Source: a virus. From it: a stretch of 40,515 nt of DNA. The stretch lies in IMG/VR virus record IMGVR_UViG_3300045885_000053, positions 1 through 40,515 of that record. One strand, given 5' to 3'. Under the pieces are notes generated by a model. That model made no database searches, was not told the origin of the DNA, and saw nothing but the letters and a program-made list of their open reading frames with translations. Positions 1 through 40,515 of the stretch are shown one piece after another. The translations under genes were made by a program, and so were the position numbers. How positions within the stretch are numbered: position 1 is the stretch's first letter; the number at the start of each line of letters is the position of its first letter.

Positions 1-2
1 AT

Positions 3-587
3 GCCTTTTCTAGTTTTAAGAATGGTTATGGTCCTTTCATTAATGGTAATCCAGCTAATAGTGGTCAACACTCTCTTTGGTGGGTGCCTGCTGCTAATGG
101 TGGTCAGTTGGCTCGTCTTGATATTAATCTTTATAGTTATCGAGGCGGCGGCACACTTATAACGTCGGATCAATTGGGATCAGGTGTTACTAATGCAGGA
201 TGGATGACTCTTGGTAATGTTTCTTGGGCACTTGATGAATTGAATGGAATTGAATCTGGTTTTGAGTCTGTTCTCAATCCTGATCAAAGTATTACTATTC
301 AACCAGGTGTTGTGTGGATGAAGGGTAAGCGTTACGAGTTTGATGGCGGCATTGCACCAGCGTCTTATTCTGGTTCGGGATCGGCGGTACGGGTAGTGTG
401 GGTAGCTTCTGATTATACCGAGGGCCCGGTTAAATATCAGCAGTGGAGCGGAACGGATGAACAAATGGCAGAAGCTAATTGTCGAGGTAATGGAAATATG
501 TACGATAGTTCTGGTAATGGAATGCCGTGCCCCATGGTATGTAATGTCACAAGCGGCGTATGGGCCGATAGGCGAGAATGGATCTGA
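3..587 (+). CDS. Tail fibre or receptor-binding-like protein, 3' part only
   Basis: The reading frame is open from the window edge (frame starting at base 3) to the stop at 585-587, so the real start lies outside the window. An ATG at 84 is in frame but has no ribosome binding site. About 194 residues are visible. They are rich in Gly, Ser, Asn and aromatic residues, with a stretch around SITIQPGVVWMKGKRYEF that looks like the beta-rich tip domains of phage fibres or upper baseplate proteins. It lies just upstream of the endolysin, a common place for tail fibres. Family membership is inferred from composition and position, and no specific domain is recognised. Confidence 0.5.
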   Translation, partial: AFSSFKNGYGPFINGNPANSGQHSLWWVPAANGGQLARLDINLYSYRGGGTLITSDQLGSGVTNAGWMTLGNVSWALDELNGIESGFESVLNPDQSITIQPGVVWMKGKRYEFDGGIAPASYSGSGSAVRVVWVASDYTEGPVKYQQWSGTDEQMAEANCRGNGNMYDSSGNGMPCPMVCNVTSGVWADRREWI

Positions 588-599
588 GAGGATACGATT

Positions 600-926
600 A
601 TGAGCTATACCACTTTGACGCAACAGAATCTAGATAGTGATCTTCTTGGCCGTCTGGATGCTGCTGTTCGAAAAGAAGCCTGGGCTAATCCATCACTAGC
701 AGAAACTGATTTCGGTGAGGCTATTCGACAGGGTAGTGTTTGGCCACAAGCCGTCTTTATGTGGCCGCTATGTGTTAGTACTGAGGCGGCTTATGAATAT
801 GCTATTGAGAGTGGTAATCCAGCTCCTGGTAAAGATCCTGCGGTTATTTCTGATAGTGATATTCTTGCATCCGTTCAAGCCAATTGGCCTCCAACATGGC
901 CTCTAGAACCAGTAGGCGCATCATAG
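600..926 (+). CDS. Conserved small phage protein of unknown function
   Basis: This 108-residue protein starts at ATG 600 behind GAGAGGAT. It is Trp- and Pro-rich at the C-terminus (WPPTWPLEP) and has no signal peptide or membrane segment. It lies between a fibre-like gene and the lysis gene, so a role as a tail accessory protein or fibre chaperone is possible, but this rests on position only. Confidence 0.6.
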   Translation: MSYTTLTQQNLDSDLLGRLDAAVRKEAWANPSLAETDFGEAIRQGSVWPQAVFMWPLCVSTEAAYEYAIESGNPAPGKDPAVISDSDILASVQANWPPTWPLEPVGAS

Positions 927-941
927 AAGGAGATTATATTA

Positions 942-1187
942 ATGTCTGATACAGTAGTTTTTGGTGATCTTGATCCTGAAGATGCTTATGATGCTGGAGA
1001 TCCTTCAGATCTTCGTATAGCTGTAATTAGAAACGTTATCGTAGATCTTCGAGCTCGTAAAGATGATGATGCACGTTTTGAAAATCGACGTCATGATATG
1101 CGTCGGGTAATTTATAATTTTATTGATGAACATCCCGAACTTCAAACAGAGCTCGAGGATCTTCGCGACGATTTGGAGGCGCTCTAA
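942..1187 (+). CDS. Small acidic/basic helical protein, unknown
   Basis: This 81-residue protein has a strong AGAAGGAGAT site before ATG 942. It is very rich in Asp, Glu and Arg, is predicted to be helical (for example DLRARKDDDARFENRRHDM), and ends in an acidic EDLRDDLEAL stretch that could form a coiled coil. Its stop overlaps the endolysin start (TAATG), so the two are probably translationally coupled. I do not recognise the family. Confidence 0.65.
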   Translation: MSDTVVFGDLDPEDAYDAGDPSDLRIAVIRNVIVDLRARKDDDARFENRRHDMRRVIYNFIDEHPELQTELEDLRDDLEAL

Positions 1188-2080
1188 TGGGTAAAGTGCT
1201 TACTGATCTTGCTGATGTTTGTCGCTCAACTGGATATCCCGTCATCGAGGTAGAAGGGTGGCAAGATCGATCTCGTGGCGGAGCAGGTGGAGCTTCAACT
1301 GACGGCTACGAGTTGGATGCGCCTAATCACATTATTGCTCATCATACTGCTAGTGGCCCTGATAGCGACGGATGGCCGGATGTCAATTATATGGTCCATG
1401 GTCATCAAGATGCTCCTTGCGGCAATCTTTATATTAGTCGTGATGGTAGTATTTATGTAATGGCTGGTATGGCTTCAAATACCAATGGATCTGGAGTAGA
1501 TCCTTGCGGCATTGTTGCTGATGATAATATGAATGCGAAATCAATTGCTATTGAAGCTGGCAACAACGGTGTTGGCGAGCCTTGGCCTGGGCTTCAACAA
1601 GATTCGTATGTGAAACTCGTTCAAGCTCTTGGCTCAGCGTATAATATTGCGCCTGCTCAAGTGCATAGTCATTTTGAATGGGCGCCTAGTCGTAAAATTG
1701 ATCCTGCAGGTGAATCTGATTATGCTAGTGGTTCTGATATGTGGGATATGGATGAATTTCGTAACGATGTAGCTGTAGGATTTATTCCTGTACCTGAGCC
1801 ACAACCAGAAGGAGATGACATGGCTTTGCTGTATGTTGAAGTGACTGATGCTTATGCTAGATTTGTTGGCGTTGGTCAAATTGATCCACTAGTTCTATGG
1901 CAGGTTGGTTATTCAGCTGAGCCTCGAGCCACTATCCATCGGGATAATCTTCCTCATGTTTCAGTTACAAAGGAACAATTGCGCGGTTGTACGTTGGTTG
2001 GTCAACTGCCTCCGGAAGATGATGGTGGAGGAGCAGGCGCTCCATGGCGGGTTAGTGACTTCTTCGAACAGGTACAGTGA
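1187..2080 (+). CDS. Endolysin, N-acetylmuramoyl-L-alanine amidase (PGRP/amidase_2)
   Basis: This 297-residue enzyme is predicted to cut the amide bond between muramic acid and the stem peptide at the end of infection. The N-terminal amidase domain (about residues 20-195) shows the zinc-site pattern of the family: IIAHHTAS with H52/H53, VHSH with H160 and H162, and a downstream K170-x-D172 (RKIDP). A Pro/Glu-rich linker (PVPEPQPEGDD, about 201-211) leads to a C-terminal domain of about 86 residues, presumably for cell-wall binding, that I cannot assign to a family. There is no signal peptide, so it would need a holin; the likely one is at 19222. An in-frame internal ribosome binding site precedes Met212 and is listed separately. 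Confidence 0.9.
   Translation: MGKVLTDLADVCRSTGYPVIEVEGWQDRSRGGAGGASTDGYELDAPNHIIAHHTASGPDSDGWPDVNYMVHGHQDAPCGNLYISRDGSIYVMAGMASNTNGSGVDPCGIVADDNMNAKSIAIEAGNNGVGEPWPGLQQDSYVKLVQALGSAYNIAPAQVHSHFEWAPSRKIDPAGESDYASGSDMWDMDEFRNDVAVGFIPVPEPQPEGDDMALLYVEVTDAYARFVGVGQIDPLVLWQVGYSAEPRATIHRDNLPHVSVTKEQLRGCTLVGQLPPEDDGGGAGAPWRVSDFFEQVQ
1807..1822 (+). promoter_or_regulatory. In-frame internal ribosome binding site and start inside the endolysin gene
   Basis: AGAAGGAG at 1807-1814 lies five bases before an in-frame ATG at 1820 (codon 212), exactly at the linker between the amidase domain and the C-terminal domain. It would yield a separate 86-residue C-terminal protein ending at 2080. In several Gram-positive phage endolysins such internal starts make extra cell-wall-binding subunits that join the full-length enzyme. 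Use of this site here is an inference. Confidence 0.6.
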
Positions 2081-2106
2081 ATTAATAGAATTGAGAAGGA
2101 GGGTCT

Positions 2107-2436
2107 ATGGCTAGACGAGATAAGCCTCGTAGACCTGCGCTTACTGAAGAGAATAGAGAAAATCAGCTAGTATCTCTAGCCATTGATCTCGCTGAGAAAC
2201 AACTTACTGCCGGAACTGCTTCGTCGCAAGTAATTACTCATTATTTGAAACTTGGTTCTACTCGAGAAAGGTTGGAGCAAGAGCGTCTTAAACGAGAAAA
2301 TGAGCTTTTAACTTCTAAAGTAGAACTACTTGCTTCTGGAAAGCGAGTTGAAGAGCTTTATGCAGAAGCTTTGAATGCTATGCGTTCATATGCTGGTCGA
2401 GAAGTACAGGAAATTGATGATTATGACGAAGATTAG
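2107..2436 (+). CDS. Conserved packaging-region protein, possible small terminase
   Basis: This 109-residue protein starts at ATG 2107 behind AGAAGGAGGGT. It is basic at the N-terminus, then strongly helical (about residues 45-95: STRERLEQERLKRENELL), and ends with an acidic tail. It belongs to a type I recall from many Gram-positive phages just upstream of the HNH and large terminase genes. That place makes a small terminase subunit or packaging accessory plausible, but no helix-turn-helix is clear. Its 3' end overlaps the HNH gene by 14 bases. Confidence 0.6.
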   Translation: MARRDKPRRPALTEENRENQLVSLAIDLAEKQLTAGTASSQVITHYLKLGSTRERLEQERLKRENELLTSKVELLASGKRVEELYAEALNAMRSYAGREVQEIDDYDED

Positions 2437-2836
2437 AACATATCGTGAATTATCTCGTTTTAATACGTTTGATGAACGATTTGAATATTTAAAATTAGGT
2501 GATGTTGTTGGAAGTGCTACTTTTGGGTTTGATCGTTATATTAATCAAGGTTTTTATACGTCATATGAATGGAAAAGAGCTCGTGAAGAGGTTATATTAC
2601 GGGATAATGGCTGTGATTTAGGTATTCCTGGATTTGAAATTTATCGAGATATATTAGTTCATCATATTAATCCAATGATGGCTGATGATATTATTCATGG
2701 CGAAGAGTGGATATTTGATCCAGAATATCTCATAACAACCACTAAAAATACGCATAATGCTATTCATTTTGGTAATAATAAAGGTCTTCCAAAGGTGGTT
2801 ATTACTAGAAATCGAAATGATACTAAGCTTTGGTAA
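2423..2836 (+). CDS. HNH endonuclease next to the terminase
   Basis: This 137-residue protein has an HNH core: WKRAREEVILRDNGC (about 50-64) is the first strand and knuckle, followed by HHINPM with H80-H81, then a downstream N109-x-H111 and IH at 115. HNH proteins beside the large terminase are known in many cos phages to help terminase nick and package DNA, so a packaging role is more likely than homing. The start at ATG 2423 overlaps the upstream gene; its ribosome binding site is weak. The gene is visibly more AT-rich than its neighbours. Confidence 0.8.
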   Translation: MTKIRTYRELSRFNTFDERFEYLKLGDVVGSATFGFDRYINQGFYTSYEWKRAREEVILRDNGCDLGIPGFEIYRDILVHHINPMMADDIIHGEEWIFDPEYLITTTKNTHNAIHFGNNKGLPKVVITRNRNDTKLW

Positions 2837-2852
2837 AAACAAGGAGGTGAAA

Positions 2853-3236
2853 ATGGAAGAGAGCATCCTAAAAAGCACTAAGAAAATTCTTGGGCTTGAT
2901 GAAAGTTATACACCCTTCGATTTGGATGTGATCACGCATATAAACGCCACCTTCTCTGTTCTTGATCAGCTTGGCGTAGGCCCTGTAGGCGGATTCATGA
3001 TTGAAGATGAAACCGCAGTATGGAATGATTATGCTGTTCCGCCAAATCAGCTTCATACGGTCAAGACATATATTTACCTAAAGGTAAGGTCTCTCTTTGA
3101 TCCTCCGTCAACATCGTTCCTCATTGAAGCTGTCAATAATCAAATCAAAGAATATGAATGGAGGCTTAACGTCTTCCGTGAATGGGAGCTTGATCCGACA
3201 GATCCAATGCCGCCCGAAGAGGAGACAATTCCGTGA
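2853..3236 (+). CDS. Head-tail connector-like protein (gp6-like family)
   Basis: This 127-residue protein starts at ATG 2853 behind a perfect AAGGAGGTG. Signs of the family are the N-terminal KSTKKILGLDESYTPFDLDV segment, LDQLGVGP, VKTYIYLKVRSLFDPP (about 71-86) and EWRLNVFREWE near the end. The common Gram-positive phage connector proteins share this pattern and join the portal to the tail. It is unusual that the gene lies upstream of the large terminase and not after the capsid gene. The stop overlaps the next start (GTGA). Confidence 0.7.
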   Translation: MEESILKSTKKILGLDESYTPFDLDVITHINATFSVLDQLGVGPVGGFMIEDETAVWNDYAVPPNQLHTVKTYIYLKVRSLFDPPSTSFLIEAVNNQIKEYEWRLNVFREWELDPTDPMPPEEETIP

Positions 3237-3586
3237 ACGCCAACGTAGAGGAATTTATTAGTCATTACGGAAAAAAGGGTATGCGTTGGGGTCAACGGAA
3301 AGCTAGAAGTACTAATCGTACAGTATTTGGTAAACCTCCAACAAAATTGACATCGGCTGAACTTGATCGTCGAATAAAAAGAATGGAGATGGAGAAGCGT
3401 TATAATGAACTTAATAAACGTGATGTTTCGACTGGTCAACGACTAGCTGCAGAAATTTTGTCTAATTCTGGTCGAACGGTTGCTACAACAGTCCTTACTG
3501 GTGCTGCTATTCTTGGTGTTAGAGCTATAGCTAGGAAGAAGGGTGTTAGTTCTGAAGCTATTAATACTCTAACTAAGCGTAAATAA
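3233..3586 (+). CDS. HYG-motif protein of the head-gene region
   Basis: This 117-residue protein starts at GTG 3233, overlapping the upstream stop. Near its N-terminus it carries HYGKKGMRWGQRK (about residues 11-23), the HYGxKGMxWG motif found at the ends of many phage structural or virion-associated proteins. A basic helical middle (LDRRIKRMEMEKRYNELNKR) is followed by a hydrophobic helix (TVATTVLTGAAILGVRAIA, about 82-100) and a basic tail. Location between connector and terminase suggests a head-associated protein. The function of the motif is not established; a similar motif starts the RNA polymerase-like protein at 37511. Confidence 0.7.
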   Translation: MNANVEEFISHYGKKGMRWGQRKARSTNRTVFGKPPTKLTSAELDRRIKRMEMEKRYNELNKRDVSTGQRLAAEILSNSGRTVATTVLTGAAILGVRAIARKKGVSSEAINTLTKRK

Positions 3587-3600
3587 TTTGGAGGTGGGAG

Positions 3601-5364
3601 TTGACTTTATCAAATACTGCAACTCCTAAGTATTATGGCGAATTTCGTGATGCAGTTCTTAATGGAGAAATTCCGGTTAATAGAGAAATTTCTATGGAAA
3701 TGAATCGTATTGATGAGTTGATTGCTAATCCAAATATTTACTATGATGATATGGCTGTACATGGATTCATCAAATATTGCGAATTTGAGCTCACTCTTAC
3801 TGATGGTAGTGATCTTCATCTTCTTGACTCATTCAAACTTTGGGCTGAACAAATTTTTGGATGGTATTTCTTCGTAGAAAGAAGTGTTTACGAACCATCA
3901 GTACCAGGAGAACCAAGAATTCCTGGGCAACCTGGTCATTATGTTCAAAAGCTAATAAAGAAACGACTAACCACCAAACAGTATCTCATTGTAGCTCGTG
4001 GTGCAGCGAAGTCAATGTATGCACAATGTATTCAAGCATACTTCTTAAATGTAGACACCTCAACTACTCATCAGATTACAACAGCACCAACCATGAAGCA
4101 AGCCGAAGAAGTAATGTCTCCATTTAGAACGGCCATTGTTAGATCTCGAGGACCTCTTTTTAAGTTTCTTACAGAAGGATCTTTACAAAATACAACGGGT
4201 TCTAGAGCTCAACGTGTAAAGCTTGCTTCGACAAAGAAGGGTATTGAGAACTTTCTTACTGGTTCATTGCTTGAGATTCGTCCTATGACGATCAATAAGC
4301 TTCAAGGTCTTCGGCCTAAAGTCTCGACGATCGATGAATGGTTGTCTGGAGATATTAGAGAAGATGTTGTTGGAGCAATTGAGCAAGGTGCTTCTAAGAT
4401 GGAAGACTATTTGATCGTCGCTATCAGTTCTGAAGGGACTGTTCGGAACGGTTCCGGTGATACCATCAAAATGGAACTTGCTAGCATACTTCGTGGAGAA
4501 TATCAAGCGCCGCACGTTTCCATCTGGCATTATAAACTTGATGAAATTGAAGAAGTTAATAATCCTGCGGTATGGTTAAAGGCAAATCCAAATCTTGGAA
4601 AGACTGTGACGTATGATGTCTATCATTTGGATGTAGAAAGAGCAGAGAAAGCTCCTGCCTCTAGAAACGACATTCTCGCCAAGAGGTTTGGAATTCCAAT
4701 GGAAGGTTATACTTATTTCTTTACATATGAAGAAACTCTTCCGCATCGATCCCGAGAGTTTTGGGGTATGCCGTGTGCTCTTGGAGCAGACCTATCCCAA
4801 GGCGACGATTTCTGTGCCTTTACTTTGCTCTTTCCATTTGCTAATTATTCGTTTGGTGTTAAAACTCGAAGTTATATTACTTCGTTGACGTTAATGAAAC
4901 TTCCTGGTGCTATGCGAATGAAGTATGAAGAGTTTATTCGAGAAGGAAGTTTGCACGTTCTTGATGGAACTGTCCTCGATATGATGGAAGTATATGAGGA
5001 TCTCGATGAATTTATTCGTCATAATGAGTATGATGTTCGGTGTTTAGGCTTTGACCCATATAACGCAAAAGAATTTGTCACTCGATGGGAAGCTGAGAAT
5101 GGTCCTTTTGGAATTGAGAAAGTTATTCAAGGTTCACGAACAGAATCGGTTCCATTAGGAGAACTTAAGATTTTAGCAGAAGAACGAAAGCTTATCTTCG
5201 ATCAAGATCTTATGTCGTTTGCTATGGGAAATGCAGTTACATTAGAAGATACTAATGGAAACCGCAAGCTTCTAAAGAAACGAGCTGATGAAAAGATCGA
5301 TAATGTCTCTGCCATGATGGATGCGTATATCGCATATAAGGCTAACAAGGAGGCGTTCGAGTGA
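3601..5364 (+). CDS. terL: Terminase large subunit
   Basis: This 587-residue DNA packaging motor starts at TTG 3601 behind GGAGGTGGGAG. The ATPase part has a non-classical Walker A (A132-R-G-A-A-K137-S) typical of the Terminase_1 family and a Walker B hydrophobic strand ending in D245-E246. The C-terminal nuclease shows ALGADLSQGDD with catalytic D397, LGFDPYNAKEF, and a last acidic site near DEKIDNVSAMMDA. Length and motif order fit a complete, active enzyme that cuts concatemers and translocates DNA through the portal encoded just downstream. Confidence 0.93.
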   Translation: MTLSNTATPKYYGEFRDAVLNGEIPVNREISMEMNRIDELIANPNIYYDDMAVHGFIKYCEFELTLTDGSDLHLLDSFKLWAEQIFGWYFFVERSVYEPSVPGEPRIPGQPGHYVQKLIKKRLTTKQYLIVARGAAKSMYAQCIQAYFLNVDTSTTHQITTAPTMKQAEEVMSPFRTAIVRSRGPLFKFLTEGSLQNTTGSRAQRVKLASTKKGIENFLTGSLLEIRPMTINKLQGLRPKVSTIDEWLSGDIREDVVGAIEQGASKMEDYLIVAISSEGTVRNGSGDTIKMELASILRGEYQAPHVSIWHYKLDEIEEVNNPAVWLKANPNLGKTVTYDVYHLDVERAEKAPASRNDILAKRFGIPMEGYTYFFTYEETLPHRSREFWGMPCALGADLSQGDDFCAFTLLFPFANYSFGVKTRSYITSLTLMKLPGAMRMKYEEFIREGSLHVLDGTVLDMMEVYEDLDEFIRHNEYDVRCLGFDPYNAKEFVTRWEAENGPFGIEKVIQGSRTESVPLGELKILAEERKLIFDQDLMSFAMGNAVTLEDTNGNRKLLKKRADEKIDNVSAMMDAYIAYKANKEAFE

Positions 5365-5401
5365 CAAATAAGAAAGACTATTAAGATGGGGGTGATATAT
5401 C

Positions 5402-6601
5402 TTGCCTATCATTGAACGAATCAAAAAGTCTTGGAACGCCTTTTTTAATCTCGATTCTTCTGACGTATACGATCTTGGTGGTAATGTTTATTATGGAAAC
5501 AGTTCTCCGTCAAGACCTAGACACAACGTTTATTCGGAAAGATCCATTATTTCATCTATTTATACTAGAATAAGCGTTGATGTAGCTGGTCTTGAAATTA
5601 AACACATCAAAGTTGATGATAATAAGAGATATATTGAGGATATGCCTAGTCAATTAAATGAATGTCTTGTTTGGTCCCCAAATATTGATCAATCTCCAAG
5701 ACCGTTTAGACAAGATGTTGCCATGACTCTTTTTGATAAAGGCGTTGCAGCAATCGTTCCAGTTGATACGACTAGAAATCCAAATACAAATGCGATTTTT
5801 GATGTTTATAGTATGCGTGTCGGAGAAGTAGTAAGTTGGTATCCAAAACACGTAAAATTAAGTGTATATAATGAAAATAAAGGGGTTCGAGAAGAAATTA
5901 CTTTAGAAAAACGTTATGTAGCAATTGTTGAGAACCCATTGTATGCGGTTATGAATGAACCGAACTCTACTCTTCAACGATTGATCAGGAAACTTGGTCT
6001 TCTTGATGCAGTTGATGAACAGTCTAGTTCTGGAAAGCTTGATCTTATAATCCAGCTTCCTTACGTTATTAAATCTGAGGCTCGTCGGCAGCAAGCAGAG
6101 AAGCGACGTGAGGACATTGAATTTCAACTTAAGGGGAGCCAGTACGGTATCGCTTATACTGATGGAACTGAGAAAATTACTCAGCTCAATCGACCCGCTG
6201 AGAACAATCTTCTTAAGCAAGTAGAGTATCTAACTAACATGTTGTATAACCAACTCGGTTTGACCGAAGAGGTAATGAATGGTACGGCTAATGAAGAAGC
6301 CATGCTCAATTACTTTAATCGCACAATTGAGCCAATTGTTGACGCCATCGTTCAATCCATGCAAAGAGCATTCATTGTTCAGGGTTCACGAGGCGATGAG
6401 CGTATTCAATACTTCCGTGATCCGTTTAAGTTGGTCCCAGTGAATAGTATTGCTGAAATTGCTGACAAGTTTACTCGTAATGAGATTCTTTCAGCAAATG
6501 AGATTAGAACATTTATGGGGATCAAACCTTCGACAGATCCAAAAGCCGATCAACTTATAAACAGCAACATGCCACAACCAGAAGATAGTTCTGGGGCCTA
6601 G
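5402..6601 (+). CDS. Portal protein
   Basis: This 399-residue protein starts at TTG 5402 behind GGGGGTGAT. The pattern of an N-terminal alpha/beta region, a long helical stem region (about 205-250, SEARRQQAEKRREDIEFQL), the segment YNQLGLTEEVMNGTANEEAMLNYFNRTIEPIV and a C-terminal ILSANEIRTFMGIKP motif matches HK97-type portals. Twelve copies would form the ring through which DNA enters. It sits directly between terminase and capsid genes, as expected. It is short for the family but looks complete. Confidence 0.9.
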   Translation: MPIIERIKKSWNAFFNLDSSDVYDLGGNVYYGNSSPSRPRHNVYSERSIISSIYTRISVDVAGLEIKHIKVDDNKRYIEDMPSQLNECLVWSPNIDQSPRPFRQDVAMTLFDKGVAAIVPVDTTRNPNTNAIFDVYSMRVGEVVSWYPKHVKLSVYNENKGVREEITLEKRYVAIVENPLYAVMNEPNSTLQRLIRKLGLLDAVDEQSSSGKLDLIIQLPYVIKSEARRQQAEKRREDIEFQLKGSQYGIAYTDGTEKITQLNRPAENNLLKQVEYLTNMLYNQLGLTEEVMNGTANEEAMLNYFNRTIEPIVDAIVQSMQRAFIVQGSRGDERIQYFRDPFKLVPVNSIAEIADKFTRNEILSANEIRTFMGIKPSTDPKADQLINSNMPQPEDSSGA

Positions 6602-6624
6602 CTCTTTTGAAAGGATCAGTCAAA

Positions 6625-8481
6625 ATGGAAGCAGATTTTAGCGGTTACGCGACCAAGGCTGGACTCCAATGTTCTGACGGTCGAACCATTATGCCCGGAG
6701 CCTTCAAGCATCAAGATAAGTCGAAGGTTCCGCTTGTTTGGCAGCATGGTCATACCGATCCTGAGAACGTTCTTGGGCATGCCATTCTTGAGAATCGTGA
6801 TGATGGTGTTTATGCTTATGGTTTCTTCAATAAGTCAGACAAAGCTGTTCATACAAAGGGCCTTCTCGATCATGGTGATATCACTATGTTGTCGATTTGG
6901 GCAAATGAACTTGTCGAACGAGCAGGAAAAGTTCTTCATGGAGCTATTCGTGAAGTAAGTCTTGTTCTTTCTGGGGCAAATCCAGGTGCTCTTATCGAGA
7001 ATGTAACTATTCGTCATGCTGACGGTGATAATATCACTCTTGATGATGAAGTTATTATTTATACGGGTCTCGAGCTGGAACATGCTAGTGGAGATCCGAA
7101 GGAAGACGGCGGAGATAATGGCGGAGATGGCGGAGATAGCGAAGATGAAGAGACGGTTCAAGATGTCTTTGATTCTTTGACCGATAAGCAGAAGAAAGTT
7201 GTTCACTTCATGCTTGGTCAAGCGCTCTCCATGACCGAAGACAGCATGCAACAAGATAATCTCGACAAGGACTCCGACAATGCCGATAAGGAAGGTACAC
7301 AAATGACTCGCAACGTCTTCGAGAAGGGCGATGAAACTTCTTCGCCAGTTCTCTCGCATGCGGATATCCAGGGCATTGTTGCCGATGCCATGAAGACTGG
7401 ATCGCTCAAAGCTTCTGTTGAGAATTATGCGCTTGCTCATGGGATTAATCAGATCGATACGCTTTTCCCAGAAGCCACTGCTCTTACCTCAGCTCCTGAA
7501 TTCTATACTCGTCGTACCGAGTGGGTTAATTCGGTTCTGAATGGCGCTCGTAAGTCTCCGTTCGCTCGAGTCAAGACTCATTGGGCGGATCTTACATATG
7601 ACGATGCTCGAGCCAAGGGTTATATCACGGGAGAAGTCAAGAAAGAGCAATTCTTCGCTACTTCCCGCCGTGAAACCATGCCTCAGACCATCTACAAGAA
7701 GCAGAAGCTTGATCGTGATGACATTGTCGACATCACTGACTTCGATGTGGTTGCTTGGGTCAAGGGTGAAATGCGTGGAATGCTTGACGAGGAGCTTGCT
7801 CGAGCGATTCTGATTGGCGATGGGCGTGCTGTTGATGATGAAGACAAGATTCTCGAGGATCGGATTCGTCCGATTGCCACAGATGATCCAATCTTTGTAA
7901 TTCAGGTTCTTGCCGATGTACAGGGTGCTGCTCCTGCTGGACCCGGAAACTTTGTTGATGCTGTTATTTCATATCGGTCATTGTATCGTGGTACTGGTAT
8001 GCCGACTCTATATACCAGTGAGTATTTGATTTCACAGTTTATGCTCATGAAGGATACGCTTGGTCGTCGTATTTACACCTCGCTTGAGCAGGTTGCTTCG
8101 GAAATGCGTGTTTCTTCGATTATTCCAGTTGATATCTTTGATCCAGCAGCAGGTAGTCCTTTGGGAATTATTGTCAACATGACTGATTACAATATCGGCG
8201 CTGATAGAGGTGGACAGGTCAGTTTGTTTGATGATTTTGACATCGATTACAACCAATACAAGTATCTTATTGAGACTCGTGTTTCAGGAGCGCTTGTTAA
8301 GTTGAAGTCGGCTATTGTTGTCAATGAAGGCACATTCGTTCCTCCGCCTGCGGGCACAGTTCATATCATTTCACCAGAACCGCCGAATGAGCGTCAGAGC
8401 AACCCGCCAGTTCATGGTTCACTTCCGAATGCTCCAAGTGGTGGAGCACTTCTCGCTGAGGAACCTGAGCCTGCGGCTTAA
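6625..8481 (+). CDS. Fused prohead protease and HK97-fold major capsid protein
   Basis: This 618-residue protein combines two functions usually coded separately. Residues about 1-150 are a U35-type prohead protease: WQHGHTDPENVLGHA with catalytic H41 (or H43) and REVSLVLSGANPGA with S112/S116. An acidic, Gly/Asp-rich linker (about 155-225) follows. From about 227 the HK97-fold capsid protein runs to the end. The best start is ATG 6625 behind AAAGGATCAG; an in-frame TTG at 6607 is possible but lacks a site. A strong internal start precedes the capsid part (separate entry). Fusions of this kind are known in Gram-positive phages. Confidence 0.9.
   Translation: MEADFSGYATKAGLQCSDGRTIMPGAFKHQDKSKVPLVWQHGHTDPENVLGHAILENRDDGVYAYGFFNKSDKAVHTKGLLDHGDITMLSIWANELVERAGKVLHGAIREVSLVLSGANPGALIENVTIRHADGDNITLDDEVIIYTGLELEHASGDPKEDGGDNGGDGGDSEDEETVQDVFDSLTDKQKKVVHFMLGQALSMTEDSMQQDNLDKDSDNADKEGTQMTRNVFEKGDETSSPVLSHADIQGIVADAMKTGSLKASVENYALAHGINQIDTLFPEATALTSAPEFYTRRTEWVNSVLNGARKSPFARVKTHWADLTYDDARAKGYITGEVKKEQFFATSRRETMPQTIYKKQKLDRDDIVDITDFDVVAWVKGEMRGMLDEELARAILIGDGRAVDDEDKILEDRIRPIATDDPIFVIQVLADVQGAAPAGPGNFVDAVISYRSLYRGTGMPTLYTSEYLISQFMLMKDTLGRRIYTSLEQVASEMRVSSIIPVDIFDPAAGSPLGIIVNMTDYNIGADRGGQVSLFDDFDIDYNQYKYLIETRVSGALVKLKSAIVVNEGTFVPPPAGTVHIISPEPPNERQSNPPVHGSLPNAPSGGALLAEEPEPAA
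7290..7305 (+). promoter_or_regulatory. In-frame internal ribosome binding site before the capsid part of the fusion
   Basis: AAGGAAGG just before ATG 7303 (codon 227), spaced by about seven bases, lies in frame at the end of the acidic linker. Initiation here would make a free 392-residue major capsid protein beginning MTRNVFEKGDE, in addition to the 618-residue protease fusion. This would explain how hundreds of capsid subunits can be made with fewer protease domains. That it is used is inferred. Confidence 0.6.
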
Positions 8482-8499
8482 TCCTACCTAGGAGTTACG

Positions 8500-8829
8500 A
8501 TGGCTAGATTCCATGGACCAGTTGGATATGGAAACTCTGTAGAAGACCCTCCTGAATCTGGCGTTTGGGTAGATGTTATTTCTGAAATTGCATATTTTGG
8601 AGATGTTATTCGAGATACCCGAAAGTTAGAGGCAGGAGAAAGTCTAAACGATGATATTAAGGTGGGTAATTCCATCAGTATTGTCGCAGATGAATACGCC
8701 ATCGAGCACTTCTTCAAGATCAAGTACGTGCGATGGGCGGGGACTTTATGGACTGTTACAAATGTAGAAGTCAAAAGTCCTCGCCTCATCCTCAGTCTCG
8801 GGAGTGTTTATAATGGCCCAACGCCTTGA
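8500..8829 (+). CDS. Head closure / head-tail joining protein
   Basis: This 109-residue protein starts at ATG 8500 behind CTAGGAG. The beta-rich sequence with DVISEIAYFGDVIRDTRKL, SISIVADEYAIEHFFKIKYVRWAGTLWTVTNVEVKSPRLIL resembles the stopper/head-closure proteins placed after the capsid gene in Gram-positive siphophages. The assignment rests on this pattern and on gene order. The 3' end overlaps the next gene by 17 bases. Confidence 0.6.
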   Translation: MARFHGPVGYGNSVEDPPESGVWVDVISEIAYFGDVIRDTRKLEAGESLNDDIKVGNSISIVADEYAIEHFFKIKYVRWAGTLWTVTNVEVKSPRLILSLGSVYNGPTP

Positions 8830-9118
8830 GCTCCAGGCCGTCTTTACCGATATTCTGGGGACCCAAAACGTATACTTTCAACCACCGCCTACTGTTCAAA
8901 TGGAATATCCTTGCATTGTTTATCATCGTGATTATGAATTAAGTGAATGGGCAGATGATATTCCATATAAACGCAGGAAGCGTTATCAGGTGACGGTCAT
9001 TGATCGAGACCCAGATGGTGGCATTGGCGATAAGATCGCAGCTTTGCCATTGTGCGTATACGATCGATTTTATACAGCTGATAACCTAAATCACGATGTC
9101 TACAAGCTCTTCTTCTAG
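8813..9118 (+). CDS. Tail terminator / tail completion protein
   Basis: This 101-residue protein starts at ATG 8813 (an earlier in-frame ATG at 8804 is less favoured because it is not preceded by the GGGAG site at good spacing). The pattern RLELQAVFTDILGTQNVYFQPP..YPCIVYHRDY..WADDIPYKRRKRYQVTVIDRDPD is typical of tail-completion proteins that cap the tail tube before joining to the head. It lies directly before the first tail-tube gene, as expected. Confidence 0.65.
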   Translation: MAQRLELQAVFTDILGTQNVYFQPPPTVQMEYPCIVYHRDYELSEWADDIPYKRRKRYQVTVIDRDPDGGIGDKIAALPLCVYDRFYTADNLNHDVYKLFF

Positions 9119-9129
9119 GAGGAAAAACA

Positions 9130-9849
9130 ATGCCTGGACCGCTCGTTTGGGATGTCGTCGGTGATCGTTATTACGAAACCGGCGTCGACCATGGAGTTCT
9201 ATACATTCCTGATGCTAGTGGTGTATACAACACTGGCGTTGCTTGGAATGGTCTTACAACCATTACTGAGTCGCCATCTGGTGCTGAAGCTACAGCTCAG
9301 TATGCAGACAATATCAAGTATCTGAATCTTATGTCAGTGGAAGAGTTCGGCGCCACTCTCGAGGCCTTTACTTATCCAGAAGAGTGGCAGCAGTTTGATG
9401 GATGGGCTGTTCCAGAGGATGGTGTCTTCGTTGGGCAGCAGCCTCGTAAGACATTCGGTTTGTCCTATCGTACCCGGGTTGGCAATGATCTTGAGGGTGA
9501 TGCCTATGGGTACAAGCTTCATCTCGTATATGGATGTCTTGCCAGTCCATCGGAGAAGGCGTATAACACTATCAACGATTCCCCTGAGGCCATTACTTTC
9601 AGTTGGGAGATTTCAACTACTCCAGTTCCAGTAACTGGGCTCAAACCGACTTCGCTTATTGTGGTTGATTCAGGTATTGTTGATGGTGCTGCTTTGACGG
9701 TGCTTGAAACTGCTCTTTATGGTGCTGCAGCTACTGAACCCAAACTTCCTCTTCCAGATGAAGTGATTGCAATGTTTGCCGGCGGCGCTGTTATGGCTGC
9801 TGCTTCATCGGGTGGTGGAGAAACTCCTTCAGAAACTTCTGGTTTCTAA
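9130..9849 (+). CDS. Major tail protein (tail tube), copy 1
   Basis: This 239-residue protein starts at ATG 9130 behind TAGGAGG. Motifs GPLVWDVVGDRYYETGVDHGVLYIPD, GVAWNGLTTITESPSGAEATAQYADN and QPRKTFGLSYRTRVGNDLEGDAYGYKLHLVYG mark the tail-tube family of Gram-positive siphophages. It has a short Gly/Ser-rich C-terminal tail. A second gene at 10425 has the same blocks. GC content of this copy is visibly higher than that of the second, so this one, next to the connector genes and highly expressed in style, is the likely main tube protein. Confidence 0.88.
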   Translation: MPGPLVWDVVGDRYYETGVDHGVLYIPDASGVYNTGVAWNGLTTITESPSGAEATAQYADNIKYLNLMSVEEFGATLEAFTYPEEWQQFDGWAVPEDGVFVGQQPRKTFGLSYRTRVGNDLEGDAYGYKLHLVYGCLASPSEKAYNTINDSPEAITFSWEISTTPVPVTGLKPTSLIVVDSGIVDGAALTVLETALYGAAATEPKLPLPDEVIAMFAGGAVMAAASSGGGETPSETSGF

Positions 9850-9870
9850 TTGTTGATAGGAGATTGGAGA

Positions 9871-10413
9871 ATGCTTAAGATTATTGTAGAAGGAACTGAA
9901 TATTTTAACGAAGAGACAGAGACTTTTGAAACTGTTGGAGACGTTGAATTAGAGCTAGAGCATTCTCTGATCTCGCTGTCAAAATGGGAGTCAAAATACC
10001 AAAAACCGTTTTTGACTAATGTCTCTAAGAAACCCGAAGAAATTTTTTACTATATCGAATGTATGATCATAACTCCAATTTTCCCCCGGGGGATAATTGA
10101 CAGACTCACTCAGAAAAATCTCGATCAAATTAATGCTTATATTGAATCAAAAGAATCGGCTACTACTTTTGGAAGTATGCCAGAACGAAAAGGTCGAGGA
10201 GAAATTATAACTGCTGAGTTAATTTATTATTGGATGGTTGCTTTTAACATTCCATTCGAAACCGAGATTTGGCATTTGAATAGACTTTTTGCTTTGATAC
10301 GAATTTGTAATATTAAGAATTCGAAACCAAAGAAGATGTCTAGAAACGAACTTGCTGCTCGAAATCGTGAATTAAATGAACAACGTAAAGCACTATATAA
10401 AACATCCGGTTGA
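9871..10413 (+). CDS. Conserved tail protein, probable tail assembly chaperone
   Basis: This 180-residue protein starts at ATG 9871 behind GATAGGAGATTGGAGA. Conserved blocks LELEHSLISLSKWESKYQKPFL, TAELIYYWMVAFNIPFETEIWHLNRLFALIRICNIKN and a basic tail KKMSRNELAARNRELNEQRKALY are those I recall from proteins coded between the tail-tube and tape-measure genes of many Gram-positive phages. Position suggests a tail assembly chaperone. I see no clear slippery site joining it to another frame. Confidence 0.6.
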   Translation: MLKIIVEGTEYFNEETETFETVGDVELELEHSLISLSKWESKYQKPFLTNVSKKPEEIFYYIECMIITPIFPRGIIDRLTQKNLDQINAYIESKESATTFGSMPERKGRGEIITAELIYYWMVAFNIPFETEIWHLNRLFALIRICNIKNSKPKKMSRNELAARNRELNEQRKALYKTSG

Positions 10414-10424
10414 TTGGAGGTTAG

Positions 10425-11246
10425 ATGGCCAGTTTAATTTGGGATGAAATTGGTAAACATTTCTTTGAAACCGGAGTTAATAAAGGTGTTCTTTATGATA
10501 AAGATGGCAAGGGTTTTGTTTGGAATGGATTAACTTCTATAGAAGAAACAATTTCTACTGAAGTTCAACCAATTTATTTTGATGGCGTAAAGTTTAATGA
10601 CATAGTAACTGTCGGTGATTTCGCGGCTACTTTAAAGGCTTTTACGTATCCAGACGAATTTCTAGAATACGAAGGAATTCATGAAGATCAAGATGGATTT
10701 TTCATAACTGGTCAACAACCATCTAGGTTTTGTCTTTCTTATCAAACAAGAGTTGGTAATGATTTGGTTAGTGTTAATTTTGGTTATAAAATTCATCTTC
10801 TTTATAATCTAACAGCGGTTCCAGCTCAAAAAACTTATGCTACTCTTTCTAGTGAAAGTGAACCGCAGGAATTTGAATGGACAATTACTGGAATTCCAGA
10901 AGAAATTGACACATATCGTTCAACGGCTCATGTTATATTTGATAGTAGAAGAATGGACCCTTGGCTATTAGAAGATATTGAGAGCATTATTTATGGTGAT
11001 GAAGATAATGATGCATATCTTCCTCCATTGAACGGACTTATTACATTTATTAGAAAATGGGATCGTCTTATTATTACTGATAATGGTGATGGTACATGGA
11101 CAGCTGATGCAGCTCGTGAAGGTATCATATTTATGCTCGATGATACTACATTCCAAATTGTAACAGATACTGCAGAATATTTGGATCCAAATACTTATAA
11201 CATTTGGAGTAGTGATAAGAACGAGGAGGATATATGGCTACCGTAA
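10425..11246 (+). CDS. Tail-tube protein homologue, copy 2 with C-terminal extension
   Basis: This 273-residue protein starts at ATG 10425 behind TTGGAGG. It repeats the blocks of the 9130 protein: IWDEIGKHFFETGVNKGVLYD, VWNGLTSIEETIS, AATLKAFTYPDEF, GQQPSRFCLSYQTRVGNDL, FGYKIHLLYN. It then adds about 50 residues with IITDNGDGTWTADA and FQIVTDTAEYLD, a C-terminal module seen in some tube proteins. It is much more AT-rich than copy 1. It may be a minor tube or tail-decoration component. The last 13 bases overlap the next gene. Confidence 0.8.
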   Translation: MASLIWDEIGKHFFETGVNKGVLYDKDGKGFVWNGLTSIEETISTEVQPIYFDGVKFNDIVTVGDFAATLKAFTYPDEFLEYEGIHEDQDGFFITGQQPSRFCLSYQTRVGNDLVSVNFGYKIHLLYNLTAVPAQKTYATLSSESEPQEFEWTITGIPEEIDTYRSTAHVIFDSRRMDPWLLEDIESIIYGDEDNDAYLPPLNGLITFIRKWDRLIITDNGDGTWTADAAREGIIFMLDDTTFQIVTDTAEYLDPNTYNIWSSDKNEEDIWLP

Positions 11247-12046
11247 CTGGGTTTACAGCTGAAAGAATGCTCGCTATTGAAAACACAACAGTTGTCGATG
11301 GCGAAGTTGTAGGTGATGATCTACATCTTCAAACTCGAGAAGGTACCGTAATTGTTGCGGGTAATGTTCGTGGGCCACAAGGTATTCAAGGTCCTATGGG
11401 AGAGGTTACCGACGCTGATCTCGCTGCCGCAATGGCTGAGACTCGAGTTCCTGCTGGAACTATTTCGATGTTCGCTGGTGATACCGCGCCTGTTGGATGG
11501 TTGATGTGTGATGGAGCTGCTGTTGATCGAACGATTTATGCTGATCTGTTCGCTGCTCTTGGACTAAAATATGGATTGGGTAATGGTACCACTACATTCA
11601 ATCTTCCAGATATTCAGAGTAGATTTCCTGTTGGAAAAGGCGCTGCTGTTTGGTCTGATACTCTAAATAAAAAGGGCGGCACTAAAGATCTGATTGTTGT
11701 AAGTCATAATCATTCTACTCCAAACCACATTCATTCGGCTTCTGGTTCGGCTGGAAATGATCCGCAACGTCAATTGGACGTAAGAAACATGGCGACGAAT
11801 GGCTATTTATATCGTTTCCCGGCCTTGGTAACTTCAGGTGGAAATGGTGCTGCTGGTGAACTCGGTTATGATGATGGTAACGCCGGTTTCGGTGGTAAAT
11901 ATGCAGCAATTATGCCTGCGCATAGTCATACTATCGGCGTTACTGTGAATTCCGGAGGAGCATCTACAACTGGTTCAGCTGGAGGTTCCGCTACTGATGC
12001 GAATCTTCCGCCATTCATAACCGTCAACTTTATTATTAAAATCTAA
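11234..12046 (+). CDS. Collar-domain fibre protein with short collagen-like segment
   Basis: This 270-residue protein starts at ATG 11234 behind AACGAGGAGG. Residues about 43-55 hold a short Gly-X-Y stretch (GPQGIQGPMG), followed by a phage tail collar domain: AGTISMFAGDTAPVGWLMCDGAAVDRTIYADLF, LGLKYGLGNGTTTFNLPDIQSRFPVGKG. The His/Ser/Gly-rich C-terminus (HNHSTPNHIHSASG, MPAHSHTIGVTVN) resembles fibre tips. Such proteins usually lie after the tail-tip genes; here the gene lies between the tube and tape-measure genes. Confidence 0.85.
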   Translation: MATVTGFTAERMLAIENTTVVDGEVVGDDLHLQTREGTVIVAGNVRGPQGIQGPMGEVTDADLAAAMAETRVPAGTISMFAGDTAPVGWLMCDGAAVDRTIYADLFAALGLKYGLGNGTTTFNLPDIQSRFPVGKGAAVWSDTLNKKGGTKDLIVVSHNHSTPNHIHSASGSAGNDPQRQLDVRNMATNGYLYRFPALVTSGGNGAAGELGYDDGNAGFGGKYAAIMPAHSHTIGVTVNSGGASTTGSAGGSATDANLPPFITVNFIIKI

Positions 12047-12423
12047 TGATTAGCCGCTCGTCAGAAGGTAATTTTGATAAAACTCTAAAATTTCTAGAAT
12101 TCATGAAAAGCGGCGATCTTTTCAAACAATTAGATCATTACGGACGAGTTGGAGTAGATGCTTTATCAAGTGCTAGTCCAGTAGATACTGGATTAATGTC
12201 GCAGTCTTGGGGATATCAATTAGGCCACGAAAAAGGTAAATATTCCATTAGTTGGTTCAATACTGATAGAGAAGGCGGAGTAAATATCGCCGTCATTATT
12301 CAATATGGGCATGGCACAGGAACTGGGGGATATGTTCAAGGTCGTGATTACATAAATCCAGCAATGAGACCAATTTTCGACAAGATTGTTGCGGATATTT
12401 GGAGGCAGGTGACAAATGGCTAG
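12046..12423 (+). CDS. HK97 gp10-like minor head-tail protein
   Basis: This 125-residue protein begins at ATG 12046, overlapping the upstream stop (TAATG). The core ASPVDTGLMSQSWGYQL followed by a beta strand region and a final INPAMRPIFDKIVADIW matches HK97 gp10-like tail-completion proteins, whose signature is a PVDTGxL segment and a C-terminal YxxPAxR..F helix. In most phages the gene lies between the capsid and tube genes; here it comes just before the tape measure. Its end overlaps the tape measure start by eight bases. Confidence 0.7.
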   Translation: MISRSSEGNFDKTLKFLEFMKSGDLFKQLDHYGRVGVDALSSASPVDTGLMSQSWGYQLGHEKGKYSISWFNTDREGGVNIAVIIQYGHGTGTGGYVQGRDYINPAMRPIFDKIVADIWRQVTNG

Positions 12424-15400
12424 CGTTGATGATCGCATCGTCCGAATGGAATTTGATAATGCCGCCTTCGAAAAGAAGGTAGCCACAACCATTGCTAGCC
12501 TAGGTCAATTGGATAAGGCTCTTAAATTTGATGGAGCTAAACAAGGATTCTCCGATATTGGGAAGGCTGCAGACGGAATTAATCTTAGCGGTATTGGCAC
12601 TCATATCGAGGGTATTAGCGCTAAATTTCTAGCACTTAGTACTGTCGCTATTACGGTTCTTGCTAATATTACGATGAAAGCTGTTGAAGCTGGGATTCAA
12701 ATAGCAAAATCGCTTAGCTTGGATCAGATTATCTCTGGTTTCAAGGAATATGAACAGAATATGAATTCGATCCAGACTATTCTGGCGAATACTAAGGCTG
12801 ACGGAACTAATCTCGAGCAGGTCAATAAGGCTCTTGATCAGTTGAATGAATATTCCGATAAGACCATTTATAATTTCGGTCAGATGACCAAGAATATCGG
12901 TACGTTCACAGCTGCTGGTGTTGATCTGGATACTTCAATCCAATCGATCAAGGGCATTTCAAACCTAGCTGCTATTTCCGGCTCGAGCGCCGAACAAGCT
13001 TCGACCGCTATGTATCAGTTGTCACAGGCTGTTTCAACTGGCACATTGAAGCTTATGGACTGGAACTCCGTTGTAAATGCTGGAATGGGTGGTGAAGTTT
13101 TCCAGAAGGCTTTGTTTGAGACCGGCAAAGCCATGAATACGATTAAAGACGTCCCGATTGGACAGACTTTCGAAGAATGGACTAAGTCTGGTAATTCTTT
13201 CCGAGAGTCTCTTCAGGATGGATGGATTACTGCTGATGTCCTAACCACGACCCTTCAAGGGTTTACTGGTGAAATGACAGACGCCGAATTGGCGGCTAAG
13301 GGGTTTACTCAAGATCAAATTGCTGCCATTCAAGAGATGGGTCGAACTGGTGTTGAAGCGGCCACAAAGGTTAGAACTCTTACTCAGCTTATTGATACTA
13401 CTAAAGAAGCCATTGGCTCTGGATGGTCGGAATCATTTAGAATTGTAATTGGTAATTTCGAAGAAGCAACTGCTTTGTTTAGTGGTATTAGTGATGCTGT
13501 GGGCGGGTTTATTAAGAGAAATGCAGAAGCTAGAAATGAAGTTCTACAAGGGTGGAAAGAACTAGGTGGTCGTACACTTCTTATTGATACTCTTGAAAAG
13601 GCATTTAGAAATCTTGCTGACGTACTTTTGCCAATTAAAGAGGCGTTTCAAGAGATATTTCCGCCTATGACGGCACAACGTTTGTTTGATTTGACTAAAG
13701 GTTTTGCCAATTTGGTAGATGCTTTGAAGCCAAGTCAGCAAACAATGGATAATTTGAAGAGTGTATTTAAGGGATTGTTCAGTATTCTTTCAATTGGCGG
13801 AACAATTATTAAAGAAGCAGTTAGGTTTATTGTCGAACTTGTCGGTGCATTTACTGGTCTTGGTAGTGGTAATGTTCTTGGGGGTCTAGCTAAAATTGGT
13901 GATTTCTTCACCATGCTTCGAGAGAAGCTCGTTGTTGGTGGAGCTATTAAGGATTTCTTCAATAACCTCGAGGTTGGTGCTTATAACGTTATTCAAGTCA
14001 TCAAATCTCTAATCGAGGTAGTTGTCGATTTCTTCAAGAATATTGGCGATAATAAGGCCATGGATGCTGCTGGTGGAGCTGTAGATAGGCTTCAACAACG
14101 GTTTGAGACTCTGAAAGATTTCTTTGGTAAGATCAAGGATCTTTGGGGTCCATTTGGTGATGCTCTGTCCAAGGTTGGCGCAATTCTTGATAGAGTATGG
14201 GATGCTATCAGTAATTGGTTCGGAGAGCTTGGCCAGAAGCTAGCTGCTGTAATGGGCCCAGGCGATTTCGATGCCACTCTTGATGCAATTAACGTTGGTT
14301 TGCTGGGCGGAATTTCACTTATGATCGGAAAGTGGCTCAAGGGTGGAATTAATTTCGATCTTGGCGGAGGTTTGTTAGAATCTATAAAGAAGACGTTCGG
14401 CGAATTGACTGGCGTTCTTTCTGCTATGCAAACCGAGATCAAGGCTGATGCACTTCTTAAGATTGCTGCTGCGGTTGGTGTATTGACTGCTTCAGTCGTA
14501 GTTCTTTCCATGATTGATTCGGCAGCTCTTACTAAGGCCATGACTGCGATGGCCATTGGCTTCGGTCAGCTTCTTGGCGCGTTTGCTATTATCAATAAGA
14601 TGGATACAACTCTTCGAGGTTCGTTTAATTTCGCCGCAACTGCTGTTGGTATCACATTGCTAGCAGGAGCAATACTTGTCCTATCTGTTGCCGCAAAGAA
14701 TTTGGCTGAGCTTAGCTGGGAAGAGCTCGCTCGAGGATTGGCCGGCGTCGCAGGACTTCTTACCGTTATTTCAATTGCCGTAATTCCATTGACGGCAAAT
14801 GTCTCTGGCATGATGCGTGTTGGCGCAGCACTTATTATGATAGGCGTAGCTCTTAATCTTCTTGCTGGAGCGGTAAAGATATTTGCTACGATGTCCTGGG
14901 GAGAAATGGGTAAAGGCTTTGCTGCAGTTGCAGGAGGTCTACTTATTATTGCCGGCGCAATGAATCTAATGCCGTCAAATATGATCTTTACAGGCGCAGG
15001 CCTTCTTGCCGTAGCAATAAGTTTGAATATTCTCGCTGGTGCCATGAAGGTGTTCGCCACCATGGATTGGGGCGAGATTGCTAAGGGAATAGTTGCTATT
15101 GGCGGCGGTCTTCTTGTTATCGCCGGCGCTATGAATCTTATGCCAGCGAATTTGCCCATTACTGCCGCAGGATTGGTGCTTGTCAGTTTTGCGCTTGTCG
15201 GCATTAGTAAAGTAATGAAGTCGCTTGCAGAAATGTCTTGGGGAGAAATTGCTAAAGGCATTGTTGCGATGGCAGGCGCTTTGGTCGTTTTGGCCGTAGG
15301 CACAAATGCCATGTCTGGAGCCATTGCGGGCGCTATTGCTATGACAATTGTGTCTGGAGCCTTGCTTCTTCTTGCTCAAGTTATTAAACAACTTGCCAAT

Positions 15401-17239
15401 CTTAGCTGGGGCGAATTGCTTCAAGGTTTGGTTGGTATTGCCGCCGTATTTGTTGTTCTTGGAGCAGCAGCAGCCATTTTGCAACCACTTATTCCAGCTC
15501 TTCTTGGACTTGGCGCAGCATTGTTCTTGATTGGTGCGGGACTTGCTTTGTTTGGTGCCGGTGCCCTGCTAGCCGCGCAAGCGTTTGAGATATTCGCTAG
15601 GAGTGGGGAAGAGGGAGCAAAGGGAATTGTTGCATCGCTTATGGCCGTTGGTGAAGCTCTTCCGGCTTTGATGGCTGGATTTGCTCGAGGCCTAGTCGAA
15701 ATCGCTAACGTACTTATTGAGTTCGCTCCAGTTCTCGCTAAGGCCTTGGTCGTAGTGCTTGGCCATCTTCTGGATGGATTGATTCTTCTTATTCCTAAGG
15801 CTCTTGTTATCATTGGGCAACTTCTTAGCGGAATTCTCAAGCTTATTAGAGATAAGTTCCCAGAATATGTGCAAACAGGTATCAGTCTAATTCTTGCTTT
15901 GCTGACGGGAATTAGGGACAATATCGGTCAAGTTGTAGAAACTGTTGTGCAGATTGTTATCGAATTCATCGAAGCACTTACCGAAATGGTGCCGAAATAT
16001 ATCGATGCAATCGCCAATTTCTATATTGCAGTATTGACTGGAGCGGCAGAAGCTGTTGGACGAGTTTCTGGTACATTGCTATTCGGTCTTGCCGCTTCAT
16101 TTATTCAAGGGTTTATGGACGGTTTGGCTCAATCTACTGAGAGTGGTCCGCTTAAGTGGTTTAAGGAGCTTGCCGGGAATATTCTCAGTTGGATCGGTGA
16201 TGTTCTAAAGACTCTTTGGCAAAAGGGCGTAGATCTAATTACTGGTCTGTTTGGTGGAATTGTTCAGAAGGCTATCGAAGTAACTGCGTGGTTTGTTGCT
16301 TTGCCAGTATCTGTTCTTGAATGGATTGGTAATGTAGTTGGCACTCTTGTGTCTAAGGGAACTGATTTCATTACTGGTCTACTTAACGGCATTCTTAATA
16401 AGATTGGCGAAGTTACTTCTTTCTTCACAGGTCTTGGATCGGATATCCTTGGATGGATTGGTGATGTTGCCCGTACTCTTTGGGATAAGGGTTGGGGTCT
16501 TATTCAAGGTTTGTGGGACGGTATTTGGGAAAACTTTGTAAAGGTTAAGGATTGGTTCGGAAATATTGATGATAATATTAAGAACGCTATTGGTGATCTT
16601 GGTAATCTTCTTTATGACATCGGCTGGGACATTCTTGAGAGTCTCTTAGATGGCATGAAGGGTATGTGGGAGAATGTAAAGGGCTGGGTTAGTAATGTTG
16701 GTGGTTGGATCGCTGATCTTAAGGGCCCACCAGAAAAGGATAAGATTCTCCTTGTAAATAATGGTAGACTCATTATGCAAGGTCTCCAAACTGGTATGGA
16801 AGATGAATGGGATGTTGTTGCTAAATGGCTAAGTGAGATTAATCCTGCTGTTGCTTTGGATCCAAATATGGGCGATAATATGGCTAATACTCTTAATGGA
16901 GCTATTAGTCAAATGGTTACTCAGCTAGAGGATATGGGAGAATTTAGTCCAGTAATCACTCCCGTTCTAGATCTTACTCGTGTCGCTGCGGATTCCAAAC
17001 TTATTAGCGATTATCTTCCGGGTACAGCTCCATTCACACCAACATATTCTTATGCCCAAGCTAGTACTATTGCATCAACAACAATTCCAACTTCTGATAC
17101 AGAAACTACAGCATCCACTGCTGGCGGCGTTAAATTTGAACAGAATATTTATGCTCCATCACAGCTATCAACGGCTGATATTTACAAGCAAACTCGTAAC
17201 CAAATTACGATGGCTAAAGAGGAGTTGAGTATCCCATGA
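12416..17239 (+). CDS. Tail tape measure protein
   Basis: This 1607-residue protein sets tail length (by the usual ratio about 240 nm, an estimate). The N-terminal part contains the TMP signature region LDQIISGFKEYEQNMNSIQTILANTKADG, QLNEYSDKTIYNFGQMTKNIG and MYQLSQAVSTGTLKLMDWNSVVNAGMGG (about 100-230). The centre is very hydrophobic and built from repeats centred on Trp (separate entry), likely membrane-active on DNA entry. The C-terminal part is Trp/Gly-rich with GPPEKDKILLVNNGRLIMQGL, a conserved end motif. It starts at ATG 12416 inside the previous gene and overlaps the distal tail gene by four bases. I see no peptidase motif (no HxH/CHAP) in it. Confidence 0.95.
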   Translation: MASVDDRIVRMEFDNAAFEKKVATTIASLGQLDKALKFDGAKQGFSDIGKAADGINLSGIGTHIEGISAKFLALSTVAITVLANITMKAVEAGIQIAKSLSLDQIISGFKEYEQNMNSIQTILANTKADGTNLEQVNKALDQLNEYSDKTIYNFGQMTKNIGTFTAAGVDLDTSIQSIKGISNLAAISGSSAEQASTAMYQLSQAVSTGTLKLMDWNSVVNAGMGGEVFQKALFETGKAMNTIKDVPIGQTFEEWTKSGNSFRESLQDGWITADVLTTTLQGFTGEMTDAELAAKGFTQDQIAAIQEMGRTGVEAATKVRTLTQLIDTTKEAIGSGWSESFRIVIGNFEEATALFSGISDAVGGFIKRNAEARNEVLQGWKELGGRTLLIDTLEKAFRNLADVLLPIKEAFQEIFPPMTAQRLFDLTKGFANLVDALKPSQQTMDNLKSVFKGLFSILSIGGTIIKEAVRFIVELVGAFTGLGSGNVLGGLAKIGDFFTMLREKLVVGGAIKDFFNNLEVGAYNVIQVIKSLIEVVVDFFKNIGDNKAMDAAGGAVDRLQQRFETLKDFFGKIKDLWGPFGDALSKVGAILDRVWDAISNWFGELGQKLAAVMGPGDFDATLDAINVGLLGGISLMIGKWLKGGINFDLGGGLLESIKKTFGELTGVLSAMQTEIKADALLKIAAAVGVLTASVVVLSMIDSAALTKAMTAMAIGFGQLLGAFAIINKMDTTLRGSFNFAATAVGITLLAGAILVLSVAAKNLAELSWEELARGLAGVAGLLTVISIAVIPLTANVSGMMRVGAALIMIGVALNLLAGAVKIFATMSWGEMGKGFAAVAGGLLIIAGAMNLMPSNMIFTGAGLLAVAISLNILAGAMKVFATMDWGEIAKGIVAIGGGLLVIAGAMNLMPANLPITAAGLVLVSFALVGISKVMKSLAEMSWGEIAKGIVAMAGALVVLAVGTNAMSGAIAGAIAMTIVSGALLLLAQVIKQLANLSWGELLQGLVGIAAVFVVLGAAAAILQPLIPALLGLGAALFLIGAGLALFGAGALLAAQAFEIFARSGEEGAKGIVASLMAVGEALPALMAGFARGLVEIANVLIEFAPVLAKALVVVLGHLLDGLILLIPKALVIIGQLLSGILKLIRDKFPEYVQTGISLILALLTGIRDNIGQVVETVVQIVIEFIEALTEMVPKYIDAIANFYIAVLTGAAEAVGRVSGTLLFGLAASFIQGFMDGLAQSTESGPLKWFKELAGNILSWIGDVLKTLWQKGVDLITGLFGGIVQKAIEVTAWFVALPVSVLEWIGNVVGTLVSKGTDFITGLLNGILNKIGEVTSFFTGLGSDILGWIGDVARTLWDKGWGLIQGLWDGIWENFVKVKDWFGNIDDNIKNAIGDLGNLLYDIGWDILESLLDGMKGMWENVKGWVSNVGGWIADLKGPPEKDKILLVNNGRLIMQGLQTGMEDEWDVVAKWLSEINPAVALDPNMGDNMANTLNGAISQMVTQLEDMGEFSPVITPVLDLTRVAADSKLISDYLPGTAPFTPTYSYAQASTIASTTIPTSDTETTASTAGGVKFEQNIYAPSQLSTADIYKQTRNQITMAKEELSIP
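14660..15450 (+). repeat. Five diverged repeats of about 57 residues in the tape measure protein
   Basis: The motif W-[GE]-E-[LIM]-x-x-G recurs with its Trp at residues 768, 828, 885, 942 and 998 (spacings 60, 57, 57, 56). Each is preceded by a hydrophobic helix ending in A[TE][LM][SD] and followed by a Gly/Ala-rich hydrophobic helix (for example GGLLVIAGAMNLMP). Each unit would hold two hydrophobic helices. The copies have diverged at DNA level, pointing to old tandem duplication. Confidence 0.8.
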
Positions 17240-18093
17240 GAGTCACCAATGTTGCGCTATATTCTAATAACGTAGAGGCCATCAACTTTGCCCTACGAAA
17301 CACAGATCCAACTGCTCAATATATGGTGAAAACAATCGTGGGGCTAGATGCTGAAGAACTTATTCCTAAGTTTTATGGGTTTGGTCTACAAACTAAGCCT
17401 AAATTCTATGATTTCGGGATGAAGCCGCGAGATATTGTAATGCGTATTGTTCTTAATCCTCGCTTCATTCTTGATGAATCATATTCTGATGTAAGGGATG
17501 AGTTATATAAGGCAATTTCTTCAAATAGAACTGGATTGATCGTACTTCATTTCAGATCTGGAGCAACTACTGTTTCTAGGATTATGGGGTTCATTACAAA
17601 ATTTGAAGTTCCATATTTCGAACGTCTTCCGGAAGTTCAAATAACAGTTCGTTGTAATGACCCAATGTTCCGTGCTATCAATCCGGTTATTTATGATCCA
17701 CCAGAATTGCCAGTGGCTAATCCGGTTATTATTGCAGATAGTCTGTCAACTGCTCCACACGGCTTCCATTTCCAAGTAACATTTAAAGCAAATACGCCAT
17801 CATTCACGATTCAGGATGTACCTACAAATCCTGAATGGAAATTTACCGTTACGCCAAATGGCGGATTTCTAATTGGAGACATATTCCATTTTTCAAGTGA
17901 TTTTGGAAACAAATCTCTATACATTATTAGAGACGGAGTAACTACTCATTTGATGGATAGAATTGAACCAGGATCAGTTTGGCCGATAATTTTCCCAGGC
18001 TCAAATCAATATTCAAATTTCTTCCATTTCGTAAATATCGCTCAAATCGATTGGAATACTCTAGATTATTACGCGGCCTATTGGGGAGTGTAA
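17236..18093 (+). CDS. Distal tail protein (Dit-like)
   Basis: This 285-residue protein starts at ATG 17236, overlapping the tape measure stop. LFRSGATTVSRIMGFITKFEV-like strands (about 110-130) and FERLPEVQITVRCNDPMFRAI (about 130-152) are typical of the Dit/phage tail component family that caps the tube and carries the baseplate. The second half is a beta-sandwich-like region with TVTPNGGFLIGDIFHFSSDFGNKSLYI. Position right after the tape measure supports the call. Confidence 0.8.
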   Translation: MRVTNVALYSNNVEAINFALRNTDPTAQYMVKTIVGLDAEELIPKFYGFGLQTKPKFYDFGMKPRDIVMRIVLNPRFILDESYSDVRDELYKAISSNRTGLIVLHFRSGATTVSRIMGFITKFEVPYFERLPEVQITVRCNDPMFRAINPVIYDPPELPVANPVIIADSLSTAPHGFHFQVTFKANTPSFTIQDVPTNPEWKFTVTPNGGFLIGDIFHFSSDFGNKSLYIIRDGVTTHLMDRIEPGSVWPIIFPGSNQYSNFFHFVNIAQIDWNTLDYYAAYWGV

Positions 18094-18094
18094 T

Positions 18095-19222
18095 ATGGAT
18101 CTGTTCAAATTTGTTTATACAACAGACGCTACAATCCTTGAACGTGGTGAAGCTATTAATAACGCATTAAGTATTATGTGGGTTGAGCGTTATCGTGAAC
18201 CTGGAGAATTTGAAATTTCTGGTAAATTAAGCTCTGGTTTGAGAGAATTTCTTCCTCTTGGCACGCTTATTTCTCATGCCGATACTTATGAAGTTATGAT
18301 TGTTGAAAATCATGAAATTAAAGATAAAGAAGGATTGGATCCAGATATTTCAATTACTGGAAGATCTTTGGATAGTTATTTAGAAAATCGAATTGTTGGT
18401 ACTAATCAAACTAGAAGTAATAATTTGTATGTGCCATATACTCTTACGGCAGATTATACTTGGAATCAACTCGTAAAGATAATTAATGATCATATTCTTA
18501 ATACAACTGATGCTAATGATGTTTTCGGTAATATTGTTGCAGTAACCAATGTATCTGGGGCAAGCATTAGTGTTGCTCGAGAAATTAAACGAGATCGTTT
18601 AGATAGACAAGTTGCTCAATTGCTAGAAATTGATGATCTTGGAATTAAGACAATCCGCCGGAGTACCTTTCCTGGTGGCAATAATATACAAACCCAATTT
18701 CAGATTTATAGAGGAATTAATAAATCAGCAAGCATCATATTCTCATGGCAAAGCGGTGATTTGAAATCTGTAGATTATCTTTGGAGCGATAAGATTAAAA
18801 AGACCTCTGCATTGGTTATTGGACGATATGTCAATATTATGGTTGATACAGCTTCAACCAAATTTAATCGACGTACTATGCTTGTCGATGCAAATGATAT
18901 TGACGGTAATTTAAGCGCTCCGCCCTCAGGAGCTGCTTTGACCGACATCATCAATAAAATGACTGTTCGTGGCAATGCCGCAATTATGGCTCAAAACCGA
19001 ATTACGATCACAAGAGCCGACGCATCTGATATTACCAGATATGAATATCGTAAAGACTATAATGTCGGCGATTTGGTTAGTCTTGACGGTAATTTCGGGC
19101 AAATTGCGGTTATGCGTGTTATGGAATATGTTGAAATTGAAGATGAAAACGGCGAAAGCGGTCATCCAACCCTTGCGCTGCCTGATATAACCGGAAGTGG
19201 ATTTAGAGAGGTTGATGTTTAA
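18095..19222 (+). CDS. Tail-tip protein, ReqiPepy6 Gp37-like
   Basis: This 375-residue protein starts at ATG 18095 one base after the previous stop, behind GGGGAGTG. SIMWVERYREPGEFEISGKL, ISHADTYEVMIVENHEIKDKEG, ISITGRSLDSYLENRIVG and YEYRKDYNVGDLVSLDGNFGQIAVMRVMEYVE are hallmarks of the Gp37-like family of tail proteins found in phages of Gram-positive bacteria, related to the Tal/gp27 hub. It would form the tail hub below the distal tail protein. Confidence 0.85.
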   Translation: MDLFKFVYTTDATILERGEAINNALSIMWVERYREPGEFEISGKLSSGLREFLPLGTLISHADTYEVMIVENHEIKDKEGLDPDISITGRSLDSYLENRIVGTNQTRSNNLYVPYTLTADYTWNQLVKIINDHILNTTDANDVFGNIVAVTNVSGASISVAREIKRDRLDRQVAQLLEIDDLGIKTIRRSTFPGGNNIQTQFQIYRGINKSASIIFSWQSGDLKSVDYLWSDKIKKTSALVIGRYVNIMVDTASTKFNRRTMLVDANDIDGNLSAPPSGAALTDIINKMTVRGNAAIMAQNRITITRADASDITRYEYRKDYNVGDLVSLDGNFGQIAVMRVMEYVEIEDENGESGHPTLALPDITGSGFREVDV

Positions 19223-19545
19223 TGAGTAATAAAACGTATAACATTCTCTTTCCAACTTCGCAGGTTATTCTTCCAACAGCAGGATCGATATATTTCATTT
19301 TAGGTCTCTTTATCGGTCTTCCAAATGAAACCACAGTACTCGGCGTAATTCTTATAATTAACAGTATTCTAGGAATTATATTTCGAAAGCGTAATGGTCA
19401 TCATGATGGTAAAATCCTTGTGACGAAGACCGCCGATGGCAAAAAGATATTTACGTTAGAACTTGATGGCGATCCTGATGAAATCGAAGACAAAGACTCC
19501 ATATCCTTCAAGGTGGTTCCGCAAGACGATAGCCTCGCAGAATAG
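19222..19545 (+). CDS. Holin, r1t-like
   Basis: This 107-residue protein starts at ATG 19222 (TAATG overlap). It has two membrane segments (about 15-32, QVILPTAGSIYFILGLF, and 38-54, TVLGVILIINSILGIIF) separated by a short GLPN turn. A soluble C-terminal part contains KILVTKTADGKKIFTLELDGDPDEIEDKDSISFKV, a beta-strand tail seen in r1t-type holins of Gram-positive phages. It would open the membrane for the amidase endolysin, which lies 17 kb upstream, so lysis genes are split in this map. The first promoter-like element overlaps its 3' end. Confidence 0.75.
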   Translation: MSNKTYNILFPTSQVILPTAGSIYFILGLFIGLPNETTVLGVILIINSILGIIFRKRNGHHDGKILVTKTADGKKIFTLELDGDPDEIEDKDSISFKVVPQDDSLAE

Positions 19546-19565
19546 ACATCGATTATAGTGAGAAC
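19535..19565 (+). promoter_or_regulatory. Promoter-like element 1
   Basis: First of nine related elements: TCGCA at 19535-19539, ACAT at 19546-19549 and a TATAGT box at 19554-19559, then GAGAA. It lies inside the last codons of the holin gene and 22 bases before the start of the 19581 gene. It is the most diverged copy apart from number 9. Confidence 0.6.
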
Positions 19566-19580
19566 TACAGAAAGGATGAT

Positions 19581-19868
19581 ATGAGGCTATTCGTGAGAGA
19601 AAAGCCCTCAGTCTTGGATGAGCCCATCGCGAAGGTTCTGACTGGAATGAATACATATGGTCCAGAAGATCCAGAGTATAAGACCATGATGGAGCATCTT
19701 GAACGATTGATGAAGCTCAAAGCTGAAGAGCAGAAGAGCAGCGTCAGTCCGGATACGATGGCCATCGTGCTCGGAAATCTCTTGGGGATTCTGATCATCG
19801 TGGCATACGAGCAGAAACACGTGATGGTCTCGAGGGGATTGGGGTTCGTAATCAAAGCGAGGAGCTGA
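19581..19868 (+). CDS. Conserved small membrane protein (actinophage type)
   Basis: This 95-residue protein starts at ATG 19581 behind AGAAAGGATGAT. It begins with a soluble part containing LDEPIAKVLTGMNTYGPEDPEYKTMMEHLERLMKLK, then one membrane segment (about 59-77, DTMAIVLGNLLGILIIVAYEQ), ending KHVMVSRGLGFVIKARS. I recall close relatives in many phages of Actinobacteria, usually in the same early, small-gene region. Function is unknown; interaction with the host membrane is likely. Confidence 0.75.
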   Translation: MRLFVREKPSVLDEPIAKVLTGMNTYGPEDPEYKTMMEHLERLMKLKAEEQKSSVSPDTMAIVLGNLLGILIIVAYEQKHVMVSRGLGFVIKARS

Positions 19869-19907
19869 ATCGAACCAGAAGTAGCGAGAGCGTAGGAGCT
19901 GTGCCTA

Positions 19908-19930
19908 GAAGCATGGCTTCTATGCTTTTC
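19908..19930 (+). terminator. Terminator-like hairpin
   Basis: Perfect six-base arms AGAAGC and GCTTCT with loop ATG, followed by ATGCTTTT. It lies 40 bases after the end of the 19581 gene and would end its transcript. Confidence 0.5.
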
Positions 19931-20043
19931 GCGTCATAAACATGGATTTTTATTTTTTTCCTTAGAAAAACAGCCTCTACGTTGCGTTCTAAGCCACGAA
20001 AAGAGGTCGGGTGGTATGATGATACTGGGCATTTTTAAGGTAA

Positions 20044-20066
20044 AAAATCTCCGGGGGGAAGATTTT
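20044..20066 (+). terminator. A/T-armed hairpin, possible terminator
   Basis: Arms AAAATCT and AGATTTT flank CCGGGGGGA. It insulates the next promoter-like element from upstream reading; the following tract is A-rich rather than T-rich, so activity is uncertain. Confidence 0.35.
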
Positions 20067-20075
20067 AGAAAAAGG

Positions 20076-20107
20076 TTTCGCAATATAAACATCGCTTATA
20101 ATGGAAA
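20076..20107 (+). promoter_or_regulatory. Promoter-like element 2
   Basis: TTTCGCAA at 20076-20083, AAACAT at 20087-20092 and a perfect TATAAT at 20097-20102. It is 28 bases before ATG 20130 with an AAAGGATGAGGG ribosome site between. Confidence 0.7.
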
Positions 20108-20129
20108 CTATTCTACGAAAGGATGAGGG

Positions 20130-20339
20130 ATGTTTAACCGCAAACTGCAAGTGGATGTCGTGAAAGCGAAGAGGTCCGCACCAGTTGCAGCTGAATCAGG
20201 GCCCACGTTTGAAGAGAAAGCCATCATTGTGACGGCTTCTACCGAACGTGTGGTCAAGAAGATTGGCTACGCTGTGTGCGCGTACGTCGTGCTTGATACG
20301 CTCCGCAAGGTAGCGGTTGCTTACACAACCGTCGTGTAA
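20130..20339 (+). CDS. Small membrane-associated protein, unknown
   Basis: This 69-residue protein starts at ATG 20130 behind GAAAGGATGAGGG. It is basic at the N-terminus, acidic around TFEEKA, and has a hydrophobic C-terminal half (about 45-69, IGYAVCAYVVLDTLRKVAVAYTTVV) that could be one membrane segment or an amphipathic helix. It has its own promoter-like element and terminator, as one of a series of tiny single-gene units. No family recognised. Confidence 0.65.
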   Translation: MFNRKLQVDVVKAKRSAPVAAESGPTFEEKAIIVTASTERVVKKIGYAVCAYVVLDTLRKVAVAYTTVV

Positions 20340-20346
20340 AGTGACC

Positions 20347-20377
20347 AAAGGGAAGTGCAGCAATGCATTTCCTTTTT
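20347..20377 (+). terminator. Intrinsic terminator
   Basis: AAAGGGAAGTGC pairs with GCATTTCCTTT (12 pairs, three of them or fewer G-U) around loop AGCAAT, followed by TTTTT. The T-run merges into the TTTCGC of the next promoter-like element. Almost the same hairpin recurs at 20778-20807. Confidence 0.8.
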
Positions 20378-20406
20378 CGCAAAATTTACATGGTCTATAA
20401 TGAGAA
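20375..20406 (+). promoter_or_regulatory. Promoter-like element 3
   Basis: TTTCGCAAAA from 20375, TTTACAT at 20385-20391 and TATAAT at 20396-20401, then GAGAAG. The next about 150 bases have no good gene, so it may make a short RNA or feed the 20605 gene. Confidence 0.7.
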
Positions 20407-20407
20407 G

Positions 20408-20550
20408 AATCGGAAGATTGGGACCGAGAAAAAATTGCCTATTGTTGGCAACCCAATCCGTTAATTATACCTATTGTTGGTAAAAACGTATTTGTGAAAA
20501 AGAGCAAAACGCGCCCTGGAGGAGCACACAAATTAAACGATTCTTCTCAC
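20408..20550 (+). ncRNA. Possible short non-coding RNA with a duplicated motif
   Basis: This stretch follows promoter-like element 3 and precedes element 4. It has no start codon with a ribosome binding site at useful spacing. CCTATTGTTGG occurs twice (from about 20439 and about 20470). It could be a small RNA or only a leader of the downstream gene; expression data would be needed. Confidence 0.3.
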
Positions 20551-20551
20551 T

Positions 20552-20583
20552 TTTCGCAATATTTACACGGCCTATAATGAGAG
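20552..20583 (+). promoter_or_regulatory. Promoter-like element 4
   Basis: TTTCGCAAT from 20552, TTTACAC at 20562-20568 and TATAAT at 20573-20578, then GAGAGAAC. It is 27 bases before ATG 20605. Confidence 0.7.
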
Positions 20584-20604
20584 AACTATCGAAAGGACAT
20601 GGAG

Positions 20605-20772
20605 ATGTGGGACAAAGTGAAGAAGCAATGGGACGAGAACCCGCTGACTGTCATCGCTGTCGGTGCGCTCGCAGCTACGGCTGCAGCAAAACTGATTGAT
20701 GCGATGTCGGCCGCGCAGGGTCGTCGTGCCTATGCTCGACAGATCGACTACAAGATCAGTCACAAGAAGTGA
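20605..20772 (+). CDS. Tiny membrane protein, unknown
   Basis: This 55-residue protein starts at ATG 20605, seven bases after GAAAGGA; an in-frame ATG at 20599 is too close to that site. The start MWDKVKKQWDENPLTV is followed by an Ala-rich hydrophobic segment (about 15-32, TVIAVGALAATAAAKLI) and a basic tail ending ISHKK. It looks like a one-pass membrane protein with a positive C-terminus. Flanked by promoter-like element 4 and an intrinsic terminator. Confidence 0.7.
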   Translation: MWDKVKKQWDENPLTVIAVGALAATAAAKLIDAMSAAQGRRAYARQIDYKISHKK

Positions 20773-20777
20773 ACTCG

Positions 20778-20807
20778 AAGGGAAGTGCTGCAAAGCATTT
20801 CCTTTTT
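20778..20807 (+). terminator. Intrinsic terminator
   Basis: AAGGGAAGTGC pairs with GCATTTCCTT around loop TGCAAA and is followed by TTTTT. It is a near copy of the hairpin at 20347-20377. Confidence 0.8.
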
Positions 20808-20820
20808 CTGAGGAGGATAC

Positions 20821-21264
20821 ATGGCTCAGTATATCGCGTATTTAATGTCTATATTTTGTATATGCGGGGGCGGAATTACTGCTACACAACCAGCTGTAAG
20901 AACTAGCATCCCAACGATAACTGAACCAACGACGGTTCCAATACAGTATGCACCCGAAGGTCTTAGTAATTGTGATGAAATGCAGTGGTATCGTATTGAT
21001 GCTGGTTTACCTGAACGATTCGACGCAATAGGATGGAGAGAATCAAATTGCCGAAACGAAGAGTCTGTGCATACATTCTGCTGTTGGGGATATTGGCAGC
21101 TGTATGTTTCTCTTCATTTGAGCGGTTCATTAGGATCAAAAATGAACGATTGCGGAGTATATTCACGTTTCGATCTGGATTCGGATACACCAGAAGATAA
21201 GAAACGTCAGGCCTGCGCCACAAAGGTTTTGTACGATGCGAATGGATTGGCTCCCTGGGGGTAA
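20821..21264 (+). CDS. Secreted lysozyme/transglycosylase-like protein
   Basis: This 147-residue protein starts at ATG 20821 behind TGAGGAGG. A hydrophobic N-terminus (about 1-20) looks like a signal peptide or anchor, followed by a Thr/Pro-rich spacer (about 21-45). The folded part contains GWRESNC with candidate catalytic E74, a GYWQLY segment at 90-95 and six cysteines (51, 77, 87, 88, 111, 132), a pattern I associate with lysozyme-like muralytic domains of actinophages. It is not next to the endolysin. It could loosen the wall early or act outside the cell. Confidence 0.6.
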   Translation: MAQYIAYLMSIFCICGGGITATQPAVRTSIPTITEPTTVPIQYAPEGLSNCDEMQWYRIDAGLPERFDAIGWRESNCRNEESVHTFCCWGYWQLYVSLHLSGSLGSKMNDCGVYSRFDLDSDTPEDKKRQACATKVLYDANGLAPWG

Positions 21265-21266
21265 AA

Positions 21267-21491
21267 ATGACACATCGACGTTTTGAATTGCATCGCGATG
21301 AAGATATAACTGGAGTAAGCGGAGTTGGAGTTGTTGCCGAAGGAATTTTATTTAGCGATAATGTAGCTGTATTGCATTGGATCAGTCAATGGCCAAGTAG
21401 TATCGTTCATTACGAACGAGGTATGGAAAGCATTGAACATGTTCATGGGCACGGCGGAAAGACTCGTATTGTTTGGTTGGATTCAGAATAA
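21267..21491 (+). CDS. Conserved small actinophage protein, unknown
   Basis: This 74-residue protein starts at ATG 21267 behind CTGGGGGT. MTHRRFELHRDEDITGVSG, VAEGILFSDNVAVLHW, WPSSIVHYERGMESIEHVHGHGG and TRIVW are conserved in many phages of Actinobacteria. Its His-rich end could bind metal. Function unknown. Promoter-like element 5 begins immediately after its stop. Confidence 0.75.
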   Translation: MTHRRFELHRDEDITGVSGVGVVAEGILFSDNVAVLHWISQWPSSIVHYERGMESIEHVHGHGGKTRIVWLDSE

Positions 21492-21522
21492 TTCGCATTT
21501 TTTACATGACTTATAGTGAGAG
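21492..21522 (+). promoter_or_regulatory. Promoter-like element 5
   Basis: TTCGCA at 21492-21497, TTTACAT at 21501-21507 and TATAGT at 21512-21517, then GAGAGA. The expected start of RNA is near 21523-21526. Confidence 0.65.
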
Positions 21523-21531
21523 AGTATGAGG

Positions 21532-21579
21532 AGACGTGAGTGTACGACACCTCAGTTCCTAAGACGTGAGTGTACGACA
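21532..21579 (+). repeat. Direct repeat pair, 18 bases, period 30
   Basis: AGACGTGAGTGTACGACA occurs at 21532-21549 and 21562-21579 without mismatch. The period is a multiple of three. Confidence 0.9.
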
Positions 21580-21628
21580 TTGGAACAAGTATTCTCTAGT
21601 GGAAGATGTATAATCAGTGAGGAGAGAA

Positions 21629-21686
21629 AAAAGCACGTCAGTAGACGGCACACTGCGGTGTAAAAGCACGTCAGTAGACGGCACAC
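21629..21686 (+). repeat. Direct repeat pair, 25 bases, period 33
   Basis: The 25 bases at 21629-21653 recur exactly at 21662-21686; the core reads GCACGTCAGTAGACGGCAC. An ACAC-TGCG-GTGT mini hairpin lies between the copies. Confidence 0.9.
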
Positions 21687-21730
21687 CTAACCCAGTTAGC
21701 AATTGGGCAATGTATACATCTTCTTTAACT

Positions 21731-21763
21731 TTTCGCAACTTTTACAAGGCTTATAGTGAGAGG
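21731..21763 (+). promoter_or_regulatory. Promoter-like element 6
   Basis: TTTCGCAACT at 21731-21740, TTTACAA at 21741-21747 and TATAGT at 21752-21757, then GAGAGG. It drives a leader of about 80 bases before the 21843 gene. Confidence 0.65.
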
Positions 21764-21842
21764 AAGCGAAACCAGCTTGCGGCATTCAGTCGACTCGGAG
21801 CAATCTGAGCTTCTCATTTACTTTTACTAATAGGAGAAAACA

Positions 21843-22226
21843 ATGACCATTAAAGAGCATATTAAAAATCATAAAGAAGCTTACATTATTGGAGCTCTTT
21901 CATTCGCAGGAATTACAACGCTTATAATGAGAGGCGTTGCCAAACAACATATCGGTACTGGAATTTCCGTGACCGCCGGCCGTAGCAATAACATTGTAGT
22001 GGCCGCAGATAGGAGTGTTGTTCACAACGTTTCTTATATTTTATCTCGTAGAAAAGGTTCACCTTCATGGGTTGTTCGATGCATTGAAACTGGAGAAATT
22101 TTTTCATCACAACGTAAAGCAGCCTTTTCTATGGGAATTCATGAAAATGAACTTTCACAGCATCTTCGAGGATTGAAAGCAAAAGCTGGAAGTAATACTT
22201 TTGAACGAATTTGCATGGCGGCATAA
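21843..22226 (+). CDS. Membrane-anchored protein with a NUMOD1-like DNA-binding motif
   Basis: This 127-residue protein starts at ATG 21843 behind AATAGGAGAAAAC. One membrane segment lies at about 12-29 (EAYIIGALSFAGITTLIM). The C-terminal part, about 78-112, reads VRCIETGEIFSSQRKAAFSMGIHENELSQHL, which fits the NUMOD1 pattern of a short strand and a helix-turn-helix, known from homing endonucleases. Here there is no nuclease domain. A membrane-tethered DNA-binding protein is the direct reading; its role is unknown. Confidence 0.65.
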   Translation: MTIKEHIKNHKEAYIIGALSFAGITTLIMRGVAKQHIGTGISVTAGRSNNIVVAADRSVVHNVSYILSRRKGSPSWVVRCIETGEIFSSQRKAAFSMGIHENELSQHLRGLKAKAGSNTFERICMAA

Positions 22227-22235
22227 GGAGGGATA

Positions 22236-22379
22236 ATGGGAAACAACTACTATATTCAGCAGACCCCGCCTAAGCATTACGGGTTCTTTAATTTCATTGG
22301 GGATGTCTTCATGACCTTCCTTACATGCGGACTTTGGCTTATTTGGATCTTCGTGAGGGAGATGCGTCACCAGCGATGA
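22236..22379 (+). CDS. Tiny one-pass membrane protein
   Basis: This 47-residue protein starts at ATG 22236 behind TAAGGAGGG. MGNNYYIQQTPPKHYGFFNF is followed by a membrane segment (about 21-40, IGDVFMTFLTCGLWLIWIFV) and ends REMRHQR. Short proteins of this pattern with a final WLIWIFV-like helix are common in actinophages. The stop overlaps the next start (ATGA), so the two are coupled. Confidence 0.7.
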   Translation: MGNNYYIQQTPPKHYGFFNFIGDVFMTFLTCGLWLIWIFVREMRHQR

Positions 22380-23101
22380 ATAAACTCAACGAGCTCTTCA
22401 ATAAGGCGGTAATCGGCGCTAAGGCTAATTCACCTGTTATATTCGCAGGGATCAGTATCGTGGGTCTAATTACGACTTCATATTTGTCTGCACGAGGTGC
22501 TATTAATGCGACTAGAGAGCTTGATGGGAAAACTCTCGAACGTAAAGAAGAACTTAAGGTTTGGGGAAAGCATCTGGCTCCGGCAGGCATTTCAGGAGCT
22601 GTCACAATCGGATGCATTATTGGAATCACTCGATCAGGAAGTCGAAAGACGGTTGCCGCTCAAGCCGCTCTCGCTGTCACTGAGCGAGCGTACTCTGAGT
22701 ATCGAGATAAAGTCATTGAGGAGTTTGGTGCTCGTAAGGATCAGTCCATTCGAGATAAAGTGGCGGAAGAACGACTAAAGAAAGATCCGCCGCCTCCTCA
22801 AGAGATATTGGTGACTGGCACAGGAAGCATCTTATGCTGTGAAACATTCACTATGCGATATTTTGTAAGTGATATGGAGAAGTTGCGTAGAGCTATGAAT
22901 GATCTCAACGCAAGACTTCTGAGACATGATTATGCTACATTGGATGATTTCTATTATTCAGTTGGCTTGGATAGAACATCATATTCTGGTCAATTAGGAT
23001 GGAAATCGGATAAATTGCTGGAATTGGAGTTTTCTACGGCGTTAACACCGGATAATCGTCCATGTATCACGTTTACGTACAATTATACAACAAATTTGTA
23101 G
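22376..23101 (+). CDS. Two-pass membrane protein, DUF6353-like
   Basis: This 241-residue protein starts at ATG 22376, overlapping the previous stop; the frame is open further upstream but this start is coupled and gives MNKLNELFNK. Membrane segments lie at about 20-38 and 68-86. A helical part with AYSEYRDKVIEEFGARKDQ follows, then FTMRYFVSDMEKLRRAMNDLNARLLRHDYATLDDFYYSVGL and LGWKSDKLLELEFST. The soluble end resembles what I recall as DUF6353. A longer relative lies at 24423. Function unknown. Confidence 0.65.
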   Translation: MNKLNELFNKAVIGAKANSPVIFAGISIVGLITTSYLSARGAINATRELDGKTLERKEELKVWGKHLAPAGISGAVTIGCIIGITRSGSRKTVAAQAALAVTERAYSEYRDKVIEEFGARKDQSIRDKVAEERLKKDPPPPQEILVTGTGSILCCETFTMRYFVSDMEKLRRAMNDLNARLLRHDYATLDDFYYSVGLDRTSYSGQLGWKSDKLLELEFSTALTPDNRPCITFTYNYTTNL

Positions 23102-23104
23102 GTG

Positions 23105-23136
23105 TTCGCAAAAATTACATAGCCTATAATGAGAGA
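23105..23136 (+). promoter_or_regulatory. Promoter-like element 7
   Basis: TTCGCAAAAA from 23105, ATTACAT at 23114-23120 and TATAAT at 23125-23130, then GAGAGAC. It is 26 bases before ATG 23156. Confidence 0.7.
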
Positions 23137-23155
23137 CTACTACAAAGGAGTAATG

Positions 23156-23320
23156 ATGGACGAAGTGACCGCCGTTGAGAAGGTTGTCGTCGAATTGTCT
23201 ACGAAGCAGATGCTTGGAAAGCTTGTGATCGCCACTACAGTGGGGTTCGCAGCGTCCAAGGTCGCGGAGAAGGTGTTCGATGCTGCCGTTCAGGCGATTC
23301 GTAACCGTAAGGCTGCGTAA
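23156..23320 (+). CDS. Tiny membrane-associated protein, unknown
   Basis: This 54-residue protein starts at ATG 23156, five bases after AAAGGAG; an ATG directly upstream at 23153 is too close. It begins acidic (MDEVTAVEKVVVELS), has a hydrophobic centre (about 22-38, KLVIATTVGFAASKVAE) and ends IRNRKAA. Like the 20130 and 20605 genes it is a single-gene unit with its own promoter-like element and terminator. Confidence 0.7.
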   Translation: MDEVTAVEKVVVELSTKQMLGKLVIATTVGFAASKVAEKVFDAAVQAIRNRKAA

Positions 23321-23330
23321 TAGCAGTCTC

Positions 23331-23365
23331 AAAAGGTAGAGCCCACACAAGGGTTCTATCTTTTT
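23331..23365 (+). terminator. Intrinsic terminator
   Basis: AAAAGGTAGAGCCC pairs with GGGTTCTATCTTTT (14 pairs including G-U) around loop ACACAA, followed by a T-run. This is the strongest terminator in the window. Confidence 0.85.
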
Positions 23366-23384
23366 CTGATGACAAAGGAAAAGG

Positions 23385-23807
23385 ATGCTAAAACGCGATA
23401 TCACTTACGAGGATTTCAACGGCGACACCATTACTGAGTCATTTTATTTCAATTTGACTCGAACGGAAGTAATCGAGCTAGAAGTTGGTTATGAAGGAGG
23501 ATTGGAAGCTGCGCTAAAACGAATTGTTGCAGCTGAAAATAGAGAACAGCTTGTAAGGGAGTTCAAGAAAATCGTCCTGTTGTCATATGGCGTTAAATCC
23601 GAAGATGGTAAGAGGTTTATCAAAAATGACAAGCTCCGAGAAGAATTCTCTCAGACAGCAGCATTTGACATGCTATTTATGGATCTTGCAACAAATGACG
23701 ATTCAGCGGCTACTTTTGTTAAGGGGATCCTACCAAAGGATATGGCAAGAGAAGTAGAGAAGGCTGAGGTGGTCTCAATCACTCCAGGCCCTGACCCAAA
23801 GGTTTAA
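23385..23807 (+). CDS. Conserved protein, possibly tail assembly chaperone-like
   Basis: This 140-residue protein starts at ATG 23385 behind AAAGGAAAAGG. ITYEDFNGDTITESFYFNLTRTEVIELEV, FKKIVLLSYGVKSEDGKRFIKN and FSQTAAFDMLFMDLATNDDSAATFVKGILP are conserved in Gram-positive phages, where I recall relatives close to tail-tube genes. Here it sits among membrane-protein genes. No membrane segment. The chaperone reading is a guess. Confidence 0.55.
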   Translation: MLKRDITYEDFNGDTITESFYFNLTRTEVIELEVGYEGGLEAALKRIVAAENREQLVREFKKIVLLSYGVKSEDGKRFIKNDKLREEFSQTAAFDMLFMDLATNDDSAATFVKGILPKDMAREVEKAEVVSITPGPDPKV

Positions 23808-23810
23808 CAC

Positions 23811-24422
23811 ATGGATTATCAAGGTAACACTGATAAAAGTAAAATTAAACCACCTGATAAGCAAATTGAAAAAGTTGTTACCGGAGATGTTGTCCAAAGG
23901 CCAAAGACTATTGGTCGTAGATTCAAAGATATTTTCTTTGGTGGCGATATTAAGGTTGCAGCTAGATATGTCGCTGCCGACGTTCTTCTACCAGCATTAA
24001 GAAATCTTATTGTTGATGCTACGTCTAAGGGTGTCGAACGAATCGTTTATGGCGAGTCAGGTTATCGTCGAAGACAATACGAATATAGACCACGTATTCA
24101 ATATAATAATCCTATTTATCGAGATCCGAGAGAAGCAAGGCTCCCTGCTAGGCTTCCGGATCAACATCCATACCGACAACCTCGCCGAAATGAGAATGAT
24201 GTGATTCTATCTTCTCGAGAGGATGCAGAAAGAGTTCTAGAGCAACTACTGGATATAATTGAGAAATATGACGTTGCTTCATGGGCGGATCTATGCGAGC
24301 TAGTTGGGTGGCCGTCTACTCCAATCGATAATAAATGGGGATGGACATATTTGACGAATGTTTCTGTCCGTCAGGTTCGAGATGGGTACATGATTGATCT
24401 TCCTGGATTGGAGGCAGTATAA
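23811..24422 (+). CDS. Conserved phage protein of unknown function
   Basis: This 203-residue protein starts at ATG 23811. A helix RRFKDIFFGGDIKVAARYVAADVLLPALRNLIVDATSKGVERIVYG (about 36-82) precedes a low-complexity Arg/Tyr/Pro-rich linker (about 83-130). The end domain DVILSSREDAERVLEQLLDIIEKYDVASWADLCELVG..IDNKWGWT..SVRQVRDGYMIDLPG follows. I recall this architecture from phages of Gram-positive gut bacteria. The linker suggests a tether between two partners. Function unknown. Confidence 0.6.
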   Translation: MDYQGNTDKSKIKPPDKQIEKVVTGDVVQRPKTIGRRFKDIFFGGDIKVAARYVAADVLLPALRNLIVDATSKGVERIVYGESGYRRRQYEYRPRIQYNNPIYRDPREARLPARLPDQHPYRQPRRNENDVILSSREDAERVLEQLLDIIEKYDVASWADLCELVGWPSTPIDNKWGWTYLTNVSVRQVRDGYMIDLPGLEAV

Positions 24423-25331
24423 ATGCTATCGACCTCAAGACTTATGAAGTATGTTCCTAATTCGGTGATTAGGGGCGTTAGCAGACAGGTTCTTGTCGCT
24501 AAGAAGAATTCACCGCACATTTTCTTTGGGCTCGGACTCGTGGGAACTATTGCGGGGACAGTTCTTGCGTGTCGTGCAACTTTGAAATTGTCAGAAACGC
24601 TCGACGATATTCAGAAGGATTTGGATTCAGTTAAGAAGAAAAATCAAATTCTTCCACAAGGAAATTTGTTTGGGACGTATAATGAAGATTGGTATCTTGA
24701 TTCTGTCCAGGTATACATCAAATCTGGACTGAAAATTATGCGTCTGTATGGCCCTTCTATCGTCGTTAGCGGCGTTTCTATCGGATTACTCACCAATTCC
24801 CACATTGAGCTTTCTCGTCGAAATACGGCCCTTATGGCGGCCTATGCGACCGTTCAGAAGGCATATGAGGACTATCGAGAGCGTGTTAGAGAGGCTTTGG
24901 GTGAAGAGAAAGAGCTCGAGCTCTATCGTGGTATCGAAACGAAGAAAATCGTCGGAGAAGATGGTACTGCGATTGAGATTAAAACGGCTGACCCTAATAA
25001 ATATTCTCAATACGCCAAATTCTTCGATGAGTATTCAGAGTTTTGGAAGAAAGATCCAGAATTGAATCGGATCTTTGTTCAGTGTCAGCAGAATTATGCA
25101 AATAATTTGCTTCATGCCAGAGGCCATGTATTTCTGAATGAAGTTTATGATATGCTTGGAATCGAACGGTCAAGCGCAGGCCAAGTTGTTGGCTGGCTTC
25201 GACACAGTGACGGAGATAACTATGTTAGTTTTGGAATCTTCGAGGCGTTCAATTCTGCATTTGTAAACGGAAATGAACGGAGCATCCTTCTAGATTTCAA
25301 TGTCGATGGAGTCATTTGGGACAAAATCTAG
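24423..25331 (+). CDS. Two-pass membrane protein related to the 22376 protein
   Basis: This 302-residue protein starts at ATG 24423 behind TTGGAGG. It shares with the 22376 protein the order KxNSPxIF followed by a membrane segment (31-50), a second one (about 108-124), a helix KAYEDYRERVREALGEEKE and a C-terminal fold with FLNEVYDMLGIERSSAGQVVGWL. It carries a longer loop between the membrane segments. Probably an old duplication. Both may form a membrane complex with the 25340 protein; this is inferred from adjacency. Confidence 0.65.
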   Translation: MLSTSRLMKYVPNSVIRGVSRQVLVAKKNSPHIFFGLGLVGTIAGTVLACRATLKLSETLDDIQKDLDSVKKKNQILPQGNLFGTYNEDWYLDSVQVYIKSGLKIMRLYGPSIVVSGVSIGLLTNSHIELSRRNTALMAAYATVQKAYEDYRERVREALGEEKELELYRGIETKKIVGEDGTAIEIKTADPNKYSQYAKFFDEYSEFWKKDPELNRIFVQCQQNYANNLLHARGHVFLNEVYDMLGIERSSAGQVVGWLRHSDGDNYVSFGIFEAFNSAFVNGNERSILLDFNVDGVIWDKI

Positions 25332-25339
25332 GAGGAACC

Positions 25340-26110
25340 ATGCGTGTTGAATTGAGGGGATGGGTGGTCCCAGCTTCGGTTGGGGCCATCTCATTCGGCG
25401 CTGGAATCGGTCTTGGATATTTCATTGCCAAGTTTAAACAGCGAAAGCAAGAAATAAAAGAGCCAGTAAGTAATGAAGATCTAGAATCAAGAATTAATGA
25501 AGTTCAATTTGCTTTTGAAGAATATATTAATCAATTTGGGGCTAAGATTCAACAAGCAAATAAGGTTATTGATAATTTTAGAGAAGCCTGCGCTGTTCTA
25601 ATTGAGCAATATAATGCAAATACAGAGCAAATAAATAAGGACAAAGAAAACCATCCGTCGAAGCCACGAACTTTGGCGGTATTACCAACTAATGAAGAAG
25701 ATGATACTATGCGAGTACGAGTATTCACTGAGGAAGATGATGATTGGGATTATGACGAAGAAGTAAAACGTCGTAGTCCAAATCAGCCTTATATTATTCA
25801 TAGAGACGAATTCTTTTCAAATGAATTGGATTATGGACAATCGTCTTTGATGTACTATGAAGGCGATAATATTCTATGCGATGAGTTGGACGTACCTATT
25901 TATAATCCAGAGAAGGTTGTTGGTCACCTAATCTTTGGCCATGGCTCAAGAGATCCTAACATTTGCTATGTTCGTAATGAGAGCTTGCTTGCGGAATATG
26001 AAGTTCTTAGAGATCATGGTTCATTTATGGTTGAAGTTCTCGGACAGCAAATAGAGAAAACTGATGACATAAAGCACTCACGTGGGGTGCCGAAATTCAG
26101 GGACGAATAA
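25340..26110 (+). CDS. Membrane-anchored coiled-coil protein
   Basis: This 256-residue protein starts at ATG 25340 behind TAGGAGGAACC. One membrane segment (about 9-30) is followed by a helical, probably coiled-coil part (about 40-105, NEDLESRINEVQFAFEEYINQFGAKIQQANKVIDNF). The acidic soluble end includes TEEDDDWDYDEEV, PYIIHRDEFFSNELDYGQSSLMYYEGDNILCDELD and FGHGSRDPNICYVRNE. I recall the latter block from conserved phage proteins next to the 24423 type. Function unknown. Confidence 0.65.
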   Translation: MRVELRGWVVPASVGAISFGAGIGLGYFIAKFKQRKQEIKEPVSNEDLESRINEVQFAFEEYINQFGAKIQQANKVIDNFREACAVLIEQYNANTEQINKDKENHPSKPRTLAVLPTNEEDDTMRVRVFTEEDDDWDYDEEVKRRSPNQPYIIHRDEFFSNELDYGQSSLMYYEGDNILCDELDVPIYNPEKVVGHLIFGHGSRDPNICYVRNESLLAEYEVLRDHGSFMVEVLGQQIEKTDDIKHSRGVPKFRDE

Positions 26111-26112
26111 CT

Positions 26113-26646
26113 ATGACTGAGCCTCTTGAAGATCTATATTTCAATTGGCTCTATGTAAAAGTAGCATACGTAACAAATCCTACTCCAACTCTCACCTATT
26201 GGAATCTTCTGAGATTTCTTCATGGCACTGAATTTGTTTGGTTGCTTTCAGGAGACGACAATAGAGCTGCCGATGGAATTGAACTTCGTCGTGAATTCTT
26301 AATTGAAGCAGATATTCCAGATCATCCTGAATGGCGCCAAATGGGATGTTCAATGTTGGAAATGTTTATTGCCTTTTCACGACGAGCAGAATTCATGACT
26401 GATGAACCAGCGAAAGCATGGTTCTGGGAATTCATGGATAATCTTGGGTTAAAGGATTTCAACGATGCGTATAATTTTCAGGCCGAAGATGTTGAAGAAA
26501 TTCTAGATCAACTTATTTGGCGGACGTATAACCCCGATGGGCGTGGCGGAATGTTTCCTATTGAGAATCCTAATGGAGACCAAAGAGCAATAGAAATTTG
26601 GTACCAATTCTGTGATTATCTAGTGGATCAAGACCGACTACCATGA
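26113..26646 (+). CDS. Conserved soluble protein before the replication gene
   Basis: This 177-residue acidic protein starts at ATG 26113. It is Trp/Phe-rich (YWNLLRFLHGTEFVWLLSGDDNRAADG, AKAWFWEFMDNLGLKDFNDA) and mostly helical. Its stop overlaps the start of the helicase-polymerase gene (ATGA), so the two are made together and may work together. No catalytic motif is evident. Confidence 0.6.
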   Translation: MTEPLEDLYFNWLYVKVAYVTNPTPTLTYWNLLRFLHGTEFVWLLSGDDNRAADGIELRREFLIEADIPDHPEWRQMGCSMLEMFIAFSRRAEFMTDEPAKAWFWEFMDNLGLKDFNDAYNFQAEDVEEILDQLIWRTYNPDGRGGMFPIENPNGDQRAIEIWYQFCDYLVDQDRLP

Positions 26647-29600
26647 GAGGGGGCTTTGTGGACTTTTACAAAATTCGAACCAAAGAGACCAAAGGCATCC
26701 CTCAAGCTTATCCAGATTGGATCGTTGACACATATGATGATCTAATGGTCAGAGGTGGTTCGTTTTATGCTGTGTGGAATGAATTTACCAGCATGTGGTC
26801 CACAAATGAGTTTGATGTACGGAGTCTTGTCGATGAAGAGTTGATTAAGTTTGTAAATGAAGAACGAAAAAGAGGAATGGTTTTCGAGCCTCTGCTAATG
26901 CGAAATTTTGGCACAGGTAGTTGGGAACGATTTCAGAAATATATTCGTAATTTGCCAAATAATGCTAATTATCACCCACTCGATGAGACAATAACGTTTA
27001 TGAACACGGATGTCAAGAAAAAAGATTATGTTAGTAAACGTTTATCATATTCTCTGGCTCCAGGTAAAACAGATGCTTGGGATGAACTTCTAGGCGTTTT
27101 ATATTCTCCAGATGAACGAGACAAAATTGAATGGGCCATTGGCGCTATTGTATCTGGGGATTCCAAATGGATTCAGAAATTCTTGGTATTTTATGGGCCC
27201 CCGGCCACCGGTAAATCCACCATTATCAGTATTATTGAAAAGCTGTTCGAAGGATATGTAGCTACATTCGAAGCTAAAGCATTGACCAGTAGTAGTGGTA
27301 CATTTGCTATGGAAACCTTCGAGTCTAATCCTCTTGTAGCGATTCAACATGATGGGGATTTGTCTCGAGTAGAGGATAACACTAGACTTAATTCCATTGT
27401 CGGTCATGATTCGATGACGCTTAATGTGAAATATCGATCAGCGTTTACCATTCGCCCGAATGCGTTTCTAATTGTTGGCACTAACAAGCCAGTAAAAATT
27501 ACGGATTCGAAAGCTGGTAATACACGTCGTTTGATCGATGTTCATCCAACTGGTGTGAAGATTGAGCCCAGTCGTTATCATGTTCTCATTGAGAACGTTA
27601 ATTTTGAGCTAGGCGCGATTGCTCATAAATGCTATGAACGTTATCGTGATATGGGAAAGTTTTATTATGAAAACTATATTCCCACGAAGATGATGATGTT
27701 GACTGATAGTTTCTATAATTTCATAGAGGCTCATTTCGATATCTTCAAATCGGCAGATGGCATTCAATTGAAGCGCTGTTGGGATTTGTACAAAGCGTAT
27801 TGTGAAGAAGCCAACATTGTAAAACGTCTTCAGTATCATGAAGTTCGAGATGAGCTCGAGAGTTACTTCGAAGACTTCAAGGATAGGCATTTTATTGGAG
27901 ACAAAGAATATCGAAGTGTATATATTGGATTTAAAGGACTACCAGAACAAGGACCGGTTCCATTTGTTCCAGACACGTCATACGTTATTGAATTGGAAGA
28001 TTATGATCCTGATAGTTTTGGTTCTGCTTTCAACAATCTATATTTTGACCAACCGGCGCAAGAAGCCAAAGTCAGCGGTTTCCCAGGGAGAAGATGGGAG
28101 AATGTCAAGACCACACTGGGAGACATAGACACAACAAAGCTTCATTTCGTAAAGATCCCAGAACAGCATATTGTTATTGATTTTGATTTAGTGGATGAAG
28201 ACGGTGAAAAAGATCTAGAAAAAAATATCGAAGAAGCTTCTAAACTACCGCCAACCTACACAGAACTTAGCCAGAGCGGGAAGGGCTTGCACCTACATTA
28301 TATGTATAATGGTGATGTGCATGATTTGAGTTCTGTGTTTGATGTTGGTGTGGAAATTAAAACGCTATTGGGGGATAGTTCTCTTAGGAGAAAACTCACC
28401 AAATGCAATAATCTTGATATTGCGACGATTAGTGGTGGTTTGCCTAGAAAAGAGAAAAAAGTGATCGAGACTAAAAGTATCCAAACGGAAAAAGGTTTGC
28501 GGGACCTTATTGATAGAAATCTCAGAAAAGAGATTCACCCGGGTACAAAGCCGTCGATCGACTTTATTCATCATATTCTCGAAGAAGCTTATAATAATGG
28601 GTTGAGTTATGATGTTACTGATCTTCGTCCAGTGATATTGGCGTTTGCTGCTAGAAGCACCAATCAATCTTCGGCATGCATCAAAATTGTTCAAACCATG
28701 AAATTTGTCGGTAAGAACAGCATGCCTGAAGTTGATCCAGACGATAAACCGTTGATATTCTTCGATATCGAGGTTTATCCAAATTTGTTCGTTCTATGTT
28801 GGAAAGTTCAGGGATCATCTAAAGTGGTCCGTATGATCAATCCATCACCAGAAGATATTACTCCGCTTCTAAACCAAAAACTAGTGGGGTTTAATAATCG
28901 TCGTTATGACAACCATATCCTCTATGCAAGATACATGGGGTACTCAATTGAAGAACTATTCGCCCTTAGTCAGGCTATTATCGTGGAAGGTAACAGCAAT
29001 CCTTCTCATCTTTTCGGTGAAGCGTATAATGTTTCCTACGCCGACATCTACGACTTTAGTTCCAAGAAACAAAGCCTCAAACGGTTCGAAGTTGAGCTCG
29101 GCATCCACCACCTCGAGTTGGACTTGCCGTGGGACAAGCCGGTACCGGAAGGTCAATGGTCAAAGGTAGAAGAATATTGCGTCAACGACGTTATTGCTAC
29201 AGAGGCAGTTTTCGAATCTCGTAAACAAGATTTCGTGGCCAGACAGATTCTGTCTGAATTGTCAGGATTGTCAGTTAATCATACCACCCAGCAACATACT
29301 GCTAAAATACTATTTGGAGATGATAAAAATCCGCAATCCAAATTTATCTATACTGATCTCAGTGAACGATTCCCCGGCTATACGTTTGATGGGAAAGAAA
29401 GCCATTACTGTGATGAAATCACGGGAGAAGGAGGGTATGTTTATTCAGAACCAGGGATATATTATAATGTTGCCCTTCTGGACGTGGCGTCTATGCATCC
29501 GACGAGTATCGAACAACTCAACCTCTTTGGGCCATACACCGCTAATTTCAGTGCCCTTAAACAGGCCCGTATGGCAATTAAGCATAAAGACTACGAAGCG

Positions 29601-30404
29601 GCCAGAGCAGCCTATGGTGGTGCTCTCGGAAAGTATCTTACCAGCGATGATGATGCTGAAGCTTTGGCCTACGCACTTAAGATTGTTATCAACATCGTCT
29701 ATGGACTCACTAGTGCCCGTTTCCATAACCCGTTTAGGGATGTTCGTAACCACGACAACATCGTTGCGAAAAGAGGCGCACTTTTCATGATCGATCTGCG
29801 TCATGCAGTTCAAGATCGTGGATATCAAGTAGTTCACATTAAGACGGATTCAATCAAGATTCCGAATGCAGATCAAGAAATTATCGACTTTATCATCGAA
29901 TTTGGGAAGGAATATGGATATGAGTTCGAGCATGAAACCACGTACGAGAAATTTCTTCTTGTTAATGATGCTGTTTATGTTGCTCGTGATGAGCATGGTT
30001 GGACGGCGGTTGGCGCGCAATTCCAAAACCCCTACGTCTTCAAGCAGCTCTTCTCTCACGAGCCGCTAGAGTTCGACGACCTCTGTGAGATAAAGAATGT
30101 CATACAGGGCTCTATGTATCTATCGAAGGATCCTGATGCTCCAATAGAAGACATGAGGCACGTTGGACGCACGGGTAGTTTCATGCCGGTTCGATACGAT
30201 GGTGGAACCTTGTGGCGAGTCAAAGACGGTAAAAAATATCATGTTACTGGAACCAAAGGTTATCAATGGATCGAACGAGAGGTCGCTTATTATCGAGACA
30301 GTATCGATGAACTATTTACAGACATGGACTATTTCGAAAAGTTGAAAGACGACGCGCTTAAAGCAATTGAGAAATTCGTCCCATATGAGGAGCTAATATC
30401 ATGA
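26643..30404 (+). CDS. SF3-type helicase, AEP primase-like and family B DNA polymerase in one chain
   Basis: This 1253-residue replication protein (a GTG at 26658 behind GAGAGGGGG is a good alternative start). Domain 1 (about 100-400) is a phage/viral D5-like helicase: Walker A GPPATGKST at 185-193 and acidic D237/D239. Domain 2 (about 440-620) shows archaeo-eukaryotic primase-type motifs: D513-F-D515, SGKGLHLH at 545-552 and E571. Domain 3 (about 700-1253) is family B polymerase: exonuclease D708/E710 (FFDIE), exo III D849 (YCVND), motif A DVASMHPTS from D947, motif B K1013-x3-N-x2-YG at 1020-1021 and motif C KTDS with D1069. Motif C has Lys where most relatives have the first Asp. All key catalytic residues otherwise look intact. 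Confidence 0.9.
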   Translation: MRGGFVDFYKIRTKETKGIPQAYPDWIVDTYDDLMVRGGSFYAVWNEFTSMWSTNEFDVRSLVDEELIKFVNEERKRGMVFEPLLMRNFGTGSWERFQKYIRNLPNNANYHPLDETITFMNTDVKKKDYVSKRLSYSLAPGKTDAWDELLGVLYSPDERDKIEWAIGAIVSGDSKWIQKFLVFYGPPATGKSTIISIIEKLFEGYVATFEAKALTSSSGTFAMETFESNPLVAIQHDGDLSRVEDNTRLNSIVGHDSMTLNVKYRSAFTIRPNAFLIVGTNKPVKITDSKAGNTRRLIDVHPTGVKIEPSRYHVLIENVNFELGAIAHKCYERYRDMGKFYYENYIPTKMMMLTDSFYNFIEAHFDIFKSADGIQLKRCWDLYKAYCEEANIVKRLQYHEVRDELESYFEDFKDRHFIGDKEYRSVYIGFKGLPEQGPVPFVPDTSYVIELEDYDPDSFGSAFNNLYFDQPAQEAKVSGFPGRRWENVKTTLGDIDTTKLHFVKIPEQHIVIDFDLVDEDGEKDLEKNIEEASKLPPTYTELSQSGKGLHLHYMYNGDVHDLSSVFDVGVEIKTLLGDSSLRRKLTKCNNLDIATISGGLPRKEKKVIETKSIQTEKGLRDLIDRNLRKEIHPGTKPSIDFIHHILEEAYNNGLSYDVTDLRPVILAFAARSTNQSSACIKIVQTMKFVGKNSMPEVDPDDKPLIFFDIEVYPNLFVLCWKVQGSSKVVRMINPSPEDITPLLNQKLVGFNNRRYDNHILYARYMGYSIEELFALSQAIIVEGNSNPSHLFGEAYNVSYADIYDFSSKKQSLKRFEVELGIHHLELDLPWDKPVPEGQWSKVEEYCVNDVIATEAVFESRKQDFVARQILSELSGLSVNHTTQQHTAKILFGDDKNPQSKFIYTDLSERFPGYTFDGKESHYCDEITGEGGYVYSEPGIYYNVALLDVASMHPTSIEQLNLFGPYTANFSALKQARMAIKHKDYEAARAAYGGALGKYLTSDDDAEALAYALKIVINIVYGLTSARFHNPFRDVRNHDNIVAKRGALFMIDLRHAVQDRGYQVVHIKTDSIKIPNADQEIIDFIIEFGKEYGYEFEHETTYEKFLLVNDAVYVARDEHGWTAVGAQFQNPYVFKQLFSHEPLEFDDLCEIKNVIQGSMYLSKDPDAPIEDMRHVGRTGSFMPVRYDGGTLWRVKDGKKYHVTGTKGYQWIEREVAYYRDSIDELFTDMDYFEKLKDDALKAIEKFVPYEELIS

Positions 30405-30607
30405 TTCAAGTGCGATTTAATAATGGATCTCTTGCGATGTATGAAACTCTCGCTGATGCTTTCAGAGCGGCGGAAGAAGACTCAGAAATTTGGAAGATCT
30501 CTTTCGATGGTAAAAGCGGAGAACGAGTTCGGTTGATTCGCATAGAGGGTGGTTGGTTGTACGAGGATATCCATGGTAATCGTCATGAAACGAAAGGGGA
30601 ATCATGA
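30401..30607 (+). CDS. Small conserved protein, unknown
   Basis: This 68-residue protein starts at ATG 30401, overlapping the polymerase stop, behind TGAGGAG. IQVRFNNGSLAMYETLADAFRAAEED and WKISFDGKSGERVRLIRI suggest a small alpha/beta fold. Coupled to neighbours on both sides. Function unknown. Confidence 0.6.
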   Translation: MIQVRFNNGSLAMYETLADAFRAAEEDSEIWKISFDGKSGERVRLIRIEGGWLYEDIHGNRHETKGES

Positions 30608-31086
30608 TGGTAGATTATGCGCATGTGGATCATCCAGATGACGAACGATATGATGAAATTCATATCTTTATCTCAGAACGTTGGAAGGAATCTGAGCTTT
30701 CTGGAGACGAATGGAGATTCACATACGTCGCCCAAATCAAGCGTAAAGGTGAAGTCGTCATTCAAGTGACCACATCACGTCTTGAATGGATTCTCAAGGC
30801 CATGCCCTGGAAGATCATCACGGCAGGAGAAGAGGACAAGTTTGATCGTGATGCTTGGGAACGTACCAAAAGCCTCTGCGATCAACCAGGATGTGCTGAG
30901 AAGCCAGTGGTATATTACAGGCGAAAGACACCATATACTTATAGTGGCGACGAGCTTGTTGTACCGTCATATCGCAAAGACACGGTGGAGTATCGTCAAT
31001 TCTGTGATCGTCATAAGCATCGTGGAGATTGTGGTCTGGATGATGCAGATCACAATTACGAAGAATTCATCATGGAGGTGAAGTAA
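30604..31086 (+). CDS. Protein with a probable zinc-binding C-terminal part
   Basis: This 160-residue protein starts at ATG 30604 (or 30607), overlapping the previous stop. Its second half has CDQPGC (about 98-103), then FCDRHKHRGDC (about 138-148), a Cys/His spacing that fits one zinc site. The N-terminal half is beta-rich with YDEIHIFISERW and FTYVAQIKRKGEVV. It lies between the polymerase and the SSB-like gene, so a DNA metabolism role is likely but not shown. Confidence 0.6.
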   Translation: MMVDYAHVDHPDDERYDEIHIFISERWKESELSGDEWRFTYVAQIKRKGEVVIQVTTSRLEWILKAMPWKIITAGEEDKFDRDAWERTKSLCDQPGCAEKPVVYYRRKTPYTYSGDELVVPSYRKDTVEYRQFCDRHKHRGDCGLDDADHNYEEFIMEVK

Positions 31087-31565
31087 TGCCCGACGAAGTT
31101 AAAACATTCATGATCGAAGACGCCCGAATCATCTTCCGTAATTTCTCTGGCAAGGAGGGCCAGTATAATCGTGAAGGAGATCGTAATTTTGCCGTCATAC
31201 TTCCCGAAGGGATCGACGAGACGATGCTCAGGGACGGATGGAATGTCCGATACCTCGAACCGAGAGAGGAAGGCGATCCTCCTACTCCGTATATCTCGGT
31301 CGCGGTCAACTTTAACAATCGTCCCCCAAGAATTGTTCTTCTCACATCTACGACTCGCACGCAGCTTGATGAGAAGTCAGTTGAAGTTCTGGATTGGTCT
31401 GACATCAAGACTGCAGATCTTATTGCGAGGGGCTATGACTGGACTGTCAATGGTAAATCAGGCACTAAAGCGTATCTACAGTCGCTCTTCGTAACTATAG
31501 AGGAAGACGCACTTGAACGTAAGTATGCAGTTCACGACGTTCCCTTTGACAATTACAACGAATGA
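31086..31565 (+). CDS. Single-strand DNA-binding-like protein
   Basis: This 159-residue protein starts at ATG 31086 (TAATG) behind GGAGGTG. MIEDARIIFRNFSGKEGQYNREGDRNFAVILPE, LRDGWNVRYLEPREEGDPPTPYISVAVNFNNRPPRIVLLTS and the final acidic-aromatic tail VPFDNYNE fit phage SSB-like proteins with an OB-type beta barrel and an acidic C-terminus. It would coat single strands at the fork made by the upstream helicase-polymerase. Confidence 0.6.
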   Translation: MPDEVKTFMIEDARIIFRNFSGKEGQYNREGDRNFAVILPEGIDETMLRDGWNVRYLEPREEGDPPTPYISVAVNFNNRPPRIVLLTSTTRTQLDEKSVEVLDWSDIKTADLIARGYDWTVNGKSGTKAYLQSLFVTIEEDALERKYAVHDVPFDNYNE

Positions 31566-31578
31566 GATTGGAAAAACT

Positions 31579-31881
31579 ATGGAATTCACCACCTTCGTCC
31601 GCAAGCCATTTGTGGTCGACGCAGTAGAAATTACGGCGGAAAACATTGGCGAAGTGGCTAAGTACGTCGGAGACTTGCGGGAGAAGGAAGATGGGACGCC
31701 ATATATCTTGGTGGATCGTCGACTTGTCCCGAACGTATTCCGGGTGTACCCAGGCTTCTTCATGACACGTATGGGTGAGAACGTGCGTTGCTACTCGAAG
31801 AAGATCTTCAAGGAACAGTTCATGGTCCAAGATGATCAGATCAAAGAGTGGGTCACGTTCATCAACGGGAAGGCTTCTTAA
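31579..31881 (+). CDS. Small conserved protein, unknown
   Basis: This 100-residue protein has a likely start at ATG 31579, giving MEFTTFVRKPFVVDAVEI; the ribosome site is weak (GAGATTGGAA). The pattern RKPFVVDAVEITAENIGEVAKYVGDL, YILVDRRLVPNVFRVYPGFFMTRM and IFKEQFMV is widespread in actinophages as a small beta-rich protein. Function unknown. Overlaps the next gene by one base. Confidence 0.6.
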   Translation: MEFTTFVRKPFVVDAVEITAENIGEVAKYVGDLREKEDGTPYILVDRRLVPNVFRVYPGFFMTRMGENVRCYSKKIFKEQFMVQDDQIKEWVTFINGKAS

Positions 31882-32117
31882 TGTTTGACTTCACCGATGT
31901 TCTTAATTGGTGTTTCCTTCAAAATTATCACCTTGATAAAAGTAATGCTTGCGTGCATTGTTCGCCAGTACGATTCAGTCCTCTCACGTTCCGTCTATTT
32001 GAGGCTTTGATGGCGATTTGGAACTTGGACAACGAAGATATCACGCAAGAGATGGCGGAGGTGAAGAGTCATTACGGAACCTATGCCGAGGATAAGGGCC
32101 GCATCGCCGAAGGCTAG
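31881..32117 (+). CDS. Small conserved protein, unknown
   Basis: This 78-residue protein starts at ATG 31881 (TAATG). It is rich in aromatic residues at the start (MFDFTDVLNWCFLQNYHLD) and has a CVHC pair at about 24-27 that could bind metal with nearby His. Ends acidic. The next promoter-like element begins a few bases after its stop. Confidence 0.6.
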   Translation: MFDFTDVLNWCFLQNYHLDKSNACVHCSPVRFSPLTFRLFEALMAIWNLDNEDITQEMAEVKSHYGTYAEDKGRIAEG

Positions 32118-32120
32118 CCG

Positions 32121-32150
32121 TTCGCAAAATTTACATCGCATATAATGAAG
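32121..32150 (+). promoter_or_regulatory. Promoter-like element 8
   Basis: TTCGCAAAAT at 32121-32130, TTACAT at 32131-32136 and a perfect TATAAT at 32141-32146, then GAAGG. A leader of about 75 bases follows before ATG 32228; the transcript could continue through the structured non-coding stretch at 32411-32747. Confidence 0.7.
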
Positions 32151-32227
32151 GAAGAGTGTAAACATTTTTATGTTGAATCCGTAAGGAGCACCGTCCTTCT
32201 TATTTTATCCTCGGCCAAGGAGGCATA

Positions 32228-32410
32228 ATGTATGAGCTATCCATTGTTGAAGGATCTGGAGTTGACCAAGCAAACTGGCTTGTTTGTTTGATCGTCCCTC
32301 AGTATCCGTACCCGAGATCTGTTGTTCTGGAGAGATTCAGAACTCAAGAGGATGCTCAAAAAGAATGCGCAAAAATCCTCGATGATCTCACGTCGACTGA
32401 GCGACGTTAA
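32228..32410 (+). CDS. Small protein, unknown
   Basis: This 60-residue protein starts at ATG 32228 behind CCAAGGAGGC. MYELSIVEGSGVDQANWLVCLIVPQYPYPRSVVLERF is beta-like and is followed by a charged helix EDAQKECAKILDDLTSTERR. No membrane segment. Not recognised. Confidence 0.6.
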   Translation: MYELSIVEGSGVDQANWLVCLIVPQYPYPRSVVLERFRTQEDAQKECAKILDDLTSTERR

Positions 32411-32747
32411 ATAGGTTTTAGGCTCAGAGCGTGAGGCGCTAGGGACGGTCCCTCCCAAGATAAGCCCTACTGTCTGTGAAGTTAAGAGCATAGGCCCTCC
32501 GCCCGCTTCTTAGCTTGTCAGGCCGCCTCGGTAAATCTGTGAAGGTCACACAGCAGTCCATTGGGGCCTACGCCTTCTATGCGTGGGTAAGATGCATCCT
32601 CAATGGTTCGTCAAATAAAAAACCGCTTCCGTAATCTGTATGGTACCACTAAGGTATTCACAGATTAGAGCGCGTTGGTCGTAGCGACTTGCCGCACGAC
32701 TGTGCAATGATTCCTTAGGCAAGAAAGGAATCGCGGAAGGACGTAAA
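32411..32747 (+). ncRNA. Structured non-coding stretch, candidate RNA
   Basis: All frames are broken by stops over about 340 bases, while GC is visibly higher than in flanking genes. Inverted repeats include AGGGAC/GTCCCT (32441-32453), TAGGCCC (32491-32497) with GGGCCTA (32564-32570) enclosing CTGTG/CACAG (32537-32553), TAATCTGT/ACAGATTA (32632-32667) and GATTCCTT/AAGGAATC (32709-32732). This looks like a folded RNA downstream of promoter-like element 8. It is not a tRNA: I see no acceptor stem with a TTCRA loop. Confidence 0.45.
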
Positions 32748-32927
32748 GTGGGGAAAAATAAAGACCGCCGTGAGCACAAGCGTGTGGGCGCCCCATTTTA
32801 CTTTACAATTACGGCGGAATTAGCGACAATCATACAAGCGCGGGAGGGGTTTAGTGTCTTGGCCAAGAGCAAACAGACGACCACAAGGGAGACAAGTGGA
32901 AAAGATCAGTATCAATACAGTCGCTAA
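32748..32927 (+). CDS. Small basic protein, unknown
   Basis: This 59-residue protein starts at GTG 32748, six bases after GGAAGGA. The N-terminus is basic (MGKNKDRREHKRVGAP), followed by FYFTITAELATIIQAREGFSVLAKSK and a polar end. A stable hairpin lies just before its ribosome site. Its 3' end overlaps a small membrane protein frame. Real coding is likely but not certain. Confidence 0.45.
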   Translation: MGKNKDRREHKRVGAPFYFTITAELATIIQAREGFSVLAKSKQTTTRETSGKDQYQYSR

Positions 32928-32976
32928 TATAATTACCGCAATCTTCGCAATTCTGATTTATATTAAACTCTTTTAA
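32854..32976 (+). CDS. Tiny one-pass membrane protein
   Basis: This 40-residue protein starts at GTG 32854 behind GGGAGGGG; a second GTG at 32896 behind AAGGGAG gives only 26 residues and less overlap with the upstream frame. The basic start MSWPRANRRPQGRQ is followed by a membrane segment (about 20-37, NTVANIITAIFAILIYI). Positive inside rule predicts the N-terminus in the cytoplasm. Function unknown. Confidence 0.45.
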   Translation: MSWPRANRRPQGRQVEKISINTVANIITAIFAILIYIKLF

Positions 32977-32985
32977 GGAGAGACC

Positions 32986-33354
32986 GTGTCGTACGAACCT
33001 TCTACTTATACTGGTGCGCCGGATGAATGTTCAATTCACTGGCCCGAAAAACTTCCGTGCAGGACATGCGCGGATATTGGAAGGACGACCCTAATGAATC
33101 AGGTTACTCAACACCCAACTGATAGGTTCGAAAACCTCTACGATTTCGTCGCCTTTGATGGCTTCGATTTTTCGCTTTATCGTAAGGGCGAGCTCGAGCT
33201 TCTTCAGCCACAACTCGAGGCCATCGGTTATTATGACGTTGAATGGCTTCCTGGTGAGACTGATAGTTTTGGCCCGCTTAGCCGGGTCTGCAAAGCTAAG
33301 ATCATGCAAAAGGGGACCACCAATGTTACTGTTGTTTGGTTCATGTATGGATAA
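32986..33354 (+). CDS. Protein of unknown function with a short Cys pair
   Basis: This 122-residue protein starts at GTG 32986 behind TTAAGGAGAG. The N-terminal CSIHWPEKLPCRTC (about 15-28) could be a small metal site. The rest is alpha/beta with FENLYDFVAFDGFDFSLYRKGEL and LEAIGYYDVEWLPGE. Its last codons (VWFMYG) lie in a short repeat that recurs at 33561-33582, the left flank of the cassette described below. Confidence 0.6.
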   Translation: MSYEPSTYTGAPDECSIHWPEKLPCRTCADIGRTTLMNQVTQHPTDRFENLYDFVAFDGFDFSLYRKGELELLQPQLEAIGYYDVEWLPGETDSFGPLSRVCKAKIMQKGTTNVTVVWFMYG

Positions 33355-33532
33355 GATGACGTTTCATATTCCGCCAGGAGATTATAGATGGTCTTGGGAG
33401 GGAGCACGTTCTCTTATAGATCAACGCGTTCCTATTAATAATGTCCCATACCTTGTTACTGCAGTTAAAGTTACCTCTGATGGCGGAGTAGATATTACTG
33501 TGGAACGTATACAGGTGAATGATGCCGGCTAA
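33347..33532 (+). CDS. Cassette gene A, small protein of unknown function
   Basis: This 61-residue protein has a start at ATG 33347, overlapping the previous stop (ATG 33356 is an alternative). MDKMTFHIPPGDYRWSWEGARSL, VPYLVTAVKVTSDGGVDITVERI suggests a small beta fold. Its last codons overlap the start of the truncated frame at 33522. Confidence 0.55.
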   Translation: MDKMTFHIPPGDYRWSWEGARSLIDQRVPINNVPYLVTAVKVTSDGGVDITVERIQVNDAG

Positions 33533-33584
33533 TCGTAATGATGGTAAAGTTAATCTCCATATTGTCTGGTTCATGTATGGATGA
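33522..33584 (+). pseudogene. Chimeric remnant: start of the ribbon-helix-helix gene joined to the end of the 32986 gene
   Basis: This frame of 20 codons begins MPANRNDGKVNLH, identical to the first 13 residues of the 33758 gene, and ends VWFMYG plus stop, identical to the last residues of the 32986 gene. It is the junction scar between the two cassettes and is unlikely to code a working protein. Confidence 0.8.
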
Positions 33585-33768
33585 GCCGCTGTTAGGCCTA
33601 GCCACTATCGAGCAACTTATGCGAGAATTGATTGTTCGGTTTACAGTGCATTATCCGCATGACAGCATATCACAAATGAAATCAATTGAACGAGCATTAG
33701 CCCTATCTGAAATGCTTGGCGGGTTGGATGCTCCTATTCGAGAATATAGGACGGTTGATGCCGGCTAA
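33577..33768 (+). CDS. Cassette gene B, small helical protein of unknown function
   Basis: This 63-residue protein has a start at ATG 33577 in the repeated flank, in the same relative place as the start of gene A. Sequence is helical (GLATIEQLMRELIVRFT, ISQMKSIERALALSEML). It ends TVDAG, overlapping the next start. It bears no likeness to gene A, so the two look like alternative genes for one locus. Confidence 0.55.
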   Translation: MDEPLLGLATIEQLMRELIVRFTVHYPHDSISQMKSIERALALSEMLGGLDAPIREYRTVDAG

Positions 33769-33964
33769 TCGTAATGATGGTAAAGTTAATCTTCATCTGC
33801 GCATCCCATCTGAATTAATGGATCGTCTTACCAAGGAGGCTGACGATCGCGTTGTTTCCACCAATCTACTGGCCGTAAAAGCGCTTGAGCAATATCTTGA
33901 TCGCTTAGTGCCTGTAGAAGAGATACTACTACTCAAGGAGAAAATCTATGGCCCCGATTCTTGA
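33758..33964 (+). CDS. Ribbon-helix-helix (Arc/MetJ-like) DNA-binding protein
   Basis: This 68-residue protein starts at ATG 33758; the frame is open further upstream but this start matches the duplicated copy at 33522. KVNLHLRIPSELMDRLTKEADDRVVSTNLLAVKALEQYLDRL (about 9-50) fits a ribbon-helix-helix: beta strand then two helices. Such proteins act as dimers that bind operators. It is the only clear transcription-repressor type protein in the window. It overlaps the next gene by 17 bases. Confidence 0.65.
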   Translation: MPANRNDGKVNLHLRIPSELMDRLTKEADDRVVSTNLLAVKALEQYLDRLVPVEEILLLKEKIYGPDS

Positions 33965-34271
33965 CCCGGGTAAGTACATCACCTTCAAGCGCTATGAGTT
34001 TTACAAAGCGACATCTCAAAACGCATTCGCCAAAGCTGGTGAACTGGTTCTTGACGAGCTCAAAGGCCTCGAGGTGGAAGATGCTGTAGTTATCCGGCGT
34101 CAAGATAAGTTCTCATCTCCGTGTCTGCTCACATATGCGGTCATGATTGCTATGGTAGCAGAGAGTCATCCCGATGCAATGATCAAAGAGGAGCTCTACG
34201 CCATCTCAGATTACTTCCATCAACAAGGTATTCTTGCTGGAGAGGAAGGTTGGAAACTCCCCACCATCTGA
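33948..34271 (+). CDS. Conserved small protein, unknown
   Basis: This 107-residue protein starts at ATG 33948 behind CAAGGAG. LDPGKYITFKRYEFYKATSQ, LEVEDAVVIRRQDKFSSPCLLTYAVMIAMVAE and ISDYFHQQGILAGEEGWKLPTI are conserved in Gram-positive phages. No catalytic motif seen. Function unknown. Confidence 0.65.
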   Translation: MAPILDPGKYITFKRYEFYKATSQNAFAKAGELVLDELKGLEVEDAVVIRRQDKFSSPCLLTYAVMIAMVAESHPDAMIKEELYAISDYFHQQGILAGEEGWKLPTI

Positions 34272-34281
34272 AAGGAGCACG

Positions 34282-34422
34282 TTGATCTTCGCGGGCGGTA
34301 TTCTTATTGCTTGCCTTATAATCTTTATTGGTGAAATATCAAACCGACGACGTATAAGGAGGGAACAAGCTGCGCATTATCGCTTGATGCGAGAGATACG
34401 AAGACATATGGATGAGAGGTGA
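34282..34422 (+). CDS. Tiny one-pass membrane protein
   Basis: This 46-residue protein has its start at TTG 34282, four bases after AAAGGAG. A membrane segment occupies about 2-17 (IFAGGILIACLIIFIGE) and is followed by a very basic cytoplasmic tail (NRRRIRREQAAHYRLMREIRRHMDER). The stop lies two bases before the next gene. Function unknown. Confidence 0.6.
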   Translation: MIFAGGILIACLIIFIGEISNRRRIRREQAAHYRLMREIRRHMDER

Positions 34423-34423
34423 T

Positions 34424-34651
34424 ATGAAGGGTATAGTCATCACCAAACAAAACCAACCACTCCTAATGTCTCGCTATGGTACCAACATATTCGATGAAGA
34501 AATGTTTCCCATCGGGTATATCATGGTGACTGATTTCGGTGATAATGGAGAAAGTCGTTATGATGGAGTGCTCTCTCAAGAACTATTCGATAGCATGTAT
34601 GTACGAGGCGAAGATCTCAGAAACGATTTCTTCGCTATCATCAGAAAATAA
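34424..34651 (+). CDS. Small protein, unknown
   Basis: This 75-residue protein starts at ATG 34424 behind GAGAGGTGAT; an ATG 12 bases upstream overlaps that site. MKGIVITKQNQPLLMSRYGTNIF, IGYIMVTDFGDNGESRYDGVLS suggests a small beta protein. Followed by an intrinsic terminator. Not recognised. Confidence 0.6.
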   Translation: MKGIVITKQNQPLLMSRYGTNIFDEEMFPIGYIMVTDFGDNGESRYDGVLSQELFDSMYVRGEDLRNDFFAIIRK

Positions 34652-34659
34652 TAAAAATT

Positions 34660-34693
34660 AGGAGATCCTTGGAAACATGGATTCTCCTTTTTT
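34660..34693 (+). terminator. Intrinsic terminator
   Basis: AGGAGATCC pairs with GGATTCTCCT (one bulge) around loop TTGGAAACAT, followed by six T. It separates the small-gene operon from the helicase gene. Confidence 0.75.
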
Positions 34694-34720
34694 ATATATA
34701 TTATGAGGGGAGGTGATACT

Positions 34721-35932
34721 ATGAAACTAATGGAGCATCAACAAGAAGCCGTTGATCTACTTGGTAGTGGGAAGGTTTTGTATGGTGGGGTAGGAAGCGG
34801 AAAATCGGCGACAGCCTTAGCTTATTATATTAAGGCGCAAACACCCAAGGATATCTATGTCATCACTACGGCTAAAAAGCGCGACAGTCTTGATTGGGAG
34901 GGGGAAGCTGCAAGATTTGGTATCTCTGTTCGAAGAAGTTTATCGATTGCGGGAGAACTTAGAGTTGATTCATGGAATAACATCGAAAAATATACCGATA
35001 CGACTGGAGCTTTCTTCATCTTCGATGAGCAGCGTGTCGTTGGTTCTGGAGTATGGGTCAAATCCTTTATTCGAATCGCTAAGAGAAACGATTGGATCCT
35101 CCTAAGCGCGACTCCGGGGGATAACTGGTTAGATTATGCCCCCATCTTCATTGCGAATGGGTGGTATAAGAACATAACAGAATTCAAACGCGAACATGTG
35201 ATTTATGCTCCATACATTAGATTTCCAAAAGTCTTGAGATATGTTGGTATCACCAAACTAGAATTCTATCGTAATGAAGTTTTGGTAGAAATGCCTTACC
35301 TTAAACATACGCAGCGGATAATTAATTATCTTGATGTGAGTTATGATAAGGATTTGTGGGATGTAGCCGTCCGTAAACGTTGGAACCCTTATGAAGATCA
35401 TCCCATTAAGGATGTAGCTGAGCTATTTCGGGTGATGAGGAAGATCAATAATACTGACCCGTCTCGAATTGAGATGGTTAGATTATTGATGAAGAGCCAC
35501 GCCAAATTGATTATCTTCTACAATTTTAATTACGAATTGGATATTCTTAGGGGCCTTGCGGATGAGGTCGAAGTGGCAGAATGGAACGGACATCGTAAAA
35601 ATCCAGTACCTAATTCTGATCGTTGGGTATACTTAGTTCAGTATAATTCGGGTGCTGAAGGGTGGAATTGTACACAAACTGATGCTATGATTATATATAG
35701 TTTGACCTATTCTTATAAGAATTATATACAATCTCAAGGCCGAATTGACCGAATAGATACAAAGTTCACGGACCTTTATTACTATATTCTAATCAGTAAT
35801 TCGCCCATTGATCGAGCTGTAAAGAAGGCTTTGGAGCACAAAAAGAACTTCAATATGCGTAAATTTGTAAGGGAAATAGAAAATTCGCCGGGTCGTGCCG
35901 GGTGGTTTGACGAGAGGTTGCCGTCCGTTTGA
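34721..35932 (+). CDS. SF2/SNF2-like DNA helicase
   Basis: This 403-residue protein starts at ATG 34721 behind GGGGAGGTGAT. Motif I GGVGSGKSA at 22-30, motif II DEQR at 102-105, motif III SATPG at 129-133 and motif VI QSQGRIDRI from 337 with R341/R344 show a complete two-lobe helicase. Its compact size is typical of phage SNF2-like helicases. Together with the replication fusion it gives the phage two distinct helicases; this one probably serves recombination or origin remodelling. Confidence 0.88.
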   Translation: MKLMEHQQEAVDLLGSGKVLYGGVGSGKSATALAYYIKAQTPKDIYVITTAKKRDSLDWEGEAARFGISVRRSLSIAGELRVDSWNNIEKYTDTTGAFFIFDEQRVVGSGVWVKSFIRIAKRNDWILLSATPGDNWLDYAPIFIANGWYKNITEFKREHVIYAPYIRFPKVLRYVGITKLEFYRNEVLVEMPYLKHTQRIINYLDVSYDKDLWDVAVRKRWNPYEDHPIKDVAELFRVMRKINNTDPSRIEMVRLLMKSHAKLIIFYNFNYELDILRGLADEVEVAEWNGHRKNPVPNSDRWVYLVQYNSGAEGWNCTQTDAMIIYSLTYSYKNYIQSQGRIDRIDTKFTDLYYYILISNSPIDRAVKKALEHKKNFNMRKFVREIENSPGRAGWFDERLPSV

Positions 35933-36095
35933 GCTGGGATTATGTTCAAATATGTACACTTGGCATTTTTTTCTTTTACTCAAAATAATAATAATATAGA
36001 TTATATATATGTATAAAAAAATAATATACATCATGCATTTATTTAGAAACTTTTTCAAACCCCTATTATTTGCCGATTTGCCGGGAAGGTGAAAA
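35933..36095 (+). other. AT-rich non-coding interval
   Basis: The stretch around 35965-36035 is nearly all A and T (AATAATAATAATATAG, ATATATATG), with G/C content rising only at the ribosome site of the next gene (GGGAAGG). No gene or clear hairpin with T-run is present. It could be an unwinding region or simply a promoter-proximal leader. Confidence 0.4.
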
Positions 36096-36602
36096 ATGAG
36101 CGTTTTTGAGCTAGAATATGGAAAACCCATTCCAGAATTCCCCAATTATGAAGTTACTAATTTTGGAAGAGTATACAACATTAAAAGTGGAAGAGAAATG
36201 GTACTATCTCCAACACAGTTTGGAGAACTAACAGTTGGGCTTGTTAGAGATGGACATCAACATCGATATTCAGTCAAGTGTCTAGTTGCAAGAGCTTTTG
36301 TTGATGGTGAAAATGAAATTTTTAATTCGCCCATTTTGTTGGATAATGATCCTTATAATCTTCATTTTGAAAATATTGTCTGGAGACCTAGATGGTTTGC
36401 TTGGCAATACAAGCACCAATTTAATAACATTCAGAATTGGTATTTCTTTGGACCTATTGTTGATATGGAAACATTTGTTGAACATAGAAACTATATTGAC
36501 ACAGCTAAGGCATATGGGCTTCTCTGCATTAATATTAGAGAATCAATTTACAATGATAAATTGACCTTCCCAACACATCAAAAATTCGCTTATGTCAATT
36601 AA
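36096..36602 (+). CDS. NUMOD4/HNH-like protein, nuclease site degenerate
   Basis: This 168-residue protein starts at ATG 36096 behind CGGGAAGGTG. The N-terminus PIPEFPNYEVTNFGRVYNIKSGREM fits NUMOD4 (W/F-x-x-I-x-G/N-YxVSxxGxV type). The following region keeps the HNH layout, VKCLVARAFVDG..LLDNDPYNLHFENIVWRPR, but the usual His before L-DNDP is Leu, so nuclease activity is doubtful. The end YIDTAKAYGLLCINIRESIYNDK looks like a DNA-binding helix pair. It may now act only as a DNA-binding protein. Confidence 0.65.
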   Translation: MSVFELEYGKPIPEFPNYEVTNFGRVYNIKSGREMVLSPTQFGELTVGLVRDGHQHRYSVKCLVARAFVDGENEIFNSPILLDNDPYNLHFENIVWRPRWFAWQYKHQFNNIQNWYFFGPIVDMETFVEHRNYIDTAKAYGLLCINIRESIYNDKLTFPTHQKFAYVN

Positions 36603-36613
36603 TATATAATTAG

Positions 36614-36641
36614 GTCTCGCAAACATCGCATATAATGAAAG
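36614..36641 (+). promoter_or_regulatory. Promoter-like element 9 (shortened)
   Basis: TCTCGCA at 36615-36621, ACAT at 36623-36626 and a perfect TATAAT at 36631-36636, then GAAAGGAG. About six bases between the TCGCA and ACAT blocks are missing compared with the other copies. Confidence 0.55.
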
Positions 36642-36678
36642 GAGACACAGAATATCCTTTTATAGCTGTGAGGCAACT

Positions 36679-36975
36679 ATGAATGAAACCCAGTACCAGG
36701 GAAAACTCATTAAAAAATTGCGAAATCTTTTCCCAGGTTGCGTTATTTTAAAGAATGATCCTACCTGGATACAGGGTATACCAGATATTCTAATTTTGTT
36801 TCTTAATACCTGGGCTATGTTAGAAGTTAAGATGAACGATGATTCTAGTATTCAACCTAATCAAGAGTATTATATTGATTTACTTGATGAGATGTCGTTC
36901 GCCTCCTTTATTCGCCCAGAAAATGAGGAGGAAGTGTTGTATGCTCTTCAACAATCATTCGGACTTATCAGGTAA
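36679..36975 (+). CDS. VRR-NUC-like PD-(D/E)XK nuclease
   Basis: This 98-residue protein starts at ATG 36679 behind TGTGAGG. The pattern E3-x-Q..KLIKKLRNLFPGCVILKNDPTWIQGIPD36ILIL..WAMLE49-V-K51 gives the catalytic PD...E-x-K set and the early Glu/Gln of the VRR-NUC family. Relatives are Holliday-junction or flap nucleases of phages. It overlaps the next nuclease gene by 35 bases. Confidence 0.75.
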   Translation: MNETQYQGKLIKKLRNLFPGCVILKNDPTWIQGIPDILILFLNTWAMLEVKMNDDSSIQPNQEYYIDLLDEMSFASFIRPENEEEVLYALQQSFGLIR

Positions 36976-37501
36976 ACATGCTTTCCTTAGCCCAAGTAAT
37001 TATCATTGGCTTAATTATACAGATCAAAAATTAGAAGCTAGATTCATAGCTGCTATGGCTGCTCGTCGCGGTAGCGATTTACATGCTCTTGCTCATGAAG
37101 CTATTCGTTTGGGCGTTAAACTTTCTAGAGCTAACAAAGCGTTATCGACTTATGTTAATGATGCTATAAGTTATAAAATGTCATGTGAACAGATATTGTT
37201 TTATTCCGAAAATTGTTTTGGTACTGCAGATACTATTTGCTTCCGAAGGAATAAACTCAGGATTCATGATTTGAAAACTGGTATTATTCAAACGTCTGAA
37301 CATCAACTAGAAGTTTATGCAGCGTTGTTTTGCCTTGAGTATGGGGTTGATCCATTTGATATTGATGTTGAGCTTCGTATTTATCAAAGAGAAACAATAA
37401 GAGTCTTTGAACCGTATTCGGAAAGTCTTTTAATCATCATGGATAAAATCGTCGATTTTGATAAACAAATTGAAGAGATGAAAGCATCCGATAGATTCTA
37501 A
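36941..37501 (+). CDS. RecB/Cas4-like PD-(D/E)XK exonuclease
   Basis: This 186-residue protein starts at ATG 36941 behind GAGGAGGAAG; the frame is open upstream but only as a shadow of the previous gene. Motifs: GSDLH48 (RecB-family His), GTAD97, IHD110-L-K112-TG and Q122-x3-Y126. This is the complete nuclease signature of the RecB/Cas4/lambda-exonuclease-like group. Likely role in end processing for recombination with the SF2 helicase. No Cys cluster of true Cas4 is seen, and there is no CRISPR array in the window. Confidence 0.8.
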   Translation: MLFNNHSDLSGKHAFLSPSNYHWLNYTDQKLEARFIAAMAARRGSDLHALAHEAIRLGVKLSRANKALSTYVNDAISYKMSCEQILFYSENCFGTADTICFRRNKLRIHDLKTGIIQTSEHQLEVYAALFCLEYGVDPFDIDVELRIYQRETIRVFEPYSESLLIIMDKIVDFDKQIEEMKASDRF

Positions 37502-37510
37502 GGGGGTGTT

Positions 37511-40156
37511 GTGATCATCATCGACGAAGAAGATTATTTGGCGCATTATGGTATTCTGCGTCGATCTGGCCGTTACCCATGGGGATCGGGAGAAGACGAA
37601 AATACTCGTAATCGAATTTTTATGCAAGAAGTTAAGCGGCTTCGTAATGAAGGATTGACTGATACTGAAATTGCTCGAGGATTTAATTGTAGTACGACTG
37701 AGCTTCGAGCTGATATTTCTTATGCTAAAAATGCTAACAGGCAAGCCGATATCGCTATGGCTCAACGTTTGAAGGAAAAGGGTTATTCTACAAATGCCAT
37801 AGCTAAAAGAATGAATATTCCTGAATCAACAGCAAGAAATCTCCTCAAACCAGGAGAAGCAGATAAGGCAGATGTTCTTCAAGCAACTGCTAATATGCTT
37901 AAATCGCAGGTTGATGAAAAAGGGTTTGTTGATGTAGGTAAGGGTGTAGAGAATTATGTTGGTGTAAGTGCCACTCGTCTTGAAACTGCTGTAGGAATGC
38001 TTCGTGCAGAAGGTTATGAATTGCACGAAGTTAAAGTAACACAGCTTGGCACTGGTCATGAAACAAGAATGAAAGTTCTTGCTCCGCCAGGAACTACTCA
38101 GAAAGAAGTATGGCTTAATCGAGACAAAATTCAACAAATTACTGGTTATTCTGATGATGGTGGTAGGCATTATGCAAAAATTCATACCCCGTTACCAATC
38201 GACCCGAAACGTCTCGACATTCGTTATGCTGAGGATGGCGGTAGCCAAGCTGACGGAGTTGTGTTTGTCCGTCCTGGAGTTTCTGATATTTCTTTGGGTG
38301 GCGCTAAATATGCTCAAGTTCGTATTCAAATTGGAGATGGCCATTATATTAAAGGGATGGCAATTTATAAAGATGATCTTCCTGATGGAGTAGATCTTCA
38401 ATTTAATACAAATAAATCCAATACAGGTAAGAAGACTGATGCTCTAAAAGAATTGAGTGATGATCCTTCTTTACCATTTGGTTCAATTGTTCGCCAAATT
38501 GTTGAGAATCCAGGTACATCTAAAGAGCGGGTAACTTCCGCTATGAATATTGTAAATGATGAAGGTACTTGGGAAACATGGTCTCGTACTTTGTCTTCGC
38601 AGATGTTGTCTAAGCAGAGCCCGGCTCTTGCTAAGTCTCAGCTTGATATGACATATGATCGTAGACAAAGAGAGTATGATGACATTAATAATCTCACAAA
38701 CCAAACAGTTCGTAAAAGACTTCTTAATGATTTTGCTGATAGTACTGATTCTGCTTCTGTTCATTTGAAGGCAGCTGCACTTCCTGGGCAATCGGTTAAA
38801 GTTATTCTTCCGATTAAATCTATGTCGCCTACTGAAGTTTATGCGCCTGATTATGAGAATGGAGACAGAGTTGTTTTAATTCGTCATCCTCATGGTGGAA
38901 CGTTTGAAATACCAGAACTTATTGTTAATAACAGGCAGCATGAGGCAAGGCGTCTTTTAGGAAATGCTAGAGATGCCATTGGTATTCATCATACTGTTGC
39001 CGCAAGATTGTCAGGCGCCGACTTTGATGGTGACACAGTTCTAGTAATTCCAAATAGACAGGGTCGAATTAAAACTTCTCCTGCTCTTGAAGCTCTTAAG
39101 GGATTTGATCCTCGGTCATCATACCCAGGTTATGAAGGTATGAAGCCGATGAAGAATACCCAAACAGAGATGGGTAAGATTTCTAATCTTATTACAGACA
39201 TGACTATTCAAGGCGCAAGTCATGATGAGATTGCCCGTGCCGTAAAACATTCAATGGTAGTTATTGATGCTGAGAAACACAATCTTAATTATAGACTTTC
39301 TTATAATGATAATAATATTAAAGCACTTAAAGAAAAGTATCAACGACAACCGGGTGGTGGTACAGGCGCAGCCACTTTAATTTCTAGGGCTAAGTCTGAA
39401 TTGAGGATACCTCAAAGAGTCCCCCGTCCTCAAACAGAAGGGGGTCCTGTAGATAAGGCAACAGGGGCTAAGGTATTTAAAGAAACTGGGAAGCGACATT
39501 GGAAGTCGGGCGCTCTCCTTACTCAAAGAACAACCCGTCTTGCTGAAGCTACTGATGCGCATACCCTTTCCTCAGGTACACCTATGGAAAGATTGTATGC
39601 TGATCATTCTAATAAGCTTAAGTCATTGGCTAACCAGGCGCGTCTTAATGCTTTAAATACCCCCCCTTCTAAATGGTCACCCTCTGCTAAGAAGACTTAT
39701 GCTAATGAAGTAGACTCTCTTGATTCTAAGCTGGCCATAGCTAAAAAGAACGCCCCTCTTGAACGGCAAGCACAACTAATTGCTAACAGTATTGTTAGAA
39801 CTAAAAGAGATTACAATCCAAACATGGATAAAGAAACCAGAAAGAAGATAGAATACCAAGCCCTTGAGGAAGCGCGTGTTCGTACTGGTGCTGGTAAGCA
39901 GAGGATTACTATTACTAATAGAGAATGGGATGCCATACAAGCTGGTGCTATTAGTGATTCAAAGCTCACCGAGATTCTTAACCACGCCGACATGCATGTT
40001 GTTAGAGAGCTGGCCACTCCTAAGAGTTCTATTCTTATGACCAGCCCAATGACTAATAGGGCTAATGCTATGCTAGCAGCTGGATACACAAGAGCTGAAG
40101 TTGCAGCACAACTTGGTGTTTCATTGAGTACTTTAGATGAAGCAACAGTTGGATGA
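37511..40156 (+). CDS. Single-chain two-barrel RNA polymerase-like protein (DFDGD) with HYG motif
   Basis: This 881-residue protein starts at GTG 37511 behind AAGGGGGTG. At residues 12-25 it has HYGILRRSGRYPWG, related to the HYGxKGMxWG motif of phage structural proteins. Two helix-turn-helix-like stretches follow (about 43-72 and 84-111), and a third closes the protein (about 851-876). The core shows the two signatures of two-barrel RNA polymerases: a KGM segment (K281) in the first barrel region, and RHPHGGTFEIPEL then AIGIHHTVAARLSGADFDGD with the metal-binding D504-F-D506-G-D508. It aligns with the beta-prime subunit pattern AIxLHxxV...ADFDGD. Size is close to the YonO group. Enzyme activity is inferred. 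Confidence 0.8.
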   Translation: MIIIDEEDYLAHYGILRRSGRYPWGSGEDENTRNRIFMQEVKRLRNEGLTDTEIARGFNCSTTELRADISYAKNANRQADIAMAQRLKEKGYSTNAIAKRMNIPESTARNLLKPGEADKADVLQATANMLKSQVDEKGFVDVGKGVENYVGVSATRLETAVGMLRAEGYELHEVKVTQLGTGHETRMKVLAPPGTTQKEVWLNRDKIQQITGYSDDGGRHYAKIHTPLPIDPKRLDIRYAEDGGSQADGVVFVRPGVSDISLGGAKYAQVRIQIGDGHYIKGMAIYKDDLPDGVDLQFNTNKSNTGKKTDALKELSDDPSLPFGSIVRQIVENPGTSKERVTSAMNIVNDEGTWETWSRTLSSQMLSKQSPALAKSQLDMTYDRRQREYDDINNLTNQTVRKRLLNDFADSTDSASVHLKAAALPGQSVKVILPIKSMSPTEVYAPDYENGDRVVLIRHPHGGTFEIPELIVNNRQHEARRLLGNARDAIGIHHTVAARLSGADFDGDTVLVIPNRQGRIKTSPALEALKGFDPRSSYPGYEGMKPMKNTQTEMGKISNLITDMTIQGASHDEIARAVKHSMVVIDAEKHNLNYRLSYNDNNIKALKEKYQRQPGGGTGAATLISRAKSELRIPQRVPRPQTEGGPVDKATGAKVFKETGKRHWKSGALLTQRTTRLAEATDAHTLSSGTPMERLYADHSNKLKSLANQARLNALNTPPSKWSPSAKKTYANEVDSLDSKLAIAKKNAPLERQAQLIANSIVRTKRDYNPNMDKETRKKIEYQALEEARVRTGAGKQRITITNREWDAIQAGAISDSKLTEILNHADMHVVRELATPKSSILMTSPMTNRANAMLAAGYTRAEVAAQLGVSLSTLDEATVG

Positions 40157-40169
40157 AAGGAGAAAGTTA

Positions 40170-40415
40170 ATGATTAAAACTATGCTCACTACTATTGATA
40201 ACCCACACTCTCCTTTCGATGACTTTCCAGCATGGTATGCGTATGATGTTTCATCAGGCCACCATACTTCTTCTTTTCTTGCCCGCATTCTCCAAGACTC
40301 AGATCAATTATCAGAATTTGATATTGAAGTTGCGATAGAGGAAGCAATCGATGAGATTGTAAAAGAAAATGTATCTGGCATGTATAAGAAAGTTACGAAA
40401 GAGTTTCCAGATTGA
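40170..40415 (+). CDS. Small conserved protein linked to the RNA polymerase-like gene
   Basis: This 81-residue protein starts at ATG 40170 behind GAAAGGAGAAAG, 13 bases after the polymerase-like gene. MIKTMLTTIDNPHSPFDDFPAWYAYD, GHHTSSFLARI and DIEVAIEEAIDEIVKENVSGMYKKV are conserved in Gram-positive phages, and I recall it near genes of this type. Function unknown; an acidic partner or regulator of the polymerase-like protein is possible. Confidence 0.65.
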   Translation: MIKTMLTTIDNPHSPFDDFPAWYAYDVSSGHHTSSFLARILQDSDQLSEFDIEVAIEEAIDEIVKENVSGMYKKVTKEFPD

Positions 40416-40515
40416 AATAAAAATTTTAATAATAATTTTTAAATTTATTTTTAAATCTGGAGATCTCAGTTCAAAGGGGAGGGGGGCCTTCGCAAGAACT
40501 ACCCCCCCTATGCAT
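40416..40515 (+). other. Non-coding right edge: AT-rich tract, palindrome and G-run/C-run inverted repeat
   Basis: 40416-40455 is almost only A and T. GAGATCTC at 40459-40466 is a perfect palindrome. A G-rich run (about 40476-40486) and a run of seven C (40502-40508) could pair around CCTTCGCAAGAACTA, but no T-run follows. It may be a terminator, a packaging-related site or the leader of the next gene. Confidence 0.4.

Follow-up and report, generated by a model that had tools for sequence, protein, structure and literature searches.

Among the relatives of cellular RNA polymerase, the single-chain enzymes of the two-barrel class are the simplest, and how they find their promoters is an open question. 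YonO of phage SP-beta is a proven DNA-dependent RNA polymerase that transcribes the late genes of its phage; its promoter sequence and its need for further factors were left to be determined (PMC5467207). P23-45 gp64 transcribes early and some middle genes (PMC10770324). Here we consider a gene for a polymerase of this class in a 40.5-kb virus record (40,515 nucleotides, taken whole and called the window below), which belongs to a siphophage with terminase, portal, capsid-protease, tape measure and primase-polymerase fusion genes. The new part appears to be the likely promoter of this polymerase family rather than the protein, namely a 29-bp element of rigid spacing, TCGCA-N6-ACA-N5-TATAATGAGA. 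We consider it likely that the window enzyme is a DNA-dependent RNA polymerase that would use some ten copies of this element to start transcription of the early and middle genes and of its own operon.

The polymerase gene, its family and its surroundings

The gene (37511-40156, plus strand) starts with GTG and encodes a protein of 881 aa. The phrog_4291 profile matches it over residues 4-878 with E = 0 and 1278 bits, essentially full length, so the protein is a member of the already recorded family PHROG 4291 and is not itself new. By tblastn the family comprises 250 phage records, with hosts that are chiefly Arthrobacter, Gordonia, Streptomyces and Lactococcus, and most of these records are named either 'helix-turn-helix DNA-binding domain protein' or 'RNA-dependent RNA polymerase', the latter being the label of the PHROG as well. 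The annotations make no mention of a promoter, of roles for the helix-turn-helix (HTH) domains or of the N-terminal tag considered below, and we found no biochemistry of the family in the literature consulted. RosaAsantewaa gp54, Cheesy gp100, Untouchable gp92 and the 'putative RNA polymerase' of FP_oengus are full-length homologues that occupy the same genome place, after VRR-Nuc and exonuclease genes, and from these members the window protein has no essential difference.

In an alignment of 33 sequences, in which the homologues share 44-76% identity with the window protein, all three aspartates (D504, D506 and D508) of the DFDGD motif at residues 504-508 (39020-39034, plus strand) and K281 of the K-G-M triplet at residues 281-283 (38351-38359, plus strand) are invariant, 33 of 33; K313 is likewise invariant and K302 is conserved in 32 of the 33. 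DFDGD is preceded on its N-terminal side by IHHTVAARLSGA. DFDGD and KGM had been picked out beforehand as an RNA polymerase signature, and the alignment confirms them. A weak hhalign match to P23-45 gp64, which covers only the segment up to the DxDGD of that enzyme (E 0.0034), fits DFDGD as the catalytic metal motif. The active site would then consist of a beta-prime-like barrel with D504, D506 and D508 and a beta-like double-psi barrel, in which Lys281 is expected to lie, and catalysis itself is what we infer from this arrangement.

The structure comparison that had been suggested for the protein was carried out with an AlphaFold model built on the 33 sequences (mean pLDDT 81.7). Foldseek against the PDB gave QDE-1 (E 6e-9), P74-26 gp62 (7.5e-7) and maize RDR2 (1e-6) as top matches, all at probability 1.00, with cellular beta-prime chains and crAss-like gp66 lower, at about 1e-2 (gp66 E 8e-3); RlpA-type proteins in a viral structure library gave weak short matches. 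Because the modelled fold matches QDE-1, P74-26 gp62 and RDR2, which brings it into the double-psi barrel class, the product of the ORF is, as judged from the model, a single-chain RNA polymerase of the two-barrel class, as originally proposed. Overall TM-scores against the solved folds are low (~0.3), which is expected if the domains are oriented differently, so that the class is clear and the domain arrangement less so. The class is visible by fold search only, since searches of solved-structure sequences, with the single sequence and with the profile, gave no polymerase above noise (beta-prime E 1.6). The link to the YonO group that had been drawn at the outset went undetected by sequence: hhalign of the 33-sequence profile against YonO, a weak test with its single YonO sequence, left the catalytic core unmatched and returned a match in the HTH region alone (E 0.043), and the nearest folds are QDE-1 and P74-26 gp62.

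The three HTH stretches described at the two ends of the protein are real. Two N-terminal units (about residues 36-68 and 79-113; 37616-37849, plus strand) are supported by Pfam, the PHROG profile and the model, and a C-terminal unit (about residues 845-876; 40043-40138, plus strand) by Pfam and the model. In Pfam, HTH_7 matches with three stretches, HTH_23 and HTH_38 match at 83-113 and HTH_7 at 849-875, and the runs of short helices in the model at 33-67, 79-111 and 845-880 agree with these placements.

The polymerase gene is preceded in its operon by a VRR-Nuc-like nuclease gene (36679-36975) and a Cas4/RecB-like exonuclease gene (36839-37501, with a listed start that may be too early), both on the plus strand. 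A small conserved ORF of phrog_4303 (40137-40415, plus strand) follows and overlaps the polymerase stop by 20 nt; it adjoins the polymerase in all six genomes compared, and its product is possibly a partner of the enzyme. Beyond it, a cos-like element (40476-40515) consists of a G-tract, a TCTCGCAAAA loop, a C-tract and TGCATCGCC, and recurs at five further loci (L007, L342, L344, L010 and L030). In relatives that are complete and linear it marks the right end, and it has the letters TCGCA in common with the promoter-like element. A second promoter family for late genes, considered at this position, was rejected: what follows the polymerase operon is this genome end with its inverted G and C tracts, and it holds no copy of the motif.

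A promoter-like element in the early and middle regions

A repeat search of the window returned a family of intergenic copies, nine of which score 29-39 bits, as compared with a best score of 16.5 bits in 20 dinucleotide shuffles. These nine sites, located by repeat search and motif score, are at 19535-19563, 20078-20106, 20377-20405, 20554-20582 (TCGCAATATTTACACGGCCTATAATGAGA), 21493-21521, 21733-21761, 21904-21932, 23106-23134 and 32122-32150, all on the plus strand. A tenth, variant copy (36617-36642, plus strand) stands before the VRR-Nuc/exonuclease/polymerase operon; it keeps ACA-N5-TATAATGAAAGG, with ACA-N5-TATAATG intact, and has its TCGCA 5 nt closer. All copies in the window are on the coding strand of the early/middle region, and most sites lie 17-85 nt upstream of a ribosome-binding site plus start codon. 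A copy directly before the polymerase operon is present in Cheesy, AddiRose, RosaAsantewaa and FP_oengus as well as in the window, which suggests self-activation. Separately from this family, the window contains a 41-bp direct repeat, 98% identical, at 33520-33560 and 33756-33796, 236 bp apart.

From 547 sites in related contigs we derived the consensus TCGCA-rrWWWW-ACA-nGsCY-TATAATGAGA, with conservation continuing through GAGA. This set was partly collected by the pattern itself, and the spacing was therefore rechecked on loci chosen by their polymerase; there, TCGCA stands exactly 19 nt before TATARTGARR in 70 of the 80 TCGCA occurrences upstream of it, and ACA stands 8 nt before it at 99 of 146 sites. 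Six genomes together hold 55 element sites in their early/middle regions, with none in the late region and none on the minus strand. Of 18 polymerase-bearing records, 16 have the element, and a reversed-pattern control gave 0 matches there; of 24 more distant records, 18 have it, and the control gave 2. This strand-specific, early-region motif accompanies the polymerase across several host phyla, in phages of Arthrobacter, Gordonia, Curtobacterium and Streptomyces and, partly, of Lactococcus. In Lactococcus phage P162, which has a Firmicutes host and an enzyme 40% identical to that of the window, the core ACA-N5-TATAATGARA is kept and TCGCA is absent. The eleven sites of P162 (L009) have near-identical cores (TTTTACATACCCTATAATGAAAGGATATAGG). 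FP_oengus has few clear copies, and the polymerase-bearing contigs G084 (L314 and L315) and G076 (L306-L308) have no clear ones, so that their promoter may have diverged or the enzyme may be used in another way. The promoter class given to G076 in a tree was an assumption and carries no weight here. In the regions of YonO and P23-45 we saw no convincing copy.

The association also holds when approached from the motif. Among 46 viral records tested after being fished by motif alone, 30 gave a polymerase match, one of which (E 2.4e-4) is too weak and was treated as a non-carrier, and 39 gave a match to the DNA polymerase of the lineage. The nine motif-bearing contigs without the polymerase that we inspected are all fragments of the same lineage that end before the place of the polymerase, and none of them is a complete motif-bearing phage lacking the enzyme.

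Which protein reads the element

We propose that the element is probably a promoter read by this polymerase, a reading drawn from sequence comparison. The HTH domains that flank the catalytic core would probably help to read the upstream TCGCA/ACA part, although this pairing of domains with parts of the element, like the choice of this enzyme over another phage protein as the reader, is our interpretation. The suggestion that the enzyme recognizes promoters without a sigma factor is thereby supported indirectly, since a conserved element resembling a promoter goes along with the enzyme, while its accompanying idea that the N-terminal HYG motif contributes is not.

Let us consider, however, that the element might be a phage-specific kind of host promoter (sigma-70/sigma-A), with the phage polymerase serving other genes, for example late ones. 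The hexamer in the window clade is TATAAT, a perfect sigma-70 -10 element; the polymerase gene and the late genes are neighbours across the genome ends; and service of late genes has its precedent in YonO with the SP-beta late genes (PMC5467207).

Against this, the hexamer varies among clades. Searches with the hexamer masked, in which only repeated hexamers were counted because such searches also give background matches, found mostly TTAAAT in RosaAsantewaa, TTTTAT, TATTAT or CTTTAT in contigs G073 and G078, and CTTAAT in contig G082. Sigma-70 promoters need an A at -11, and in several clades most of the repeated sites lack this A. No -35 element is found at the usual 16-18 bp, its part being taken by the rigidly spaced upstream TCGCA, and the window clade has the -10 part of a sigma-70 promoter alone. 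Strong conservation extends past the hexamer through ATGAGA, and the element pattern is about as frequent in host genomes as chance predicts, with 6 stretches in 257 Gb of bacterial and archaeal sequence compared with some four expected by our own estimate. Because clades swap TATAAT for TTAAAT, TTTTAT or CTTAAT, the host sigma factor seems a poor candidate for the reader, and we regard a host promoter as an unlikely explanation.

Since motif and polymerase share one phage lineage, their co-occurrence alone leaves some other conserved phage protein as a possible reader; an activator, a repressor or the phrog_4303 protein might bind the element, which host or phage polymerase would then use. 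A few other proteins are indeed common to all six genomes compared, including phrog_4303, phrog_4079 and DUF6353 proteins. Those of the shared proteins that were scanned with Pfam, however, gave no DNA-binding domain, whereas the polymerase has three HTH units, and the element is laid out as a core promoter, ending near the start codon. We find this explanation less probable again than a host promoter. Two paralogous DUF6353 (phrog_2152) proteins are encoded in the early region of the window (22325-23101 and 24423-25331) and are conserved across the lineage.

A function as RNA-dependent RNA polymerase or QDE-1-like silencing enzyme, as the PHROG label would have it, we consider very improbable: the nearest solved folds to the protein are indeed QDE-1 and RDR2, but QDE-1 too uses DNA templates according to PDB titles, the weak Pfam RdRP match (PF05183, E 0.011) reaches 14.9 bits against a curated cut-off of 23.8, and for a phage of double-stranded DNA in which a promoter-like element is repeated, transcription from DNA is the better fit.

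The HYG tag and comparison with known polymerases

If the polymerase starts the early genes by reading its own promoter, a first source of the enzyme is needed, either the virion or an initial transcript read by the host. The N-terminal segment LAHYGILRRSGRYPWGSG (residues 10-27; 37538-37591, plus strand) is near-invariant, with HYG (12-14) and SGRYPWGSG conserved in 30-31 of the 33 sequences. HYG had been put forward as a DNA-binding or promoter-recognizing feature, a role that finds no support; the segment comes out disordered in the model and is similar to a tag on proteins of the head/packaging module. A related tag (HYGKKGMRWGQRK) is carried by the protein encoded just upstream of terminase (3233-3586, plus strand), and of 42 occurrences of the pattern H[HY]G.KG[MQ][KR]WG in 22 genomes, 37 are no more than 7 kb away from terminase, portal or capsid genes. 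The tag is possibly a head address signal, and from the clustering of tags near head genes the polymerase may, therefore, be packaged in the virion. As a separate observation, the short form H[HY]G.KG[MQ][KR]WG.R[RK] occurs on many different proteins around terminase, portal and capsid (also at L346, L307 and L341, among others), with up to seven in a single genome (G076). Literature on the tag, on motif-bearing phages and on virion proteomics of 1706-type phages held nothing that settles the packaging or the promoter question. We tentatively suggest, as a scenario with appreciably less than an even chance, that the head-carried enzyme, addressed by its HYG tag, enters the cell together with the DNA and begins early transcription unaided at TCGCA/ACA/TATAATGAGA, its own HTH domains reading the upstream part. 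Cellular RNA polymerase would then have a relative that consists of one protein and works without sigma at a defined promoter.

The family is large and occurs in culturable Arthrobacter, Gordonia, Streptomyces and Lactococcus phages; together with a precise candidate promoter, its clade variants and candidate DNA-reading domains in one chain, this makes the proposal directly testable, and P162 is a good isolate for promoter work in a laboratory host. If the proposal is correct, enzyme and element would make a new orthogonal transcription pair, and some 250 phage annotations would be corrected.

Among described enzymes, QDE-1, the Neurospora RNAi polymerase, and plant RDR2 share the two-barrel fold and are the best structural matches to the window protein, but they are only ~11-13% identical to it and are eukaryotic silencing enzymes with another lifestyle. 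The crAss-like phage phi14:2 gp66 (fold E 8e-3) is also a single-chain two-barrel phage enzyme and is packaged in the virion; it is, however, far more distant and has 2166 aa. The non-virion RNA polymerases P74-26 gp62 and P23-45 gp64 are likewise single-chain phage enzymes of the two-barrel class, yet they are shorter (592-616 aa compared to 881 aa) and their sequence match to the window enzyme is significant nowhere beyond the catalytic segment. YonO is of the same single-chain class and of similar size (839 aa compared to 881 aa), but it differs in transcribing late genes and in a catalytic core without detectable sequence match to the window enzyme.
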